DNA from: Alphaproteobacteria bacterium | GTDB lineage: Bacteria > Pseudomonadota > Alphaproteobacteria > UBA7985 > JAUIBT01 | NCBI GenBank assembly: GCA_030428565.1 | Contig: JAUIDR010000011.1 | Location: forward strand, 1 to 64,000 | Length of the DNA stretch: 64,000 nt | Direction: 5' to 3' | Shown: positions 1-64,000 of the stretch, piece by piece | Layout: each line of letters begins with the position of its first letter | Numbering within the stretch: position 1 is the first letter of the stretch | Notes under the pieces: model-generated | What the model saw: only the letters and a program-made list of their open reading frames with translations | Databases searched by the model: none | What the model was told of the DNA's origin: nothing | Position numbers and translations under genes: made by a program

Positions 1-12
1 CTGAGCGCCTAA
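1..12 (+). CDS. rpmH: 50S ribosomal protein L34, last three codons only
   Basis: The window opens with codons for Leu-Ser-Ala and a TAA stop. This is the usual alphaproteobacterial L34 C-terminus (family knowledge), and rpmH normally lies directly upstream of rnpA, which follows here. Only the tail is visible, so the call rests on these three residues plus synteny. Confidence 0.75.
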   Translation: MSA

Positions 13-259
13 GCGAACCGGCCTTATCTGTAGCGACCCGATTTCATTACGGGTCCATGAGGATAGGCTTTGAGCCCGCGAGCGTAACGCTATTGGATCC
101 GCTGTACCCCTGGGTGCAGCGGTTTTCCCGTATGGACGCCACTAAACCGCGGGCGAGTTTGGGCCTGGCCCAGTGTTCTGCACGACGCGTTTGCCCTTGT
201 TCTGGCCCCTGCTCTGGCCAGTGCCCTGACCAGGGCACAACAACGACTCGAAATTAGCT

Positions 260-670
260 ATGCCCCTGATTCCGCGTTTGAAAAAACGCCCGCAATTTTT
301 GGCCGCAGCCGCAAGCGGTCACAAGCACGTCGCTAAGGGCATGATCGTCCAAGCGCGCCGTCGCCGCGAGGATGAGCCGGGCTATGATCCATCGCGCGGC
401 TTTGCCCTTGGCTTCACCGCCAGCAAAAAAGTCGGCAACGCCGTTGCCCGTAACCGTGCCAAGCGCCGCCTACGCGCCCTAGCTCACGAGGCCTTGCGCG
501 ACTTGCCCGCTGCGCCGATTGATTTGGTACTGATCGCGCGCAAGCAAACGCTTGAACGCGACTACCAAGACTTAACAGCTGATTTCCAGCACGCACTCAA
601 GCGGCTCTTGCGCCTTTGCGCAGCCGTGCCACCGGGCGATGATGGGCGCAGCGGCGAGCCGCAAGCCTGA
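260..670 (+). CDS. rnpA: Ribonuclease P protein component
   Basis: Protein subunit of RNase P, which binds the catalytic RNA and the 5' leader of precursor tRNAs. The 136-residue product is slightly longer than usual. It carries the family signature around residues 52-75: FTASKKVGNAVARNRAKRR, followed by LRALAHEAL. It is rich in Arg and Lys, as expected for an RNA-binding protein. It sits between the rpmH tail and yidD, the standard order. The ATG at 260 is the first start before the conserved LKKRPQF segment; no strong ribosome binding site is visible. The RNase P RNA gene itself is not in the window. Confidence 0.95.
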   Translation: MPLIPRLKKRPQFLAAAASGHKHVAKGMIVQARRRREDEPGYDPSRGFALGFTASKKVGNAVARNRAKRRLRALAHEALRDLPAAPIDLVLIARKQTLERDYQDLTADFQHALKRLLRLCAAVPPGDDGRSGEPQA

Positions 671-836
671 GCGATTGTCGCCGCGGCCCCTCCCTCGGTC
701 GCTGCCCAGGAACAGCTTCAGCCTGCTTGAAATCGGTCGCTGTGACTATCCGCTGCCTTGCGGGCGCAGGCGATTCGGCCTATCTGCAGGCCAGCACTGC
801 CGCTGAGGCTGCTGCAACCAGCACCGCAGCCCGATA

Positions 837-878
837 GCGCGGGCCTGATGACTCGGGCCTTGTAACTCGGGCCTGATA
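837..878. repeat. 14-bp tandem repeat, three copies
   Basis: Three imperfect 14-bp units at 837, 851 and 865 share the core CGGGCCT, in the non-coding gap between rnpA and yidD. One of several unrelated 12-15 bp repeats in this window. Confidence 0.6.
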
Positions 879-957
879 CCTTGGGGCAGAACCGTCCCGC
901 TGGACCGCCCCGCTGGCTTCTAGAGTTCGAAACCGCCAACTGCAAAGGAAAGCAGCC

Positions 958-1227
958 ATGAAGCGGCTCGCTGAGTTGATCCTAAAAGCGCTGAAAGGCG
1001 GGCTCAACGCCTTGCTTATTATGCTGGTTCAGCTATACCGCTGGTTCATTTCTCCTTTGCTGCCTCCTCGGTGCCGATATCAGCCGACTTGTTCGGCTTA
1101 CGCCATCGAAGCGCTTCAGTCGCATGGCCCCATCAAAGGCTCTTGGCTTACGCTGCGCCGTATTGCCCGTTGTCATCCTCTTGGTGGCTCAGGCTATGAC
1201 CCTGTGCCCCCCACCAAACACGAGTAG
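958..1227 (+). CDS. yidD: Membrane protein insertion efficiency factor YidD
   Basis: Small amphipathic inner-membrane-associated protein that assists YidC/Sec insertion. The 89 residues contain the family block [20 protein letters not shown] followed by [11 protein letters not shown], then [19 protein letters not shown], including the three conserved cysteines. An AAAGGAAAG-type ribosome binding site precedes the ATG. It lies 11 bp before yidC, so the two are probably co-transcribed. Length and synteny match the family. Confidence 0.95.
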
Positions 1228-1238
1228 CTTAGCGTTCT

Positions 1239-3326
1239 ATGCTCAACCAACACCGTAACCCTGACGAGCAGCGTAATCTGTTCATAGCTCTTGCTTTGAC
1301 CGCTGTGGTCTTTTTCGTCTGGCAGGCCTTCTTTGGTCCCGAGCCGCAACCCACCCCCGAGCCGGGCACCGAGGTTGCAGGCGACGCAGCCCCTAGCGCC
1401 GCTGCCGACGGCCAAAGCGATGCCTTTGAGCCAACCGTCGCCACGCCAACAGAGGAGGGTGCGACGCTCGTCTCGACCGGGGTCGTCGCTTACGGCGAAA
1501 ACGGCGAAGGCCGCGTCACGGCCTTGGATGCCACGCCCCGTATCACCATTGACGATCCCTTGATCGAAGGGTCAATCAACCTTGTCGGCGGTCTGATCGA
1601 CGACGTGACTCTGACCCAATTCCACGAGACCATCGACAAGACGAGCCCCAACGTTCAACTGTTGCAGCCGTCTAATTTGAACAATGCCTATTATGTAGAA
1701 TCGGGCTGGCAACGGCGCGCCGGTACAGTCGAGACGCCGACCGCCAAGCATCTGTGGAGCACCGATTCCACCAGTTTGACCCGTGATAACCCAGTGACCT
1801 TGAGCTTGTCGCTGGACGGCTTGACCTATCAGCGTCGATTTGAGTTGCGCGACGAGTATCTGATCCAAGTGACCGAGAGCGTGACCAACGCTTCGACTGC
1901 GAGCCAGACGCTACGCCCCTTCGTACGCAGCAAACGCGTCGGATTGGTCGAAACGCAGGGGAACTGGCTGGTCCATGAAGGCGCCATCGGCTATGCCAAG
2001 GACCGCCTGCACGAATATGAATACAAGAAACTAGCTGGCGCCGAAGGCTTGACCGAGAGCTTAGACTCAACCGGGGGCTGGATTGGCTTCACCGACAAGT
2101 TCTGGCTGACGTCGGTTATGCCGCTGGACCAGGAATCGGCGGTCTCGATTGTGACCCAAGGGCGCGTCGTCAACAATGTTCAAGAATATTCATCAGGTTA
2201 CAGCTATGGCGATTTCTTGCTCGATCCGGGCGCGAGCGCAGAAGTAACCTCACTGATCTTCGCCGGGCCCAAACAGGTCACACGCCTGGATGATTATTCT
2301 GAACAGTTCGGCTTGAAGCAATTCGACAAGGCCATTGATTATGGCTGGTTCTATTACTTGACCAAGCCCTTTGCTAAGGCATTGATTATCCTTGAAAACC
2401 TGACCGGCAACTTCGGCATCGCCCTAATTTTGCTGACCATCGCCGTCAAGATCCTGTTCTTCCCGCTGGCCTGGCGCTCTTACGTGTCGATGGCCGCCAT
2501 GCGCCGTCTGGCCCCCCGCATCGCCGAAATCCGCGAGAAGTACCCCGAAGATCGCGCCAAAGTCAGCCAAGAGACCATGGAGCTCTACAAGAAAGAAGGC
2601 GCAAATCCCGTTGCTGGCTGTCTGCCCATGCTGCTGCAAATCCCCGTCTTCTTCGCGCTCTATAAGACCTTGTTCGTCACCATCGAAATGCGCCACGCGC
2701 CCTTCTATGGCTGGTTGACCGATCTCAGCGCGCCCGATCCGACCACCGTCCTAAACCTGTTTGGCCTCTTGCCCTACACGGTACCCGATCTGGGCTTCTT
2801 GAATATCTTGTCCATCGGGCTGTTGCCGCTGATCATGGGCGTTTCCATGTGGGCTCAGCAGAAACTGAACCCGCCACCGGCGGACCCCCAGCAGGCCATG
2901 ATCTTCAATCTGTTGCCCATCGTCTTTACCTTTATGCTGTCGACCTTCCCCGCAGGCCTGGTGCTGTACTGGACATCAAACAACATCCTGACCCTGGGCC
3001 AACAGTGGACCATCATGCGCTATGCCGATGCCCACAAGCGCGCCGAACGTGACGCGCGCCGCAAGACCAAGGGTAAGGGCAAAAAAGCCGATGCTTCTGA
3101 TGACGATGCAGCGCCTGCTGCGGATGCCAACGTTGCGAACGATGACGCAGAAGCCAGCGAACCGGTCGTGATCGAAGCCACGGATGAGGTCGCCGCCAGC
3201 GAGGTCGTTGGCGAGGCTACGGCTGAGACAGAAGGCGAAGCCCCCAAGGCAACCGTCAGTTCGGCGGCCAGCAGCAAGCAACGCCGCAGCGGCGGTTCAC
3301 GCAAGGGCAAGGGTCGCAAGCGTTGA
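1239..3326 (+). CDS. yidC: Membrane protein insertase YidC (long C-terminal tail)
   Basis: Inserts membrane proteins alone or with SecYEG. An N-terminal membrane anchor (about residues 13-30: LFIALALTAVVFFVW) is followed by a large periplasmic domain. The conserved insertase core spans about residues 380-600, with segments such as FGIALILLTIAVKILFFPL and the GCLPMLLQIPVFFALYKTL block. At 695 residues it is longer than most YidC proteins. The extra length is a C-terminal tail of about 90 residues: basic at first (KTKGKGKK), then Ala/Glu/Asp rich, then ending in a cluster of Lys and Arg. Basic YidC tails are known to contact ribosomes; the acidic middle stretch is unusual. The stop overlaps the engB start. 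Confidence 0.96.
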   Translation: MLNQHRNPDEQRNLFIALALTAVVFFVWQAFFGPEPQPTPEPGTEVAGDAAPSAAADGQSDAFEPTVATPTEEGATLVSTGVVAYGENGEGRVTALDATPRITIDDPLIEGSINLVGGLIDDVTLTQFHETIDKTSPNVQLLQPSNLNNAYYVESGWQRRAGTVETPTAKHLWSTDSTSLTRDNPVTLSLSLDGLTYQRRFELRDEYLIQVTESVTNASTASQTLRPFVRSKRVGLVETQGNWLVHEGAIGYAKDRLHEYEYKKLAGAEGLTESLDSTGGWIGFTDKFWLTSVMPLDQESAVSIVTQGRVVNNVQEYSSGYSYGDFLLDPGASAEVTSLIFAGPKQVTRLDDYSEQFGLKQFDKAIDYGWFYYLTKPFAKALIILENLTGNFGIALILLTIAVKILFFPLAWRSYVSMAAMRRLAPRIAEIREKYPEDRAKVSQETMELYKKEGANPVAGCLPMLLQIPVFFALYKTLFVTIEMRHAPFYGWLTDLSAPDPTTVLNLFGLLPYTVPDLGFLNILSIGLLPLIMGVSMWAQQKLNPPPADPQQAMIFNLLPIVFTFMLSTFPAGLVLYWTSNNILTLGQQWTIMRYADAHKRAERDARRKTKGKGKKADASDDDAAPAADANVANDDAEASEPVVIEATDEVAASEVVGEATAETEGEAPKATVSSAASSKQRRSGGSRKGKGRKR

Positions 3327-4084
3327 GCCCAACCGAGCCAATAGACCAAAAGGCGGCTGACGCGCCCGCAAAGCCCGATCAGCCGCCAGTCAACAACCCA
3401 CCTGTCGACAACCCACTAGTCGACAATCCACCAGCCGACAGCCCAGCCGTCTACAGTCCGCCCGTCATTGAGCTGCCGAGCGGCGAGGCCCTGTTTCGCC
3501 GCCCTTGTACCTTCGTTAAGGGCGTCGTTGCTTTGAAGGGCTTGCCCGACCCGGTGCAGCCGGAGGTGGCTTTTGCAGGCCGCTCTAACGTCGGCAAGTC
3601 CAGCCTCATCAACGCTCTGGTAAACCGGCGGGATTTGGCCCGCTCCTCCAACACCCCCGGCCGAACGCAAGAATTGAACTTCTTCGATCTGGACGGTGCA
3701 ATTTGGATGGTGGACCTGCCGGGCTACGGCTTTGCCAAAGCGCCCAAGGCCAAGGTTGACGCCTGGAATAAGCTACTCCAGCGCTACCTTGCTGGTCGCC
3801 CCAACCTGCAGCGCACCTTTATTCTGGTCGATAGCCGCCACGGTCTGAAAGACTTGGACCGCGAAATGATGGATCGCTTGGACACCGCCGCGCAATCCTT
3901 TCAGGTCGTGCTGACCAAGATCGATAAGATCAAAGCAGAAGAGCGCGACGCGCTGCTGCAACGCTGCTATGCCGAGGTCAACAAGCACGTGGCCGCCTTC
4001 CCCGAGATCTTGCTGACCAGCTCCGAAAAACGCATTGGCATTGATCGACTGCGCGCCCATATTGCAGCCATGGCCGAGGGCTAG
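3323..4084 (+). CDS. engB: Ribosome biogenesis GTP-binding protein YihA/EngB
   Basis: Essential GTPase of 50S assembly. G-motifs are visible: G1 GRSNVGKSS, the switch region TPGRTQELNFF, G3 DLPGYGFA, G4 LTKIDKI and G5 TSSEK. The only start found is TTG at 3323, which overlaps the yidC stop (TTGA), implying translational coupling. No ATG or GTG lies between it and the G1 motif, so the roughly 70-residue N-terminal extension should be translated. That extension is Pro/Asn/Asp rich and built from 15-bp in-frame repeats, unlike the short N-terminus usual in this family. The GTPase core is normal. Confidence 0.93.
   Translation: MSPTEPIDQKAADAPAKPDQPPVNNPPVDNPLVDNPPADSPAVYSPPVIELPSGEALFRRPCTFVKGVVALKGLPDPVQPEVAFAGRSNVGKSSLINALVNRRDLARSSNTPGRTQELNFFDLDGAIWMVDLPGYGFAKAPKAKVDAWNKLLQRYLAGRPNLQRTFILVDSRHGLKDLDREMMDRLDTAAQSFQVVLTKIDKIKAEERDALLQRCYAEVNKHVAAFPEILLTSSEKRIGIDRLRAHIAAMAEG
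3398..3457 (+). repeat. 15-bp in-frame tandem repeat in engB
   Basis: Four 15-bp units at 3398, 3413, 3428 and 3443 encode degenerate pentapeptides: PPVDN, PLVDN, PPADS, PAVYS. They sit in the non-conserved N-terminal extension of EngB. Because the period is a multiple of three, copy changes would keep the frame. Confidence 0.8.
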
Positions 4085-4168
4085 CGCCCGCAGGCCGCGC
4101 CGATCATGCGCGCCACCGGGCCTAGAGCCCGACCAACGATGAGATAGCATCCAAGCCGAGGAAGCCCC

Positions 4169-5044
4169 ATGCCGCAGAGCGAATACGATGAACTCATGGC
4201 CCGTTATCGCGCCGAAGCCAAAGTCCTAAGGGGCGCTCTGCCGGATCTGCGCCGCTACTATGGCCGCAGCATCGTCATCAAGTTTGGCGGTCACGCCATG
4301 ACCGACCCCAAACTGTTCGAGGCCTTCGCAAAGGACATGGTGCTGTTGCGCCAGGTCGGTATCCACCCAATCGTTGTTCACGGCGGCGGCCCGCAAATCA
4401 ATCGCATGCTGGACGAACTGAAACACGAAGCAACCTTTGTTGACGGCCTGCGTGTCACCGACACCACCACTATGGGCGTTGTCGAGATGGTCCTTAGTGG
4501 CCAGGTCAACAAGTCGATTGCTCATGCCATCAATCGTGCTGGTGGGCGCGCGGTTGGCATCTCGGGCAAGGACGGCGATTTGGTGCGCGCGGTCAAGGTC
4601 AAGGGCGATCAAGACCTGGGCTTTGTTGGTGAACCCGAATTGGTCAATCCGGCGGTTCTTTCCTCGTTCGAAGCCAGCGGCATTATCCCCGTCATTGCGC
4701 CCATCGCAGCCGACGGCGAAGGCCAGACCTTCAACATCAACGGTGACACAATGGCGGGCGCTATCGCCTCAGCGGTGGGGGCAGCGCGCCTGATGCTGTT
4801 GACCGACGTGATTGGCGTGCTGGACAAGCAAGGCCACCTGATGAGCGAGATCAAGCTGGATCAAGTCGCAGCGCTGCGCCAGGACGGCACCATCAAAGGG
4901 GGCATGATCCCCAAATTAGAGACCTGCGCAAAGGCGGTCTCAGGCGGCGTCGGCGCGGCGGTCATCCTTGACGGCCGGATCGAAGGCGCGGTGATTGTCG
5001 AGCTGTTGTCAAAGTCGGGTGCGGGCACCCTGGTTCGCGCCTAA
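4169..5044 (+). CDS. argB: Acetylglutamate kinase
   Basis: Phosphorylates N-acetylglutamate in arginine synthesis, in the cytoplasm. Of 291 residues, the amino-acid-kinase core shows IVIKFGGHAM (phosphate-binding), HPIVVHGGGPQI and KGGMIPKLETC near the C-terminus, plus an N-terminal helix common to the arginine-sensitive hexameric enzymes. A GAGGAA ribosome binding site precedes the ATG. It lies 84 bp after engB, an order widespread in alphaproteobacteria. The arginine-pathway gene argH is also in the window at 41324, far from here. Confidence 0.96.
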   Translation: MPQSEYDELMARYRAEAKVLRGALPDLRRYYGRSIVIKFGGHAMTDPKLFEAFAKDMVLLRQVGIHPIVVHGGGPQINRMLDELKHEATFVDGLRVTDTTTMGVVEMVLSGQVNKSIAHAINRAGGRAVGISGKDGDLVRAVKVKGDQDLGFVGEPELVNPAVLSSFEASGIIPVIAPIAADGEGQTFNINGDTMAGAIASAVGAARLMLLTDVIGVLDKQGHLMSEIKLDQVAALRQDGTIKGGMIPKLETCAKAVSGGVGAAVILDGRIEGAVIVELLSKSGAGTLVRA

Positions 5045-5080
5045 GCCAGAGATTCCGCCGGTGGATTGGTTTCCCAAGCC

Positions 5081-5166
5081 CTCTTGGCTTGAACCCTCTG
5101 GGCCTGCCCCCTCTTGGCTTGAACCCTCTGGGCCTGCCCCCTCTTGGCTTGAACCCTCTGGGCCTG
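5081..5166. repeat. 30-bp tandem repeat, nearly three copies
   Basis: Near-identical 30-bp units begin at 5081, 5111 and 5141, the last incomplete. They start CTCTTGGCTTGAACCCTCTG and continue GGCCTGCCCC. They lie just downstream of the argB stop, in the gap before the convergent nitrilase gene. The high identity points to recent duplication. Confidence 0.95.
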
Positions 5167-5209
5167 AGCTCCCGCCTGCTGCCTCAAAGTCTTTCCCGCG
5201 GGGAAGTGC

Positions 5210-6052
5210 CTAGGCACCCCCCTTACTCATCTCCTTGCTCATCCCCCTACTCATCCAAGGCAGGCGATGGCGATCATGGTGATACGGCAGGCGCTTGCGG
5301 GCCTTAGCAATGGCCGCGCGGTCCAATTCGGCGCGCAACCATTCTGCCCCCGTTCCAGCGCGCGCCAAGTCCTGCCCATTGGGCGCGACCACACAACTAG
5401 CGCCCAGATAGGATAGGCCGTTTTCTTCGCCGCAATGGTTGGCATAGCAAACAAAGCAGCCATTTTCGAAAGCCCGCGTTGGGATCATTTTGTGGGCCAC
5501 AACGCCCCATTCGGCCGCCAGCGCGGTCGGCACAACCACCAGATCAGCGCCAGCAGCAACCACCTGGCGGAAGGTCTCGGGAAACTCGGCGTCATAGCAA
5601 ATCAGCGTCGCAATCTTAAAACCTGCAAGCGCGAACAAAGCGAGGTCTTGACCGGTGACAAAGTGGTCGGCCTCAAAACCTGGTGGCAGCAATAGCTTGC
5701 GGTGCCCGCCAAGATACTGGGCTGCCGTCCCCTGCCCTTGCGCGCCATAGCAGGCCGCCGCGTTATAGAGCTGACCAGCCTCTTTTTCTGCGTAGCTGTA
5801 ATGGATGGCAATCCCGTGCTGTTTGGCCAGTGCCGCGATGCGCTGAGCATAGGGACCGTGGCGCTCTTCGCCCCAGGTCAGCAGAGCTTCGCCCGCGTTG
5901 TAGCCGGTCAAAAACAGTTCGGGCAACACCAAGAGATCGCCGCCACTTGCCGCGCCCTGGCCAAGCTGAGCCGCCAACCAGGCCAAACGCGCGTCCGGGC
6001 CGACCAACCCGCCAGGGCTCTGAGCGACAAAGACAGTAAGTCTGTCAACCAT
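5210..6052 (-). CDS. Carbon-nitrogen hydrolase (nitrilase superfamily amidase)
   Basis: Hydrolyses a non-peptide C-N bond by a Glu-Lys-Cys triad. All three are visible: Glu in LPELFLTGY, Lys in GHRKLLLPPG, and the Cys nucleophile in ATLICYDAEFPE. The 280-residue length fits aliphatic amidase, omega-amidase or carbamoyl-putrescine branches; the substrate cannot be read from sequence. It starts 2 bp after the stop of the M24-family gene on the same strand, so the two are almost certainly co-transcribed, probably with the SDR further upstream. The tail after about residue 265 is low-complexity, repeating Met-Ser-Arg/Lys-Glu/Gly-Met. Confidence 0.9.
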   Translation of the reverse strand: MVDRLTVFVAQSPGGLVGPDARLAWLAAQLGQGAASGGDLLVLPELFLTGYNAGEALLTWGEERHGPYAQRIAALAKQHGIAIHYSYAEKEAGQLYNAAACYGAQGQGTAAQYLGGHRKLLLPPGFEADHFVTGQDLALFALAGFKIATLICYDAEFPETFRQVVAAGADLVVVPTALAAEWGVVAHKMIPTRAFENGCFVCYANHCGEENGLSYLGASCVVAPNGQDLARAGTGAEWLRAELDRAAIAKARKRLPYHHDRHRLPWMSRGMSKEMSKGGA

Positions 6053-6054
6053 TG

Positions 6055-7212
6055 CTAGCCCCTGCTCAACAAGATTTCGCGCGGGTAGCTGGTGATGTAG
6101 TCAAAGCCCCCCTCGGTCACGACGATGGAATCGCCGATCCGGCCCGCGGTTGAGCCATCAATCGAGATACCGCCATCGACCGCGAAGGTCATACCGGGTT
6201 GCAGCACGGTCGTGTCGCCGGTCTTAAGCTCTGGAGCCTCAAGGTAGGAGACGCCGATAGAGCGACCCGTTCGATATCCGGTCTCATAGCCACGCTGGCG
6301 ATAGACTTCACCCGCAGCCGCGGCCACTTCTTCTGCCAGCACACCGGGGCGGATGGCAGCCAGCGCTGCCTGCTGGGCCGCAATGGCCGCTTCTTGGACG
6401 CGCCGCGCCTCGTCGGTTACGTCGCCGATATGGAACATACGGTCAAATCCCAGCTTGTACTGCTTGAACTGAGCCATATTGCAGAAGCAGAAGTAGACCG
6501 GATCGAACTTTTGATATTTGCGCACGCTGGCGCGGCGGTGAACCATCGAAGTGTCCGCGCCGCTTTGTAAGATTTGCAGGTTATGGATCATGGGCGAGAC
6601 AAAGCTATCCCAGCCGCTGTCGGTCAAAAAGGTTGCTGCCGCCCGCGACCCGGCTTGAATGACCGCCAGAGCCGATTCGTACTCCGGGGCCCCTTCTGCC
6701 AGCGAGTCGTGTGCAGCGCCCATCATGGCGCCGGCGATTTGGCCTGCTTGCTTCATGACCTCGATTTCGAACGGTGTTTTAATGACCCGCTGCGCGCCCA
6801 AGACCGGCGAGATATCGCGTAGGCGGCTATCGGCGTAGGCCTCATCTAGATAGTTGCGTACAAGAGCGGGAATGTGGTTGCGCTCGATCCAGATGTCACC
6901 AGGCGCTTCGCCCAATGCCTTGGCCAGGGCGGCTTGCCAAGAGCGCGGACCTATGTCCTCCCATGTGCGCAGGTCTTCGACCCAGGTCATGGCGGCCACC
7001 ATTTCCGATTCCATAAAAGGCGTAATGACAATAGGGGGCTCATCGACTGGGACGACCAGCATGGTCGGACGGCCAAACTCGATCCCCAGATAGCCCCAGA
7101 ATCCAGCCAAATAGGCGATCGAACTTTCATCGGTGAAAACGGCGCGCTCAATGCCTTGCTCGCGCATGGCGGTTTGCAGATCGCGCGTTCGCGCTTTGGC
7201 TTCTTCTAACAT
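6055..7212 (-). CDS. M24 / creatinase-fold protein lacking canonical metal ligands
   Basis: The 385-residue protein has the two-domain pattern of Xaa-Pro peptidases and creatinase: an N-terminal domain (about 1-130) and a C-terminal pita-bread domain starting near PFEIEVMKQAGQIAG. The five metal-binding positions of metallo-M24 enzymes look replaced. The first Asp region reads VYFCFCNMAQ, the second reads LGFDRMF, the His region reads TGRSIG, and the two Glu sites read FAVDGGI and GRIGDSIVV. It may therefore be metal-independent like creatinase, or use another mechanism. An AAGGGAG ribosome binding site precedes the ATG. It is followed 2 bp later by the nitrilase gene. Peptidase activity should not be assumed. 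Confidence 0.82.
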   Translation of the reverse strand: MLEEAKARTRDLQTAMREQGIERAVFTDESSIAYLAGFWGYLGIEFGRPTMLVVPVDEPPIVITPFMESEMVAAMTWVEDLRTWEDIGPRSWQAALAKALGEAPGDIWIERNHIPALVRNYLDEAYADSRLRDISPVLGAQRVIKTPFEIEVMKQAGQIAGAMMGAAHDSLAEGAPEYESALAVIQAGSRAAATFLTDSGWDSFVSPMIHNLQILQSGADTSMVHRRASVRKYQKFDPVYFCFCNMAQFKQYKLGFDRMFHIGDVTDEARRVQEAAIAAQQAALAAIRPGVLAEEVAAAAGEVYRQRGYETGYRTGRSIGVSYLEAPELKTGDTTVLQPGMTFAVDGGISIDGSTAGRIGDSIVVTEGGFDYITSYPREILLSRG

Positions 7213-7222
7213 GCTGTGCTCC

Positions 7223-7282
7223 CTTGCGCCTAGCTCACTTGCCCCTAGCTCACTTGCCCCTAGCGCGCTTGCTCCTGGCTGC
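7223..7282. repeat. 15-bp tandem repeat, four copies, in the leader of the M24 gene
   Basis: Units begin at 7223, 7238, 7253 and 7268 with consensus CTTGCCCCTAGCTCA. They lie 11 bp upstream of the minus-strand start codon at 7212. The ribosome binding site sits at the edge of the first unit, so copy-number change would alter the leader length. Confidence 0.85.
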
Positions 7283-7398
7283 CTGTTCTCGGCTAGCGTT
7301 TCGGCCAGCTAGTCACAGGCCGACGGCAAAGGCTTGCGAATAAGCGACATGCGCTCAGCAGGGCTGCATCAGATCGGGCATGCAAGTTTGCTTGGGCG

Positions 7399-8145
7399 CT
7401 AGATGCAACGTCCCCCGTCCACTTCAAGCGCCACACCGGTCAATAAGCTGGCTTCATCCGAGCAGAGGTAGACCGCAGCCATAGCAATATCTTTGGGCGT
7501 TGAGAGGCGGCCCAAGGGGATCGACTGGCGAAAGGCCTCGCGCTTTTCCGGCGTGTCCTCGCCCATGAAGGTGGCCAGCAACGGTGTATCGCCTGCCACC
7601 GGGCACAGAGCGTTGACCCGGATTTGCCGGTCTGCCAGCTCAACAGCGATCGACTTGGTGGCCGTGATGACCGCGCCCTTAGAGGCGTTGTACCAACTGA
7701 GCCCCGGACGTGGACGCAGCCCTGCGGTAGACGCGATGTTCAAAATAACGCCCCCGCCCTGCTGTTCAAACACCGGCACACAGATCTGAGTCATGTGAAA
7801 GATGGATTTAACATTGACGTTAAAGGTCTTATCGAAGTCGCCTTCGCTGACCTCGACCAGCGGCTGGTTTAGATGCGAATAGCCGGCATTGTTGACCACG
7901 ATATCCAAGCGGTCATGATCGGCCAGTGCCGTCTTGACCAGATTTGACAGGTCCATGCGGGCCGTCACATCCGTTCGCGCGAAGGTCGCTTTGGGCCCCA
8001 GCTCGCTCGCCAAAGCCTTACCGTCGTCTTCGTTGAGGTCTGCGATGTAGACCTGGGCGCCTTGTGCAACGAACTGGCGCGCCATCCCCGCCCCAAAACC
8101 AGAGGCGGCGCCGGTGATAATTGCGACCTTACCGTCAAGACGCAT
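7399..8145 (-). CDS. SDR-family NAD(P)-dependent oxidoreductase
   Basis: Classical short-chain dehydrogenase/reductase of 248 residues. The Rossmann glycine motif is TGAASGFGAGMA, NNAG is present at VVNNAGYSH, the catalytic Ser lies in NIASTAGL, and the YxxxK pair is in WYNASKGAV. The C-terminus ALEVDGGRCI is typical of FabG-like and glucose-1-dehydrogenase-like members. An Asp-Leu-Asn after beta-2 (YIADLNED) suggests NAD(H) preference. It lies 186 bp upstream of the M24 gene on the same strand and is probably part of that catabolic unit. The substrate is unknown. Confidence 0.92.
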   Translation of the reverse strand: MRLDGKVAIITGAASGFGAGMARQFVAQGAQVYIADLNEDDGKALASELGPKATFARTDVTARMDLSNLVKTALADHDRLDIVVNNAGYSHLNQPLVEVSEGDFDKTFNVNVKSIFHMTQICVPVFEQQGGGVILNIASTAGLRPRPGLSWYNASKGAVITATKSIAVELADRQIRVNALCPVAGDTPLLATFMGEDTPEKREAFRQSIPLGRLSTPKDIAMAAVYLCSDEASLLTGVALEVDGGRCI

Positions 8146-8292
8146 GGAGATAACCTTTCAAGCGAAAACCGGCCAAAGCGGCGGTGTGGTAGTTGAGCAA
8201 AACATGTAGGGGCAAGCCGCGCGGCCAAGCGTTCAATAGCCGGGCTTCATGCCGACCTTGATGCCAATCGCAGCACTTGCAATCGCGCCAGG

Positions 8293-8451
8293 CTAGCCTT
8301 TGGCCTGCGCGATTTGTGTGACGTCAATCGCTGGCGCGGCGATCGAAGCGTTTGCGCCCGCTTTAGACATCAGACCTAGGCCACCGCCCGCCTGAGCAGC
8401 GATCAACAGAGCCAAAGCCAACAGAGCGAAATAAGAAGCACGCAAAGACAT
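8293..8451 (-). CDS. Small predicted exported peptide, 52 residues
   Basis: A short reading frame with a good ribosome binding site (AAGGGTGAG) eight bases before its ATG. The product begins MSLRASYFALLALALLIAAQ, a basic start and hydrophobic core like a signal peptide or membrane anchor, followed by a small Gly/Ala-rich tail ending in AQAKG. I do not recognise a family. It is about 150 bp upstream of the SDR on the same strand. The start signal and signal-like N-terminus support a real gene, but it is too short to be sure. Confidence 0.5.
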   Translation of the reverse strand: MSLRASYFALLALALLIAAQAGGGLGLMSKAGANASIAAPAIDVTQIAQAKG

Positions 8452-8821
8452 GCAGCTCACCCTTCAAAATATGGATAGATATCGCGTCAAGATTGGCGGC
8501 AAATGTCCGCCCGTTTCCAGCACAACCTTGCTGTCCACCAACCTGAAGGCGGCAGACTTCAAGTCCAAATTGTGACAAGTGTGGCGAGACTCGGAAATAG
8601 ACAGCCTGGCGAGGCGACCTAAACGAGCAGTCCATGCAAGGATTTCACCCCTAGGCCGCGACGCCTAGCCCCGGGGGCCCGCTGGTCGACCGTCATGAAC
8701 GCCAAGGGGCGGCAAACAGGACGATTTGACCTGCAAAAGCCCATCCCCAGCGACATAGCGGGCCTTGTATCGCACCGCCAACGCGCCTATTGCTGTGCGC
8801 CTAGCTAACAAGGAGCACAGC
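8452..8821. other. Intergenic region between the small peptide gene and purS
   Basis: These 370 bp hold the divergent start regions of the minus-strand peptide gene and the purS-purQ-purL genes. No other gene is supported. A short inverted repeat, CTAGGC at 8651-8656 with GCCTAG at 8663-8668, is the only symmetry noted. No confident promoter or riboswitch was identified. Confidence 0.4.
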
Positions 8822-9067
8822 ATGCAGGTTCGCGTAACCGTTCGCCTCAAGCCCGGCGTTCTCGACCCCCAAGGCAAAGCCGTAGAGACCGCCTTGCACA
8901 CCTTGGGCATGACCGGAATTGACCAGGTTCGCCAAGGCAAGGTCTTTGAATTCAAGGTCGATGCCACCAGCGCTGACCAAGCCAAGCAACAAGCCGAGAA
9001 AGCCGCACAAGCCCTGCTGGCCAACCAGGTCATCGAAGACTTCCAAGCTGAGGTGTTGAGCTCGTGA
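8822..9067 (+). CDS. purS: Phosphoribosylformylglycinamidine synthase subunit PurS
   Basis: Small subunit of the three-part FGAM synthase in purine synthesis; it bridges PurL and PurQ. The 81-residue product starts [20 protein letters not shown], the family N-terminus. The ATG at 8822 is preceded by AAGGAG eight bases upstream, which decides this start over a longer frame beginning at 8765. Its TGA overlaps the GTG start of purQ. Confidence 0.95.
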
Positions 9068-9753
9068 AAGCAGGCGTCATCGTTTTCCCCGGCTCCAACT
9101 GCGACCGGGATGTCGCGGTGGTTCTGGAGGCGGTCAGCGGCCAAGCCCCGGCCATGGTCTGGCACGGCGACAACAAGTTGCCCGATCTGGATCTGATCGT
9201 ACTGCCCGGCGGTTTTTCCTACGGCGATTATCTGCGCTGTGGGGCCATGTCCGCCAAGAGCCCTATTATGCACGAAGTCGTTAAGCGCGCCAATGAAGGG
9301 GTCGCGGTGCTCGGCATTTGCAATGGGTTTCAAGTTCTGACTGAATCCGGCCTTCTGCCCGGTGCGCTGATGCGCAATCGCGATTTGGACTTCATTTGCC
9401 GGGACGTTTTTTTGCGCGTCGAGGACTGCGCCTCGCGCTTCACGCTCAATTATGAAGATGAGCAGACTATCCGAATTCCCATCGCTCACCACGACGGCAA
9501 CTACTTTGCCGACGCTGAAACGCTGTCCCGGATCGAAGGCGAAGGCCAAGTGATGTTCCGCTATTGCGACGCGGACGGCCAGGCCACGCCCGAGGCCAAC
9601 CCCAACGGCTCATTGAACAATATTGCTGGCATCGTCAACGAAAATGGCAACGTCTTGGGCATGATGCCCCACCCTGAGCGCATGACAGAAGCTGCGCTTG
9701 GCGGTTGCGATGGTCGCCCCCTGTTTGAGAGCCTGCTGGAGACCTTGAGCTAA
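9064..9753 (+). CDS. purQ: Phosphoribosylformylglycinamidine synthase subunit PurQ (glutaminase)
   Basis: Class I glutamine amidotransferase that feeds ammonia to PurL. The 229 residues show [12 protein letters not shown] at the start, [16 protein letters not shown], the nucleophile Cys in [10 protein letters not shown], and the His-Glu of the triad in MMPHPERM near the end. Translation starts at GTG, overlapping the purS stop by 4 bp (GTGA), which implies coupling. It is followed by a 102-bp gap and purL. Confidence 0.97.
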
Positions 9754-9855
9754 GCGCCCGGCGCTCTGCTCGCCCTCTGCTCACGCGTTGCTGTCGTCGC
9801 CTATAGCAAAGCCCCAATTCGCGCCGCATGGCGTTTGTGAATACGAAAGTCCATC

Positions 9856-12024
9856 ATGTCCAACTATCACCCAGAGACCTCTGCTGAGATCGTCGCCGAG
9901 CACGGCCTATCGCCCGACGAATACGAAAAGGCGTTCGAGATTATGGGACGCGCACCCAACTTGCTGGAGCTGGGCATCTTCTCGGTCATGTGGTCCGAGC
10001 ACTGTTCTTATAAATCGTCAAAGCTGTGGCTAAAGACGCTACCGACCGAAGGTCCGCAAGTCATCCAAGGCCCTGGCGAGAACGCGGGCGTTGTTGATAT
10101 CGGCGACGGCCAAGCGGTGATCTTTAAGATCGAGAGCCACAACCACCCCTCATTCATCGAACCTTATCAGGGCGCTGCAACGGGCGTCGGCGGCATTTTG
10201 CGCGATGTCTTCACCATGGGCGCGCGCCCGGTGGCTAACCTGAACGCGCTGCGATTTGGCGCGCCCGACCATCCGCGCACCAAGCACTTGGTCAAAGGTG
10301 TTGTCGCTGGCATCGGCGGCTATGGCAACTGTGTCGGCGTTCCCACCGTTGGCGGTGAGATCAATTTCCACCCCGCTTACAACGGCAACTGCCTGGTCAA
10401 CGCCATGACCGTGGGCTTAGCTGATACAGACAAGATCTTTTATTCCGCTGCCTCTGACATCGGCGTTCCCGTCGTCTATGTGGGCTCAAAGACTGGCCGC
10501 GATGGCATCCATGGCGCGACCATGGCCTCGACCGAATTCGACGAGGACAGCGAAGAAAAGCGCCCCACCGTTCAAGTCGGCGACCCTTTCACCGAAAAGC
10601 TGTTGATCGAAGCTTGCCTAGAGCTGATGGCGACCGATGCCATTTTGGCCATTCAGGACATGGGCGCTGCCGGCCTGACCAGCTCATCGTTTGAAATGGC
10701 CTCAAAAGGCGGTACCGGCGTTGTGCTGGAGCTGGACAAGGTGCCCATGCGCGAAGACGGCATGACGCCCTATGAGCTGATGCTATCCGAGAGCCAAGAG
10801 CGCATGTTGATGACACTCAAGCCAGGCCGCGAAGCTGAGGCACAAGCCATTTTCGAAAAATGGGGTCTGGACTTTGCCGTCGTGGGAACCATTACCGATA
10901 CCGGCCGCATGCAGCTCAAGTGGCAAGGCGAGAGCGTCGGCGACCTGCCGATTGATCCGCTTGCGCTGGCGTCTCCTGAATACGACCGCCCGCATGCCCC
11001 CACGCCCGAGCAAGCGGCGATTGACGTGCCTGAGAGCCGCGATCTACTCGCCGATCTTCTCACCCTGGTCGGCAGCGCCGATCTGTGCTCACGCCGTTGG
11101 GTCTGGGAGCAGTACGACCATATGGTGATGGGCGACACCATCCAACGCCCTGGTGGGGATGCGGCGGTTGTGCGCGTTCATGGCAGCAACAAGGGCCTGG
11201 CCATGAGCGTTGATTGCAGCCCGCGCTATTGCTTGGCTGATCCCAAAGCGGGCGGCGCCCAGGCTGTGGCCGAGGGCTTCCGCAATCTGTCCGCTGTGGG
11301 CGCTAAGCCGCTAGCCGTGACCAACAACCTCAACTTCGGCAACCCAGAAAAGCCCTTGATCATGGGCCAACTGGTCGGCGCGATCGAAGGCATGGGCGAG
11401 GCCTGTAAAGCTCTGGATATGCCCGTGGTCTCTGGCAACGTCAGCCTTTACAACGAGACGGAAGGCCAAGCCATTTTGCCCACGCCTGTCATCGGCAGCG
11501 TTGGCCTGCTGGCCGATATCGACCGCATGGCGACGGTCGCACTTAAGCGCGATGGCGATACGCTGGTGCTAATCGGCGGGCCGAGCGGCCACTTGGGCCA
11601 GTCGATTTACGCGCGTGAATGTCACGGTATCGAAGCGGGCCCTGCGCCAGCAATCGACCTGGCAGCGGAAACTAAGGTCGGAAATTTCGTGCGCGGCTTG
11701 ATCGAAGAAGGCCTGCTCGACACCTGCCATGACATCTCAGACGGTGGCTTGATGGTGGCGATGGCCGAAATGGCGTTGGCGGGCGATAAGGGGGTTGCCG
11801 TTGTCAGTGCGGAGACCGCGACCGGATTCTGGTACGGCGAAGATCAAGCGCGCTATCTGGTGGCGCTTCCAGACGCCGCGCCTTTACAGGAACGCGCCAA
11901 GCAAGCGGGCCTGGGCATCCACATCGTCGGCAAGGTCGAAGGCCGTGATATCAGTCTGCCCTCAGGGCAGAAAGTCGCGTTATCCGAGCTGCGCTTGCAA
12001 CACGAAAGCAACTTCCCCACCTAG
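9856..12024 (+). CDS. purL: Phosphoribosylformylglycinamidine synthase subunit PurL
   Basis: ATP-dependent synthetase subunit of FGAM synthase, in the short (about 720-residue) form that works with PurS and PurQ. Visible blocks include [12 protein letters not shown] near residue 50, [10 protein letters not shown] (His needed in catalysis), [16 protein letters not shown] and [11 protein letters not shown], and the second half repeats the AIR-synthase fold ([21 protein letters not shown]). The ATG lies in a weak ribosome binding context. No terminator is obvious before the next gene 34 bp on. Confidence 0.97.
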
Positions 12025-12058
12025 GTCGAACCCGTTCTTTTTATATTGAGGATTTGAC

Positions 12059-12610
12059 ATGAAACGCTTGCTTCGGGCCGCCGCTGGCCTTGCCGTCTTG
12101 ATCGCTAGCCCTGCCTTGGCGGGCGATATCTTGGCCATGCACGCCTTTTCGCGGGCGACGGCACCCAAAGCGCCCAACGGGGCGGCTTTCATGGTGTTGA
12201 TGAACCAAGGCAACGAGGATTTGGCCGTTGTCGCAGCGAGCTCGGACGTGGCCGAACGCGTCGAACTACATACGCACCTAAAAGAAGATGGTGTCATGAA
12301 GATGCGCCAGGTGCCGCAGATCGACGTGCCCGCGGGCGGTGAAGTCGTGCTTCAGCCCGGTTCGTACCACGTTATGTTTTTGGGTCTGCACGCGCCGCTC
12401 AAGCAGGGCGAAAGTTTCGAGGTAAGGCTTGAACTGCAAAACGGAGAGACCGTGACTGTTGACGTGCCAATCCAATCTGCTGGAGCCATGATGGAAATGA
12501 ACCACGGCGATATGGACCACGGCGATATGGACCACTCCTCAATGAGCGGCTCAGGCACAAAAGCCAACGCGAACAACGGCTCGGGCACGAAGAAAAACGA
12601 CTCAAACTGA
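12059..12610 (+). CDS. Periplasmic copper chaperone PCu(A)C with His/Met-rich tail
   Basis: Periplasmic Cu(I)-binding protein that delivers copper to cytochrome c oxidase in this family. Residues 1-21 form a signal peptide ending ASPALAG. The PCu(A)C domain carries the Met/His ligands within AMHAFSRATAP and VELHTHLKEDGVMKM. After the domain comes a roughly 40-residue tail with HGDMDHGDMDHSSM, a likely extra copper site, then a Gly/Asn/Lys end. Two perfect 15-bp repeats encode the HGDMD units. No Sco, Cox or copper exporter gene is next to it; it simply follows purL by 34 bp. Confidence 0.9.
   Translation: MKRLLRAAAGLAVLIASPALAGDILAMHAFSRATAPKAPNGAAFMVLMNQGNEDLAVVAASSDVAERVELHTHLKEDGVMKMRQVPQIDVPAGGEVVLQPGSYHVMFLGLHAPLKQGESFEVRLELQNGETVTVDVPIQSAGAMMEMNHGDMDHGDMDHSSMSGSGTKANANNGSGTKKNDSN
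12506..12535 (+). repeat. 15-bp in-frame duplication in the copper chaperone tail
   Basis: Two identical 15-bp units at 12506 and 12521 encode Gly-Asp-Met-Asp-His. Copy gain would add metal ligands without shifting frame. Confidence 0.85.
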
Positions 12611-12662
12611 GCTCGATTCGCAATAAACTGTCAGTTTTAGACCGGCGGGCGAAAGCAGCGGC

Positions 12663-12683
12663 TGCAAGCGCTTGCATTTGACA
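12663..12683 (+). promoter_or_regulatory. LacI-type palindrome next to a possible -35 box upstream of tauA
   Basis: TGCAAGCGCTTGCA at 12663-12676 is a perfect 14-bp palindrome. It fits the TGnAAnCGnTTnCA pattern typical of LacI/GalR-family operators (family knowledge). One base later TTGACA (12678-12683) matches a -35 hexamer; no convincing -10 was found at the standard spacing. It lies about 185 bp before the tauA start. The regulator is not in the window. Confidence 0.55.
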
Positions 12684-12860
12684 GCCCTTCCCGCCCGTTC
12701 AATCGTGCATATCCGCTCACATTTCAGGTGCTCATTCCTTCCTTTCTGCGTAAATCTGAAAACGCCCCTAGCCACAGCCAAAAAAAGCGTGCTAGCGTGC
12801 TCTCGCCTAGTTGACCCCGCAAGAAAGGGGCGTAGAGGCAGTAATCAGGGAGTAGATATT

Positions 12861-13826
12861 ATGAAATTTAAGACAATCTTGGCAGCGGCCGCCAGCGTGG
12901 CTGTTTTGGGTTCAGCGGCAGCCAGCTATGCAGCCGACCAAGTCAATGCCGCTTTCTTTTTGGAATGGGCGACCCCGAACCAGATTGCTAAGGTCGATAA
13001 GGCTTACGACGATGCCCTGGGCGTTGACGTAAACTGGACCAACTTTTCAACCGGTGTTGCGATGACCGAAGCCATGTTGGCGGGCGACATCGACATTTCT
13101 TATTCGCAAGGCCTGGCGCCTTTCGTGACCGCCATTCAGCAAGGCGCGCCCTTGAAGATGGTCGGCATTGCGGTTGTCTATGAAGCCAACGACTGTTTCG
13201 TTTCCAATGATCTGGGCATTGACTCATCCAACGCCTCAGAGCTGGAAGGCAAGACCGTTGCGGTTCCCTTGAACACCATGGCGGATTTCTCGTTCCGCAA
13301 GCAAATGGCCGCTCTGGATGTCGACATCGACACCATGACCATCGTTGACCAAGCACCGGCCGACGGCGCGGTATCTTTGGCTGACGGTTCGGTCGCAATG
13401 GCTTGTATCTTTGGCGGCGCCTCTGCGAAAGCGGCGGGCGAAGTCGGAAGCCCGATCATGAGCACACAGGAAAAGAAAGACGCGGGCATCGGTTCGTTCG
13501 ACGTGGTGTCGGTGACCGAAAAGTTCGCGACAGAAAATCCTGAGCTGGTCCGTAGCTTCATGGAAGTGACCGCTGAAGCCAACGCCGCTTGGACAGCCAG
13601 CGCTGAGCAAATCGCAAAAGTAGCGGCTGACGCCGGTATGGATGTTGAGACCACCAAGAGCCAAATGGCTGGCTTCACCTTCCCGTCGCCTGCAGAGCAA
13701 ATCGCGGATTATTTCGGTGCTAACGGCATCGCAGCGGCGGCAGCGGCTTCTCTTGGCCTGGTCTTCTCGGGCGACTCAGATGGTGCGGCCATTGCCAAGA
13801 CCATCGACGGATCCTTCCTGGAGTAA
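12861..13826 (+). CDS. tauA: Taurine ABC transporter, substrate-binding protein
   Basis: Periplasmic binding protein of the NMT1/TauA group, 321 residues. Residues 1-24 are a signal peptide (MKFKTILAAAASVAVLG, cleavage near SYAAD). The fold-specific stretch MLAGDIDISYSQGLAPFVTA and the GKTVAVPLNT block match nitrate/sulfonate/taurine binders. An AGGGAG ribosome binding site sits before the ATG at 12861, so a longer frame from 12672 is rejected. The taurine call depends on tpa and xsc downstream; the protein alone would only indicate a sulfonate/nitrate-type ligand. Confidence 0.9.
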   Translation: MKFKTILAAAASVAVLGSAAASYAADQVNAAFFLEWATPNQIAKVDKAYDDALGVDVNWTNFSTGVAMTEAMLAGDIDISYSQGLAPFVTAIQQGAPLKMVGIAVVYEANDCFVSNDLGIDSSNASELEGKTVAVPLNTMADFSFRKQMAALDVDIDTMTIVDQAPADGAVSLADGSVAMACIFGGASAKAAGEVGSPIMSTQEKKDAGIGSFDVVSVTEKFATENPELVRSFMEVTAEANAAWTASAEQIAKVAADAGMDVETTKSQMAGFTFPSPAEQIADYFGANGIAAAAAASLGLVFSGDSDGAAIAKTIDGSFLE

Positions 13827-14378
13827 GCCCAGCGCGTTGCTGACAAACAGCGGTTGGCGTGTGTCGGCCGCCGGGGTGTCGGTGTGATCCTGACTTCTGG
13901 GGTCGCGCCAAGACGTAAGACAGCAACAGCAATATGCAAGGCGGATCAGGGGCAGCGCTAGCGTGTGCCCCTGATTGCCCCTTGGTCGTCAGCATTGGCC
14001 AACGCAGATGCAGGCCTGAGCTCCGTCCCTTTGGTAGCAGGTTTGGCCAGCGCGTCGTTCGCTGTTGGTTGCGCCTGTTTGAGCCGCTTAGCGTGGCATT
14101 GGCGCTTGGCGAAAACGCCCTCTGGTGCTGGTGATTGCTGGAACTGCTATCGTTTCCTATCCTTGGTACACGCCATCTCGCCAGCCCCCGCCTCGCCAGC
14201 CCAGCCTCGCCAGACCAGTCTCGCTAGGCGCCGCCTGGCTGACCTCCGCTAGGCTGCCCCCGCTTGGCTAAACTTGGTCATGCTAGCCCTGTCGCGGCCC
14301 GATCCTTGCGGCACAGATTGCCGACTGGACCGCCACAGGTTTTCGCCCTTTCCATTTGCCCAAACTTAGAGTGCTGCT
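13827..14378. other. Gene-free 552-bp gap between tauA and tauB
   Basis: No credible gene was found. Several frames stay open only because of GC-rich repeats. The gap holds the 14-15 bp repeat at 14177-14233 and runs of related CTGGC/GCTAGG motifs up to about 14275. A gap of this size inside a transporter operon is unusual; a processing site or second promoter is possible but not shown. Confidence 0.6.
14177..14233. repeat. 14-15 bp tandem repeat between tauA and tauB
   Basis: Units beginning CTCGCCAG or CTCGCTAG start at 14177, 14192, 14206 and 14220. The copies are imperfect and decay into similar sequence further on. Non-coding. Confidence 0.7.
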
Positions 14379-15176
14379 ATGGCCGATCTTGTCGCGACCG
14401 ACCTCTGCATGACCTTCACCAACCCCCAAACTGGGGCCAAGGTAGAAGCTCTCAAGGACGTAAATTTTCGTCTCAAAGAAGGAGAAATCCTCTCCGTACT
14501 AGGCCCTTCGGGCTGCGGAAAAACCACCCTTCTCAATATCGTAGCAGGCTTCATTAACCCCTCCAGCGGCACCGTCGCGCTGGACGATGAAATCATCAAG
14601 GGACCCGGCGCTGACCGCGGTATGGTCTTTCAACAAGGCGCCTTGTTCGAATGGCTGCCGGTTGAAAAGAACGTCGATTTCGGCCTGCGTATGAAGAAGA
14701 CCGGCAAGGCCGAGGCTGCCGCTAAGGTCGATCACTGGCTGGATACCGTGGGTCTGCAGGGCTTTGGCAAAACGCCGACGTATCAGCTGTCTGGCGGCAT
14801 GCAACAGCGCGTCGCCTTGGCGCGGTGCCTGGTCAATGATCCCGAAGTCATCCTGATGGACGAGCCGTTGGGCGCGCTGGATGCGCTGACGCGCGAAAAG
14901 ATGCAATCGCTGGTGCTGGAGCTTTGGAAAGAGACCGGCAAGACCATCATGATTATCACCCACTCGGTCGAAGAAGCCCTGTTGTTGGGCGAGCGCCTAT
15001 TCGTCATGGCTCCCCGGCCGGGACGCCTGCACAAGGAATACCGCCTGCCTTTCGCCGAGCGCGGGCTGAACGAGTCCTTGCGCGAAATTAAGAAAGATCC
15101 CGAATTCTCGCGGGTCCGCGAAGAAATTCTCACCATGATTTGGGACATGGAAGAGGAGATTATGGGTCGTGTTTGA
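14379..15176 (+). CDS. tauB: Taurine ABC transporter, ATP-binding protein
   Basis: Cytoplasmic ATPase of the importer, 265 residues. Walker A is GPSGCGKTTLLN, the ABC signature is YQLSGGMQQRVALARCL, Walker B is VILMDEPLGALD, and the switch His is in IITHSVEEALLL. This pattern is that of the nitrate/sulfonate/taurine family. The stop overlaps the GTG start of tauC by 8 bp. The ribosome binding site is weak. Confidence 0.92.
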   Translation: MADLVATDLCMTFTNPQTGAKVEALKDVNFRLKEGEILSVLGPSGCGKTTLLNIVAGFINPSSGTVALDDEIIKGPGADRGMVFQQGALFEWLPVEKNVDFGLRMKKTGKAEAAAKVDHWLDTVGLQGFGKTPTYQLSGGMQQRVALARCLVNDPEVILMDEPLGALDALTREKMQSLVLELWKETGKTIMIITHSVEEALLLGERLFVMAPRPGRLHKEYRLPFAERGLNESLREIKKDPEFSRVREEILTMIWDMEEEIMGRV

Positions 15177-17088
15177 TTGGCTATCTGATAACCGCGCACT
15201 GATCGCGGCGGTTTTGATTTTGCTGGCCTTGGTCAGCTTCGTTGCCACCATCGTCATTGGCCGTAAGCAATCGGCGATCCGCGAAAAAGACGAAGTATTC
15301 GGCGACCCTGAGCGCAATAAGCGCGGCTGGTACTGGGCGGTATGTGGCGTCTCTGCTCTGTTTTTGATTTGGTTCTACTATTCATGGGGCACCGCGCGCG
15401 CCTTCTTCCCAAAGGCCGCCAACGAGCTGTGCCAGGTTGCCAAACTCGACGAGGCTTTGTCGCCGATCAACGCGGCGCTTCCTGCGACCTCGCGTTATTA
15501 CAAATCGACGACCTTGGTCGCTCGCAATCGCGAGCAGCTCGAGGCCTTGGCTATCCCGGCGGGCATCTTTACAGCCGCCGAGCAGGCTCAGAGCCAGGCA
15601 CTGTACGCCAAGGTCTCCTCCTTGCTCGCGCTGCAATCAGATCCGAGCCATCTCGGCCAGGACGCGCGCAATGAACTGGAGGCACTAGCAACGGGATTAA
15701 GCGGCCTGGCAAGCGACTTGGAAGCACGTGCCAAGGCGGGCAACGACGCGCCCAGCGCCGAAGCGCTGGCGCAGCCAAGCTGGGGTACGACCCACGTTGA
15801 AATCCCTCTGCTGCCCGAAACCGCACGCGGAGTAGCCTTCGACGCCATCGCCATGCAGGCGAGCGGTCTAGCCAAATCCTTTACACGGATCCGCAACCAT
15901 CCGCCCGAGGCAGAAGCCTTGATCACGGAGATTCGCGGCGAAATCGACGCGCTGCAAGAGGCCCAAGCCAGCGATCCGGCCATGCAAGAAGCGCGCGATG
16001 ACTTCTTAAAGGCCTTCGAACGCATCTTCCGGCGTTTGGACGATGGCACGATTTTCCCGGCCGCCGCCTTGAACGGCGTTGAGGCCGCAATCGATAATTT
16101 GGATAAGGCCAGCATGGTCGCGCAAGGCGGCTTGTCCTGGGTGGCCTTCGCCTTCTTCCCGGGCGGAGAAATCGTCAAATCACGCACCCAATGCACCGAA
16201 CAAGGCACGGGCCGCTGGCTGCCAAAACCGACCGACGTCGTGGCGCAATTGGGCCAGCTTGCTAATCCCAATTTGGAAGACGGCGGCGGCTTTAAAGGCA
16301 CCACGTTGTTGTGGTGGAAGTGGCTGCCGATCGCCGACATCGTCGCTTTCTTCGTGCCCGATTGGATCGCCGACGTGATGCCCGGCGACTACGCACGCAA
16401 TAACGAGCTGGGCGAGGTCAATCCCAACTTCAAAGACCACGTCCTGGCCTTTGCGCAAGGCGACATCTACATGGGCGCGATCCCCATGTTGGATGGTCAC
16501 ATTTGGGATTCGCTGTTCCGCGTCATCGTTGCCCTGGTCTTGGGGGTCGTACTGGGCGTGCCCCTGGGGATTATGATGGGCGTCTCGCGCTTCTTTAAAT
16601 CCTTCTTTGATCCCCTCATTGAGCTGTACCGCCCCGTCCCGCCGCTGGCTTGGGCACCGCTGATCTTGACCATCTTTGGCATTCAAGACGACGGCAAGAT
16701 CTTCCTGCTGTTCATGGTGGCGTTTGCCATCATGGTGATTTCAGCGCGCACCGGCGCCTCGGGAACGCAGCTTTCAAAGATCCGCGCTTCCCACTCATTG
16801 GGCGCGTCGGTCGGCCAAATCTTGCGACACGTCATTCTGCCCAACGCCATGCCCGAAATTCTGACCGGTATCCGCATTGCCATCGGTGTGTGCTGGGGCA
16901 CCTTGGTCGCCGCTGAAATGCTGGCGGGCACCACAGGCGTTGGCTTTATCGAGAACGTGGCGCGCACTGTCTCGGACTACGAGCTGATCTGGGTGACCAT
17001 CCTCATCATGGGTGTGCTGGGCTTGGTGTTCGATATGTGCATGCGCTGGGTGATCCACAAAACAATCCCCTGGCGCGGCAAGGGCTAA
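15169..17088 (+). CDS. tauC: Taurine ABC transporter, permease with very long N-terminal extension
   Basis: The last 200 residues (about 445-639) are a normal binding-protein-dependent permease with several membrane segments and the EAA loop (LRHVILPNAMPEILTGIRIA). Ordinary TauC proteins are about 250-290 residues; this one has 639. The extension contains two membrane segments (about 9-31 and 54-73). A region of roughly 300 residues follows, probably outside the cytoplasm, rich in Ala, Glu and Leu and likely helical (about 85-320). A Trp-rich stretch near 380-400 (LWWKWLPIADIVAFFVPDW) leads into the permease. Translation starts at GTG, overlapping tauB. The extension is read in one continuous frame with no sign of a frameshift. 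Confidence 0.88.
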   Translation: MFDWLSDNRALIAAVLILLALVSFVATIVIGRKQSAIREKDEVFGDPERNKRGWYWAVCGVSALFLIWFYYSWGTARAFFPKAANELCQVAKLDEALSPINAALPATSRYYKSTTLVARNREQLEALAIPAGIFTAAEQAQSQALYAKVSSLLALQSDPSHLGQDARNELEALATGLSGLASDLEARAKAGNDAPSAEALAQPSWGTTHVEIPLLPETARGVAFDAIAMQASGLAKSFTRIRNHPPEAEALITEIRGEIDALQEAQASDPAMQEARDDFLKAFERIFRRLDDGTIFPAAALNGVEAAIDNLDKASMVAQGGLSWVAFAFFPGGEIVKSRTQCTEQGTGRWLPKPTDVVAQLGQLANPNLEDGGGFKGTTLLWWKWLPIADIVAFFVPDWIADVMPGDYARNNELGEVNPNFKDHVLAFAQGDIYMGAIPMLDGHIWDSLFRVIVALVLGVVLGVPLGIMMGVSRFFKSFFDPLIELYRPVPPLAWAPLILTIFGIQDDGKIFLLFMVAFAIMVISARTGASGTQLSKIRASHSLGASVGQILRHVILPNAMPEILTGIRIAIGVCWGTLVAAEMLAGTTGVGFIENVARTVSDYELIWVTILIMGVLGLVFDMCMRWVIHKTIPWRGKG

Positions 17089-17391
17089 GCGCTTGTGGCA
17101 GGCGGTGGCTCAATTAAGGCCACCGCTGTCTTGCCATGCTTGGGGCACCCTAAAGCCTTGGGGTCTCGTGCAGCGAAGGTTCGCACGCGACCGAGTCTCC
17201 GGGCCATCGCCCCTCAAACAGGCCGCGACGTTGGCCTTGACCAACGTATATTGCCCAAAACCGCAGCCGATGGCCTAAGCTTTGGCTCGGATGTTAAGGA
17301 AAAGCTCCTACAACGCCGCCAACTGGCATACCTTCTTTTTGTTCTGTAGACCGCGTCGATACAAGCGGCCGCATTAGTACCGGAGAGACCC
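17089..17391. other. Gene-free 303-bp gap between tauC and tpa
   Basis: No gene is supported. It contains the hairpin at 17102-17126 directly after tauC and presumably a promoter for tpa-xsc, but no clear promoter boxes were found. Confidence 0.5.
17102..17126 (+). terminator. Hairpin after tauC
   Basis: GCGGTGGC (17102-17109) and GCCACCGC (17119-17126) form a perfect 8-bp stem with a 9-nt loop, 13 bp after the tauC stop. There is no U-run, so it may be a weak terminator, an attenuator or an RNA-stabilising stem. Confidence 0.5.
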
Positions 17392-18777
17392 ATGGATTCA
17401 GCCTATTCTGACAACATTCTTCGCGACGTGGTCGAAAGCGACCGCGCCCGTGTCTGGCACCATCTGACCCAGCACAAAAAGTTTGAAACGATCGACCCCC
17501 TGGTCATCGTCAAGGGCGAAGGCATGCACGTTTGGAATGCTGCGGGCCGTAAACACCTGGACGCCACTTCGGGCGGTGTCTGGACTGTCAATGTTGGCTA
17601 TGGTCGCCAAGAGATCGCCGACGCCGTTCGCGATCAGTTGGTTGAGCTACCGTATTTTGCTGGATCAGCGGGCAGCGTACCCGGCGCTCGGTTTGCCGAA
17701 AAGCTGGTCAGCAAGATGCCCGGCATGAGCCGCGTCTACTATTCAAATTCAGGTTCTGAAGCCAACGAGAAGACCTATAAGATTGTTCGCCAAATTTCGC
17801 ACAACAAATACGGCGGCAAGAAAAACAAGATCCTCTACCGTGAGCGCGACTATCACGGCACCACCATCACCGCCCTGTCGTCCGGCGGCCAGAACGAGCG
17901 CAAGGACCAGTATGGCCCCTTCACGCCCGGTTTCGTCGAGGTGCCGCACTGTCTTGAATACCGCAACCAGTTCGGTGACGAGCAGGATTACGGCGTCGCA
18001 GCCGCCAACGCGATTGAAGAGGTGATCTTGCGCGAAGGCGCGGATACCGTCGGCGCGCTGATCTTGGAACCCGTTACTGCCGGCGGCGGCGTCATCGTCC
18101 CGCCCAAAGGCTATTGGGAGCGCGTGCAAGAAATCTGTAAGCAGTATCAAGTCCTTCTGATCATCGACGAGGTGGTTTGCGGCGTTGGGCGTACCGGCAA
18201 GTGGTTCGGCTACCAACAGTTCGGCATCCAGCCCGACATGGTGACCATGGCAAAGGGCGTGGCCTCGGGCTATGCAGCCATTTCTTGCACCGTGACCACC
18301 GAAGAAGTCTTCAACTTGTTCAAGGACGATGCAGACGATCCCATGTCCTTCTTCCGCGATATCTCGACCTTTGGCGGCTGTACCGCTGGCCCCGCAGCGG
18401 CGCTGAAAACCATGGAGATCATCGAAGAAGAAAACCTGTTGGAGAACGTCACCAACATGGGCGAATACTTCTTGGAAGGCCTGGAGCGCCTGGCCGCGAA
18501 GTACAGCGTCATTGGCGACGTGCGCGGCAAGGGCCTGTTCTGTGGCGCGGAGCTGGTCGCCGACCGCGACAGCAAGCAGCCCCTGGAAGAAAAGCTGGTC
18601 CAAGCGATCGTCGCGGACTGCGTTCAGAATTCCGCAGTGCTGATCGGGGCGACAAACCGCTCACTAACGGGCTTTAACAATACCCTGTGCTTCAGCCCGG
18701 CCTTTATCGCCGGACAGAGCGAACTAGACGAAGTGCTAACGGCGGTCGATGGCGCGCTTGCTCGCGTATTGGCCTAG
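17392..18777 (+). CDS. tpa: Taurine--pyruvate aminotransferase
   Basis: PLP enzyme (class III aminotransferase) moving the amino group of taurine to pyruvate, giving sulfoacetaldehyde and alanine. The 461 residues show YYSNSGSEANEKTYK (PLP phosphate region), RERDYHGTTI, LLIIDEVVCGVGRTG with the PLP-binding Asp, and the Schiff-base Lys in VTMAKGVASGY. The start ATG follows a GGAGAG ribosome binding site. Placement right before xsc makes taurine rather than another omega-amine the likely substrate. Confidence 0.92.
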   Translation: MDSAYSDNILRDVVESDRARVWHHLTQHKKFETIDPLVIVKGEGMHVWNAAGRKHLDATSGGVWTVNVGYGRQEIADAVRDQLVELPYFAGSAGSVPGARFAEKLVSKMPGMSRVYYSNSGSEANEKTYKIVRQISHNKYGGKKNKILYRERDYHGTTITALSSGGQNERKDQYGPFTPGFVEVPHCLEYRNQFGDEQDYGVAAANAIEEVILREGADTVGALILEPVTAGGGVIVPPKGYWERVQEICKQYQVLLIIDEVVCGVGRTGKWFGYQQFGIQPDMVTMAKGVASGYAAISCTVTTEEVFNLFKDDADDPMSFFRDISTFGGCTAGPAAALKTMEIIEEENLLENVTNMGEYFLEGLERLAAKYSVIGDVRGKGLFCGAELVADRDSKQPLEEKLVQAIVADCVQNSAVLIGATNRSLTGFNNTLCFSPAFIAGQSELDEVLTAVDGALARVLA

Positions 18778-18809
18778 GCCTGGCCTCACACAAAAAAAGG
18801 AAACCTTAG

Positions 18810-20597
18810 ATGAAAATGACCACAGAAGAGGCTTTTGTTAAGGTCTTGCAGATGCACGGCATCCGCCACGCTTTCGGTATTATCGGTTCGGCCATGATGC
18901 CGATTTCCGACCTGTTCCCCAAAGCTGGCATCACCTTTTGGGACTGCGCCCACGAGTGCAATGGCGGCATGATGGCCGACGGCTACAGCCGCGCGTCGGG
19001 CAAAATGTCGATGGCTATCGCCCAGAACGGCCCCGGCATTACCAACTTCGTGACGCCGATCAAGACCGCCTATTGGAACCACACACCCTTGCTGCTGGTC
19101 ACGCCACAGGCGGCCAACAAGACCATCGGTCAAGGCGGCTTCCAAGAAATCGAGCAGATGGCTCTTTTCAAGGACATGGTCTGCTACCAAGAAGAAGTGC
19201 GTGACCCGACGCGAGTTGGCGAAGTCCTGAACCGTGTGATCGAAAAGGCCTGGCGCGGCTGCGCGCCTGCGCAAATCAACATCCCGCGCGATATGTGGAC
19301 CCAGGTGATTGACGTTGACCTGCCGCAGATCGTGCGTCTTGAGCGCCCTTCGGGCGGCAAACGCGCCATCACTGAGGCTGCCAAGCTGCTGTCGGACGCT
19401 AAGTTCCCGGTCATTTTGAACGGTGCCGGTGTGGTGATCGGCGGCGCAATCGACGCGTCTCGCCAGTTGGCCGAGCGCCTGTCCGCGCCCGTCTGTTCCG
19501 GCTACCAACACAACGACGCCTTCCCAGGCTCGCACCCGCTGGGCATGGGCCCCTTGGGCTACAACGGCAGCCGCGCGGCGATGGAGATGATCTCTAAGGC
19601 TGATGTGGTCCTGGCCCTGGGCACGCGCCTAAACCCCTTCTCGACCCTGCCGGGCTACGGTATCGATTATTGGCCCAAGGATGCCAAGATCATCCAGGTC
19701 GACATTAACTCTGACCGCATTGGCCTGACCAAGAAAGTTAGCGTGGGTATCCAGGGCGATGCCAAGCAGGTCGGCGAGCAGATTTTGGCCCAGCTCAGCG
19801 CAAGTGCCGGCGATGCCGGCCGCAAAGAGCGTGAAGCCGCGGTTGCGCAAGCCAAGTCGGCTTGGTTGCAGGCCCTGTCATCTATGGACCACGAGGACGA
19901 TGATCCCGGCACCAATTGGAACGAACGTGCCCGCGCCGACAAGCCCAAGCACATGTCACCGCGCATGGCATGGCGTGCGATCCAGTCGGCTCTGCCCAAA
20001 GAGGCGATTATCTCTTCGGACATCGGCAACAACTGCGCAATCGGAAACGCCTACCCAAGCTTTGAAGAAGGCCGCAAATACCTGGCCCCTGGCCTGTTCG
20101 GTCCTTGCGGCTATGGCCTGCCCGCCATCATCGGGGCCAAGATCGGCCGCCCGGATGTGCCCGTGGTCGGCTTTGCTGGTGATGGCGCCTTCGGCATCTC
20201 CATGAACGAAATGACGGCTGTTGGCCGCGAAGAGTGGCCCGCCATCACGCAGGTCATCTTCCGCAACTATCAGTGGGGTGCCGAAAAGCGCAACTCGACC
20301 CTGTGGTTTGACGACAACTTCGTTGGTACCGAGCTGGACGAGAACGTTTCTTATGCCAAGATCGCACAGGGCTGCGGCGTCAAAGGCGTGCAGGTCATGA
20401 ACATGGAAGAGCTGACCGCTGCCCTACGCACCGCCATCGACGAGCAAATGAACCAGGGCGTCACCACCTTCATCGAGGTTCTGTTGAACCAAGAGTTGGG
20501 TGAGCCCTTCCGTCGCGATGCGATGAAAAAGCCGGTCGAGGTCGCGGGCATCAGCGCCGACGACATGCAAGACCAGGTCAACGCCTTCGTAGAGTAG
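18810..20597 (+). CDS. xsc: Sulfoacetaldehyde acetyltransferase
   Basis: Thiamine-diphosphate enzyme that splits sulfoacetaldehyde with phosphate into acetyl phosphate and sulfite. The 595 residues have the three-domain layout of the acetolactate-synthase family. The N-terminal ThDP domain has the conserved Glu in WDCAHECNGGMM, and AIAQNGPGITNFVTPI follows. The C-terminal ThDP-Mg domain has GFAGDGAFGISMNE. A purine-rich AAAAAAAGGAAA site precedes the ATG. A terminator lies about 75 bp after the stop. The usual partner pta (phosphotransacetylase) is not adjacent. Confidence 0.95.
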   Translation: MKMTTEEAFVKVLQMHGIRHAFGIIGSAMMPISDLFPKAGITFWDCAHECNGGMMADGYSRASGKMSMAIAQNGPGITNFVTPIKTAYWNHTPLLLVTPQAANKTIGQGGFQEIEQMALFKDMVCYQEEVRDPTRVGEVLNRVIEKAWRGCAPAQINIPRDMWTQVIDVDLPQIVRLERPSGGKRAITEAAKLLSDAKFPVILNGAGVVIGGAIDASRQLAERLSAPVCSGYQHNDAFPGSHPLGMGPLGYNGSRAAMEMISKADVVLALGTRLNPFSTLPGYGIDYWPKDAKIIQVDINSDRIGLTKKVSVGIQGDAKQVGEQILAQLSASAGDAGRKEREAAVAQAKSAWLQALSSMDHEDDDPGTNWNERARADKPKHMSPRMAWRAIQSALPKEAIISSDIGNNCAIGNAYPSFEEGRKYLAPGLFGPCGYGLPAIIGAKIGRPDVPVVGFAGDGAFGISMNEMTAVGREEWPAITQVIFRNYQWGAEKRNSTLWFDDNFVGTELDENVSYAKIAQGCGVKGVQVMNMEELTAALRTAIDEQMNQGVTTFIEVLLNQELGEPFRRDAMKKPVEVAGISADDMQDQVNAFVE

Positions 20598-20671
20598 AGC
20601 GCTTGTTGGCTGCGTCCGGGGGCTACGTCTTGGGGCTGCCCCCGGCGCTCCCCCAAGACTGACCCAAAAAT

Positions 20672-20705
20672 GACCCCGCCAGCCTAGCGCGCGCGGGGTC
20701 TTTTA
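20672..20705 (+). terminator. Rho-independent terminator after xsc
   Basis: GACCCCGC (20672-20679) pairs perfectly with GCGGGGTC (20693-20700), followed by TTTTATT. It marks the end of the tpa-xsc transcript. Confidence 0.85.
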
Positions 20706-20773
20706 TTATAGGCGACCAGGCCAAACCAGCAAAGCATTGGCCAGGTTTAACCGGCTTTACTCAGGGTTTTGCT

Positions 20774-20820
20774 CTGGGGGCTTCGCTGGGGGCTTCTCTG
20801 GGGGCTTCTCGGGGTTTTCT
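20774..20820. repeat. 12-bp tandem repeat after the DUF1223 gene
   Basis: Units CTGGGGGCTTCG, CTGGGGGCTTCT, CTGGGGGCTTCT start at 20774, 20786 and 20798, with a decayed fourth at 20810. The block touches the minus-strand stop at 20821, so it is the 3' flank of that gene. Confidence 0.8.
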
Positions 20821-21582
20821 CTAGGGCCGATATCCCCAATAGGCGCCCAAAATTGCACCGTTGTCGCGGTCTTGTACCAAGACCGCCCGGCCCTGGGCCT
20901 TAAAATCCTTGGGCAACCAGGACAGCTGCACTTGCTCAGCATCTTCGGTCAATCTGCGGCGCTTGGCCTGCAACACCGAATGGGCATAGAGCCGTTCGAC
21001 CATGCGACTGCCGCGCTTGGTCAAGCGTGCCCGCGCCAATTTGCTGAAGTGAAGATCCAAAAGCTCTAGATCGCGCCCTGCAAGCGCTGATCCGTCTAGC
21101 AGCAAATGCAACACCCCATCGTGGTCGGTCGTAAAGGCGATCGGCGACAATTCATGGCGCGCGGCTTTAAGACCTGCCAATACGGCGTCACGGTCCGAAC
21201 CGACGACGTGGTTTTGGCCATTGATGACCACCTGCGGGGTATAGACATAAGCCGATTGGTGCAGGTCGCGATACCAACGCTGGCGCGCGGTCCAAGCGCG
21301 ATGCGACAGCGGGTCTTTCATTTGCCCCATGTTGAGATAATCGACGTGGAAAGACAGCACCAACACGTCGTCACGTTCGTGCAGCTCACGCGCCAGATCA
21401 TCTGCCTTGGGGCAGTTGGTACAGATCAGCGAGGTGAACAGCTCCATCACCACGGGCGGTGCTTCTGGCGCAGCCGCAGCGGTGGCCAGAGCCTCCTGCG
21501 CTCCAGCGGGGGATAGGCTCAGCGCAAACATGCCAAGCCCCAACAAGGCGCGGCGACCAAATTGCCAAATCGCAAACTTCAT
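20821..21582 (-). CDS. DUF1223-family thioredoxin-like secreted protein
   Basis: A 253-residue protein with an N-terminal signal (about 1-28, ending SPAGAQ). The DUF1223 hallmark follows: VVMELFTSLICTNCPKAD (a CxxC in a thioredoxin-like position), then SFHVDYLN and YVYTPQVVINGQ. Members are periplasmic proteins of unclear function, probably thiol-disulfide related. It converges with xsc and is followed directly by a 12-bp repeat. The assignment rests on motif recognition. Confidence 0.85.
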   Translation of the reverse strand: MKFAIWQFGRRALLGLGMFALSLSPAGAQEALATAAAAPEAPPVVMELFTSLICTNCPKADDLARELHERDDVLVLSFHVDYLNMGQMKDPLSHRAWTARQRWYRDLHQSAYVYTPQVVINGQNHVVGSDRDAVLAGLKAARHELSPIAFTTDHDGVLHLLLDGSALAGRDLELLDLHFSKLARARLTKRGSRMVERLYAHSVLQAKRRRLTEDAEQVQLSWLPKDFKAQGRAVLVQDRDNGAILGAYWGYRP

Positions 21583-21681
21583 ACTGCTTTAATAATGCGC
21601 CTTTCGGTCACTTACTAGTCACGACGCAGTTACAGGGCCCTGCTGTGCGAATTTTCACGCAAATTGCTCGGGTGGCGCGCC

Positions 21682-22227
21682 TTACAGAGCATAGCTGGCC
21701 TCAATGCGGTATTCGGCCCCTTGCGCCTGCAGCTTGGAGGAATAGAGGTGAAAGGCATCGACGACAAAGCTTGGCATGGGCTCGCCAGCGCGCTCCTCAA
21801 TCCAAGGCAACAGCGCCGCGCGCGGGCGCACAGAAAAGCGCGCCAAGGTCACGTGCGGATGAAACTTCTTGCCATCGTATGGGATGTTCAAGCGTTTTGC
21901 CAGCCGCCTTAGCTGCTTGGCAAGGACCGTCAACGGCTCGCAAGGCGCAACCCCAGCCCAGAGCGAATTGCAGAGCCCAGAGCGATCAAAGCTGCCGAAC
22001 CCCTGCAATTGCAGATGAAAGCTGGCCTGGCTCAGGCCCTGCAAATGCCAATCAAGTTCCTGCAAATCCTCATTTGCCAGCTCTCCCATGAACAGCAAAG
22101 TAACGTGCAGATTGTGGGGCTCCAGCCAGCGCGCGCCAGGCAGCCCACCCTTGAGCATAGAGAGTTGGCGGCAAGCCTCATCGGGCAACGACAGGCCTAA
22201 GAAACACCGCATCTTGTCATTGGTCAT
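21682..22227 (-). CDS. thpR: RNA 2',3'-cyclic phosphodiesterase (2'-5' RNA ligase family)
   Basis: A 2H phosphoesterase that opens 2',3'-cyclic phosphates on RNA ends. Both HxT motifs are visible: HNLHVTLLFMGEL (about residue 40) and HPHVTLARFS (about residue 125). The 181-residue length is normal. A second Met at residue 6 (MRCFLGLSLP) is an alternative start. Its beginning overlaps the 3' end of the upstream dehydrogenase by 11 bp, so they are probably expressed together. Confidence 0.92.
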   Translation of the reverse strand: MTNDKMRCFLGLSLPDEACRQLSMLKGGLPGARWLEPHNLHVTLLFMGELANEDLQELDWHLQGLSQASFHLQLQGFGSFDRSGLCNSLWAGVAPCEPLTVLAKQLRRLAKRLNIPYDGKKFHPHVTLARFSVRPRAALLPWIEERAGEPMPSFVVDAFHLYSSKLQAQGAEYRIEASYAL

Positions 22228-23062
22228 GATCGTAAGCGGGCAAGCCGCGCAATAAATGGGGCAAAATCGTCAGCCAGTCGCGCTCGATACTGGGGTCAAG
22301 CGCATCTAGGCCGGCCTCGACATCTTTGGCCAAGATTGCGATTGAGTTATCCGGCTCGAATCCGTGCTTGGCAAATTCAATCGTCTCAAAGCCGCTAGCG
22401 AGCCAGTTCTGGCCCGAGCTTGTGTGCATCAGCGCCAACAACTTGTCCGCTTCCAGCCCGGCGCGCTTGGCCTGTCGCAACGCCAGGCGGGTCAGCAGCG
22501 TATTACTTGCCGCGAGGATATTGTTCAAGACCTTGGCGGTCATGCCCGCTCCCAGGCTGCCCATGCGGTGAAAGTGCTTGCCCATGGCCTCTAACTGCGG
22601 CTGCAAGGCCTCTAAGTCCTCGCTGGCACCGCCGAGCATAAAGGACAGGCGCCGCTCACGCGCCGCAATCTGGGCGCCTGACATGGGCGCGTCGATCAAA
22701 TGGATGGAATTGGGCAGGCGCTGGCGAAGATCAGCGATATAGCGCGGCGACAGCGTCGAGCAGATCACCAGGTATTTTAGGTTCGTCGCTTTGGCAATTA
22801 CCGCCTGGTCGTCGAACAGCAAGGCGTTGGTCTGAGGCACATCACGCACAACGCTATAGAGCGTTTCTATCGGCTCAGCAAAAGCCTGCGGGTCAAGCAA
22901 GATTGAAGCCGTCGACGACTCGCGGGCCACGACGTCCAGGCCATGCGCCTTAAATCCAGCTGCGACCAGCGCCTCCAACATTGCCAGCCCCATGCGCCCG
23001 CATCCCGCAACACCGATCATCGCGCTTTTCCCTTTTGGCCAACTCATGCTTGTAGCTTGCAA
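22217..23062 (-). CDS. NAD(P)-binding beta-hydroxyacid dehydrogenase family protein
   Basis: Of the 3-hydroxyisobutyrate / 6-phosphogluconate dehydrogenase superfamily. The N-terminal Rossmann motif is GVAGCGRMGLAMLEAL. The substrate-loop block is LIDAPMSGAQIAARERRLSFM, with the catalytic Lys probably in MTAKVLNNILAASN. Length is about 280 residues. The true start may be the Met at residue 6 or 15 rather than the first. The exact substrate is open. It overlaps thpR at its 3' end. Confidence 0.85.
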   Translation of the reverse strand: MQATSMSWPKGKSAMIGVAGCGRMGLAMLEALVAAGFKAHGLDVVARESSTASILLDPQAFAEPIETLYSVVRDVPQTNALLFDDQAVIAKATNLKYLVICSTLSPRYIADLRQRLPNSIHLIDAPMSGAQIAARERRLSFMLGGASEDLEALQPQLEAMGKHFHRMGSLGAGMTAKVLNNILAASNTLLTRLALRQAKRAGLEADKLLALMHTSSGQNWLASGFETIEFAKHGFEPDNSIAILAKDVEAGLDALDPSIERDWLTILPHLLRGLPAYDHDQ

Positions 23063-23163
23063 AAAAAGCGCCGAGCTAGCAAGCGCTGGCTCGGCGGCGT
23101 GAGTCTAGGGGAGGAGACAAAGGGAGGAGACAAGGGAAAGATTCAGAAGATGCGGTTTGGTGC

Positions 23164-23514
23164 CTACCAGGGGCGGGTACAGACCTTCTTCCAAACCCAC
23201 TCGCAACCATACTTCACCTTGACGGTCCGACAATTTGTCGGGGCCCACTTCACCTTGTAGTGGGGTTGGTGGCCGTATTGATAAGGCTTGTACGGGTTAT
23301 GGTAGCCGGTATAGCCACCGTAGTAGAAGTTGCCGAAGTCGTGGCCGTAGCCATTGTTATGGTTATAGTTTGGGGTCCACTGAATGGCCTGATTGATCGC
23401 ATTAACGTTATCACCAGAGTAATAACCGTCATAATGAGTAGAAAATGCTTGTGCTGAACCAGCAATCATAGCCAGAAAACCAGCAACAGCAGCAATAGAA
23501 GCAACTTTTTTCAT
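23164..23514 (-). CDS. Small secreted Tyr/Gly/His/Asn-rich protein, unknown function
   Basis: 116 residues. Residues 1-23 form a clear signal peptide (MKKVASIAAVAGFLAMIAG, then SAQA). The mature part is rich in Tyr, Gly, His and Asn (NYNHNNGYGHDFGNFYYGG). It ends with a more ordered segment holding three Cys and several Trp and Lys (CRTVKVKYGCEWVWKKVC). I recognise no family. The odd composition and cysteines suggest an envelope or surface protein, perhaps metal-binding or disulfide-bonded. It is monocistronic and divergent from the methyltransferase operon. Confidence 0.75.
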   Translation of the reverse strand: MKKVASIAAVAGFLAMIAGSAQAFSTHYDGYYSGDNVNAINQAIQWTPNYNHNNGYGHDFGNFYYGGYTGYHNPYKPYQYGHQPHYKVKWAPTNCRTVKVKYGCEWVWKKVCTRPW

Positions 23515-23536
23515 GGTTCCAACTTTCTTTATGTTT

Positions 23537-23552
23537 GCTCTTATTTAAGAGC
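23537..23552. promoter_or_regulatory. Inverted repeat in the leader of the small secreted protein
   Basis: GCTCTTA-TT-TAAGAGC, with perfect 7-bp arms, about 25 bp upstream of the minus-strand start at 23514. Could be an operator or an mRNA 5' stem; AT-rich compared with its surroundings. Confidence 0.45.
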
Positions 23553-23713
23553 GGGGAGGCTGTTTTTATGTCTTGCCGTTGGAGTGGAGAATAGAGAGAC
23601 GAAAATGCAGCGAAGCGCTTCAAAAAAATGCCTTCAAGGTCGCAACGAGGCGAGCCGAGCCCCCCTCGCCCCTGAAGACTGATCGCGCCACAGGCAAACA
23701 AAAGGGGGGCACC

Positions 23714-25282
23714 ATGGCCAGCGATACCAGCGAGCCAGCAACAACAACGGTCAGCCGCAGCCGGCGGCGGCGGGGGCGTAGCGATCAGACCCACAAGCCC
23801 CAGCGGGCAAGCAACTACCGCCAGATCACAAATAGTTTGGCGCTGACCGAGCCCTTCAGCGATGACCAGGTAGCCGCCATTCACCAACAGGCGCTGCGGG
23901 TGCTGCAAGAACTGGGCATTCGCGTTCTGTTGCCTGAAGGCCGCGCCTTCTTCAAAAGCGCCGGCGCCAGGGTCGATGAAGAAACGCAGATGGTCTACAT
24001 CGGCGCGGATATAGTCGAAGCTGCGCTGGCCAGCGCGCCCAAGTCCTTCACTCTGCGCGGCGCGCCCGGTGCGGATCGCGATTTGCCCTTCGGCGGGCGC
24101 TCCCTGGTCTTTGGACCCGGCGCAGGTTGCCCCAACGCCAGCGATCTGGACCGAGGCCGCCGCCCCGGTACACTGCGCGATTTTGTCGAACTGACTAAGC
24201 TAACCCAGAGTTTCGATGTCATGGGCCTCAACGTGCCCATTGTCGAGCCGCAGGACGTGCCGCTCAAAAACCGCCACTACGCTACCTTGCGTGCGCAGCT
24301 TCAGCTAAGTGACAAGCCGCCGTTTATCTTCGCGCGCGGCCGGGAACAGGTCGAACAAGGTTTCGAAGCGATCCGGCTTGCACGCGGACTAAGCCAGCAA
24401 GACTTTGAGGCTGAGGTTTGGGCAACCACGGTGATTAACTCCAATTCGCCGCGCCAACTCGACATTCCCATGACGCAGGGCATCATCGACTACGCGCGCT
24501 ACAAGCAAATCATCATCATGACGCCCTTCTGTTTATCCGGCGCCATGGCCCCCATCACCATCCCGGGCGCCTTGCTGCTGTCGCACGCCGAAGCGTTGGC
24601 CGGCATTACCCTGGCGCAAATCGTGCGAGCGGGTGCGCCGGTGGTCTATGGCGCGTTTAGCTCCAACGTTCATATGAAATCGGGTGCTCCGGTCTTTGGC
24701 ACGCCCGAACACATCAAGACCAACTTTGGGGCCGGACAACTGGCTCGCTTGGTGGGCCTGCCGTGGCGCTCGGGCGGGGGCACGGCAGCGCCTTGGCCCG
24801 ATGTGCAGGCGGACTATGAAACGCAAATGTCGGTCTGGGGGTCGGTGCTGGCGGGTGCCAACCTAATCTACCACGCTGCGGGCTGGCTGGAAGGCGGTCT
24901 GACCTTGAGCTACGAGAAGTTCATCACGGACCTGGAGTTGCTACAGACCCTGGCCGAACTGGCCAATCCCATCGCCTTTGACGAGGACGAGCTGGGCTTC
25001 GCGGCCATCGCTGGCGTACAGCCGGGCGGCCACTTCTTTTCGGCCGAGCATACCATGCAGCGCTTTGCCACCCAATTCTATGAGCCCACGGTCTCGGACT
25101 GGTCAAACTACGGGCAATGGCAGGACAAAGGTAGCATCAAGACGACCCAACGCGCGCGAAACATTTGGCAAGATCGGCTCGCCAACTTCCAAGCCCCGCG
25201 CTTGGATAATACCGCGGTCGGCCAAGCGCTTGACTATATGCAAGCTTGCGAGGATGCTGGCGGCGCCGAGGCGGTCAGCTAG
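23714..25282 (+). CDS. Trimethylamine methyltransferase (MttB) family protein, non-pyrrolysine type
   Basis: 522 residues from the ATG at 23714, which follows an AAAGGGGGG ribosome binding site; a longer frame from 23573 lacks such a signal. Family features include LRVLQELGIRVLLPEGRAFF, FGPGAGCPNASDLD, the NSNSPRQLDIPMTQGI block and NLIYHAAGWLEGGL. The frame has no internal amber codon, so it is not a pyrrolysine enzyme. Relatives of this type transfer a methyl group from glycine betaine, carnitine or similar quaternary amines to a corrinoid protein. The Arg-rich N-terminal 40 residues are not conserved. No corrinoid protein gene is nearby; an FAD oxidase follows 57 bp on. Confidence 0.88.
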   Translation: MASDTSEPATTTVSRSRRRRGRSDQTHKPQRASNYRQITNSLALTEPFSDDQVAAIHQQALRVLQELGIRVLLPEGRAFFKSAGARVDEETQMVYIGADIVEAALASAPKSFTLRGAPGADRDLPFGGRSLVFGPGAGCPNASDLDRGRRPGTLRDFVELTKLTQSFDVMGLNVPIVEPQDVPLKNRHYATLRAQLQLSDKPPFIFARGREQVEQGFEAIRLARGLSQQDFEAEVWATTVINSNSPRQLDIPMTQGIIDYARYKQIIIMTPFCLSGAMAPITIPGALLLSHAEALAGITLAQIVRAGAPVVYGAFSSNVHMKSGAPVFGTPEHIKTNFGAGQLARLVGLPWRSGGGTAAPWPDVQADYETQMSVWGSVLAGANLIYHAAGWLEGGLTLSYEKFITDLELLQTLAELANPIAFDEDELGFAAIAGVQPGGHFFSAEHTMQRFATQFYEPTVSDWSNYGQWQDKGSIKTTQRARNIWQDRLANFQAPRLDNTAVGQALDYMQACEDAGGAEAVS

Positions 25283-25339
25283 CAAGCCGTTGCGCGTCGC
25301 CTTTGTCCTCCTTCTTCCTTTCAGTTGCTCAGCAGAACC

Positions 25340-26677
25340 ATGTCGGACACCCGCTTTGACCTCAACCAACCTGCGCCTGATGTCATCATTATAGGAGCCG
25401 GCATTTTGGGCTGCTCGCTTGCGCTTGCCCTCTCACAAGCGGGCATCAAGACGCTCAACATTGACCGCAATGCCGCGCCGGGCTTGGGCTCGACCTCCGC
25501 TTCGACGGGCGCAATTCGCGTGCACTATTCCACCTTCGACGGCACCGCGCTAGCTTATGAGTCCTATCACCATTGGCTCGACTGGCGTGACTTCCTTGCC
25601 GCCCCTGCCGACGAGGAGCTAGCGGCTTTTCACCAAACCGGTTGCTTGGTGCCTGCCACCGCAGACAACCACTTTTTGCGCCCGCAACTCAAGTACTGCC
25701 AGCAGCTTGGCATCGAGCACCAGCGCTGGGATGGCGCGCAAATCCGCGACTACTTGGGCCAGGTTGATCTGCATAGTTTCGCGCCGGTGAGAAGCTTTGA
25801 CGACCCAGAGTTCGGGCAGGGCAGCACCTCAGCCGCCGACATTGACGAAGCCGTCTACTTCACCACAGCGGGCTATGTCTCCGATCCGCAATTGGCGTGC
25901 CTCAACTTGGCGGCGGCGGCCAAGCGCGCCGGCGCTCGCTTTTTACACAATGCGCGGGTGATTGAAATTCGCAAAGCCCAGGGCCGGGTTGCAGGTGTGA
26001 GCCTGGCGGATGGCAGGCGAATTGATGCGCCGGTGGTTGTGAACGTGACCGGCCCATATTCGCGCACTATCAATGCCTTAGCGGGGGTTGATGCGGAGAT
26101 GAACATCAAGACCCGCGCCTTAAAACAAGAAAAGACCGTGCTGCCCGCGCCGCCTGCTTTGGCCGGTCGCCGTCCTGGCGTGATCTGGTCAGATAGCGAT
26201 GTCGGCGCCTATTTCCGCAGCCACGGCGAGGCCGATATCCTGATCGGCAGTCAGGATTTTTCTTGCGATCCTATGGTCTGGGTCGACGATCCCGACGACT
26301 GGGACGACAATTTCAGCCAACAATGGCAGACCCAAGCCTTCCGCATGGCCCAGCGCCTGCCTGATCTGGGCATACCGAGCCGCATGCGCGGCGTAGTGGC
26401 GCTCTATGACGTGGCCGATGACTGGATTCCCATCTATGACCGCTCCGACTTGCCGGGCTATTATATGGCGTGTGGTTCCAGTGGGAACCAATTCAAGAAT
26501 GCGCCGATGGTCGGACGCCTCATGGCCCATTTGATCCAAGGCTGCGAGAACGGCCACGACCATGATCGCGAGCCGCTGGACTTCCAGCTTGAGCGCATTG
26601 GTCAGCATGTGAGCCTGGGCTTTTATTCGCGCAAGCGTTCGATCAACGCACAAAGCAGCATGTCAGTCGTGGGCTAG
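25340..26677 (+). CDS. FAD-dependent oxidoreductase (DAO / sarcosine oxidase-like)
   Basis: 445 residues from the ATG at 25340; an upstream TTG at 25325 is possible but less likely. The FAD-binding dinucleotide motif is IIIGAGILGCSLALALSQAG, followed by STSASTGAIRVHYS, where related amine oxidases bind FAD. A C-terminal segment MACGSSGNQFKNAPMVGRLM resembles the SGHGF...P region of sarcosine and dimethylglycine oxidases. It probably oxidises a secondary or tertiary amine. It lies between the MttB-like gene and a GNAT gene, with only 2 bp before the latter. Confidence 0.87.
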   Translation: MSDTRFDLNQPAPDVIIIGAGILGCSLALALSQAGIKTLNIDRNAAPGLGSTSASTGAIRVHYSTFDGTALAYESYHHWLDWRDFLAAPADEELAAFHQTGCLVPATADNHFLRPQLKYCQQLGIEHQRWDGAQIRDYLGQVDLHSFAPVRSFDDPEFGQGSTSAADIDEAVYFTTAGYVSDPQLACLNLAAAAKRAGARFLHNARVIEIRKAQGRVAGVSLADGRRIDAPVVVNVTGPYSRTINALAGVDAEMNIKTRALKQEKTVLPAPPALAGRRPGVIWSDSDVGAYFRSHGEADILIGSQDFSCDPMVWVDDPDDWDDNFSQQWQTQAFRMAQRLPDLGIPSRMRGVVALYDVADDWIPIYDRSDLPGYYMACGSSGNQFKNAPMVGRLMAHLIQGCENGHDHDREPLDFQLERIGQHVSLGFYSRKRSINAQSSMSVVG

Positions 26678-26679
26678 CT

Positions 26680-27225
26680 ATGATTTCAATCCGCGATGCC
26701 GAGACCTCAGACTTTGACGCGATCCAAGCCATTTACGCGCAAGCCGTACTGGAGGGCACAGCGTCATTCGAGCAGAGCCCGCCCAGCACTCAGGACTTGT
26801 TAGAGCGGCTTAAGACAGCCCGGCAAAAGGGCCTGCCCTACTTGGTAGCCCTTGGGCCGGACCGCTTGGTAGGCTACGCCTATGCCCTGCCCTATCGCCC
26901 GCGCGTCTCATACCAGTACACCATCGAAAATTCGGTCTACGTTTGCCCGGAATGCCAGGGTAGAGGCGTCGGCAGCGCCTTGATGAGCGAGCTGCTGGCG
27001 CGCTGCGAGTCCGGGCCCTGGCACCAGATGATCGCAATTATTGGCGACAGCGCAAATGCCGGTTCCATCGCGCTGCACCGCCGCCACGGCTTCCAATATG
27101 TTGGCACCTTAAAGAACGTAGGTCGCAAGTTCGACCGTTGGCTCGATTCGGTCATCATGCAGCGCGCGCTCAAGCCCGATGAAGCCGAACCGAATGCCAG
27201 CGCCCCAGGCTACGATCCGTCCTAA
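26680..27225 (+). CDS. GNAT-family N-acetyltransferase (phosphinothricin acetyltransferase-like)
   Basis: 181 residues with the acetyl-CoA loop CQGRGVGSALMSELLARC and the Pat-type ending (ALHRRHGFQYVGTLKNVGRK FDRW in two parts). Relatives acetylate phosphinothricin, methionine sulfoximine or methionine sulfone; the natural substrate here is unknown. The start lies 2 bp after the FAD oxidase stop, so it is in the same operon as the MttB-like gene. Confidence 0.88.
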   Translation: MISIRDAETSDFDAIQAIYAQAVLEGTASFEQSPPSTQDLLERLKTARQKGLPYLVALGPDRLVGYAYALPYRPRVSYQYTIENSVYVCPECQGRGVGSALMSELLARCESGPWHQMIAIIGDSANAGSIALHRRHGFQYVGTLKNVGRKFDRWLDSVIMQRALKPDEAEPNASAPGYDPS

Positions 27226-27364
27226 CCTCTAGGCCAGATAGCGAATAACAAGATCGCCCCGCGCGTCCCAACTAGCGCATCCAACAGGGGCTCAAGGCCC
27301 AGATCTGGCGCATCGCTCGCAAGAGTTTGCCGCCGCAAACCCGCCGCGCCTTGGTCAACCCGCC

Positions 27365-28171
27365 CTACTTATCGACAGGATTAAACCTCTGGAGCCAGAG
27401 ATAGAGCCAAGGCGGTAGAATCCCCAACAACCGACTGCCCAGCATCATAGGCCAGGGAAAACTGATAAGTGCCGCGTTGCGCGACACTCGCCGTAACATC
27501 AGGCACGCGGCGGGTTCGGCTTCCATGAACCAAGGCATCCAGAACTGGTTGGCATCGGTAATGCGCGATCGAATGAAGCCGGGCGCAATCAAGCTGACAC
27601 CGATCTGATCGGGCGCCAACCGGCCCCGCAGTGCCTCGGCCAAAGCGTGCACGGCGACCTTGCTGGCCGAATAGCCCGGCGCGTAAGGCATGCCGCGAAA
27701 GCCCGCCAGCGAGCCCATCAAAACCAACTGCCCGTTCTGGCGGTGGCGCATGGGTTCAAGCAGGGGCTGCAGGGTGTTTAACACGCCCATCACATTGATG
27801 TCGAAGATCTGTGTTAGGGCCTGCAAGTCGCTGGTTGGCGGTGTCGGGCTGGCCGATGGCAGATCGCTTGGCAGTGTCGCGCTGGAGACCCCCGCATTGG
27901 CGATCACCAAGTCAACCGGGGCTTTGCCATCCAAATCACGCAGCCACGCCGCCATAGCTTCGCGATCACACACGTCCATCAAAGCGGCCTCGACCCGCGC
28001 ACCGCGCGCTTCCAGCGCCTCGCGAGCCTCTGCCAAGCGGCTGGCATCGCGGCCGGTAATGGCGATACTAACCCCTGGCCGAGCCAGCTCCAACGCCAAA
28101 GCGCGGCCGATGCCCGACGAACCGCCCGTAATGACGACACTGCGCCACTTGTATTGAGGCCTATTGCCCAT
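27365..28171 (-). CDS. SDR-family oxidoreductase
   Basis: 268 residues from the ATG at 28171, chosen because GAAGAGGG sits just before it; a longer frame to 28261 would run past the yicC start. The nucleotide motif is VITGGSSGIGRALA, the NAG motif is VIANAGVSSA, catalytic Ser is in LMGSLAGFRG and the YxxxK pair is in GYSASKVAVHAL. The long C-terminus with hydrophobic patches (LLGILPPWLYLWL) resembles membrane-associated SDRs such as the 3-ketosphinganine reductase group, but that is only suggestive. Divergent from yicC with 36 bp between starts. Confidence 0.88.
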   Translation of the reverse strand: MGNRPQYKWRSVVITGGSSGIGRALALELARPGVSIAITGRDASRLAEAREALEARGARVEAALMDVCDREAMAAWLRDLDGKAPVDLVIANAGVSSATLPSDLPSASPTPPTSDLQALTQIFDINVMGVLNTLQPLLEPMRHRQNGQLVLMGSLAGFRGMPYAPGYSASKVAVHALAEALRGRLAPDQIGVSLIAPGFIRSRITDANQFWMPWFMEAEPAACLMLRRVSRNAALISFPWPMMLGSRLLGILPPWLYLWLQRFNPVDK

Positions 28172-28207
28172 TAAACCCTCTTCACAGCCCAACTTTAGGA
28201 CGCCTTC

Positions 28208-29080
28208 ATGACCAACGCCCCGCTTTCGATGACCGGATTTGCCCGCCACGCCAGCGCGCACGACGGCACCAGTTGGGCGTGGGAGTTGCGCTCTGTCAAC
28301 GCCAAAGGCTTTGAGCTGAAATGCCGCCTGGGAATCTGGACGGACCGCCTAGAGCCCGAGTGCCGCAAGCGGCTGACCGCTAAGATCAAACGCGGCACCG
28401 TCAATTTGGGCCTGCGTATCGAAAGCGCCGAAATAAGCGCCTATTCTCTGGATGCCGACTGGCTGGCGAGCCTGCAAAACATGTGCGCGGCTCGCGATGA
28501 AAACCCCAACATGGTCGAACTTTTGGCGCTGCCCGGTGTCTTGCGCCCGCATGCCCAACACGACGAGGCGGGCGAGAGCGCTTTGATCCCGCTGCTCCTG
28601 GCATCGCTGGATAGTTGCATTGACGATTTCATTGCCTCGCGACGGGCTGAAGGCGCTCCGTTGGCCGAGACCCTGACCAGCATTTTGCAAGACATTGCGA
28701 GCAGCATCGAAGAGGCCAAAGAGCAAGCCAAACAGGACGCAGGTGGTTTTGCAGACAAGATCCGAGGCCAAGTTGACGAGCTGTTTGGCGCAGACCAGCG
28801 CCTTGACCCACAGCGCTTGGCCCAAGAAGCCGCGCTGTTGGCGGTCAAAGGGGATGTTGCTGAAGAATTACAGCGCCTGGACGCCCATGTGGCCTCGGCG
28901 CACCAACTTCTGGCCAGCAAGGGCCCCAAAGGGCGCGCATTGGACCACCTGTGCCAAGAATTCGTGCGCGAGAGCAACACGCTGTGTTCCAAATCAACCA
29001 GCATTTCCATGACCAATTTGGGCTTGAAGCTCAAAGCCTCGGTCGATCAACTTCGCGAACAATGCGCCAACCTGGAGTGA
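28208..29080 (+). CDS. yicC: YicC-family endoribonuclease
   Basis: 290 residues. The family N-terminus MTGFARHASAHDG and WELRSVNAKGFELKCRLG are present, as is the C-terminal block GRALDHLCQEFVRESNTLCS with its conserved His, Glu and Asn region. Members are RNA-cleaving stress proteins in E. coli. It lies 4 bp before gmk, a common alphaproteobacterial pair. Confidence 0.93.
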   Translation: MTNAPLSMTGFARHASAHDGTSWAWELRSVNAKGFELKCRLGIWTDRLEPECRKRLTAKIKRGTVNLGLRIESAEISAYSLDADWLASLQNMCAARDENPNMVELLALPGVLRPHAQHDEAGESALIPLLLASLDSCIDDFIASRRAEGAPLAETLTSILQDIASSIEEAKEQAKQDAGGFADKIRGQVDELFGADQRLDPQRLAQEAALLAVKGDVAEELQRLDAHVASAHQLLASKGPKGRALDHLCQEFVRESNTLCSKSTSISMTNLGLKLKASVDQLREQCANLE

Positions 29081-29084
29081 GCCC

Positions 29085-29756
29085 ATGTTGACCCTGTCCC
29101 TTTTGCTGGCTGATGAACAGCGCTACGCCCCGCGCCGCGGCCTCATGGTGATCTTGTCTTCGCCTTCGGGGGCGGGGAAGTCATCGACCGCGCGGCGAAT
29201 CTTGGCTGCCGATAGCCGGATTGTTTCGTCGGTCTCAGCCACCACCCGCCCCATGCGTCCCGGCGAGGTCGAAGGGCGCGATTATTACTTCACAGAACGC
29301 GCCGACTTTGAGCAGCGCATTCAGGATCGGGCCTTCCTGGAACACGCCGAGGTGTTCGGCAATCTCTATGGAACCCCCAAAGCGCCCGTCATGGAGGCCT
29401 TGTCGCAAGGCAAAGACGTAATTTTCGATGTGGACTGGCAGGGCGCCGAACAATTGCGCGCCGCAGCCCAAGATGACGTGGTATCGATTTTCTTGCTGCC
29501 GCCATCGATCGACGATCTGCGGGTGCGCCTGCGGGCCCGCAACCAGGACAATGCCCAGACCGTTCAAAAGCGCATGCAAGGTGCGCACGGCGAAATCAGC
29601 CACTGGGAAGATTACGAATACGTGCTGATTAATCGGGACTTGGATGAGACCGTCAGCGCGGTCCAAGCCATCATCACCGCCGAGCGGCTGAAGCGGCGGC
29701 GCCAGCCTGGCTTACAGCCTTTCGCGAGCGAGCTGTTGGCCGAGCCACTCGGCTGA
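29085..29756 (+). CDS. gmk: Guanylate kinase
   Basis: Phosphorylates GMP to GDP. P-loop SSPSGAGKSSTARR near residue 26, then the GMP-binding TTRPMRPGEVEGRDYYF and ENAEVFGNLYGTP-type segment (here EHAEVFGNLYGTP). The 223 residues include about 20 extra at the N-terminus (MLTLSLLLADEQRY) relative to most. A GGAG site precedes the ATG. Co-directional with yicC. Confidence 0.96.
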   Translation: MLTLSLLLADEQRYAPRRGLMVILSSPSGAGKSSTARRILAADSRIVSSVSATTRPMRPGEVEGRDYYFTERADFEQRIQDRAFLEHAEVFGNLYGTPKAPVMEALSQGKDVIFDVDWQGAEQLRAAAQDDVVSIFLLPPSIDDLRVRLRARNQDNAQTVQKRMQGAHGEISHWEDYEYVLINRDLDETVSAVQAIITAERLKRRRQPGLQPFASELLAEPLG

Positions 29757-29781
29757 ATAGAAATTGGCACCTGTGCCCCTA

Positions 29782-29872
29782 GGCTCAGCTCTCAGGCTCA
29801 GCTCTCAGGCTCAACTCTCGGGCTCAACTCTCGGGCTCCAGCTCCCAGCCTCCAACTCCCAGGCTCAACCAG
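29782..29872. repeat. 13-14 bp tandem repeat after gmk
   Basis: About seven units of GGCTCAGCTCTCA and variants begin at 29782, 29795, 29808, 29821, 29834, 29848 and 29862. Adjacent copies are the most alike, as expected from stepwise duplication. It lies between the gmk stop and the terminator. Confidence 0.9.
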
Positions 29873-29892
29873 CCTGCATTAGGGCACAAAAA

Positions 29893-29919
29893 AACCCGCC
29901 ATCAGCGGGTCATTTCGTT
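29893..29919 (+). terminator. Terminator-like hairpin after gmk
   Basis: ACCCGC (29893-29898) and GCGGGT (29904-29909) form a short GC stem. An A-run lies in front (29887-29893) and a T-rich stretch behind, ending in TTTT. It could end transcription from both sides. Confidence 0.7.
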
Positions 29920-30022
29920 TTAAACGTGTTTGTTGTCTCTATCCTTGCGAACAGGGCGCTTACTTGGCCAAGCCCGCAAGGCTAGACGCTTCCACGCTGA
30001 GCGAACCCAGCGCACAGTTGAG

Positions 30023-30124
30023 CTAGATCAAAAGGACTGCCGCTTCAGCAAATGAATTGGACAAAAGCGCGAATAAAATCGCGGCGCCAACCAGGGCCAT
30101 CAGGCGTAAGCTGTTGACTGACAT
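30023..30124 (-). CDS. Putative 33-residue membrane or exported peptide
   Basis: ATG at 30124 follows AAAGGATT at good spacing. The product MSVNSLRLMALVGAAILFAL, then LSNSFAEAAVLLI, is one hydrophobic segment with a short basic start, like a single-pass small protein or a signal peptide. No family is recognised. The ribosome binding site and hydrophobicity are the only support; it could also be chance in a hydrophobic frame. Confidence 0.4.
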   Translation of the reverse strand: MSVNSLRLMALVGAAILFALLSNSFAEAAVLLI

Positions 30125-30173
30125 AAGAATCCTTTTGTTACGAGCTTTGTTATATTCTTCGTCCTGTCCTTGT

Positions 30174-30218
30174 TTTGGGCAAGCCCCGGGTGATTCGCAA
30201 GAATCATTTTTGCCCAAA
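30174..30218. promoter_or_regulatory. Nested inverted repeats between the small peptide gene and msrP
   Basis: Outer arms TTTGGGCAA (30174-30182) and TTGCCCAAA (30210-30218) enclose an inner stem TGATTC/GAATCA (30191-30196, 30201-30206) with a GCAA loop followed by five Ts. It may be a terminator or a structured leader. It lies about 140 bp before msrP and 50 bp before the minus-strand peptide. Confidence 0.55.
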
Positions 30219-30358
30219 TGGGAAAATTTTCACCTTGCTATCCACAGCCCGAGTCGCTTCATCGCCAAAGCGTGAATTGACCTTACCTTGGTAGCCCGAC
30301 AAGCTTCTTCGCATAGAGGTTGTTTGATCAGTTATTTGACAAGGGAGGGGGCAAACTC

Positions 30359-31393
30359 ATGGCACGCTTGTTTTCGGGTAAATCCATTAAAGAGGCAGAC
30401 GTCACCGACGAAAAATTCGTTTTGAACAGACGCCAGATCGTGCGCGGGCTCGCTGGCGGCGCGGTGCTGGGTTCTGGCTTGGCCGGTGGCGGCTTCTTCG
30501 GGCGCGGCTTGATCTCCAGCGCATCTGCAGCCAGCGGCCTGAGCGGCGACCCATCCGCCGCGCTTTACCCCGTGCCAAGCAATGCAGCCTTTGCCAGCGG
30601 CGATGTGGCGGGCCGGCGCTATCCCATCACCTCCAAATCCGTCACCTCAATCTTCAACAACTACTACGAATTCTATTCGGGGCGCGGCACCTCCAAATCG
30701 ATATGGGAGCAAGCCCAAGCGCTGCCACTGCGTCCTTGGCGGCTAGAAGTCGTAGGCATGGTGGAAAAACCGCTGACCTTTGAGATTGACGACCTATTGG
30801 CGGCCATGCCGCTAGAAGAACGCATATATCGCCACCGCTGCGTTGAGACTTGGGCCATGACCGTGCCTTGGTCAGGCTTTCCTTTAGCCGCCCTGATCAA
30901 ACGCGCCGCCCCCCTTTCCAGCGCCAAATACCTGAAGTTTGAGAGCTTCAAGAACCCCGAGGTCGCGATCGGCCAGCAAGAGGCACGCTACCCCTGGCCC
31001 TATGTCGAGGGGCTGACCGTGCAGGAGGCCGCCAACGATCTGGCCTTCATGGTGACTGGCGCCTATGGCAAGCCACTGCTCAAACAGATGGGAGCGCCGC
31101 TGCGTTTAGCGCTGCCTTGGAAGTACGGCTTTAAATCCGCCAAAGGTTTGGTGCGTATCACCTTGACCGACCGCCAACCGGAAAGCTTTTGGGAGCGCTT
31201 GAACCGCCGCGAATATGGTTTTTGGGCCAACGTAAATCCCGAAATCGCCCACCCGCGCTGGTCCCAAGCCAACGAGCAAGACATCGGCACCGGTGAAAAG
31301 CGCCCGACCCTGCCCTACAACGGCTATGGCGAGCAGGTAGCGCATCTTTACAGCGATAAGTTGGAGCAACTGGGCGACCGCTTATTCCGCTAG
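30359..31393 (+). CDS. msrP: Protein-methionine-sulfoxide reductase, molybdopterin catalytic subunit
   Basis: Periplasmic molybdoenzyme repairing oxidised methionine in proteins. 344 residues from ATG at 30359, behind GGAGGGGG; an upstream in-frame TTG at 30320 is less likely. A Tat signal is visible (NRRQIVRGLAGGAVLGSG). The molybdenum-binding Cys lies in RHRCVETWAMTVPWSGFPL. The C-terminus WERLNRREYGFWANVNPE is typical. The membrane partner msrQ, usually next door, is absent from both sides. Confidence 0.94.
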   Translation: MARLFSGKSIKEADVTDEKFVLNRRQIVRGLAGGAVLGSGLAGGGFFGRGLISSASAASGLSGDPSAALYPVPSNAAFASGDVAGRRYPITSKSVTSIFNNYYEFYSGRGTSKSIWEQAQALPLRPWRLEVVGMVEKPLTFEIDDLLAAMPLEERIYRHRCVETWAMTVPWSGFPLAALIKRAAPLSSAKYLKFESFKNPEVAIGQQEARYPWPYVEGLTVQEAANDLAFMVTGAYGKPLLKQMGAPLRLALPWKYGFKSAKGLVRITLTDRQPESFWERLNRREYGFWANVNPEIAHPRWSQANEQDIGTGEKRPTLPYNGYGEQVAHLYSDKLEQLGDRLFR

Positions 31394-31460
31394 ACCAGGC
31401 GGGCGGGGCGTCGCTAACAAGTCCCTAGTCAGGACAAAGACAAGGGCCTAAAACGGGGCC

Positions 31461-32324
31461 ATGAATTCATCACGAAGGTCTCCTGTTACGACGCGGTTTG
31501 CCCCCTCACCCACCGGGTATTTGCATCTGGGGCACGCCTTCGCTGCCCGTTTTGCCGCTGAGCGCGGCCAGCGCTTCTTGTTGCGCCTCGAGGATATCGA
31601 CACCACGCGCTGCCGCCCCGAATACAGCGCCGCCATCTTGGAAGACCTGGCATGGCTGGGCTTGACCTGGGAGCCCGAGGTTTGGCGGCAATCCCAGCGC
31701 CAGCCCGCCTATCGGGCAGCCTTGGAGCGGCTACGCAAACGCGACCTGCTCTACCCTTGTTTTTGCACCCGCAAGGAGATCCAGGCGGAATTGGCCGCCA
31801 TGGGTGGCGCGCCGCATCCTGGCCTAGACGGACCAGCTTACCCCGGGACATGCCGCCACCTGAGCGCCGATGAGCGCCACCAACGCTTAGAAGAACAACA
31901 GGCGCATTGCTGGCGCCTGGACGTGGCACGCGCGGCGTCTGAAACGGGGCCGCTCAGCTGGTGCGATCAGGCGCGCGGCAAGATCGCTGCTGCGCTGGAA
32001 CAAGTCGGCGATGTCGTGCTAGCGCGCAAGGATACGCCCAGCGCCTATCATTTGGCGGTGGTGGTGGACGATGCCGCGCAAGGGGTGGACTTGGTGACGC
32101 GCGGGCTCGATCTGCGCCCTGCGACGCACTTGCACCGACTGCTGCAGGCGCTGCTTGAGCTGCCAACGCCCGAATATGCCTTTCACCCGCTGTTGCTGGA
32201 TGAAAACGGGCAGCGTTTTGCCAAGCGCAATCAAAGCGCCACCCTCCGCGCCATGCAGCAGGCCGGCCTGAGCCCACAGGACGTTTGGGCCGCTGTTGAT
32301 GCCTGCCCGAAAAGTAACGGCTAG
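31461..32324 (+). CDS. gluQ: Glutamyl-Q tRNA(Asp) synthetase
   Basis: Truncated glutamyl-tRNA synthetase paralogue that glutamylates queuosine in tRNA(Asp). HIGH-type motif in FAPSPTGYLHLGHAFAA, zinc ligands in YPCFCTRKE and PGTCRHL, and a KMSKS-like FAKRNQSATLR. At 287 residues it has no anticodon-binding domain, which separates it from GltX. It converges with the GMC oxidoreductase gene, whose last codons overlap its end by 4 bp. Confidence 0.94.
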   Translation: MNSSRRSPVTTRFAPSPTGYLHLGHAFAARFAAERGQRFLLRLEDIDTTRCRPEYSAAILEDLAWLGLTWEPEVWRQSQRQPAYRAALERLRKRDLLYPCFCTRKEIQAELAAMGGAPHPGLDGPAYPGTCRHLSADERHQRLEEQQAHCWRLDVARAASETGPLSWCDQARGKIAAALEQVGDVVLARKDTPSAYHLAVVVDDAAQGVDLVTRGLDLRPATHLHRLLQALLELPTPEYAFHPLLLDENGQRFAKRNQSATLRAMQQAGLSPQDVWAAVDACPKSNG

Positions 32325-33949
32325 CGCCAAGCGTGGCGAATAAGGGCCGCAGCACGCTCCGCGAGCATGATGACAGTCGCCAAGGGTGGTACGCTGAGCC
32401 CATCGGGGAAAGCCGAAGCATCGACCACCCTTAGCCCTTCAACGCCGCGCACGCGCAGCTCAGGATCTAGAACCGATAGTTCGTCGTCACCATGCCCCAT
32501 GCGGCAGGTGGCAGCATAGTGGTGGGCGGGCTCGACCGCTTGCCGTAAATCACTGGCCGCCGCGGTATCGCGCATTGGACCAGCCACCTGTCCCGCGGTC
32601 AAACCAGACAAAGGCTCGTGTTCGACAAATCCGCGGACGGCGGCCAGCGCCTGGCTCATGGCCTCTAAATCGGCCTCCTCCCTCAACATTTCCAACGAAA
32701 CCGCTGGCACAACGTCGGGATTCGGTGCACTCAGGCTGACCTGACCGCGCCCGCTTGGCTCGCCCAGTGTTACCCGTAGACTAAAGCCGGGCTCAGCCCG
32801 CTGATCGGGCCCGAACAGCCAGCGCCCGGGGCGCAGTGCCGTCGAGATTCGCCCCAAAAGCGAGGATTCGGCGCTAGCCTCACGCAGCGCGAACGGTGCA
32901 AAATCAACGCGCGCTGAGCCACCATCAGGCAAGGCTTGCGTCGCTGTTGCAGACCAGAGCGTGCCTGCCGCTAGGCCCTCGCGCCGGGTCGCGTAGAGCA
33001 GGGATTGCCACCACGCCCGATCCGGCCTCAAACCGGCACCTAGCCCTAGCCCTTGGTCGGTCACCGCAAAGGATAGGCTGATTTGGGGTTGGTCGAAGAG
33101 CCCCTGACCCACCCCCGCCAGGCTCTCCATTACCGGAATATCAAAGCGGCGCAGCGTTAGCCCCGGGCCGATCCCTGAAAGCAGCAAAATCTGCGGCGTG
33201 ATGAGAGCGCCTGCCGACAAAATCACCTCGCGACGAGCTTGGAAGCTGGTCTGCCAGCCGCCTTCGCGCGTCACCTCCAGTCCCACCGCGCGCCTGCCTA
33301 AGAATTGCACCCGCTGGACCTTGGAGTTGGTCAGTAAGGTTACATTGGGCGGCATGGGTGACAGGTAAGCGCTGGCGCTGGTCTGCTTGCGCCCCTTAGC
33401 CACCATGACATCGGCGCGCCCCACGCCCGCCCCAGCGGTCAGGCTCAGGTCGCTCACAATGGGCAGGCCGCTGCGGTGCGCGGCGCGTACAAACGCTTGC
33501 GTTAGGTCATCGAACTGGCCAGCGCGCGCCAGCTTGACGGCACCATTGCGCCCCCGCGGTTCTTCTTGGTGGCGTGCGCTTTCCGCGCGCTGATAGGCAG
33601 CCAACAGCGCTCTTGGGTTCCAATGGTCGCTCAACTTTGCCCAACGCTCCAGGTCAGGCGCTTGCGCCAAATGCCAGAGCCCCTCGCCCAGGAGCGACCC
33701 GCCGCCCAGCCCCTGAGCGGCCAGCAATTGGGTCTCCGGTTGCCGATCGCTGACAAAGCGCTTTGCGTATCGCGGATCGTGAGCCAAAGTGCCACTCGCG
33801 AGCGGGACGCGCCCCAGAGGCTGCCCCCGCGCCGAGCCCTGTTCGACCAAGCCAACGCTGACCCGCGGATCTTCGGCCAAGCGTGCGGCCAGGGCGCAAC
33901 CTGCCGCCCCCGCGCCTGCGATTAGATAGTCGAAAACCTGCAGGCTCAT
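32321..33949 (-). CDS. GMC-family FAD oxidoreductase (choline dehydrogenase-like)
   Basis: 542 residues. The N-terminal FAD motif is YLIAGAGAAGCALAARLAED, followed by LGGGSLLGEGLWH; the middle signature is ILSAGALITPQILLLSGIGP. The C-terminal catalytic His is kept in HHYAATCRMG. The partner position, usually Asn or His in a GNxNAPT-like motif, here reads SVPPLATVIML and seems to lack that residue, so activity on alcohols should be treated cautiously. Probably the last gene of a three-gene unit with the 2OG oxygenase (28 bp away) and the acyl-CoA dehydrogenase. Confidence 0.87.
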   Translation of the reverse strand: MSLQVFDYLIAGAGAAGCALAARLAEDPRVSVGLVEQGSARGQPLGRVPLASGTLAHDPRYAKRFVSDRQPETQLLAAQGLGGGSLLGEGLWHLAQAPDLERWAKLSDHWNPRALLAAYQRAESARHQEEPRGRNGAVKLARAGQFDDLTQAFVRAAHRSGLPIVSDLSLTAGAGVGRADVMVAKGRKQTSASAYLSPMPPNVTLLTNSKVQRVQFLGRRAVGLEVTREGGWQTSFQARREVILSAGALITPQILLLSGIGPGLTLRRFDIPVMESLAGVGQGLFDQPQISLSFAVTDQGLGLGAGLRPDRAWWQSLLYATRREGLAAGTLWSATATQALPDGGSARVDFAPFALREASAESSLLGRISTALRPGRWLFGPDQRAEPGFSLRVTLGEPSGRGQVSLSAPNPDVVPAVSLEMLREEADLEAMSQALAAVRGFVEHEPLSGLTAGQVAGPMRDTAAASDLRQAVEPAHHYAATCRMGHGDDELSVLDPELRVRGVEGLRVVDASAFPDGLSVPPLATVIMLAERAAALIRHAWR

Positions 33950-33977
33950 GGTGTGCGGACTCGCTCTTTGCTGTGGC

Positions 33978-35036
33978 TCAGGTCTCCCATGTCTCCGGCA
34001 AGCCGCGCGGAGGCCTTAAGTCTTCGAGGCCCGCTTGCTCTGGAAACTTGGTCGTCACCTCCCACAGATAGTCGCCATAGACTAAGGGTGCAAATGCCTC
34101 GCTGTCCGCGATCGGCAGCGGACGGATCACCGCGTCGATTCCAGGTTCAAAAAAGAAGGGGATCGAGAAGCGCTCGCGCCCGGTTCCTAGAATGCGGTGA
34201 AGCGTGGCGCGGATCGTGCCGCCGCTCCAGCGTTCCAGCAACTGGCCGAAATTGACCGCCAAGTGGCCTTCTGTCGGCGGGACATCCAACCACTCGCCAG
34301 CCTTGTTTTGCGCCTGCAATCCAGCGACGCCGTTTTGCGCCAGCAAGGTAATAAAGCCAGAATCGACGTGCGGTTTGCCGATCAAATGGTGGGTCTCGTC
34401 GATCCAGACCTCTTGACCCAAGCCGCCAAAACTCTCGGTCGTGCGTGGGGGATATCGGATCAAGCGCAAGGTCGAAATCGGCTGATCAAAGGCGGCCAAC
34501 AGCCGTTCTTCTTCCAGCCCAAGGCCGCGCGCGATTGACGACAAGATCGCCCGCCCGCAAGCTTCCATCGCCTGGTAGTAGTCACCGACCGCCCGGCACC
34601 ATGTTGCATCATCCGGCATGGGTGTCGCCTCACCCAGCGGATCACCCGCCACCAGCGACGCTGCGCCATGGGCCACGTCTGGGCCCAAATCAATACCCTC
34701 CTTATAGGTCGGCAGGCCCGGGGTCACAGGAAAATAGCCTCGGTATAAATTGGCGTTTTCCGGGTTAAAGTTGCGCTTATAGAGGCGGCGCTTGGCGTCC
34801 TCGCTAAGATCAAAAAGCCCCAGCATTTGCGCGCGGCGTTGGGGGCTGAGGCTTTCGCCGGGCAAGCCGGTCACGACCATAAAGCCCAGTTCACGCGCGG
34901 CGGCGATAATAGCTTGATCGCAACGCTCGCGCGCCGCACTGGCTGGCCCAAACAAGGGCGCGATGTCGATCTGGGCTATATCAGCTCCGTTCGGCGAACT
35001 AGGCTTGCTCCCTTGATCTAGCGAATTTGATGTCAT
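33978..35036 (-). CDS. Isopenicillin N synthase-like 2-oxoglutarate/Fe(II) oxygenase
   Basis: 352 residues. N-terminal DIOX_N-like region (QIDIAPLFG, AARELGFMVVTGLPG). The iron-binding HxD is in GKPHVDSGFITLLAQ, the distal His is in RATLHRILG, and the co-substrate Arg-x-Ser is in RERFSIPFFFEPG. Many bacterial members of this family have unknown substrates; beta-lactam synthesis is not implied. Same strand as the GMC gene (28 bp gap) and the acyl-CoA dehydrogenase (147 bp gap). Confidence 0.88.
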   Translation of the reverse strand: MTSNSLDQGSKPSSPNGADIAQIDIAPLFGPASAARERCDQAIIAAARELGFMVVTGLPGESLSPQRRAQMLGLFDLSEDAKRRLYKRNFNPENANLYRGYFPVTPGLPTYKEGIDLGPDVAHGAASLVAGDPLGEATPMPDDATWCRAVGDYYQAMEACGRAILSSIARGLGLEEERLLAAFDQPISTLRLIRYPPRTTESFGGLGQEVWIDETHHLIGKPHVDSGFITLLAQNGVAGLQAQNKAGEWLDVPPTEGHLAVNFGQLLERWSGGTIRATLHRILGTGRERFSIPFFFEPGIDAVIRPLPIADSEAFAPLVYGDYLWEVTTKFPEQAGLEDLRPPRGLPETWET

Positions 35037-35183
35037 GGACCGACCCTCCTAGTTATGCGCACACCCACTGGCGTGCATCATAGGTCAAGCGCGCGGCCCC
35101 GCCCGCTCCAAATGCGACAACAGGGGCCAGCGCACCGGACGCGCGGGCGAGCTAGACGGTAGGCCCTAAAAGGCGGTTGGGCC

Positions 35184-36362
35184 CTAAAAGAAAGCCTGAA
35201 TGCCGGTCTGCGCACGGCCCAGAATTAGGGCGTGTACGTCGTGCGTGCCTTCATAAGTATTGACGGTCTCAAGATTGGCCGCGTGGCGCATGACATGGTA
35301 GCCGATTTGGATACCGTTGCCGCCGTGCATGTCGCGCGCCGCACGTGCAATATCCAGCGCCTTCCCGCAGTTGTTGCGCTTTACAAGTGAGATCATTTCC
35401 GGCGCAAAGGCCTTTTGATCGATCAAGCGGCCGACACGCAGCGAGGCTTGCAGCCCCAAAGCGATCTCGGTTTGCATGTCTGCGAGTTTCTTCTGGTAGA
35501 GTTGAGTGCCCGCCAGCGGCTTGCCGAACTGCTTGCGGTTCATGCCGTAGTCCTGCGCACGCATCCAGCAATCTTCGGCTGCTCCCATCGCGCCCCAGGA
35601 GATGCCGTAACGCGCCATGTTGAGGCACGAGAACGGCCCCTTCAGGCCCTCTACGCCGGGCAGCACCGCGCTTTCATCGACTTCAACGCCGTCCAGCACA
35701 ATCTCGCCCGTGACAGAGGCGCGCAACGACAGTTTGCCTTCAATTTTGGGCGCCGACAGGCCCGTCATACCCTTTTCCAGGATAAAGCCTTTGATCTTGC
35801 CGTCGTGCGCGTCTGACTTTGCCCAAACAACGAAAACATCAGCGATAGGCGCGTTTGAAATCCACATCTTTGCGCCGGTCAGTCGGTAGCCGTTGGCGGT
35901 CTTTTCAGCGCGCGTTTTCATGCCACCTGGATCCGAACCCGCTTCGGGCTCGGTCAGTCCGAAACAGCCGATCATCTCGCCGCTTGCTAACTTGGGCAGA
36001 TAGCGCTGCTTTTGCTCTTCAGATCCAAAAGAGTAGATGGGGTGCATGACCAATGACGACTGCACCGAGGCCATCGAACGATAGCCGCTATCGACCCGCT
36101 CGATTTCCCTCGCGATCAATCCATAAGCAACATAAGAGGCACCGACACCGCCGTACTGTTCGGGCAAGGTGGCGCCCAATAGGCCGGTTTCACCCATGAG
36201 CCGGAAGATTTCAGGCTCGACGCCTTCGTTGGCGTACATGTCTTCAACGCGCGGAGCCAGCTCAGCCGCCGCAAAGGCGGCAGCGGTATCCTTGATCATT
36301 ACCTCGTCTTCGCTCAGCTGCTGATCGAGCAAAAAGGGATCTTGCCATGTAAAGGGGCCCAT
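35184..36362 (-). CDS. gcdH: Acyl-CoA dehydrogenase, glutaryl-CoA dehydrogenase type
   Basis: 392 residues. FAD-binding motifs are [18 protein letters not shown] and [18 protein letters not shown]; the catalytic Glu is in [20 protein letters not shown]. The ending and the [15 protein letters not shown] segment are those of GcdH, which converts glutaryl-CoA to crotonyl-CoA in lysine and tryptophan breakdown. No other glutarate-pathway gene is adjacent, apart from a formamidase-like hydrolase that starts divergently 182 bp away. Confidence 0.9.
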
Positions 36363-36544
36363 GCTGTTCTCCGTATCTATTCAAGAGCTGGCATCGCGGC
36401 CCTTATGGCCCGATCCGCTCGTATGTCCTGCTCTGTTGTTTCACGAGCAACGACAGCCTAACAAGGGCCAGCTTGGTCGCAGGTACACTATCGCGCGCTT
36501 GGAAGACGACAAGCAGGCAATTTCAGTCAGGGAGCGAAAACGCC

Positions 36545-37432
36545 ATGAGAATTGAGGTTCGAACCAAGCCAGATTGGGAAGTCGCGTATAGCAATCAAGG
36601 CTATGTCCCCCACGCTATGGACCTGCTGGAGGCAGGCGCGAAGGAAGCGGCCGCGCTGCGCGAGCGGCTGGTCAACGAAGGCCGTGCTGAATTGAATCAG
36701 CGCTATGGTGACGGCGAGCGTCACTGCTTCGACCTTTTTTGGCCAGAACCTGAAGTACTAGAACCTGATGCGCAGGCCGAAGAGAACAGCGCAGTTGGAC
36801 GCCGGGCCAAAGGCCTCGTCTTCTTCGTCCACGGCGGCTATTGGCGCGCTTTTGATCGCTCCTACTGGTCGCATTTGGCTCAAGGCCCCTTGGCCAGGGG
36901 CTGGGCGGTTGCCATGCCATCCTACACCTTGGCACCGCAAGCGCGCCTGACCCAAATCGCGCAAGAACTTGCGCAGGCACTGAACGTCGTCGGGGCGCGC
37001 GTGCCAGGTTCAATCCGCATCACCGGGCATTCGGCGGGCGGGCATCTGGTCAGCCGGTTGGCTTGCCAAGACTCCGCGATCAATGATGATATTGCCGCGC
37101 GGTTGCACACCTGCCTCAGCCTGTCCGGCCTGCACGATTTGCGGCCAATGCTGCGTTTGGCCCTGAATGATGATCTGCGCTTGGACGCCGAGGAAACCGA
37201 ACGCGAGAGCCCGGCTCTTTTGACCCCGCGCGACATAACGCGGCTGATTTGCTGGGTCGGTGGTGGAGAGACCGACGAATTCCGTCGCCAAAATGCCTTG
37301 CTGGCCAACATCTGGGCCGGTCTGGGCGTGGAAACGCATTGCCTTGAGGACGGCAATTTCAACCATTTCAACGTGATCGATAGCCTGACGCGCCCTGACA
37401 GCCCCTTGACCCAGGCCTTGCTAACCGACTAG
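36545..37432 (+). CDS. Alpha/beta hydrolase, kynurenine formamidase-like
   Basis: 295 residues from the ATG at 36545, preceded by GGAGCG; a longer frame from 36473 lacks support. The oxyanion segment VFFVHGGYWRAFDRSYW and nucleophile elbow RITGHSAGGHLVSRLA are typical of the kynurenine formamidase/esterase group, and a His near the end (NFNHFNVID) completes the triad. The substrate could be N-formylkynurenine or another small ester or amide. Divergent from gcdH. Confidence 0.85.
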   Translation: MRIEVRTKPDWEVAYSNQGYVPHAMDLLEAGAKEAAALRERLVNEGRAELNQRYGDGERHCFDLFWPEPEVLEPDAQAEENSAVGRRAKGLVFFVHGGYWRAFDRSYWSHLAQGPLARGWAVAMPSYTLAPQARLTQIAQELAQALNVVGARVPGSIRITGHSAGGHLVSRLACQDSAINDDIAARLHTCLSLSGLHDLRPMLRLALNDDLRLDAEETERESPALLTPRDITRLICWVGGGETDEFRRQNALLANIWAGLGVETHCLEDGNFNHFNVIDSLTRPDSPLTQALLTD

Positions 37433-37576
37433 AGCGTCGGGCGTCGGTGTTGCAACAGCCCATCCGCTCTAGATGCCTGATTTCTAACGCAAGTCCATGC
37501 TCGCTCGTGTTGCCACGCGTTCGCGACTTGCGCCATCCAGCCCCCGACGAGCAAACGCGACGGGACACGGCCGAGC

Positions 37577-38434
37577 CTAGAGCTGGACCTGGTGTTCCAG
37601 CTGACCTTGGGGGCCATCCATGAGCGCAACAAGATAGCTGAGGCCATCGGCGGGCCCGGGCTCATCCAGGCCTTGAATGGCGGTTGTAACAAACAACAGA
37701 TTGCGGCCTGATCCCCCAAAGGCCGGACAGGTGGTGTGCTTGGCGGGCAAGGTGACCGTTTGCTTGAGGCGGCCGTCGGGGGCATAGCAAGCCACCCGCC
37801 CGCTGCCCCATTGCGCGTTCCAAATGTTCCCGGCCTCATCGACAACAGCGCCATCGGGCACCAGCCCCTCTGCGCTGAGGTCCAGGTGCACTTGCGGTTC
37901 GCCTTGCGGCCAACCGTGGGCGGCGTCCAGTGGCACGCTCATTATCTTGCGCGTTGTCGAATCGCTAAAATAGGCGGTCAATCCACCGGGTGAGAAACAA
38001 ATCGAATTGGGAATGGTCAGCCCAGGATATAGGCAACGAAGCTCGCCACGATAGTAGCGGTAGATGGCGCCTTTGCCCTGGCCGGCACGTCGGCCCATGG
38101 TGCCAATCCAAAAACCGCCAAAAGGGTCGGCGCGACCATCGTTTGATCGCGTCGATGGGTCATCGGAATCCAGGGCACAAACGCTCTCTTGCTCGCCGCT
38201 ATCTATGTGAACTTTCAATAAAGCGCGGGCGCTGGCCACCAACAGATGGTCCTGATCGATCCACCCTGCCGCCGATACCGGGTCTTCGAACAAGCGCGCA
38301 TGACTGCGCCCGTCGCGTTGGCTCAACAGTTCACGGTTTAGGATATCGAACCAGTAAAAGCAGCCTCGCAATGGATGCCAAAGCGCGCCTTCGCCCAGCG
38401 CACAGGGGGTCTTATCGAAAATATCAGCCTGCAT
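37577..38434 (-). CDS. SMP-30/gluconolactonase-like lactonase
   Basis: 285 residues from the ATG at 38434. Family hallmarks: ALGEGALWHPLRGCFYWFDI (metal-binding Glu), RSNDGRADPFGGFWIGTMG, IPNSICFSPGGLTAYFSDS with the conserved Asn and Asp, and PAFGGSGRNLLFVTT near the end. A calcium or zinc beta-propeller hydrolysing sugar or other lactones. A further upstream start (38533) is possible but would add a sequence unlike the family. Convergent with the formamidase-like gene. Confidence 0.88.
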   Translation of the reverse strand: MQADIFDKTPCALGEGALWHPLRGCFYWFDILNRELLSQRDGRSHARLFEDPVSAAGWIDQDHLLVASARALLKVHIDSGEQESVCALDSDDPSTRSNDGRADPFGGFWIGTMGRRAGQGKGAIYRYYRGELRCLYPGLTIPNSICFSPGGLTAYFSDSTTRKIMSVPLDAAHGWPQGEPQVHLDLSAEGLVPDGAVVDEAGNIWNAQWGSGRVACYAPDGRLKQTVTLPAKHTTCPAFGGSGRNLLFVTTAIQGLDEPGPADGLSYLVALMDGPQGQLEHQVQL

Positions 38435-38669
38435 ATGCCCTGCCCGTTTTGCTCTTTGTTGATTAAGCCAGGCTTTGAGCGGCATGCAAGCTTTGAGTGG
38501 CCCGCATAGTTGCCTGAACAATGGCGCGGGCACAGGGCTCCGCCACGCCGCGCCTGCCTGCTTGGCGACCTCTTGCGACCGGTCTGGAAAATCGTGCGCG
38601 GCACCGCTTCACAAAGATTGATTTTCGCCCAGCGCTCGGGCAGCCTCTGGCCGTGTTTTGATCTTCGCT

Positions 38670-39920
38670 ATGAGCCCTGCCATGAACCAAGCTGTCCCTT
38701 TCGCCGCGTCCTCGCGATTGTTACAAGAACGCCCGGAGACCAAGAGCTTTGATGTCGTGATCGTGGGCGGCGGCATCATGGGATCAGCCATCGCCTGGTC
38801 GCTTACGCGCCGGGATGATTTCGGCGGCTCGGTCCTGGTGATTGAGCGCGATCCCAGCTATGAATTTGCCTCGACCAGCCACACCAACTCTTGCATTCGC
38901 CAGCAGTTTTCGACTGAGATCAATATCAAGGTCTCTCAGTACGGCGCTGACTTTGTGCAAGACCTTCAGAGCCACCTGGGCCCAGATCCGCGGCTGCCCG
39001 AATGCCCGATTCAATCCTTTGGCTATATGTATTTGGCCAATTCTGACCGTGGCGCGTCGGTCTTGCGCGAAAACCAGGCTCTGCAAGTGGCGTGTGGTGC
39101 GGGAACGCGATTGTTGGAACGCGAGGAATTGGCGCGCGCGTTTCCCTTTTACAACACCGCAGATATCGTGCTGGCCAGCCACAACACTACCAACGAAGGC
39201 TATTTTGAGGGCGCAACCTTGTTCGATTGGTTCCGCCGCCTAGCGCGCGAAGCGGGCGTCACTTTCTTAAGCAACGAAGTCATCGCTATTCAGCGCAGCG
39301 AACAAGCCGTAACGGGCGTAACCTTAGCGTCTGGCGAAGAAATCGCTTGCGGCGTGCTGGTCAACGCCTCTGGCCCACGCGCAGCCGCAACTGCAGAGAT
39401 GGCCAATCTGTCGCTACCCGTCGAGCCGCGCAAGCGCCTGACCTTCATTTTTGATTCGGCGGCTCGTCTGGACCAACCCCTGCCCCTGACCATTGATCCC
39501 AGCGGCGTGCATGTACGCAGTGATGGACCCTATTATATGGCGGGTTGCGCGCCGGACCAGGACGCGGCGGTGGCCTATGACGATTTCAACGACCTGCCAG
39601 AGCTGTGGGAAGAAAAGGTCTGGTTGGCGATCGCCGAACGCATTCCGCGCTTCGATCGCTTGAAGCTGATCCGCTCTTGGGTCGGGCACTATGCCTATAA
39701 CACCCTGGATCAAAACGCGGTGCTAGGCCCGCATCCTGACCTGCCGAACTTTTTGTTTGCTAACGGTTTTTCTGGCCACGGCCTGCAACAATCGCCCGCC
39801 GTCGGACGCGGCCTGGCCGAGCTTATTGCAACTGGCGCTTATCAGACGCTCGATTTGTCTGCCTTCAGTTTCCAACGCCTGATCGACAATCGCCCGCTGG
39901 TCGAAAAGGCGGTTATCTAG
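38670..39920 (+). CDS. FAD-dependent oxidoreductase, FOXRED1/sarcosine oxidase-like
   Basis: 416 residues from the ATG at 38670 (a second Met lies four codons on). FAD motif VVIVGGGIMGSAIAWSLTRR, then STSHTNSCIRQQFSTEINI, and the C-terminal GFSGHGLQQSPAVGRGLAEL closing the FAD site. This is the DAO fold, near glycine/sarcosine oxidases. It is the second such oxidase in the window; the first is at 25340. Divergent from the SMP-30 gene. No ribosome binding site stands out. Confidence 0.87.
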   Translation: MSPAMNQAVPFAASSRLLQERPETKSFDVVIVGGGIMGSAIAWSLTRRDDFGGSVLVIERDPSYEFASTSHTNSCIRQQFSTEINIKVSQYGADFVQDLQSHLGPDPRLPECPIQSFGYMYLANSDRGASVLRENQALQVACGAGTRLLEREELARAFPFYNTADIVLASHNTTNEGYFEGATLFDWFRRLAREAGVTFLSNEVIAIQRSEQAVTGVTLASGEEIACGVLVNASGPRAAATAEMANLSLPVEPRKRLTFIFDSAARLDQPLPLTIDPSGVHVRSDGPYYMAGCAPDQDAAVAYDDFNDLPELWEEKVWLAIAERIPRFDRLKLIRSWVGHYAYNTLDQNAVLGPHPDLPNFLFANGFSGHGLQQSPAVGRGLAELIATGAYQTLDLSAFSFQRLIDNRPLVEKAVI

Positions 39921-39929
39921 GCCTGGTCA

Positions 39930-40502
39930 CTACTCCTGTGCCAGCGCCGCAAGGTAGGTTTTGACCTCATCGCTGGTCCAATCGGCGGGGCCAAAGCGCT
40001 GCATCCGGCCCTTGCCTTGTTTATCAAATACTATCGTCACCGGCAGTCCCCGCGCGCCTAGAGGCACCAAAACGTCGGGGTCGACTGCGAAGGTAAAGTT
40101 GACCGGGTCGCCCCACATATTGTTGCTCAAGAAGCCTTCCACCTGATCGGGCGGCCCGTCCATGGTCGCCACGGCGAACAGCGCAACATCCTTGTCCTTC
40201 ATATCCTTTGCTAGCGCGATCAAATCGGGCATCTCGCGCAAGCAAGGCTGGCACCAGCGCGCCCAGAAATTCACCAACGTGACTTTACCTTGCGGCAATG
40301 ACAGGGGTTGGCCCTCAGCGTCTTGCATCTTAAAGGTGGCGGCGGTCCAATCTGGTTCAAACGGGTCCATCCACTCCAGCCGCTCGACCTGAGCGCGCTG
40401 CGGCTCGCCGTGGCTGCGCATTGCCTTGCCGGCCCAAAGCCCTGCCGCCGCGGCAATGGCGCCCGCGATCACAACCAATCCGATTTTGACGAGCGAATTC
40501 AT
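39930..40502 (-). CDS. TlpA-family thiol-disulfide protein (membrane anchored)
   Basis: 190 residues with an N-terminal anchor (LVVIAGAIAAAAGLWAG). The redox site is FWARWCQPCLREMPDL. The cis-Pro region LGARGLPVTIVFDKQGK follows. Likely periplasmic, reducing copper or haem-handling proteins. A second TlpA-like protein lies 48 bp upstream on the same strand, and argH starts divergently beyond it; a tlpA gene beside argH is a recurring alphaproteobacterial arrangement. Confidence 0.9.
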   Translation of the reverse strand: MNSLVKIGLVVIAGAIAAAAGLWAGKAMRSHGEPQRAQVERLEWMDPFEPDWTAATFKMQDAEGQPLSLPQGKVTLVNFWARWCQPCLREMPDLIALAKDMKDKDVALFAVATMDGPPDQVEGFLSNNMWGDPVNFTFAVDPDVLVPLGARGLPVTIVFDKQGKGRMQRFGPADWTSDEVKTYLAALAQE

Positions 40503-40550
40503 GTCTGGCTCCTAAAGTCTTGGGGCAATCCCCGATGTAATCGCGCGGGG

Positions 40551-41162
40551 TTAGATGGACTGCATGAAGTCCAACACCGCCTGCGATTCTGGCTTATCCC
40601 AATAAGCCGCGCCGCGGATGCCGCCCAAGATGCGCCCATGGCGATCCATCAAAAAGGCCGTTGGTGTCGCGCCCGAGCCAAAGGTGTTGAACAACTGCTG
40701 GGTCTGATCTTGGAAATGCGCCAGGGATGTCCAACCCTTGGCCCGCATAAATCCGTTCACGTCTTGCAGAGGCTGATCGTCGATGGATATCGGCAGAACC
40801 GACAGACGGTTCGGATCGATCTGGCGCGCCGCCGCGTTCAACAAGGGCATGTCGATTTGGCAGGCAGAACACCAAGTCGCCCAAAAGACTATCAGCGCCG
40901 GGCGTCCGTAATATTGTTGCAAGGTCAGCCACTGGCCCTTGGCATCGTAAAAGCCATAGCTAGGCGCGGGCGTGCCACCGGGAATGGTCAGATAGCGGTC
41001 GCGCCAATAGCCCGACAAAGGCGGCTGTTGCGCCTCTGGTATGCCTTGAGCCAGTGCTGCACCGCTGCCCAACACTGCCGCGGCGCTGGTCCAGCGCGCG
41101 CCAGAACCTAGAGTAGCACGCATGAAGGTGCGGCGATCTACCTGCGGGTTGGAAACTTTCAT
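40551..41162 (-). CDS. TlpA-like redoxin with Tat-type signal
   Basis: 203 residues if started at the Met at 41162; a longer frame reaches 41255. The N-terminus has a Tat-like motif, VDRRTFMRATLGSGARW, then a hydrophobic stretch ending ALAQG. The redox motif is FWATWCSACQIDMPLL. Further on, SGATPTAFLMDRHGRI carries the cis-Pro area. It is probably exported folded and works in periplasmic thiol chemistry. The start is uncertain because no candidate has a strong ribosome binding site. Confidence 0.82.
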   Translation of the reverse strand: MKVSNPQVDRRTFMRATLGSGARWTSAAAVLGSGAALAQGIPEAQQPPLSGYWRDRYLTIPGGTPAPSYGFYDAKGQWLTLQQYYGRPALIVFWATWCSACQIDMPLLNAAARQIDPNRLSVLPISIDDQPLQDVNGFMRAKGWTSLAHFQDQTQQLFNTFGSGATPTAFLMDRHGRILGGIRGAAYWDKPESQAVLDFMQSI

Positions 41163-41323
41163 TATCACATGCATCCCATGGCAATTCATCTCTGGCACAA
41201 GCCTAATTTGAGCGCCGCTCACTAATAGGGCGCAGTCATGGCAAAGCTTGGCCATATTTTTCTTGGTCTTATAGGCTTCAGCACTAATCTGCTAGCCTTC
41301 CTTTGACTAGACACAAGAACGCG

Positions 41324-42748
41324 ATGACTGACCAGCCTACCTCTGCCGCAAACTCAAACGCCGCCAATGCCATGTGGGGCGGCCGTTTTTTTGAGAGCAA
41401 CGCCGCGATTATGCAGGCAATCAACGCCTCAATCGACATCGACAAACGCATGTATGCCCAGGACATAAAGGGCTCCATGGCGCACGCGCGCATGCTGGCC
41501 AGCCAAGGCATTATCAGCGCAGACGACGCCGAGGCCATCTGTCAGGGCCTGGCTCAGATCAAGAACGAGATCGAAGCCGGGCAATTCAATTTCAGTCAAG
41601 AGCTGGAAGACATCCATATGAACGTGGAAGCACGCCTTAAGGCTCTGATTGGCGAGCCCGCTGGACGACTGCATACCGCGCGCTCGCGCAATGACCAGGT
41701 CGCGACCGATTTCCGTCTATGGCTGCGCGACCAGATTGATTACACAATTGGCCAGATCAGCAAGCTTATCACCGCCCTCTTGGATAAGGCCGATCAGCAC
41801 GCCGAGGATGTCATGCCCGGCTACACCCACCTGCAGCCCGCCCAGCCCGTCACCTTCGGCCACCACTTGATGGCCTATGTTGAAATGCTGGACCGCGATA
41901 TGGAGCGCCTGCAAGACGCGCGCAAGCGCCTCAACCGCTCGCCGTTGGGATCGGCGGCTATGGCGGGCACCGGTTTTGATATCGACCGCGAGGCCACCGC
42001 CCAAGCGCTGGGCTTTTCTGGCCCGACCCGCAACTCTATGGACGGGGTCTCGGACCGCGATTTCGCGCTGGAGTTCCTGGCAGCGGGTTCCATTTGCCTC
42101 ATTCACCTGTCGCGCTTGGCCGAGGAGCTGGTCATTTGGTCCACGCCCTCCATCGGCTTTGTCACCATGAGCGATAAGTTCTCAACTGGCTCATCCATCA
42201 TGCCGCAAAAGCGCAATCCAGACGCTGCCGAGCTGATCCGCGCCAAGCCTGGCCGCCTATTGGGTGCCTTCCAGACCTTGGCCGTGGTCATGAAGGGACT
42301 GCCCATGACCTACGCCAAAGACATGCAGGAAGATAAGGAAATCACTTTTTCCGCCGCCGATGCCTTGGATCTTTCGATCGCCGCCATGACGGGCATGGTC
42401 GAAGACCTGACCGCCCACCCCGATGCCATGCGTGCAGCCTGCCAAAAGGGCCACCTGACCGCGACCGATTTGGCCGACTGGCTGGTGCGTGAGCTGGGGA
42501 TGCCGTTCCGCGACGCCCACCATGTAACCGGCCGTGTCGTCGTAGTGGCGGATCAAAAGGGCTGCCCTATTTGGGATCTAAGCCTGGCCGACCTGCAAGC
42601 GGTCGAACCCGGCATTACCGCTGAAATATTCGACGTTCTGTCGATCGACGCCTCGGTCGCCAGCCGCAAATCCTTTGGCGGCACCGCACCCCATCGCGTT
42701 CGCCAGGCCATCGCCGCCACGCGCCAACGCCTGGCCAGAACTTCATGA
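41324..42748 (+). CDS. argH: Argininosuccinate lyase
   Basis: Last step of arginine synthesis, splitting argininosuccinate into arginine and fumarate. 474 residues from ATG at 41324 (an upstream TTG is less likely). Family signature [18 protein letters not shown], plus MWGGRFFE at the N-terminus and [17 protein letters not shown]. The stop overlaps the start of the lipoprotein gene (ATGA). Confidence 0.97.
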
Positions 42749-42963
42749 GGGAGATGTCTCACATGCCCCCAACCTCAATACAGCCAAGCGCGAGCGCCAA
42801 GCGGGTGCTTGTATCGGTGACAGCACTGGGCCTGATCGCCAGCTTGGCGGCCTGCGGCGTCAAATCACCGCCAAAATACACTTACCCTGGCAGCGATAAA
42901 ACGCTAGAACGACGCGCATACCCGCCTCTGCCCGAAGGCTACGATCTGCCGGACCTCAAGTAG
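42745..42963 (+). CDS. lptM: Small lipoprotein, LptM/YifL-like
   Basis: 72 residues with a lipobox [17 protein letters not shown]; the Cys is followed by the Pro-rich motif typical of LptM, which in E. coli helps mature the LPS transporter LptD. It overlaps argH by 4 bp and lies 73 bp before lysA, the usual alphaproteobacterial place for this gene. The N-terminal region before the hydrophobic segment is a little long (about 20 residues); a start at Met5 or Met7 is possible. Confidence 0.87.
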
Positions 42964-43036
42964 GTCTGTCAGAAAACCAGAGCCACAGACGGCCAGCGGG
43001 CCAACGTATACGAACCAAGACTGGACACACGCCGAT

Positions 43037-44320
43037 ATGACCGCCCGCTTGCTGGACCCTGCCTTCAGTTACCGCGACCAAGACCTCCACGCCGAGGACG
43101 TAAAAATCGCCGATGTAGCCCAGGCCGTCGGTACCCCTTTTTATCTCTATTCTACCGCCTCAATGGCCCGGCAATACCGCCGCCTGCACGACAGCTTATC
43201 CGGCCTGGACGCGCTGATTTGCTATGCCATCAAAGCCAACAGCAACCAAGCGGTCATCGCCACAATGAAAGAACTGGGCGCGGGCGCAGATGTGGTCTCC
43301 CAAGGCGAGCTGCTGCGCGCCCTGGCTGCCGGTGTGCCCGCCAGCCGCATTGTGTTTGCAGGCGTCGGCAAGCGGCCCGAAGAAATGCGGCTTGGCCTGG
43401 AAAAGGGCATCTTGCAGTTCAACGTGGAATCCTGGCCAGAGCTGGACGCGCTGGAACAAGAAGCCCAGGCGCTGGGCCTGATTGCACCCGTCGCGCTGCG
43501 CATCAACCCCGACGTTGACGCCAAGACCCACGCCAAAATCACCACCGGCACGGCTGAAAACAAGTTTGGCGTCACCATCGCTCAAGCGCGCGAAATTGCG
43601 GCGGCCATCAAGGGGCGCAAGCACCTGAGGCTCGAAGCGCTGGCGATGCACATCGGCTCGCAGCTGGTCGATATGACCCCCTACAACAGCGCTTTCGAGC
43701 GCATGGCCGCCCTAGCGCGTGAGCTGCAAGCAGACGGCCACGCGCTGCGTCGCTTGGATGTTGGCGGCGGCCTTGGCATCGACTACGGCAAGGGCCAGGG
43801 CCCAGCCGACGACCAAGTTGAGGTCTATGCGGAGATGGTGCGCCGCCACTTTGCCGACTTCAAACTGCCGTTGGTGCTGGAGCCCGGCCGCTATATGATC
43901 GGCAATGCGGGCCTGATGGTCAGCCAAGTCGTCTACATCAAGAAGGGCGAAAACAAGCAGTTCGCTATTCTAGACAGCGCCATGAATGACCTTATCCGCC
44001 CGACGCTCTATGACGCCCATCACAGCTTGGTGCCGCTTCGCCAAGAGGACGCGCGCAAAGCCCAAGCCTACGACCTGGTAGGCCCGGTCTGTGAGACCGG
44101 CGATACCTTTGCCCAGAGCGCGGAGCTCGTGGGCTTGGAAGCGGGTGATTTGGTCGCTTTTCAGTCGGCAGGCGCCTATTCAGCGGTCATGGCCTCGACC
44201 TATAACTCGCGCCGCTTGGTGCCCGAGGTGTTGGTCAAGGGTGCAAGCTGGGCGCAAGTTCGCGCACGCCAGAGCTTCGAAGAGTTGATCGCTCAAGACA
44301 AGCTGCCAAGCTGGCTCTAG
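43037..44320 (+). CDS. lysA: Diaminopimelate decarboxylase
   Basis: PLP enzyme forming lysine from meso-diaminopimelate. 427 residues. PLP Lys in CYAIKANSNQAVI, the glycine-rich phosphate site LDVGGGLGIDYG, and LEPGRYMIGNAG and GPVCETGDTFA with its catalytic Cys. Follows argH-lptM on the same strand, likely one transcript. Confidence 0.97.
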   Translation: MTARLLDPAFSYRDQDLHAEDVKIADVAQAVGTPFYLYSTASMARQYRRLHDSLSGLDALICYAIKANSNQAVIATMKELGAGADVVSQGELLRALAAGVPASRIVFAGVGKRPEEMRLGLEKGILQFNVESWPELDALEQEAQALGLIAPVALRINPDVDAKTHAKITTGTAENKFGVTIAQAREIAAAIKGRKHLRLEALAMHIGSQLVDMTPYNSAFERMAALARELQADGHALRRLDVGGGLGIDYGKGQGPADDQVEVYAEMVRRHFADFKLPLVLEPGRYMIGNAGLMVSQVVYIKKGENKQFAILDSAMNDLIRPTLYDAHHSLVPLRQEDARKAQAYDLVGPVCETGDTFAQSAELVGLEAGDLVAFQSAGAYSAVMASTYNSRRLVPEVLVKGASWAQVRARQSFEELIAQDKLPSWL

Positions 44321-44359
44321 GGCTTTAAACCGGATTTGGCTTTCTAAATTGCTGAAGGA

Positions 44360-44851
44360 CTAGGCGTCAGGGTCTATGTTGGCCCAATCTACAATGCGCT
44401 CGGGCAAGTCTTCATCGGCGATGGCCTCTTCACTAATCACCCGATGCGCGCACGAAGCGCCCGACCGGTGAACGCTGTCGGGATCGCCACTGATCAGCGG
44501 GTGCCAGTCGTACAGCGGCCGCCCTTCGGACAGCAAACGATAGGCGCAGGTCGGCGGCAGCCAGTGCGCAACCTGTTCCAGTGTTTCGGGCGTCAAGACG
44601 ATGCAGTCTGGCACGAACATCTTGCGCCGCGCGTAATCGCTACAGCGGCAGGTCTCTGGGTCCAGCAATTTGCAGGCAACATCAGTGAAGTAGGTCTCAC
44701 TGGTATCCGCGTCTTCTAGCTTGAGCAAACAGCATTTGCCGCAGCCGTCACACAGGCGCTCCCACTGCGCGCGCGACATGTCGTCAAGGGTCTTGGTCTC
44801 CCAAAACCGCTCATCGGGTAAGCCAAGGTCGGACTTGGGACGGCGCGCCAT
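44360..44851 (-). CDS. UPF0260 / YcgN-family cysteine cluster protein
   Basis: 163 residues with several conserved cysteines: CDGCGKCCLLKLE near residue 35, then CKLLDPETCRCSDY. This pattern fits the YkgJ-type zinc/iron-binding clusters of UPF0260. WHPLISGDPDSVHRSG is also characteristic. Function is not established. Only 3 bp separate it from ccmI, so it is the last gene of the ccm operon here. Confidence 0.92.
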   Translation of the reverse strand: MARRPKSDLGLPDERFWETKTLDDMSRAQWERLCDGCGKCCLLKLEDADTSETYFTDVACKLLDPETCRCSDYARRKMFVPDCIVLTPETLEQVAHWLPPTCAYRLLSEGRPLYDWHPLISGDPDSVHRSGASCAHRVISEEAIADEDLPERIVDWANIDPDA

Positions 44852-44854
44852 GAT

Positions 44855-46060
44855 CTAGTTTCCCGCGGCGGCTTTTTCGCCCGCTTCGATGCGCGCCATC
44901 AATCCCGCCCGCTGAGCGTGGCCCTCCGGCAAGGTCTCGGCCGCTTTTCTGGCGTCTTCCAGCCGTCCAAGCACCAGGTAGGCATTGGCCAAGCGCGCCC
45001 AGCCCTCCATATCGTCGGGCTCGTCCGCGAGGCGATCAGCCAAGCGCTGGACCATACCTTCGATCATGGCGTTTCGATCATCGGCGCTCATTTCCTGAGC
45101 CGCGGCCACATCCTCGGCGCTTGGGCCTGGCGCATCGCTCGCCCCGCCTGCCGCAGCCTGCTTGGCCAATTCTTTAACCTCTAGGATGCGCTGATCCACC
45201 GCCAGCGCCAGCGGTTCGATATCTGGCACTTGTGCGCGCAGAGTAAGCAGCAGCCCGATCGCCTGATCGTAGCGCCCATCTTCGGTGAGAATGAGCGAAG
45301 AGACAAACAGCCCGCGCGGGTTGGCGGGATCAAGCTGCAAGGAGCGCCCGACTGCTTGCCGCGCCGCCGGTGGCACCACGCCTTGGGACATGCCAAGGCT
45401 GAAGATCATCTCGGCAAATTCGGCCCAGAGGTCGGCATTTTGGGGGGCGATTTGGGTCGCAGAGCGCATAGCCTCCAGGCCCTGGATGACTTCACCGCCA
45501 GCAATATAGCGGCGCGCCAGCTCTCGGTTCATATCCAAACGCTCTTGATCGGCCACGGCTTCGTCCTTGGTCGCGATCTCAAGGTATCGCAGACGCGCGG
45601 CGTGATCGTTGGTCTCTGCATCAACGGCGGCGACCAAGCGCGCTTCATAGCCCATGGTCGGCATAAAAGGATTGCCAAAACGCGCATAAAAGCCAAGCAC
45701 GCCCAAAATGACCAAAAACAGCCCCACGGCCAGGCCCGTATTGGCCACCCAGGGTTTCATGAGCGCAGGCTTAGTATGGCGGCGCGCGTCCAGATCGCGC
45801 GGCAGGGCCAACAAGCGGCGCTTTACTTCCATACGCGCGGCCTCCGCTTGATCTACGGGCAATACGCCGCGCTGTTGATCGCGTTCAATCTCGTCCAACT
45901 GGTCGCGATAGACCTGCAGGCTCTTTTCATCGCCGATCAACGACTCATCGACTGCGCCTGGCTTAAGGCTTGATTGATCGCCTCGACGGCGCGAAATCAG
46001 CGGCCAGATCACCAGCGTCAAACTGACAAGGCAAACCAGCGCCAACAGAGCAAAAATCAT
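44855..46060 (-). CDS. ccmI: Cytochrome c biogenesis protein CcmI
   Basis: Apocytochrome c chaperone. 401 residues: two membrane segments (residues 1-20 and about 98-118), joined by a cytoplasmic leucine-zipper-like loop (SLQVYRDQLDEIERDQQRG). A periplasmic TPR region follows, with repeats such as EGWARLANAYLVLGRLEDA near the C-terminus. Its ATG overlaps the ccmH stop. Confidence 0.93.
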   Translation of the reverse strand: MIFALLALVCLVSLTLVIWPLISRRRGDQSSLKPGAVDESLIGDEKSLQVYRDQLDEIERDQQRGVLPVDQAEAARMEVKRRLLALPRDLDARRHTKPALMKPWVANTGLAVGLFLVILGVLGFYARFGNPFMPTMGYEARLVAAVDAETNDHAARLRYLEIATKDEAVADQERLDMNRELARRYIAGGEVIQGLEAMRSATQIAPQNADLWAEFAEMIFSLGMSQGVVPPAARQAVGRSLQLDPANPRGLFVSSLILTEDGRYDQAIGLLLTLRAQVPDIEPLALAVDQRILEVKELAKQAAAGGASDAPGPSAEDVAAAQEMSADDRNAMIEGMVQRLADRLADEPDDMEGWARLANAYLVLGRLEDARKAAETLPEGHAQRAGLMARIEAGEKAAAGN

Positions 46061-46572
46061 GACTTGCTTTCCTCGTGGAGCAGAGCTTCCAAGCGGTCCT
46101 GCTCCTCGGCACTCAAGGGTGCCTCAGTATTGTTTTTAAGTGTTTTTTGGCGCCGCATCAGCGCCACAGCAATGCCAATCGCAGCGACGGCCAACAGAAT
46201 GAGCGGCATCAACCACAACAGCGCGGTGCTGGCATCAAAGGGCGGGCGCAGCAGCACATAATTACCGTAGCGCTCAACGAAATAGCTTTTGATGCTCTGC
46301 TCATCCTGGCCTTGCACCACCAGCTCGCGAACCTTCAAACGCATATCTTTGGCGATACTCGCGTCACTATCGTCGATTGACTGATTTTGACAGACCACAC
46401 ACCGAAGCTGCTTGCTGATCTCACGCGCTAGGGCTTCTTGCTGAGCATCGGGCAGCACTTCGTCTGGTTCGACGCTGCAAGCTGGTAGGCTGGCAAGGCC
46501 CGCAAACAGCGATAGCGCCACGGCCAAGGCCAGACGTAGCGCCGAGAATTTGTCAGACAGAGCGCGGATCAT
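46057..46572 (-). CDS. ccmH: Cytochrome c biogenesis protein CcmH
   Basis: Membrane-anchored thioredoxin-like protein that reduces apocytochrome c. 171 residues: signal/anchor at the N-terminus, redox motif QLRCVVCQNQSIDDSDA, then SYFVERYGNYVLLRPPF and a second membrane segment (LLWLMPLILLAVAAIGIAVA). Stop and start codons overlap with neighbours on both sides. Confidence 0.96.
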   Translation of the reverse strand: MIRALSDKFSALRLALAVALSLFAGLASLPACSVEPDEVLPDAQQEALAREISKQLRCVVCQNQSIDDSDASIAKDMRLKVRELVVQGQDEQSIKSYFVERYGNYVLLRPPFDASTALLWLMPLILLAVAAIGIAVALMRRQKTLKNNTEAPLSAEEQDRLEALLHEESKS

Positions 46573-47129
46573 GACGCCTCCTCAGCTTCCCGGCGCAAGG
46601 CTTGCACCAGCGGCGTAATGACGGTGTTGATGATACGGGGATCAAGCGGGCCCTGGTGGCGGTAGCGTACGCGACCCTTGGCATCAATAATGAAAGTCTC
46701 GGGCACGCCCGTAATGCCAAAATCTAGGCCCACGGTGTTCTTTTGGTCCACGCCAATGCGGGTGTAGGGATTGCCAAGATTCTGTAGCCAAGCCAAGGTC
46801 GCAGCCGGTTCGTCGCGCCAAGCAATACCGTGAATCGGCAGGCTGGTCTCCTTTGCCAAGGTCTCCAAATGGGGATGTTCAGCACGACACGGCACGCACC
46901 ATGAAGCGAAGAAATTGATCAACTTGACCTGGCCGTCGGACAGATCGCTGCGGGCCAGTGCCGGGCTGCCAGAGCCCTCAAGCGCGGGCAAGGCAAAGGC
47001 TGGCAGCTCTTTATTGATCAGCTGCGAGGGCAGAGCGTTGGGATCGCGATTTGGGTTCAGCCCCCAAAACCACAAGCCCACCAGCACCGCAAAGACGACC
47101 AGCGGCAAGAAGAACAGCCAACGCATCAT
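46569..47129 (-). CDS. ccmG: Cytochrome c biogenesis thioredoxin CcmG/DsbE
   Basis: Periplasmic thioredoxin with an N-terminal anchor. 186 residues. Active site NFFASWCVPCRAEHPHLETL, the GIAWRDEPAATLAWL insert and ITGVPETFIIDAKG with the cis-Pro are typical of CcmG. Overlaps ccmF and ccmH by 4 bp each. Confidence 0.96.
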   Translation of the reverse strand: MMRWLFFLPLVVFAVLVGLWFWGLNPNRDPNALPSQLINKELPAFALPALEGSGSPALARSDLSDGQVKLINFFASWCVPCRAEHPHLETLAKETSLPIHGIAWRDEPAATLAWLQNLGNPYTRIGVDQKNTVGLDFGITGVPETFIIDAKGRVRYRHQGPLDPRIINTVITPLVQALRREAEEAS

Positions 47130-49156
47130 GAGCTTTGAGCCTCTTTACCGGTTAAAAGACCCTGATTTGGCGGCTCTACCGCCGGACCGGCGGGCTTCGA
47201 TGCGCTAACGCGGCGCGGAATCCCCAGTCGCAAGCGACGATCCGACAGAGACAGCAGCCCGCCCGCGACCATCAAAATGCCGCCCAGCCAAATCCAAGGG
47301 ACATAGGCACGGAAATAGGCCCGGACCACCCGCTTGCCGTCTTGTTCGTCGCCCAAAGCCACATAGATATCGCCGTTCCAACGCGAATTGATCGCGGCCT
47401 CGGTCGTTCCCATGGCACGCACCGGGTAGGAGCGCTTTTCAGGCGCCAAAGCCAACCAATCGTCCTGACAGTTCTTCAACACCGTAATGTCACCGCGCTG
47501 GGCGGTGTAGTTCGGCCCCGGCACAACGTCAACGCCATTAAATCGCAGGCAATGTTGTCCCAGTCCTGCGGTCTCACCCGGCGCCATCGCTGTAATGGTC
47601 TCAACAGACCAAGAGGTCGAGCCCACCATACCAATAATCGCCACGCCAAGTCCCGCGTGCGCCAGGCTCATGCCGTGCGCCGCATTCGGCGTGCGCGCAA
47701 TTCGCTTCCACAGATCCGCCCAGCGGCCATTGCGCGGGCCGTTTCGCTCCCACCACTCGACCGCTGCTGCAACGATCAACCAGACCGCCAGAGCGATGCC
47801 GACATAGGGCAGCCAAGCCCCACCGCGTCGCAGGAAGATGACGGCCACTACGATAAGCGCCGTTATACCCAGCACCAGTCCCAAGCGTTGTGCCACCGCT
47901 GCGGCATCGGCTCGTTTCCAGGTCATGAAAGGCCCGATGCCCATGACCACGACCAAAGGCGCCATCAGGGGCACAAAGGTCCGATCATAGAAAGGCCCGC
48001 CAACGGTGATTTTCTGCCCGCTCAAGGCCTCGACCACCAAGGGCCAAAGCGTGCCATAAAAGACGATGGCCGCGGCAATCGCCAGCAAGATGTTGTTGAT
48101 GAGCAGCGCCCCCTCGCGGCTGATCGGCGCGAATAGACCGCCGGGCTTAAAGATCGGTGCGCGTACCGCGAACAGCCCCAAGGAACCACCGATCGACAAG
48201 GCTAGCAGAATTAGGATGTAGCGTCCGCGCTCGGGGTCTACCGCAAAGGCGTGTACCGAGGTCAATAGCCCCGAACGCACGATGAAGGTGCCGACCAGGC
48301 TAAGAGCAAAGGTCAGCACGGCGAACAAAATCGTCCAGACCTTCATAGCGTCGCGTTTTTCCACCACGATCGCGCAGTGCAACAGCGCCGTGCCACTGAG
48401 CCAAGGCATAAAGGAGACGTTTTCGACGGGATCCCAGAACCACCAGCCGCCCCAGCCAAGCTCATAGTAGGCCCACCAAGAGCCCAAAGTGATGCCCGCA
48501 GTCAAAAAGATCCAAGCCGCCAGGGTCCAGGGCCGCACCCAACGCCCCCAAGCCGGGTCAACGCGCCCTTCAATCAGCGCTGCGACTGCAAAAGAAAAGG
48601 CCATGGAGAAGCCAACGTAGCCCAGATAGAGCATCGGCGGGTGCATTGCCAACCCGATATCCTGCAACAAAGGATTGAGTCCCTTGCCGTCGATGGGCAA
48701 CACAGCCTGACGCAAGAAGGGGTTAGAGGTCAGCACCATGAAGCTCAAAAAGCCAAGCGCGATACTGCCTTGCACCCCCAACACCCGCGCCTTCAGGCTG
48801 GAGGGCAAGCCCCCCCCCGCGAGCACCAAACAGGCTGAAAACAGCGTCAATATCAAAGTCCACAGCAGCAAAGAGCCTTCGTGGTTGCCCCACGTGCCCG
48901 CGATCCGATAGATCAAGGGCTTGTCCTGGTGCGAGTTCTGCCAAACCGCAAGCAGGCTGAAGTCGGAAACGATATAAGCGTGCATCAGCGCTGCGAAAGA
49001 CAGCAGCACCAGCGCAAAGCTTACCAGAGCCGCCTGGTCGGTTGCCCGCATCAGGCCCGCATGGCGGCGCTGGGCGCCCCAGAAGCCAAACACTACTTGC
49101 AGGCCCGCGATAAAGGTCGCCAGGATGAGGCTAAAATGCCCGATTTCGGTAAACAC
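47126..49156 (-). CDS. ccmF: Haem lyase CcmF
   Basis: Multi-pass membrane protein attaching haem to apocytochrome c. I place the start at GTG 49156, giving an N-terminus MFTEIGHFSLIL like the family and 676 residues. This start overlaps the ccmE stop (TAGTG) behind a GGAGG site; a TTG at 49180 is the alternative. The tryptophan-rich WWD domain reads GGWWFWDPVENVSFMPW, with surrounding conserved His in periplasmic loops. Many hydrophobic segments are present. Confidence 0.96.
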   Translation of the reverse strand: MFTEIGHFSLILATFIAGLQVVFGFWGAQRRHAGLMRATDQAALVSFALVLLSFAALMHAYIVSDFSLLAVWQNSHQDKPLIYRIAGTWGNHEGSLLLWTLILTLFSACLVLAGGGLPSSLKARVLGVQGSIALGFLSFMVLTSNPFLRQAVLPIDGKGLNPLLQDIGLAMHPPMLYLGYVGFSMAFSFAVAALIEGRVDPAWGRWVRPWTLAAWIFLTAGITLGSWWAYYELGWGGWWFWDPVENVSFMPWLSGTALLHCAIVVEKRDAMKVWTILFAVLTFALSLVGTFIVRSGLLTSVHAFAVDPERGRYILILLALSIGGSLGLFAVRAPIFKPGGLFAPISREGALLINNILLAIAAAIVFYGTLWPLVVEALSGQKITVGGPFYDRTFVPLMAPLVVVMGIGPFMTWKRADAAAVAQRLGLVLGITALIVVAVIFLRRGGAWLPYVGIALAVWLIVAAAVEWWERNGPRNGRWADLWKRIARTPNAAHGMSLAHAGLGVAIIGMVGSTSWSVETITAMAPGETAGLGQHCLRFNGVDVVPGPNYTAQRGDITVLKNCQDDWLALAPEKRSYPVRAMGTTEAAINSRWNGDIYVALGDEQDGKRVVRAYFRAYVPWIWLGGILMVAGGLLSLSDRRLRLGIPRRVSASKPAGPAVEPPNQGLLTGKEAQSS

Positions 49157-49602
49157 TAGCAGCCGCCTCCGCCTTGCCAAACGCCCTGCTCTTTGAGCTT
49201 ATCGGCAACGTCCTTTGGCATGTAATTTTCATCGTGCTTGGCCAAGACCTTGTCCGCGACAAACACCCCTTGGGCGTCAAGCTGGCCCTCGGCTACGACG
49301 CCTTGGCCTTCGCGAAATAGGTCGGGCAATATAACATTAGTGCGCACCAACAAGCTGGCCTCGCAGTCGGTCACGTGGAAGTCTGTCTGTGTGCCTTGTT
49401 TGACCACGCTACCGGCTTCTACCAGTCCGCCCAGGCGATAGCGCTGGCCTGAAGCCGGGCTCTCACCTTGCATCTCACTCGGGGTCTTAAAGAAGGCCGC
49501 GGTCGAGCTGAAAGCCAAAGCCATAAAGACCACCGCGACGATGGCCAGGCCTAGCCCCACAGAGATGAACAACAGTCGCTGGGTCTTGCGAGAATAGGCC
49601 AT
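49156..49602 (-). CDS. ccmE: Haem chaperone CcmE
   Basis: Binds haem covalently in the periplasm and passes it to CcmF. 148 residues with an N-terminal anchor (LLFISVGLGLAIVAVVFMAL), an OB-fold (YRLGGLVEAGSVV) and the haem-binding His in KVLAKHDENYMPKDV. The tail is short and Gly/Cys ended. Start overlaps the ccmD stop by one base (TAATG). Confidence 0.97.
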   Translation of the reverse strand: MAYSRKTQRLLFISVGLGLAIVAVVFMALAFSSTAAFFKTPSEMQGESPASGQRYRLGGLVEAGSVVKQGTQTDFHVTDCEASLLVRTNVILPDLFREGQGVVAEGQLDAQGVFVADKVLAKHDENYMPKDVADKLKEQGVWQGGGGC

Positions 49603-49823
49603 TAAGCGGCACCCCCATCCTGGTTTTCCGTCTGCGCGATGCCCACCGAAGCGGCCTCGCTTTCCAATGATTTATCTTGCGCTTTGAGGCGATCAAGCGC
49701 GGCTTGTCGGCTCTTGAGTTCTTTTACCGACCAAACAAAAATCCCGCCCATAACCAGCGCGACCACAATATAAGAGCCCCAGACGTAGGAGCCGTAACCG
49801 CCCATCGCAAAGAAGTCAGCCAT
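49602..49823 (-). CDS. ccmD: Haem exporter protein CcmD
   Basis: Small single-span membrane protein of the CcmABCD complex. 73 residues: MADFFAMGGYGSYVWGSYIV then a membrane segment and a basic, then polar tail. The YGSYVWGSY motif is typical. Between ccmC and ccmE as expected. Confidence 0.93.
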   Translation of the reverse strand: MADFFAMGGYGSYVWGSYIVVALVMGGIFVWSVKELKSRQAALDRLKAQDKSLESEAASVGIAQTENQDGGAA

Positions 49824-49865
49824 GCGCCAAGCCTTTCATTATTCGTAGGTTTCTCATGCTCGAAT

Positions 49866-50621
49866 TTAGGACGCCATCGCTTCGTTGGTCTGGCTGCGCC
49901 GCATGAGCGCCAAGCGCGCTGAACGTAGGCGCACCGCCGCCATCTCAGAGCGCATCCGTAAGAGCAACAGCGCGAAATAGAGGAGCTGGAAGGTCAGCCC
50001 CATCACCAACAAGGGCCACAATAGTGACGCCTCAATCGTCGGGCCATCCATTCGGAACACGGACGAGGACTGGTGCAAGGTGTTCCACCAATCGACCGAA
50101 AACTTGATGACTGGCAGGATCAGCGCGCCGACCAGCGCAAAGATGCTGGCAATGCGTCGTCCCTGCGCCGGGTCTTCGAAGGCATGCACTAAAGCCATAT
50201 AGGCCAAATAGATAAAGAACAGAATCAAGACCGACGTCATGCGGCCATCCCATTCCCAATAGGTGCCCCACATAGGCTTGCCCCACAAGGAGCCCGTCAC
50301 CAGCGAGCAGAAGGTAAAAGCCGCGCCGATGGGTGCGGAGGCCACAGCCGCAATCTCAGCCAAAGGGTGGCGCCAAACCAGCGCGACGAAACTGGCCACC
50401 GCCATCGAGGCATAGACGAACATGGCCATCCAAGCGGACGGCACGTGAATGTACATGATCCGCACCGTTTCGCCCTGCTGGTAGTCCGGCTCAACGATCA
50501 CCAAACCCCAGACCAAGCCCACCGCCAGACCCAGCGCCACCAGGCCCCACAGCCAAGGTGCGATGCGATCCGCAAGGGCGAAGAAACGCGCGGGTTGGGC
50601 AAATCGCATAATCATAGACAA
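49866..50621 (-). CDS. ccmC: Haem exporter protein CcmC
   Basis: Six-span membrane protein that loads haem onto CcmE. 251 residues. The tryptophan-rich motif reads GKPMWGTYWEWDGRMTSVL; conserved His lies in MYIHVPSAWMAM and further in a periplasmic loop. First gene of the ccm run in this window; ccmA and ccmB are not adjacent. Confidence 0.96.
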   Translation of the reverse strand: MSMIMRFAQPARFFALADRIAPWLWGLVALGLAVGLVWGLVIVEPDYQQGETVRIMYIHVPSAWMAMFVYASMAVASFVALVWRHPLAEIAAVASAPIGAAFTFCSLVTGSLWGKPMWGTYWEWDGRMTSVLILFFIYLAYMALVHAFEDPAQGRRIASIFALVGALILPVIKFSVDWWNTLHQSSSVFRMDGPTIEASLLWPLLVMGLTFQLLYFALLLLRMRSEMAAVRLRSARLALMRRSQTNEAMAS

Positions 50622-51124
50622 GACCTTCTGTTGGTTTGACAGCCTGGACCGTTTTTACCTGTACGAGCCCACCAGCGGCTGGCTCAAGGCAGGTCCAAGA
50701 CGTGCCTGCCCGCTCCATATACCCCTTTGCTGCCCCGCATACCAGAGCTGGCCTGCCGCCTGATAAATCCGTGAATGCGTCAAAGTCTCGCGGCGCTAAG
50801 CGCGCGCTGAGACTTTTGGGGGTCAATCAGGGCCGACAAGCGGCCCCACACAAGCGGCCCCACACAAGCGGCCCCACACAAGCGGCCCCACACAAGCGGC
50901 CCCATACAAGCGGCCCCATAAAAGCGGCCCCATACAAGCGGCCCCATACAGGCGGCCTGCGTCCGGTTTTTCCCTGACAAGCCTGGCCAAGCTGCTATGC
51001 TTGCTGTGGTGTGTCGGTGCGTGCTGGAGGCTTGATATCAGCTCTCGGCGGCGCACTTGCAACGCAAACCAGCCCTGCTCATCCCCGCCCTGCTCACTAG
51101 GGTCTCTTATCCCTGGCCGCCCTG
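50622..51124. other. 503-bp divergent region between ccmC and ycjX
   Basis: No gene is supported. The middle is taken up by a 14-bp tandem repeat (50841-50952). Because 14 is not a multiple of three, the repeat opens several overlapping frames on both strands, which I treat as artefacts. The ccm and ycjX promoters must lie on either side. Confidence 0.6.
50841..50952. repeat. 14-bp tandem repeat, eight copies
   Basis: Eight head-to-tail units of CGGCCCCACACAAG start every 14 bp from 50841 to 50939. The first four are identical apart from none or one base; later ones carry CATACAAG or CATAAAAG. A ninth, decayed unit starts at 50953. No unique spacers, so not a CRISPR array. Confidence 0.97.
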
Positions 51125-52573
51125 ATGGAAACAGCTCCGCCCCTTCTCCACTCCGCCTCTGTCTTGCAGCGCTCGAGCGCGGGTCTGGGTGCGCTGGTCT
51201 CCGGCGTGCGCGAGCAAATCACGGCCCCCTTTGCCGAGCCGACGTTGCGCCTAGGCGTGACCGGTTTGTCGCGTTCGGGTAAGACGGTCTTTATTACCGC
51301 GCTTGTCCATAACATTTTGACCGGACGGCGGTTTCCCTTATTCCAAGCCTCCGCGCAGGGGCGCCTGACCGCAGCGGTGCTGCGCCCACAGCCCAATCTG
51401 GACCTGCCGCGCTTTGCCTATGAGGCCAACATCGACGGCCTCTTGAGCCCGCAACCGCTCTGGCCCGAGAGCACATGGCGGCTTAGCCAATTGCGCCTGA
51501 CGATATCTTATCGCCCGACGAACCTCATCAAGCGCGCCATGCCAGGGCCCCACTTGCTCAACCTCGACCTGATCGACTATCCGGGCGAATGGCTGCTGGA
51601 CCTGCCTTTGCTGACGATGGATTTTGCTGATTGGTCCGATCAAGTGCTGGCGGCGGCCAAGCACCCAACGCGCGCGACCTACGCCAAACCTTGGCTGGAC
51701 GCTCTTGGTCAGATGGACCTCAATACGACACAAGACGAACGCGCCTATATTGAGCTTGCGCGGCTCTACACCAACTACCTGCGCGCCTGTCGTCAAAAGA
51801 ACTTGATGATCGCCCAACTGCAACCGGGCCGCTTCTTGATGCCAGGCGACCTTGAAGGCTCACCCAGCTTGACCTTTTGCCCCTTGCCGCGACCGCGCGG
51901 GAGCCTCAACAAGTCGGGTTTCTTTGCCACCTGCGCCCTGCGCTATGAAGCCTACAAGCGGCACGTCGTGCGGCCCTTCTTTCGCGATCACTTCTCCAAG
52001 CTGGATCGCCAGATTGTCCTGACCGATCTGTTGGGGGCGGCCGCGGCTGGCCCGGCTGCGGTTGAAGATCTGCAAACCGCCCTGACCACGGTTCTGCAGG
52101 CCTTTCGTCCCGGGGCCAATAGCTGGCTGTCCAAGCTCTTCCGCGGGCGCCGCATAGACAAGATGTTGTTTGCCAGCACCAAGGCCGATCACCTGCCCAG
52201 CAACCAGCACGACCGCTTGGCGCGTTTGTTGAGCGAACTAGCCTTCGAGCCCGCCAACAACGCCAAGTTTCGCGGCGCGGATGTCAGCTTTTTGGCCCTG
52301 TCGGCCATCAAATCGACCCGTCTGGCCAAGGTGCGAGAGCAAGGCCGGGTCTATGATTGCATCACCGGCTGGATCGAAGGACAGGGCCAACCCAAGGCCT
52401 TTTACCCAGGCGAGCTGCCCGACAGCTTGGCCGAGCTAAAGCGCGGTATCGACGCACCGCTGGCGCAAGTACGCTTCCTGCCGCCGCCCAATCTGGACCA
52501 GGAGCCACAAGGTCTGCCGCACATTGGCCTGGATCGCTCGCTTGATTTCTTGTTGGGAGATCTGCTGTCATGA
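51125..52573 (+). CDS. ycjX: YcjX-family P-loop protein (DUF463)
   Basis: 482 residues. P-loop GVTGLSRSGKTVFITALVHN near residue 50, a long middle with LNLDLIDYPGEWLLDLPLL (switch II-like DxPG), and KMLFASTKADHLPSNQHDR, a G4-like element. Members are stress-linked putative GTPases. The stop overlaps ycjF (ATGA); the pair is widely conserved. Confidence 0.92.
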   Translation: METAPPLLHSASVLQRSSAGLGALVSGVREQITAPFAEPTLRLGVTGLSRSGKTVFITALVHNILTGRRFPLFQASAQGRLTAAVLRPQPNLDLPRFAYEANIDGLLSPQPLWPESTWRLSQLRLTISYRPTNLIKRAMPGPHLLNLDLIDYPGEWLLDLPLLTMDFADWSDQVLAAAKHPTRATYAKPWLDALGQMDLNTTQDERAYIELARLYTNYLRACRQKNLMIAQLQPGRFLMPGDLEGSPSLTFCPLPRPRGSLNKSGFFATCALRYEAYKRHVVRPFFRDHFSKLDRQIVLTDLLGAAAAGPAAVEDLQTALTTVLQAFRPGANSWLSKLFRGRRIDKMLFASTKADHLPSNQHDRLARLLSELAFEPANNAKFRGADVSFLALSAIKSTRLAKVREQGRVYDCITGWIEGQGQPKAFYPGELPDSLAELKRGIDAPLAQVRFLPPPNLDQEPQGLPHIGLDRSLDFLLGDLLS

Positions 52574-53997
52574 AGCCCGGCCAAACCTTTGATCTAACTG
52601 ACAAAAACATCCAATCCTTAGAGCAGGATGGCAGCAAAATTTGGGATACCCTCGGCCAAAATGTAAGCGGTGACGAGCCCGAGGCCTCACCGGTGCCACC
52701 GCCGCTCTCGCGCCCAGCTCCCCAGTCAAGCCATGCGCCCGAATCTGGTCACAGCGCCAAGGCCGGGCTCAAGGACCAGGGTCAGGCCGACAACCAAGAC
52801 CCGGGCCGAGCGCGCGCGCAACCAAGCGCTGGGCAGCCCTTCATCGCCCCGATCCCCAAAGGCGCGGCCAGCACAGCGGCGACGAGCAAAGCTGCTCCCC
52901 AGGCCCCGTCGCGGCCAACAACGCCCAGATTGAGCCCAGCGGCACCAACCAACAAAGCGGACGCTGCGAGCGCTCACGACCAAGGCCAAGGAAACCAGGG
53001 CCAAAGAAGCCAGGGCCTGGGAAACCAGAACCAAGGAAACGGGGCGCAAGCGAACAACACCCGGCACAGTGCCAGCCAATCTGCCCTGTCTCACGCCGCC
53101 CAGCGCCTCAATCAACAGCGCTCTTATCGTTGGCTCACGGTCTTGGTTCTAGCGCTCGCGGCGCTGTTCGTACTGTTGTTGCTGGTTGATACCCTCACCG
53201 GCTTGGCTTGGCTGTTCGGCATTTCACGCGCGCTGGGTCTATTAGCCAGTCTGTTGCTGGCGACTGCTTTGGCCAGCCTCGGCATATTATTGGGCCGCGA
53301 GTGGCGGGCGCTTGCCCGCATGAGCCGTCAACGTCACTTACGCCAGCTCACCGAAGCTGCTCTGTTTGAGACCGGTGCGCCGGGTGCGAACGAGGCCATG
53401 TTGGCGGTCGAAGCCAGCTATGCCAAACAAGACGAGACCGCTTGGCTCGTCGCCCAATTCCGCGAGTTGGCCCCTCAAGACGCCTATAGCGCGGTGGACC
53501 GCCTGGAGGTATTCGAACGCGAGGTCTTGCGAAAACTCGATAGCCAAGCAGTTGATCTTATTGAAGAAAATGCACGCAACACCGCCATTATCACCACCAT
53601 TTCGCCCTTCGCCCTCTTCGATGCCCTGTTCACCTTGTGGCGCAATCTGCGCATGATCCGCCAGGTGGCAACGGTCTATGGGGTGGCACCGGGATTCTGG
53701 GGCTCCTTGCGCTTACTGCGACAGGTCTTTGCCAATGTGCTGCTAACCGGTGGCCTAGAAGCCGCTGATGGCGCGCTCAATCAACTGTTGGGCGGATCGC
53801 TGACCGCCAAACTCTCGACCAAACTCAGCGAAGGTTTGGTCAACGGCATGCTGTCGGCGCGCTTGGGACTAGCGGCCATGGACCAGTGCCGCCCTTTGCC
53901 CTTCAAGCACAACCGCCGCCCGCGACTGTCGGACATCGGTGCGCGCCTGGTCGGATCGGTGCGCAAGTCGATCATGAAGGGTAAAGACCAGCGCTGA
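52570..53997 (+). CDS. ycjF: YcjF-family membrane protein (DUF697/TIGR01620)
   Basis: 475 residues. The first 170 are Pro/Ala/Gln/Asn-rich and disordered-looking, with four 15-bp repeats encoding Gln/Gly/Asn units. Two membrane segments follow (about residues 190-208 and 218-238: TVLVLALAALFVLLLLVDTL and LLASLLLATALASLGILLG). The conserved DUF697 part then has DAVDLIEENARNTAIITT-like sequence (here SQAVDLIEENARNT), SPFALFDALFTLWRNLRMIR and VFANVLLTGGLEAADG. Function is unknown; probably works with YcjX in envelope stress. Confidence 0.9.
   Translation: MKPGQTFDLTDKNIQSLEQDGSKIWDTLGQNVSGDEPEASPVPPPLSRPAPQSSHAPESGHSAKAGLKDQGQADNQDPGRARAQPSAGQPFIAPIPKGAASTAATSKAAPQAPSRPTTPRLSPAAPTNKADAASAHDQGQGNQGQRSQGLGNQNQGNGAQANNTRHSASQSALSHAAQRLNQQRSYRWLTVLVLALAALFVLLLLVDTLTGLAWLFGISRALGLLASLLLATALASLGILLGREWRALARMSRQRHLRQLTEAALFETGAPGANEAMLAVEASYAKQDETAWLVAQFRELAPQDAYSAVDRLEVFEREVLRKLDSQAVDLIEENARNTAIITTISPFALFDALFTLWRNLRMIRQVATVYGVAPGFWGSLRLLRQVFANVLLTGGLEAADGALNQLLGGSLTAKLSTKLSEGLVNGMLSARLGLAAMDQCRPLPFKHNRRPRLSDIGARLVGSVRKSIMKGKDQR
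52981..53040 (+). repeat. 15-bp in-frame repeat in ycjF
   Basis: Four consecutive 15-bp units encode QGQGN, QGQRS, QGLGN and QNQGN, inside the disordered N-terminal part of YcjF. Same period as the in-frame repeats of engB and the copper chaperone. Confidence 0.85.
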
Positions 53998-54017
53998 CCT
54001 TTTGCTCGCGCCAGGCT

Positions 54018-54251
54018 CTATGACTCCAGCGGGATCAGCTCGATGCTGGGGTCCAGCTCCGCAAGCAAGGTCTGCGCTTCGTCGGCCTGGCTGTCGGCGA
54101 CCCACAGACCGATTCCACCCGCCGCCAGGCTCGTGACCATTAACAAAGCGTCGCTGCTGGAATCAAGATGAGCGCGAATACCGGCAGCGCCCAAATGCAG
54201 CAGCGCGGTTTGCGCTTGGGGCAGAGACAAAAAGATCGCCACCCGCTTCAT
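54018..54251 (-). CDS. DUF2007-type putative signal-transducing protein
   Basis: 77 residues, cytoplasmic. A compact alpha/beta pattern (VAIFLSLPQAQTALLHLGAAG, then GIGLWVADSQADEAQTLLAEL) matches DUF2007. Function is unknown in the family. It begins 3 bp after the folD stop on the same strand, so it is probably co-transcribed; converges with ycjF 20 bp away. Confidence 0.8.
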   Translation of the reverse strand: MKRVAIFLSLPQAQTALLHLGAAGIRAHLDSSSDALLMVTSLAAGGIGLWVADSQADEAQTLLAELDPSIELIPLES

Positions 54252-54254
54252 GGT

Positions 54255-55139
54255 CTAGATCCAGCCGGCGGCGCGCTGTCGGCGCAGAGCGGCCAGCGCG
54301 TTGCGCATCAAGATAGCCGATGTCACCAGACCGACCCCACCGGGTACCGGTGTTACCCAAGAAGCGACGTCGATCAGGCCAGCGGTGTCGCCGTCGCCGA
54401 CGATCTTGGTGCCCCCTTGGCCATCATCAACTTGATTGATGCCGATGTCGATCACCGCCGCACCCGGCTTGACCATGTCCGCCTTCAAGAAGCCCGGAAT
54501 ACCCACCGCCACCAGCACCGCGTCCGCGCGCCGCGAGTGCGCCGCGACCGAGCGTGTCAGGTGGTGGCATACGGTGACGGTCGCCCCCTCCGACATGAGC
54601 ATAAAGGCCGCCGGTTTGCCGACGATCGCTGAATGGCCGATCATCACCACTTCCAGGCCGTTAAGGTCCAGACCGGTCGCCTTGATCAGCTCGACCGAGG
54701 CCGCAGCGGTACAAGGGGCCAAAGCTGTATCGTTATAGACCAGGTTGCCGATCGAGGCCGGGTTCATGCCCTCGACGTCTTTCAGCGGGTGAATGGCGCC
54801 CTGCAAGGAGCGCACATGCAAGTGATCTGGAACCGGGCGCTGCAAAATAACACCCAGAATACTGGGGTCATCGTTCATCGCGACCAGCCGCGCCTTGGCC
54901 TGATCTTGTGTTAGGTCTGCGGGCCAAAACTGATCGTCGAACGGCAGGCCGACTTGCTCGGCAACGCGCTTTTGATTGCGGATATAGACCGCTACTTCGG
55001 GGTTATCGCCAATCGAAATCGACACCAAGCGTCCCGCCGGGCGCTCGCGCGTCTCATGCGCCAGTTCTTCTTTTACTTGTGCCAAGATGGCCTGCTGCAC
55101 GGGCTTGCCGCGCAGCAAACGCGGATCGTTCTTATCCAT
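54255..55139 (-). CDS. folD: Methylenetetrahydrofolate dehydrogenase / cyclohydrolase
   Basis: Bifunctional enzyme interconverting 5,10-methylene- and 10-formyl-THF. 294 residues. The catalytic Lys/Tyr region is VAVYIRNQKRVAEQVG, ILQRPVPDHL follows, and the nucleotide-binding block is VVMIGHSAIVGKPAAFML, then PVPGGVGLVTSAILM. A Ser-for-Arg change in the usual GRSxxVG (here GHSAIVG) sits at the cofactor site and may affect NAD/NADP preference. Next to formate dehydrogenase, which suggests C1 oxidation. Confidence 0.96.
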   Translation of the reverse strand: MDKNDPRLLRGKPVQQAILAQVKEELAHETRERPAGRLVSISIGDNPEVAVYIRNQKRVAEQVGLPFDDQFWPADLTQDQAKARLVAMNDDPSILGVILQRPVPDHLHVRSLQGAIHPLKDVEGMNPASIGNLVYNDTALAPCTAAASVELIKATGLDLNGLEVVMIGHSAIVGKPAAFMLMSEGATVTVCHHLTRSVAAHSRRADAVLVAVGIPGFLKADMVKPGAAVIDIGINQVDDGQGGTKIVGDGDTAGLIDVASWVTPVPGGVGLVTSAILMRNALAALRRQRAAGWI

Positions 55140-55178
55140 ATTCTCTCACTCTCGCTCGCCAGAGCAAGCCTCGCCAAA

Positions 55179-57977
55179 TTATTCCGCTGCCAGCGCAGGG
55201 CTACCGCCGTCCAACTTTTCAACGCGCGCAGCGCAGAATTTGAACTCGGGGATTTTGCCGAAGGGGTCCAACACGGGATTGGTCAACAAGTTGGCCGACG
55301 CTTCGGCAAAACAGAAGGGAATAAAGACCATGCCCTCGGGCACATCGCGATCGGCGCGCGCACGGATCTGCACCTCACCGCGACGGGTAGCGACTTGCAC
55401 CATACTGCCAGCCTCGATGCCCTGCTCGCGCAGGTAGCGCGGGTGCATGAAGGCCACGGCTTCGGGCTCGATAGCATCCAACACGCCCGCCCGGCGGGTC
55501 ATGGAACCCGTGTGCCAATGCTCCAAAATGCGCCCTGTAGACAGCACCATAGGAAAGTCGCCGTCGGGCAGCTCGTCCGGGGGCACCAGCCCCGTCGGCA
55601 CCAACTTGCCCTTGCCGCTGGCCGTCGGAAAGGCATCCGAGAAGATAATGTTCTTGCCGGGTTGATCGGGAGCTTCACAAGGATATGTCACCGCAGAATC
55701 GCGTTCCAAGCGCTCCCAAGTGATGTTGTTGAGCGATTTCATGACCTCGGCCATTTCGCCGAACACCTCGCCCGCACCGGCGTAGTGCCAATTGAGACCC
55801 AACTCTCGCGCGATCAATTGGATGATCTCCAGATCCTGCTTGGCATCGCCGGGCATCGGCACGACCGGGCGCGCAATCTGGACCTGGCGGTTGGTGTTGG
55901 TGAAAGAACCTGACTTTTCGTGGTAGGCCGAAGCGGGCAAAATGACATCGGCAAAGTAGGCGGTTTCAGTCATAAAGATGTCTTGCACCACCAGCATGTC
56001 CAGGTTGGCCAGACCGGCGCGCGCGTGGCGTTGATCGGGGTCAGACATGGCCGGGTTCTCACCCATGACATACATGCCCTTGATGTCCCCGTCATAGGCT
56101 TTGTCGATGATTTCGACCACGGTCAGGCCCTTGACGGGGTCCAGATCGACGCCCCAGAAATCCTCAAAACGGTTTTGGATATCTTCGTTCATAACCGACT
56201 GATAATCGGGGTAGAACATGGGGATAAGTCCCGCATCCGAAGCGCCCTGCACATTGTTTTGTCCGCGCAGTGGGTGCAGGCCGGTGCCAGGACGACCGGT
56301 CTGGCCGGTCAACAGCGCCAGGTGGATCAGGCAGCGCGCGTTGTCGGTGCCGTGGACGTGCTGCGAGACGCCCATGCCCCAGAAAATGATCGAAGATTTG
56401 GACTTGGCGTAGGCGCGTGCCACCTCGCGCAAAGTATCCGCGTCGATGCCGCACAGCGGGGCCATGGCTTCGGGCGTGAAGTCCTTCACCGCAGCGCGAA
56501 TATCGTCGATACCATCGGTCATGCGCGCCACGTAGTCGTGGTCGATCAGGTCTTCAGCCAAGATGGTGTGGATCATGGCGTTCAGCATGGCCACATCATG
56601 GCCAGACTTGAATTGCAGGTGCTTCCAAGCGTGGCGGGTCAAGCCTTGCTTACGCGGGTCCATGACCACCAGCTTTGAGCCACGCTTGGCAGCCTGTTTG
56701 ATGTAGGTCGCTGCCACCGGGTGATTGACGGTGGGGTTTGAGCCAATCACGATGATACAGTCCGCATCCAGGGCGGCGGTAAAGGGCGCGGTCACCGCGC
56801 CGGTACCGATCCCTTCCATCAGCGCCGCCACGGATGAAGCGTGACACAAGCGGGTACAGTGATCGACGTAGTTCGAGCCAAAGCCCATGCGCACCAGCTT
56901 TTGGAACAAATAGGCTTCTTCGTTAGAACCTTTTGCCGAGCCAAAGCCCGCCAGGGCTTTGGGGCCGTGGTTTTCCTTGATGCCGCGCAGGCCCCGGCCG
57001 GCCAATGAAAGCGCCTCTTCCCAGCTTGCCTCGCGGAAGTGCGTAAAGGGGTTGGCCGGGTCAATTTCCATCGAGCTTGACTTGGGGGCATCATCTCGTC
57101 GGATTAGGGGCTTGGTCAAACGCGAAGGGTGCTTGATGTAGTCGAAGCCAAACCGGCCCTTAACACAGAGGCGGTTTTCGTTCGCCGGGCCGTCGTGGCC
57201 ATCGGCATAAAGGATTTCGTCGCCCTTGACCTTATAGTCTACCTGACAGCCGACGCCGCAGTAAGGGCAGCCTGACTGCACGGTCTTGTCTTCATAGTGA
57301 ACGCGAACGCCCTTTTCGTCGAGAACGCGGGTCTCCATCAGCGCGCCCGTCGGGCAGGCTTGAACACACTCACCACAGCCCACACAGGTCGATTGACCCA
57401 TATCATCATCAAAATCAAAGACAATTTTGGCGCCCGAACCGCGGAAGGCCATGCCGATTACATCGTTGACCTGCACCTCGCGGCACGCCCGCACGCAGAG
57501 CCCACAGTTGATGCAAGCGTCCAGATTGACCGCAATCGCGGCGTGCGAATTGTCCGCCTCGGGATGGGCGCCCCCCGCATCGGCCTTGGTTGGAAAGCGA
57601 CTGTCTTCGATGCCCATACGATCCGCCCAGCCCCAGAACTTAGAGCGGTCGTCGTGCGCGACGGGTTTGGCTGGTTGGTCGGCCATAAGCAATTCGAACA
57701 CCAACTCGCGAGATTTCTTGGAGCGCTCAGATGCAGAGCTAACCACCATGCCTTCAGCCGGCTTGCGCGTGCAAGACGGGGCCAAAACGCGTTCGCCTTG
57801 GATCTCAACCATGCAGGCACGGCAGTTGCCGTCCGAGCGATAGCCCGGCTCAGGCGAATAACAAAGATGCGGAATTTCAACGCCTTGGCGCCGGGCGACT
57901 TGCCAAATGGTCTCGCCAGGTTCGGCTTGGACAGTCTGGCCGTCCAGCTCAAAGGTGATGGATTTGGTCTCGCTCAT
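55179..57977 (-). CDS. fdhA: Formate dehydrogenase, catalytic (alpha) subunit
   Basis: 932 residues from the ATG at 57977, behind GGAAGAGGG. N-terminal 2Fe-2S domain with Cys at about 39, 52, 55 and 69; two ferredoxin-type 4Fe-4S clusters (CINCGLCVRAC near 155-165, CVGCGECVQACP near 198-208). The molybdopterin domain starts with CPYCGVGC near 237-244. The active-site residue is Cys378 in DHCTRLCHASS, not selenocysteine. The C-terminus has the MGD-binding domain (HWHTGSMTRR). This is the NAD-linked or ferredoxin-linked soluble type, but no beta or gamma subunit and no fdhD lie adjacent. folD follows 39 bp downstream. Confidence 0.94.
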   Translation of the reverse strand: MSETKSITFELDGQTVQAEPGETIWQVARRQGVEIPHLCYSPEPGYRSDGNCRACMVEIQGERVLAPSCTRKPAEGMVVSSASERSKKSRELVFELLMADQPAKPVAHDDRSKFWGWADRMGIEDSRFPTKADAGGAHPEADNSHAAIAVNLDACINCGLCVRACREVQVNDVIGMAFRGSGAKIVFDFDDDMGQSTCVGCGECVQACPTGALMETRVLDEKGVRVHYEDKTVQSGCPYCGVGCQVDYKVKGDEILYADGHDGPANENRLCVKGRFGFDYIKHPSRLTKPLIRRDDAPKSSSMEIDPANPFTHFREASWEEALSLAGRGLRGIKENHGPKALAGFGSAKGSNEEAYLFQKLVRMGFGSNYVDHCTRLCHASSVAALMEGIGTGAVTAPFTAALDADCIIVIGSNPTVNHPVAATYIKQAAKRGSKLVVMDPRKQGLTRHAWKHLQFKSGHDVAMLNAMIHTILAEDLIDHDYVARMTDGIDDIRAAVKDFTPEAMAPLCGIDADTLREVARAYAKSKSSIIFWGMGVSQHVHGTDNARCLIHLALLTGQTGRPGTGLHPLRGQNNVQGASDAGLIPMFYPDYQSVMNEDIQNRFEDFWGVDLDPVKGLTVVEIIDKAYDGDIKGMYVMGENPAMSDPDQRHARAGLANLDMLVVQDIFMTETAYFADVILPASAYHEKSGSFTNTNRQVQIARPVVPMPGDAKQDLEIIQLIARELGLNWHYAGAGEVFGEMAEVMKSLNNITWERLERDSAVTYPCEAPDQPGKNIIFSDAFPTASGKGKLVPTGLVPPDELPDGDFPMVLSTGRILEHWHTGSMTRRAGVLDAIEPEAVAFMHPRYLREQGIEAGSMVQVATRRGEVQIRARADRDVPEGMVFIPFCFAEASANLLTNPVLDPFGKIPEFKFCAARVEKLDGGSPALAAE

Positions 57978-58381
57978 GCCTGTGCCCTCTTCCGCTTTGC
58001 GCGCACCGCGCTTTGCCTGCGTTGCAATGCCGCCACTATAGACGCTTGCCTGTGTATAGCCAAGTTGCGCCACGCGCCATGGCTTTGTTGCGGCATGCAA
58101 AGCCCCTTTCGAGACACAGCAAAGGACCGATCACAATTTTAACGCTTGTTTAAGGCTGGCCTTCAAGCGGGCTTGGCACCGATGATCCGCAAATGTTCCA
58201 GAACATGACTTCACAAAATCGGAAAATTGTCCTTTTCCTTGTTGATGGCGTTCGAATTGGTACTTCTGCGCTAGACCAGAGCGTTCTGCGCTGCCAGCAT
58301 GCTGCGGTGGCTGCTTGAACGAAGAGCAATCCTTGCTTTTCTGCTCTTGGCGCCACGCCCCGGCCCGAAGGGATCGCCATC
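57978..58381. other. 404-bp divergent region between fdhA and an unknown gene
   Basis: No gene supported. Contains the palindrome at 58193-58206 in an AT-rich patch (58185-58250) that stands out against GC-rich surroundings and is the most promoter-like part of the gap. Confidence 0.5.
58193..58206. promoter_or_regulatory. Palindrome upstream of fdhA and the 58382 gene
   Basis: ATGTTC-CA-GAACAT: perfect 6-bp arms with a 2-bp centre. Likely a binding site for a dimeric regulator. It does not fit the alphaproteobacterial LexA direct repeat. Confidence 0.45.
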
Positions 58382-59245
58382 ATGGATCAACGTTTTCACA
58401 TGACGACGGCGCACGTTCGCGCTCTGCAACGCTTGGTCTTCATCCACTGCGCTGCGGAGCCGGAACAAGACCTTGCGGCCTGCTTACTCAGCGATCCTCT
58501 GACTATCTTTGCGGGCCAGAATCCGGGCGAGACGGTGGCGCGCTGGATGGGGCTTAGGCCGCCCTTTGATCGCACATGCAAAATGCGAGTTCTGGACTTC
58601 TTTCATTCCTTGCCGCAGGCGCTCAGTATTTCTCTGCAACACGCCCGCTGCCCCAGCAAAGCCCAACAGATCCAGGCTCGCGGTTCCTTGGCCATGTTGT
58701 TGGGCTATGGTGGTGACGCCAACGGCGGCCAGGGTGTGCCGCTTCCTCAGCTTGATCCGGAAGCAACGGCGATAGCCTTGGCCTTGGCGCAAGATCCGCA
58801 GACGCGCTTTGCTAGTTTGGCGCCACTGATCGAAAGGATTCAAAATCCCAGCTACTCCTTTTTGCCTACCCAACGCCATTTGGGTTTCCTGCAAACGCTG
58901 CGATTTAGCTGGACGGATTGTGACGTCGCCCAGACCTGCTTTGATGAAGAGGTTGCAGATGCCTTCTTTGCCGAGCCTCAAAACATCACGCTGGTCGAGT
59001 ATTTGTCCTGCATCCCGACTATGGCCGCCGAACTGCCCCAAGTGGCCAACGAAGAAGCAGGCCTGCAGCGCTTGTTGAGCGAGTTGGAGCCCGCCTTAGC
59101 TTATTTCTTGAGCGCGCCCTTGTTGCAGCCGGGCACTTATTATCGCTGCCGACAAACGCGCGGTTTTTGGCGGCGCGAGGCCCAAAGCCTAGCGCGGCAA
59201 GTCCCGCTGGCGGCCAATGCCCCAATCTTGGTGCCGACGTCTTAA
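58382..59245 (+). CDS. Hypothetical protein, 287 residues
   Basis: I do not recognise a family. AAGGGA precedes the ATG by about nine bases. The protein is soluble-looking and largely helical (LLSELEPALAYFLSAPLL). It has scattered Cys and Trp, a Gly-rich loop (LLGYGGDANGGQG) and no signal peptide, membrane segment or clear catalytic motif. Codon use resembles its neighbours. It is alone on its strand, between fdhA and the convergent csaA. Confidence 0.75.
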   Translation: MDQRFHMTTAHVRALQRLVFIHCAAEPEQDLAACLLSDPLTIFAGQNPGETVARWMGLRPPFDRTCKMRVLDFFHSLPQALSISLQHARCPSKAQQIQARGSLAMLLGYGGDANGGQGVPLPQLDPEATAIALALAQDPQTRFASLAPLIERIQNPSYSFLPTQRHLGFLQTLRFSWTDCDVAQTCFDEEVADAFFAEPQNITLVEYLSCIPTMAAELPQVANEEAGLQRLLSELEPALAYFLSAPLLQPGTYYRCRQTRGFWRREAQSLARQVPLAANAPILVPTS

Positions 59246-59291
59246 GGTAAAGCTACGACGCGGTGCCCAGGCCCTAAACACGCGACTGGCG

Positions 59292-59633
59292 TTAATGCAG
59301 GCGCGCGCCGTTCGGTACGTCGGCGTGGGGATGGATCAAACGAATACCGCCGCCGTCGTCGAACCCCACGACCAGCACTTCTGACATGAACTTGCCGATT
59401 TGCTTGGCTGGAAAGTTGACCACGCCTGCGACCCGCTGCCCGACCAGGCTCTCAGGACTATAGTAGTCCGTCACCTGCGCCGAGGTTTGTCTGACGCCAA
59501 TTTCCTCGCCGAAATCCACCCAGATCTTGATGGCTGGCTTGCGCGCCTCCGGGTACGGCTGGGCGTCAACGACGGTTCCGGCGCGCAGGTCAACTTTCAA
59601 AAAATCGGCAAAATCAATAGTCTCGCTCATCAA
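59292..59633 (-). CDS. csaA: CsaA-type tRNA-binding / chaperone protein
   Basis: 113 residues forming one OB-fold: FLKVDLRAGTVVDAQPYPEA, KIWVDFGEEIGVRQTSAQV, VAGVVNFPAKQIGKFMSEVL. This is the EMAP/MetRS C-terminal-like tRNA-binding fold of stand-alone CsaA. Its ATG overlaps the stop of the TetR gene (ATGA), so the two are coupled. Confidence 0.93.
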   Translation of the reverse strand: MMSETIDFADFLKVDLRAGTVVDAQPYPEARKPAIKIWVDFGEEIGVRQTSAQVTDYYSPESLVGQRVAGVVNFPAKQIGKFMSEVLVVGFDDGGGIRLIHPHADVPNGARLH

Positions 59634-60316
59634 GAACTCGCTTTATTGGAAGGGTCGTTGTGGGCTGTGCCTGCGCCCGTATCTGGGGCTTGTCCATCGC
59701 TCGCTTCGGTCTGAGGGTGCCGCGGCCACTTCGGCCAGCGCATCCCTTGCGGCCCTTTGTCGAGCCAGGAAGCGGCTCGCTCGGCTTGTTTCAAGCTCTC
59801 ATCGACCACCTTCATGGTCGGCCCCAGATCCTCGCTGTCGTCTTTGACCCAGGCGCGGAAACAACGCAAATAGAGCGCCGTCATCGCCTTCGCGCGCAAT
59901 TGGCCGGTCAAGCCAGTGCTGCTTTCGCCCGCCGCTTCCAGCGCCAGCGCCATAGAGCGTTCAAGACGCAAAGCGGTGCGCAGGCCGTCAATCGGCGCGC
60001 GTTGTTGTTCGGAAAAGATACGCGCCAGTGCGGGCTTGTAGTCGCTCAGCGCGTCAAAGCGCGCCATCAGCAAGTCAAACAGATGTTCGCGCACCGGTGT
60101 TTCGGCGTCAAAGGCTTCGGCGTCGGCCAACATAGCCGCGTCGATGCGGTCCGCGAACAGGGCCATCAACGCCTCCATATCGCGCGCGACATGATAAACA
60201 TCTCGGTAGACCAAACCGGCTGCCTGCAAGACCTGGGTATAGCTGGTATTGGCCCAACCTTGCTCGGCAATTTGGTCCATAGCCGCGTCGATGAGTTGGT
60301 CAAGAAGGTCGCTCAT
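59630..60316 (-). CDS. TetR-family transcriptional regulator
   Basis: 228 residues from the ATG at 60316; a longer frame to 60439 is rejected. The N-terminal helix-turn-helix is DLLDQLIDAAMDQIAEQGWA then NTSYTQVLQAAGLVYRDVYH, the TetR pattern. The C-terminal ligand domain includes ALYLRCFRAWVKDDSEDLGP, seen in several alphaproteobacterial TetR proteins and in COQ9-like folds. The last 40 residues are polar and disordered-looking. It is co-transcribed with csaA; its targets are unknown. Confidence 0.87.
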   Translation of the reverse strand: MSDLLDQLIDAAMDQIAEQGWANTSYTQVLQAAGLVYRDVYHVARDMEALMALFADRIDAAMLADAEAFDAETPVREHLFDLLMARFDALSDYKPALARIFSEQQRAPIDGLRTALRLERSMALALEAAGESSTGLTGQLRAKAMTALYLRCFRAWVKDDSEDLGPTMKVVDESLKQAERAASWLDKGPQGMRWPKWPRHPQTEASDGQAPDTGAGTAHNDPSNKASS

Positions 60317-60494
60317 GGCAGACGCCTTTTTGTTGCAAATGATGGCGAGGGTACGCACGCTTCGCCTGCCCCCTCCCCTTATATAATGGCGACCTACAGC
60401 GACAATGCAACCGCCGACCGGCCCTGCTAGCGGGTTCAAACCGTCGGTCCGGTCGCTGGGGCCACCTGCGGCGCTAATTAAGTCGTTCTTTGGG

Positions 60495-62006
60495 TTAGTT
60501 TTTGGGGCGCGGTCGCTTGTGGGTGGTAATCAGGGGGCGCAGGGTCTTGGCCAAAGCCACAGCCGCAAAGCGCTGCGGCTTGCCCATATCGGTGCGGGGC
60601 AGGTTTTCGACGGCAAAGACCAAAAGCGGCGGCATCGGTAGATCGGATGAAGCCGCTATCGCCCGCACCAAATCTTGAGCGGCCTGCGGCACCGCAGCGG
60701 GCTTATCGGCAGGTCCAAAACCAGGCCCCAAGTTCAGCATGAGGCACAGCGCATCCACGCCTTGTTTGTCTTGCAAGACCAAGGCATAGCCGTCGCGAAC
60801 ACCTGGGAACCCTTCAATGAAGGCGTCGTATTCTGTCAAATCGACGGTGACGCCGCCAATGTTTTGGGTCTCGTTGGCCCGACCTTCCAGGTAGAGACTG
60901 CCATTTTGCCCCCAATAGCCGACATCGCTGGACAGAAACCAGCCGTCCTGCAATTTCTGGGCCTCAAGCGCAGGGTCCAGATAGATGCCAATGCCAGGCT
61001 CGGATTTCATGCAAAGGCTGCCTTTAGTACCGACCGCAACGGGCTGACCGGCTTGGTCCACGATCTCCACGGCCAGCCCGGGGCGTTTTACCCACAAACG
61101 ACCGTCGAAATCCTTGGCCTCTGCTTGGGTGTTCAGCGCAATATCGCCGATCTCGGTTGCGCCATAGAAAATAAGAATGCGCTCAAACCGCTTGCGCATT
61201 TTCTCCAACAGGCGCGCGCTCGGTTTGCCGCCGCCCACCTGGGCTTGCGTAAAGCGGGCCGGTGATTTTAGAGCCTCCAACATGGCCAAAAATTGAGAAA
61301 ATTGCGCTGGCGAGCCCACAATCTGATTGATCTTGATACGTGCCAACACCTGCCGATTGATCGCGCCCAAATTGACGCCACCAGCCAACAAGGTCCGTAT
61401 TTTAGTCTTGGCTCCGTGACCCGACTGCGGGCGAAACAAACAGAGGCAGACCGGCGGATTGCCGTCCAGCGCGTCAGGGTAGTCATACGAGACCCGCGCC
61501 CAATCGTCCCTTGCGGTCATCGCGATGGCCTTAGGCTCACCGGTTGAGCCCGAGGAAAAGGTGATGCGCGCCAATTGCTCAGGATCGGCAAAGCCCTCAA
61601 ACGCATCGGGCGCGACCGCCGCCATACTGTTGGGCTTGAAGTCCTGCAGGCTAATCATCTTGGCCGCGCCGACGGGCTGTTGAGGCCGCTCCTTCGGGTA
61701 CAGCACATGGGTGATGCGATCTGCGATCAGCTCCAGTCGATTGGCGGGTCCACCGGTCCAGGTCGCCCCCAACAGCGCACTTGCGGCCAGCGCTATGATA
61801 TGGGCGCTGTGGTCTTCGACCTGAATGGCCAGGCAAGATCCGCGCTCAACCCCTTGTTGTCGCAAGAAAACAGCCATCTTAACAATGAAGCCAGCGAGAC
61901 CGCGATAGCTAAGGCTCGCACCATTGGCATCCACATAGGCGATGCGACCTTGATATTTTTGGCAGGCTTTTAGGATGCCAAAACCAATGTTGTCTTCGTC
62001 TTGCAT
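60495..62006 (-). CDS. AMP-binding ligase (acyl-CoA synthetase-like)
   Basis: 503 residues from the ATG at 62006, which has an AAAGG site; a longer start at 62030 adds eight residues. ATP-binding loop ITFSSGSTGEPKAIAMT, the YGATEIGD motif, WFLSSDVGYWGQNG and the C-terminal lysine region LPRTDMGKPQRF are those of adenylate-forming enzymes. The acid activated is not evident. The first domain is short compared with fatty-acyl-CoA ligases. Upstream neighbour is manC on the same strand, 190 bp away. Confidence 0.88.
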   Translation of the reverse strand: MQDEDNIGFGILKACQKYQGRIAYVDANGASLSYRGLAGFIVKMAVFLRQQGVERGSCLAIQVEDHSAHIIALAASALLGATWTGGPANRLELIADRITHVLYPKERPQQPVGAAKMISLQDFKPNSMAAVAPDAFEGFADPEQLARITFSSGSTGEPKAIAMTARDDWARVSYDYPDALDGNPPVCLCLFRPQSGHGAKTKIRTLLAGGVNLGAINRQVLARIKINQIVGSPAQFSQFLAMLEALKSPARFTQAQVGGGKPSARLLEKMRKRFERILIFYGATEIGDIALNTQAEAKDFDGRLWVKRPGLAVEIVDQAGQPVAVGTKGSLCMKSEPGIGIYLDPALEAQKLQDGWFLSSDVGYWGQNGSLYLEGRANETQNIGGVTVDLTEYDAFIEGFPGVRDGYALVLQDKQGVDALCLMLNLGPGFGPADKPAAVPQAAQDLVRAIAASSDLPMPPLLVFAVENLPRTDMGKPQRFAAVALAKTLRPLITTHKRPRPKN

Positions 62007-62195
62007 GGCGCGCCTTTGTGGCGGTTTCATCTTAGAGGCACGCGGGTCAGCTTAGTGCCGAGCCCCGCGCCCCAAGACTGGCAGATTGGCAAAAGATTGC
62101 AAGGCACACAATAAAAGGAAACTCAGGACAAAGGGACATTCAGGCCTCTGATCTTTTCAGCGATTGGCCCTCCAATAGGGAAAGCCTGCCTTTAG

Positions 62196-63698
62196 CTAGA
62201 AGCCCACGCGGTTGTAAGCATCTTCTAGGCGCTCAATGTCGTCCTCACCCAGGTAGCTGCCACTTTGCACCTCGATGATAATCAATTCCTGATCGCTTGC
62301 ATTGGAGAGGCGATGGATGCAGCCCGCAGGAATGAAGGTCGATTCATTGGTCTTTATCAACAGCTCTTGCGTGCCATTGACGACCATTGCTTCGCCAGAG
62401 ACAACCACCCAATGTTCGCTTCGGTGTTTGTGACGCTGCAGGCTGAGCGCCGCGCCCGGCTTGACCTCGATGCGCTTGATCTTAAATCCAGCCCCCTCCT
62501 CCAGCACCGTATAACTGCCCCAAGGTCGAACCGCCGTCCTGTGTTGCTTGTAGGCCTCGTTCTGCTGATCCTTGAGCTGAGCAACCACGTCCTTGACCGC
62601 TTGCATTTTGTCAGGGTGGACCACCAACAAAGCGTCGCGGGTATCGATCACGGTCAAATTGTCCACCCCGACCAGGGCGGATAGGCGATCCTCGCTCATG
62701 ACGAAGTTGTTGCGGCTATCGATAAACAGCGTCTGGCCGACCGAACGATTGTCGTCTTGATCTCCGGCAACCAGAGCTTTGATGGCATCCCACGAGCCGA
62801 TATCGCGCCAACCAAAATTGGATGGCAGTACGGCGATAGAAGCCGCCTTTTCCATGACCGCATAATCAACCGATCGCGCGGGAATGGCGGAAAATTCAGG
62901 CTTGGGCAGTTCGAAGATGTCGTTGGGCTGGTCCTGGCGCTCTTTGGTCGCCCGCCAACAGGTCGCGGCGGCTTGGCTGATGTCTTGCGCACAGGTCTCC
63001 AAGGCCTGCAAAAAGGCCGAGGCGGTAAAGCAGAACATGCCCGAATTCCAAAAGAAATTCCCCGCGCCCAGATAGGATTGAGCCAACTTGAAGGACGGTT
63101 TTTCGACGAATCGGCGCACCCGGCACCCAGGCGCGGGGCCCTCAGCGATCGCCTCACCCGCTTCAATGTAACCATAGCCGACGTGGGGTGAATCGGGCTG
63201 AATGCCAAAGGTCACCAACCAGCCCTGTGCAGCCAGGCTCGCGGCCTGGCGCACGGCCGCATTGAAACGATCCTCGTCTTCAATCAAGTGATCGGAGGCC
63301 AAGACCAACATGAGAGCCCCAGCGCCATAGCGCTCTTGCACCGCCAGCGCTGCCAAAGCCATGGCTGGCGCCGTATCGCGAGCGACGGGCTCCAGCATGA
63401 ATTGCGCGCCCGGCGCCGCTGTCGGGCAGGCCGCCTGCAGCTCATCCTTGCCGGTGAAATAATGATCGCGATTGGTGACGGACAACAGCTTGCCAGCCGT
63501 CAGACCCGAGGCCTGTACGGCAGACAAAGCGCGCTGGTAGGTCTTGCAAAGAAGGCTCTCACCGTCGGGCATCTTCATAAACGGCTTGGGCAAAGATTCG
63601 CGTGAGACCGGCCACAAACGCGTACCACTGCCGCCAAACAGCACCACAGGAACAAGCGGCCCGGTCAGCCCTTGCGTGTCTTGCTCGCGCTGTTGCAA
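62196..63698 (-). CDS. manC: Mannose-1-phosphate guanylyltransferase / mannose-6-phosphate isomerase
   Basis: Bifunctional enzyme supplying GDP-mannose for polysaccharides. 500 residues. The nucleotidyltransferase N-terminus is FGGSGTRLWPVSRESLPKPF; RRFVEKPSFKLAQ follows. The C-terminal cupin isomerase domain has SLQRHKHRSEHWVVVSGEA with the metal His residues. It suggests exopolysaccharide or LPS sugar genes beyond the window edge. Confidence 0.95.
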   Translation of the reverse strand: MQQREQDTQGLTGPLVPVVLFGGSGTRLWPVSRESLPKPFMKMPDGESLLCKTYQRALSAVQASGLTAGKLLSVTNRDHYFTGKDELQAACPTAAPGAQFMLEPVARDTAPAMALAALAVQERYGAGALMLVLASDHLIEDEDRFNAAVRQAASLAAQGWLVTFGIQPDSPHVGYGYIEAGEAIAEGPAPGCRVRRFVEKPSFKLAQSYLGAGNFFWNSGMFCFTASAFLQALETCAQDISQAAATCWRATKERQDQPNDIFELPKPEFSAIPARSVDYAVMEKAASIAVLPSNFGWRDIGSWDAIKALVAGDQDDNRSVGQTLFIDSRNNFVMSEDRLSALVGVDNLTVIDTRDALLVVHPDKMQAVKDVVAQLKDQQNEAYKQHRTAVRPWGSYTVLEEGAGFKIKRIEVKPGAALSLQRHKHRSEHWVVVSGEAMVVNGTQELLIKTNESTFIPAGCIHRLSNASDQELIIIEVQSGSYLGEDDIERLEDAYNRVGF

Positions 63699-63939
63699 AC
63701 ATATCTCCTTGATTTTGTGCTGTTATTTTGAAGATCGCGAAAACCGATCCACCCGATCATGCCCCAGCTTGTGACGTCGGGATAGCCGTGACCCCAATTA
63801 TTCCCTATCGCTGTGGAAAAGCCCCTGCGATCAAAAGGTATAGCTGGCAGAAATGGCGGATCGCGGTTGCCGTTGGCTCCTCGCTGATCCTATCCTCGTC
63901 GGCTCCCTGTCGGCTCCCTCAGCCCAAAAGGCCGCGCGA

Positions 63940-64000
63940 ATGACACCCTTGCAGCACCTCTATAAACACCGCGCAACCTTGTTGCCGGCCCTTCTCGCCC
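63940..64000 (+). CDS. Possible start of a gene cut by the window end
   Basis: ATG at 63940 follows AAAAGG at workable spacing and stays open to the end: MTPLQHLYKHRATLLPALLA. Too short to identify. It is divergent from manC. Confidence 0.3.
   Translation, partial: MTPLQHLYKHRATLLPALLA

Follow-up and report, generated by a model that had tools for sequence, protein, structure and literature searches.

A conserved LacI-type palindrome before tauA suggests HpsR control of taurine genes in an uncultured alphaproteobacterial genus

Taurine is a sulfonate passed from plankton to marine bacteria. The same holds for dihydroxypropanesulfonate (DHPS), according to the abstract of PMC11131964. The usual regulator of taurine genes is TauR, a MocR/GntR-type activator in Rhodobacter capsulatus and Sinorhizobium meliloti (PMC5320631, PMC4254191). 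In the sections of these papers cited here, TauR targets tauABC, tpa and xsc and, in some Rhodobacterales, the soe-type genes bisC/dmsC/hybA, and its box consists of direct repeats of CTGGACYTAA.

For DHPS, a regulator of a different family has been named. The LacI gene SPO0590 beside hpsKLMNOP in Ruegeria pomeroyi is annotated as hpsR (PMC4334477), and HpsR is also named in Cupriavidus (PMC11382572), as far as the accessible sections of the two papers go. Titles and abstract openings listed in searches of the open-licence literature yielded no described HpsR binding site or regulon, nor any report of taurine genes under HpsR control. A third relevant system is AglR, the LacI-family alpha-glucoside regulator of Alphaproteobacteria, presented in the cited part of a LacI regulon survey as a local sugar regulator (PMC4052901). 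The words sulfonate and taurine are absent from the main text of that survey.

Here we analyse a stretch of 64 kb (the window) from the 3.52 Mb genome of an uncultured alphaproteobacterium (G000; 99.2% complete). It was compared with the two other genomes of its genus, G001 (99% complete) and G002 (86% complete); the same three genomes make up the whole family. On the forward strand, the window carries tauA, tauB, tauC, a tpa-like gene and xsc in this order, and the gene order around the operon is identical in all three genomes. TauA, TauB and TauC fall below the curated cut-offs, yet taurine models are among their best matches. The substrate-binding protein TauA (12861-13826) matches the solved taurine-binding protein 6ssy (E 2.8e-14) and reaches 91.7 of the 304 bits that TIGR01729 requires, hence it is a divergent member. 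The best NCBIfam match of the ATP-binding subunit TauB (14379-15176) is the taurine ATP-binding subunit, with 280.8 bits for a cut-off of 357. For the permease TauC (15169-17088), which has a long N-terminal extension, the TauC model covers residues 426-638 only and stays below its cut-off. All aminotransferase models remain below cut-off for the tpa-like gene (17392-18777), which is named by its place between tauC and xsc. The sulfoacetaldehyde acetyltransferase gene xsc (18810-20597) is the one above its cut-off (TIGR03457, 948 bits for 676).

Some features of the operon are observations in their own right. About 420 residues precede the permease domain of TauC, and its length is similar in G001 and G002 (638 and 639 aa). 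The gap between tauA and tauB (13827-14378) measures 552 bp and contains tandem repeats of 14 bp (14177-14224 and 14231-14269); it is much shorter at the loci of two other families of the order, f2 and f3. At 23573-25282 we noted an MttB-type trimethylamine methyltransferase homologue, then a DAO-family oxidoreductase gene. No regulator gene was seen by eye around the tau operon in the three genomes, and a Pfam scan of 10 neighbouring window proteins, one of them free of any match, found no transcription factor.

The putative operator lies upstream of this operon. The initial annotation had noted a palindrome of LacI/GalR symmetry there, and the symmetry is indeed exact: TGCAAGCGCTTGCA, at 12663-12676, is a perfect 14-bp palindrome, even in length, with a central CG, and located upstream of the start codon, as befits a LacI-type operator. 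It begins 198 bp before tauA (start at 12861). This is a rather long distance, because most LacI-family sites sit 140-30 bp upstream according to the cited part of the regulon survey (PMC4052901). The suggested scan of the genome for the same 14-mer found a single exact copy in 3.52 Mb, the one before tauA. Two further places differ by one mismatch, and one of these, TGCAAGCGCTTACA, is just upstream of a LacI gene.

Could the palindrome be a functionless chance match? By counts it might be. Allowing up to two mismatches to TGCAAGCGCTTGCA, the 64-kb window holds 1 site where chance predicts 0.99. The loose motif TGNAANCGNTTNCA occurs without mismatch 8, 12 and 5 times in G000, G001 and G002, against 7, 7 and 4 times for the reversed pattern, so that a genome-wide excess is not clearly seen in the three genomes. 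Hence our case rests on placement and conservation instead of counts. All three genomes have a site at the corresponding position upstream of tauA: TGCAAGCGCTTGCA in G000, TGAAAGCGTTTACA in G002 and TGAAAACGCTTTCA in G001. The exact 14-mer of G000 is not kept, with three letters differing in each relative. All three sites fit the strict form TGNAARCGYTTNCA and keep the outer letters TG...CA, whereas the surrounding sequence, including TTGACA, shows little conservation in the alignment. We simulated 60000 stretches of 250 bp per genome with a first-order Markov model of the tauA-upstream composition, and the strict form appeared in 7, 6 and 14 of them for G000, G002 and G001. The chance is thus about 1e-4 per 250-bp region, yet the form is found three times out of three at the same place, although the flanks have changed. 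A chance origin is therefore very improbable.

The initial annotation had also placed a -35 box beside the operator. The letters TTGACA are there (12678-12683, forward strand), but spacings of 15-19 hold no acceptable -10, and the two relatives do not keep the hexamer in the alignment of tauA upstreams. We thus reject TTGACA as the -35 of tauA; it is probably no promoter element. A promoter scan of the tauA upstream region found no sigma-70-like pair on the forward strand, and none can be placed over the operator. A better conserved element lies nearer to tauA: TGCTAGCGT, an extended -10-like block at 12790-12798 (forward strand), is aligned in all three genomes of the genus and may be the tauA promoter. 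In the three genomes, 127, 127 and 118 bp separate the operator start from this block.

Which protein could bind the palindrome? The window's genome has five LacI genes. The one-mismatch site TGCAAGCGCTTACA adjoins one of them, on contig C95 (24812-25843; L009:9813-10844), which is divergent from the genes of a TRAP transporter. The binding protein of this transporter matches the PDB entry of a DHPS TRAP transporter (24gc, E 1.3e-205). Downstream in the same operon, a HisD-like gene matches (R)-DHPS dehydrogenase (8wwe, E 3.6e-230). The operon further holds an SDR gene, a Zn-type dehydrogenase gene, a galactarate-dehydratase-like gene, which from its context would be SuyB-like, and a gene with a below-cut-off match to L-sulfolactate dehydrogenase. 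We call the LacI protein HpsR because of these DHPS gene neighbours and because SPO0590 beside hpsKLMNOP is annotated as hpsR. Its promoter carries two boxes, TGTAAGCGCTTACA and TGCAAGCGCTTACA, 22 bp apart, in all three genomes of the genus. The arrangement resembles that of HpsR in Roseobacteraceae (SPO0590; PMC4334477, in the part available): an orthologous LacI protein, divergent beside hpsK in most, with the same paired boxes.

The same box recurs before hpsR outside the genus. In the order, where the HpsR homologues are distant (41-50% identity), the exact tau 14-mer TGCAAGCGCTTGCA is found in the hpsR promoters of two genomes of another family, G010 and G007. Other hpsR promoters of the order carry TGCAAGCGCTTACA (G009), TGTAAACGCTTTCA (G003) and the 13/14 site TGTAAACGCTTTCT (G004). 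At the hpsR promoter of Hoeflea poritis, the tau 14-mer is one of two boxes. Promoters of the other four LacI groups of the genus contain no 14/14 box.

For a wider view, we took the best 80 of 528 confirmed HpsR relatives and dropped one locus (L105) that has the same coordinates as G001. The remaining 79 loci, mostly from Rhodobacterales, encode proteins 54-66% identical to HpsR. Within 300 bp upstream, 72 of these 79 hpsR promoters hold a site of at least 13/14, and seven hold none. A 14/14 site is present in 66 of the 79, two or more such sites in 45, and in the promoters with exactly two sites the spacing is nearly always 21-23 bp (54 of 56).

From 130 sites of these outside promoters we built a symmetric HpsR matrix. 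The two hps boxes score 26.3 and 24.9 in it. The tau site of G000 ranks just below them with 23.5 (rank 8), a value at which it qualifies as a box of the hpsR-promoter type; the tau sites of G002 (18.7, rank 11) and G001 (14.8, rank 14) are weaker. Eight of 232,797 positions in the genus sequences reach the score of the G000 tau site, real sites included, a figure to be taken as a rank and not as an error rate, since the stretches were partly chosen for carrying sites.

We consider it likely that the tauA palindrome is an operator for HpsR, which in this genus would have taken in tauABC-tpa-xsc, repressing the operon when unliganded and leaving it when a C3 sulfonate is present. HpsR would most likely bind the putative operator as a dimer without ligand and hold transcription down, and DHPS or a product of it would most likely be the C3 sulfonate that releases it. 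In the window's species, HpsR may also have taken in a soeABC-like sulfite dehydrogenase. The use of sulfonates and the disposal of the resulting sulfite would then be switched on together, and taurine would be coupled to DHPS.

The direction of control could differ. With one box only, and that some 127 bp away from the promoter-like block that is conserved best, HpsR might also act from well upstream of the promoter as an activator, or through looping, and not as a repressor. The distances of 127, 127 and 118 bp, and the fact that no promoter can be placed over the box, agree with such a mode. Against it, the cited part of the survey (PMC4052901) describes ligand-free binding for most LacI-family proteins, and the distance, measured to a candidate promoter, may itself be wrong. 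We regard activation or looping as rather unlikely.

Several points count against HpsR itself. Most hpsR promoters have two boxes, tauA has one. In G002 and G001, the tau boxes have scores far lower than those of the hps boxes. A matrix made from the sites of another LacI group also accommodates the tau box of G001, as well as the G000 site before the soe-like genes. This group, which we call AglR-like from the published motif (PMC4052901, in the part available) and not from a profile, provides the most plausible alternative binder, L006. If L006 or some other LacI protein bound the tauA site, taurine would be tied to a sugar signal. In all three genomes, AglR-like promoters hold TGAAAGCGCTTTGA and TCAAAGCGCTTTGG, whose core is that of the tau sites and agrees with the motif given for AglR, a LacI-type operator with core AAAGCGCTTT (PMC4052901, in the part cited). 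Among the other four LacI groups, this is the only one whose promoters keep CG-centred near-palindromes of this core in every genus genome that has the group. The G001 tau site ranks 14 in the HpsR matrix but 6 in the AglR-like one, where the soe-like site of G000 reaches rank 6 as well.

However, the AglR-like sites lack the outer letters TG...CA that all three tau sites keep; the AglR operator likewise has tc...ga in the cited part of its description (PMC4052901). The tau sites of G000 and G002 both rank 27 in the AglR-like matrix, whereas the HpsR matrix places them at ranks 8 and 11. The G000 site differs from the AglR-like site by three mismatches and from the hpsR box by one. The AglR-like matrix is also built from just six sites of three genomes. 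Taken together, control of tauA by an AglR-like or other LacI protein is improbable: the AglR-like one may have a role at the site of G001, while HpsR appears to fit the window's site better.

If HpsR controls the operon, what became of TauR? The initial annotation had seen no TauR in the window and had proposed a LacI-type regulator in its place. Our TauR query was a MocR-type protein encoded beside TRAP-xsc-pta genes on a Limimaricola plasmid, which shares 57% identity with the product of a gene some 5 kb away from xsc on pSymB of S. meliloti. With this query, the three genomes of the genus (99.2, 99 and 86% complete) gave no homologue at E <= 1e-20, while both genomes of the sister family f2 yielded one with 43% identity. 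Both proposals are supported by the comparison, the second because the site is kept in three of three genomes, differs by one letter from an hpsR box of its own genome and is identical to sites in two other hpsR promoters. This suggests that the bacterium runs taurine use from HpsR instead of TauR. Unlike TauR, the proposed regulator belongs to another protein family, and its box is unlike the TauR direct repeats (PMC5320631, PMC4254191, in the parts cited).

In f2, with TauR, the one tauA upstream available (G004) has no HpsR-type box; in the genus, there is a box and no TauR was found. In f3, no TauR homologue was found at E <= 1e-20 in six genomes, several of them incomplete (63-96%), and no HpsR-type box precedes tauA. 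Since f3 has HpsR, the loss of TauR by itself does not bring the box. Scanning the 500 bp before tauA for CTGGACYTAA at 8/10 gives no clear division between the groups: there is no match in G000 and G002, one in G001, two in f2, and 0, 0, 2 and 0 at the f3 loci.

Outside the genus, the tauA box was not found. Of eight tauA loci, one belongs to f2, four to f3 and three to a further family of the class; none has a site of at least 12/14 within 500 bases upstream of the TauA core. In a search of 385 genomes of the class, seven had a close TauA (E <= 1e-90), three of them outside the order, and the site is absent from these three loci. At the f3 loci (L036-L039), we observed by eye kept GAGAC/AAGAC ... 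CTTATCTA letters (GATAAGACAAATTCTTCTTATC in two) just before the ribosome-binding site of tauA, possibly another operator.

Within the genus, the box is found beyond the DHPS locus, before tauA and, in some species, before soe-like or sqdB genes. Strict-form sites number 4, 6 and 4 in G000, G001 and G002. All four in G000 lie at sulfonate-related genes: two at hpsR/hps, one at tauA and one upstream of an operon of a molybdopterin oxidoreductase, an Fe-S protein and DmsC. We call this operon soeABC-like because it comprises three genes, with subunits of the Fe-S and DmsC types, and because of the published bisC/dmsC/hybA link, NCBIfam giving only general molybdopterin matches for the SoeA-like protein. 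The soe-like sites of G000 and G001 score 22.4 and 14.4 in the HpsR matrix. G001 and the two f2 genomes have a soe-like site of 13/14. G002 and four f3 genomes lack it, the sequence ahead of the Fe-S motif being just 187 and 383 bases long in two of the latter; its absence there speaks against the HpsR reading.

In G001, four of the six strict sites are at hpsR (two), at tauA and at a gene for UDP-sulfoquinovose synthase. The last, TGAAAACGCTTACA at L058:4409-4422 (contig C24), lies about 200 bp before the SqdB-like gene L058:4619-5824 (PDB SQD1, E 3.7e-99). Sulfolipid synthesis uses up sulfite. In G002, three of the four are at hpsR (two) and tauA. The others also count against the HpsR reading, being away from known sulfonate genes: two of six in G001, one before the genes of a polyamine-type ABC transporter, the other near a sarcosine oxidase-like gene, and one of four in G002, inside a reading frame.

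Three side observations concern HpsR-type sites and LacI genes elsewhere. L059:5807-5820 (G001, contig C28), upstream of the polyamine-type ABC transporter operon, is a strong HpsR-type site with a matrix score of 24.9. At L163:10001-14050, in a MAG of the Rhodobacteraceae, hpsR is followed after about 210 bp by the start of a SoeA-like gene (59% identity), an independent hint of a link between HpsR and sulfite oxidation. In G001, TGCAACCGGTTGCA (C56:42075-42088) and TGCAACCGGTTTCA (C8:3518-3531) are near the LacI genes C56:41639-41776 and C8:3895-4032, and are apparently their own, different operators.

A broader reading, which we hold only tentatively, is that TauR is gone and that HpsR, at first a local DHPS switch, has become a sulfonate-wide one by regulator replacement. 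It would then govern DHPS/sulfolactate and taurine use, sulfite oxidation through the soe-like genes in at least two species, and UDP-sulfoquinovose synthase in one species. The comparison yields a precise candidate operator for HpsR and predicts joint control of taurine and DHPS genes in a lineage in which no TauR was found. If true, a replacement of the regulator would tie several marine sulfonates to one signal in an uncultured alphaproteobacterial genus.
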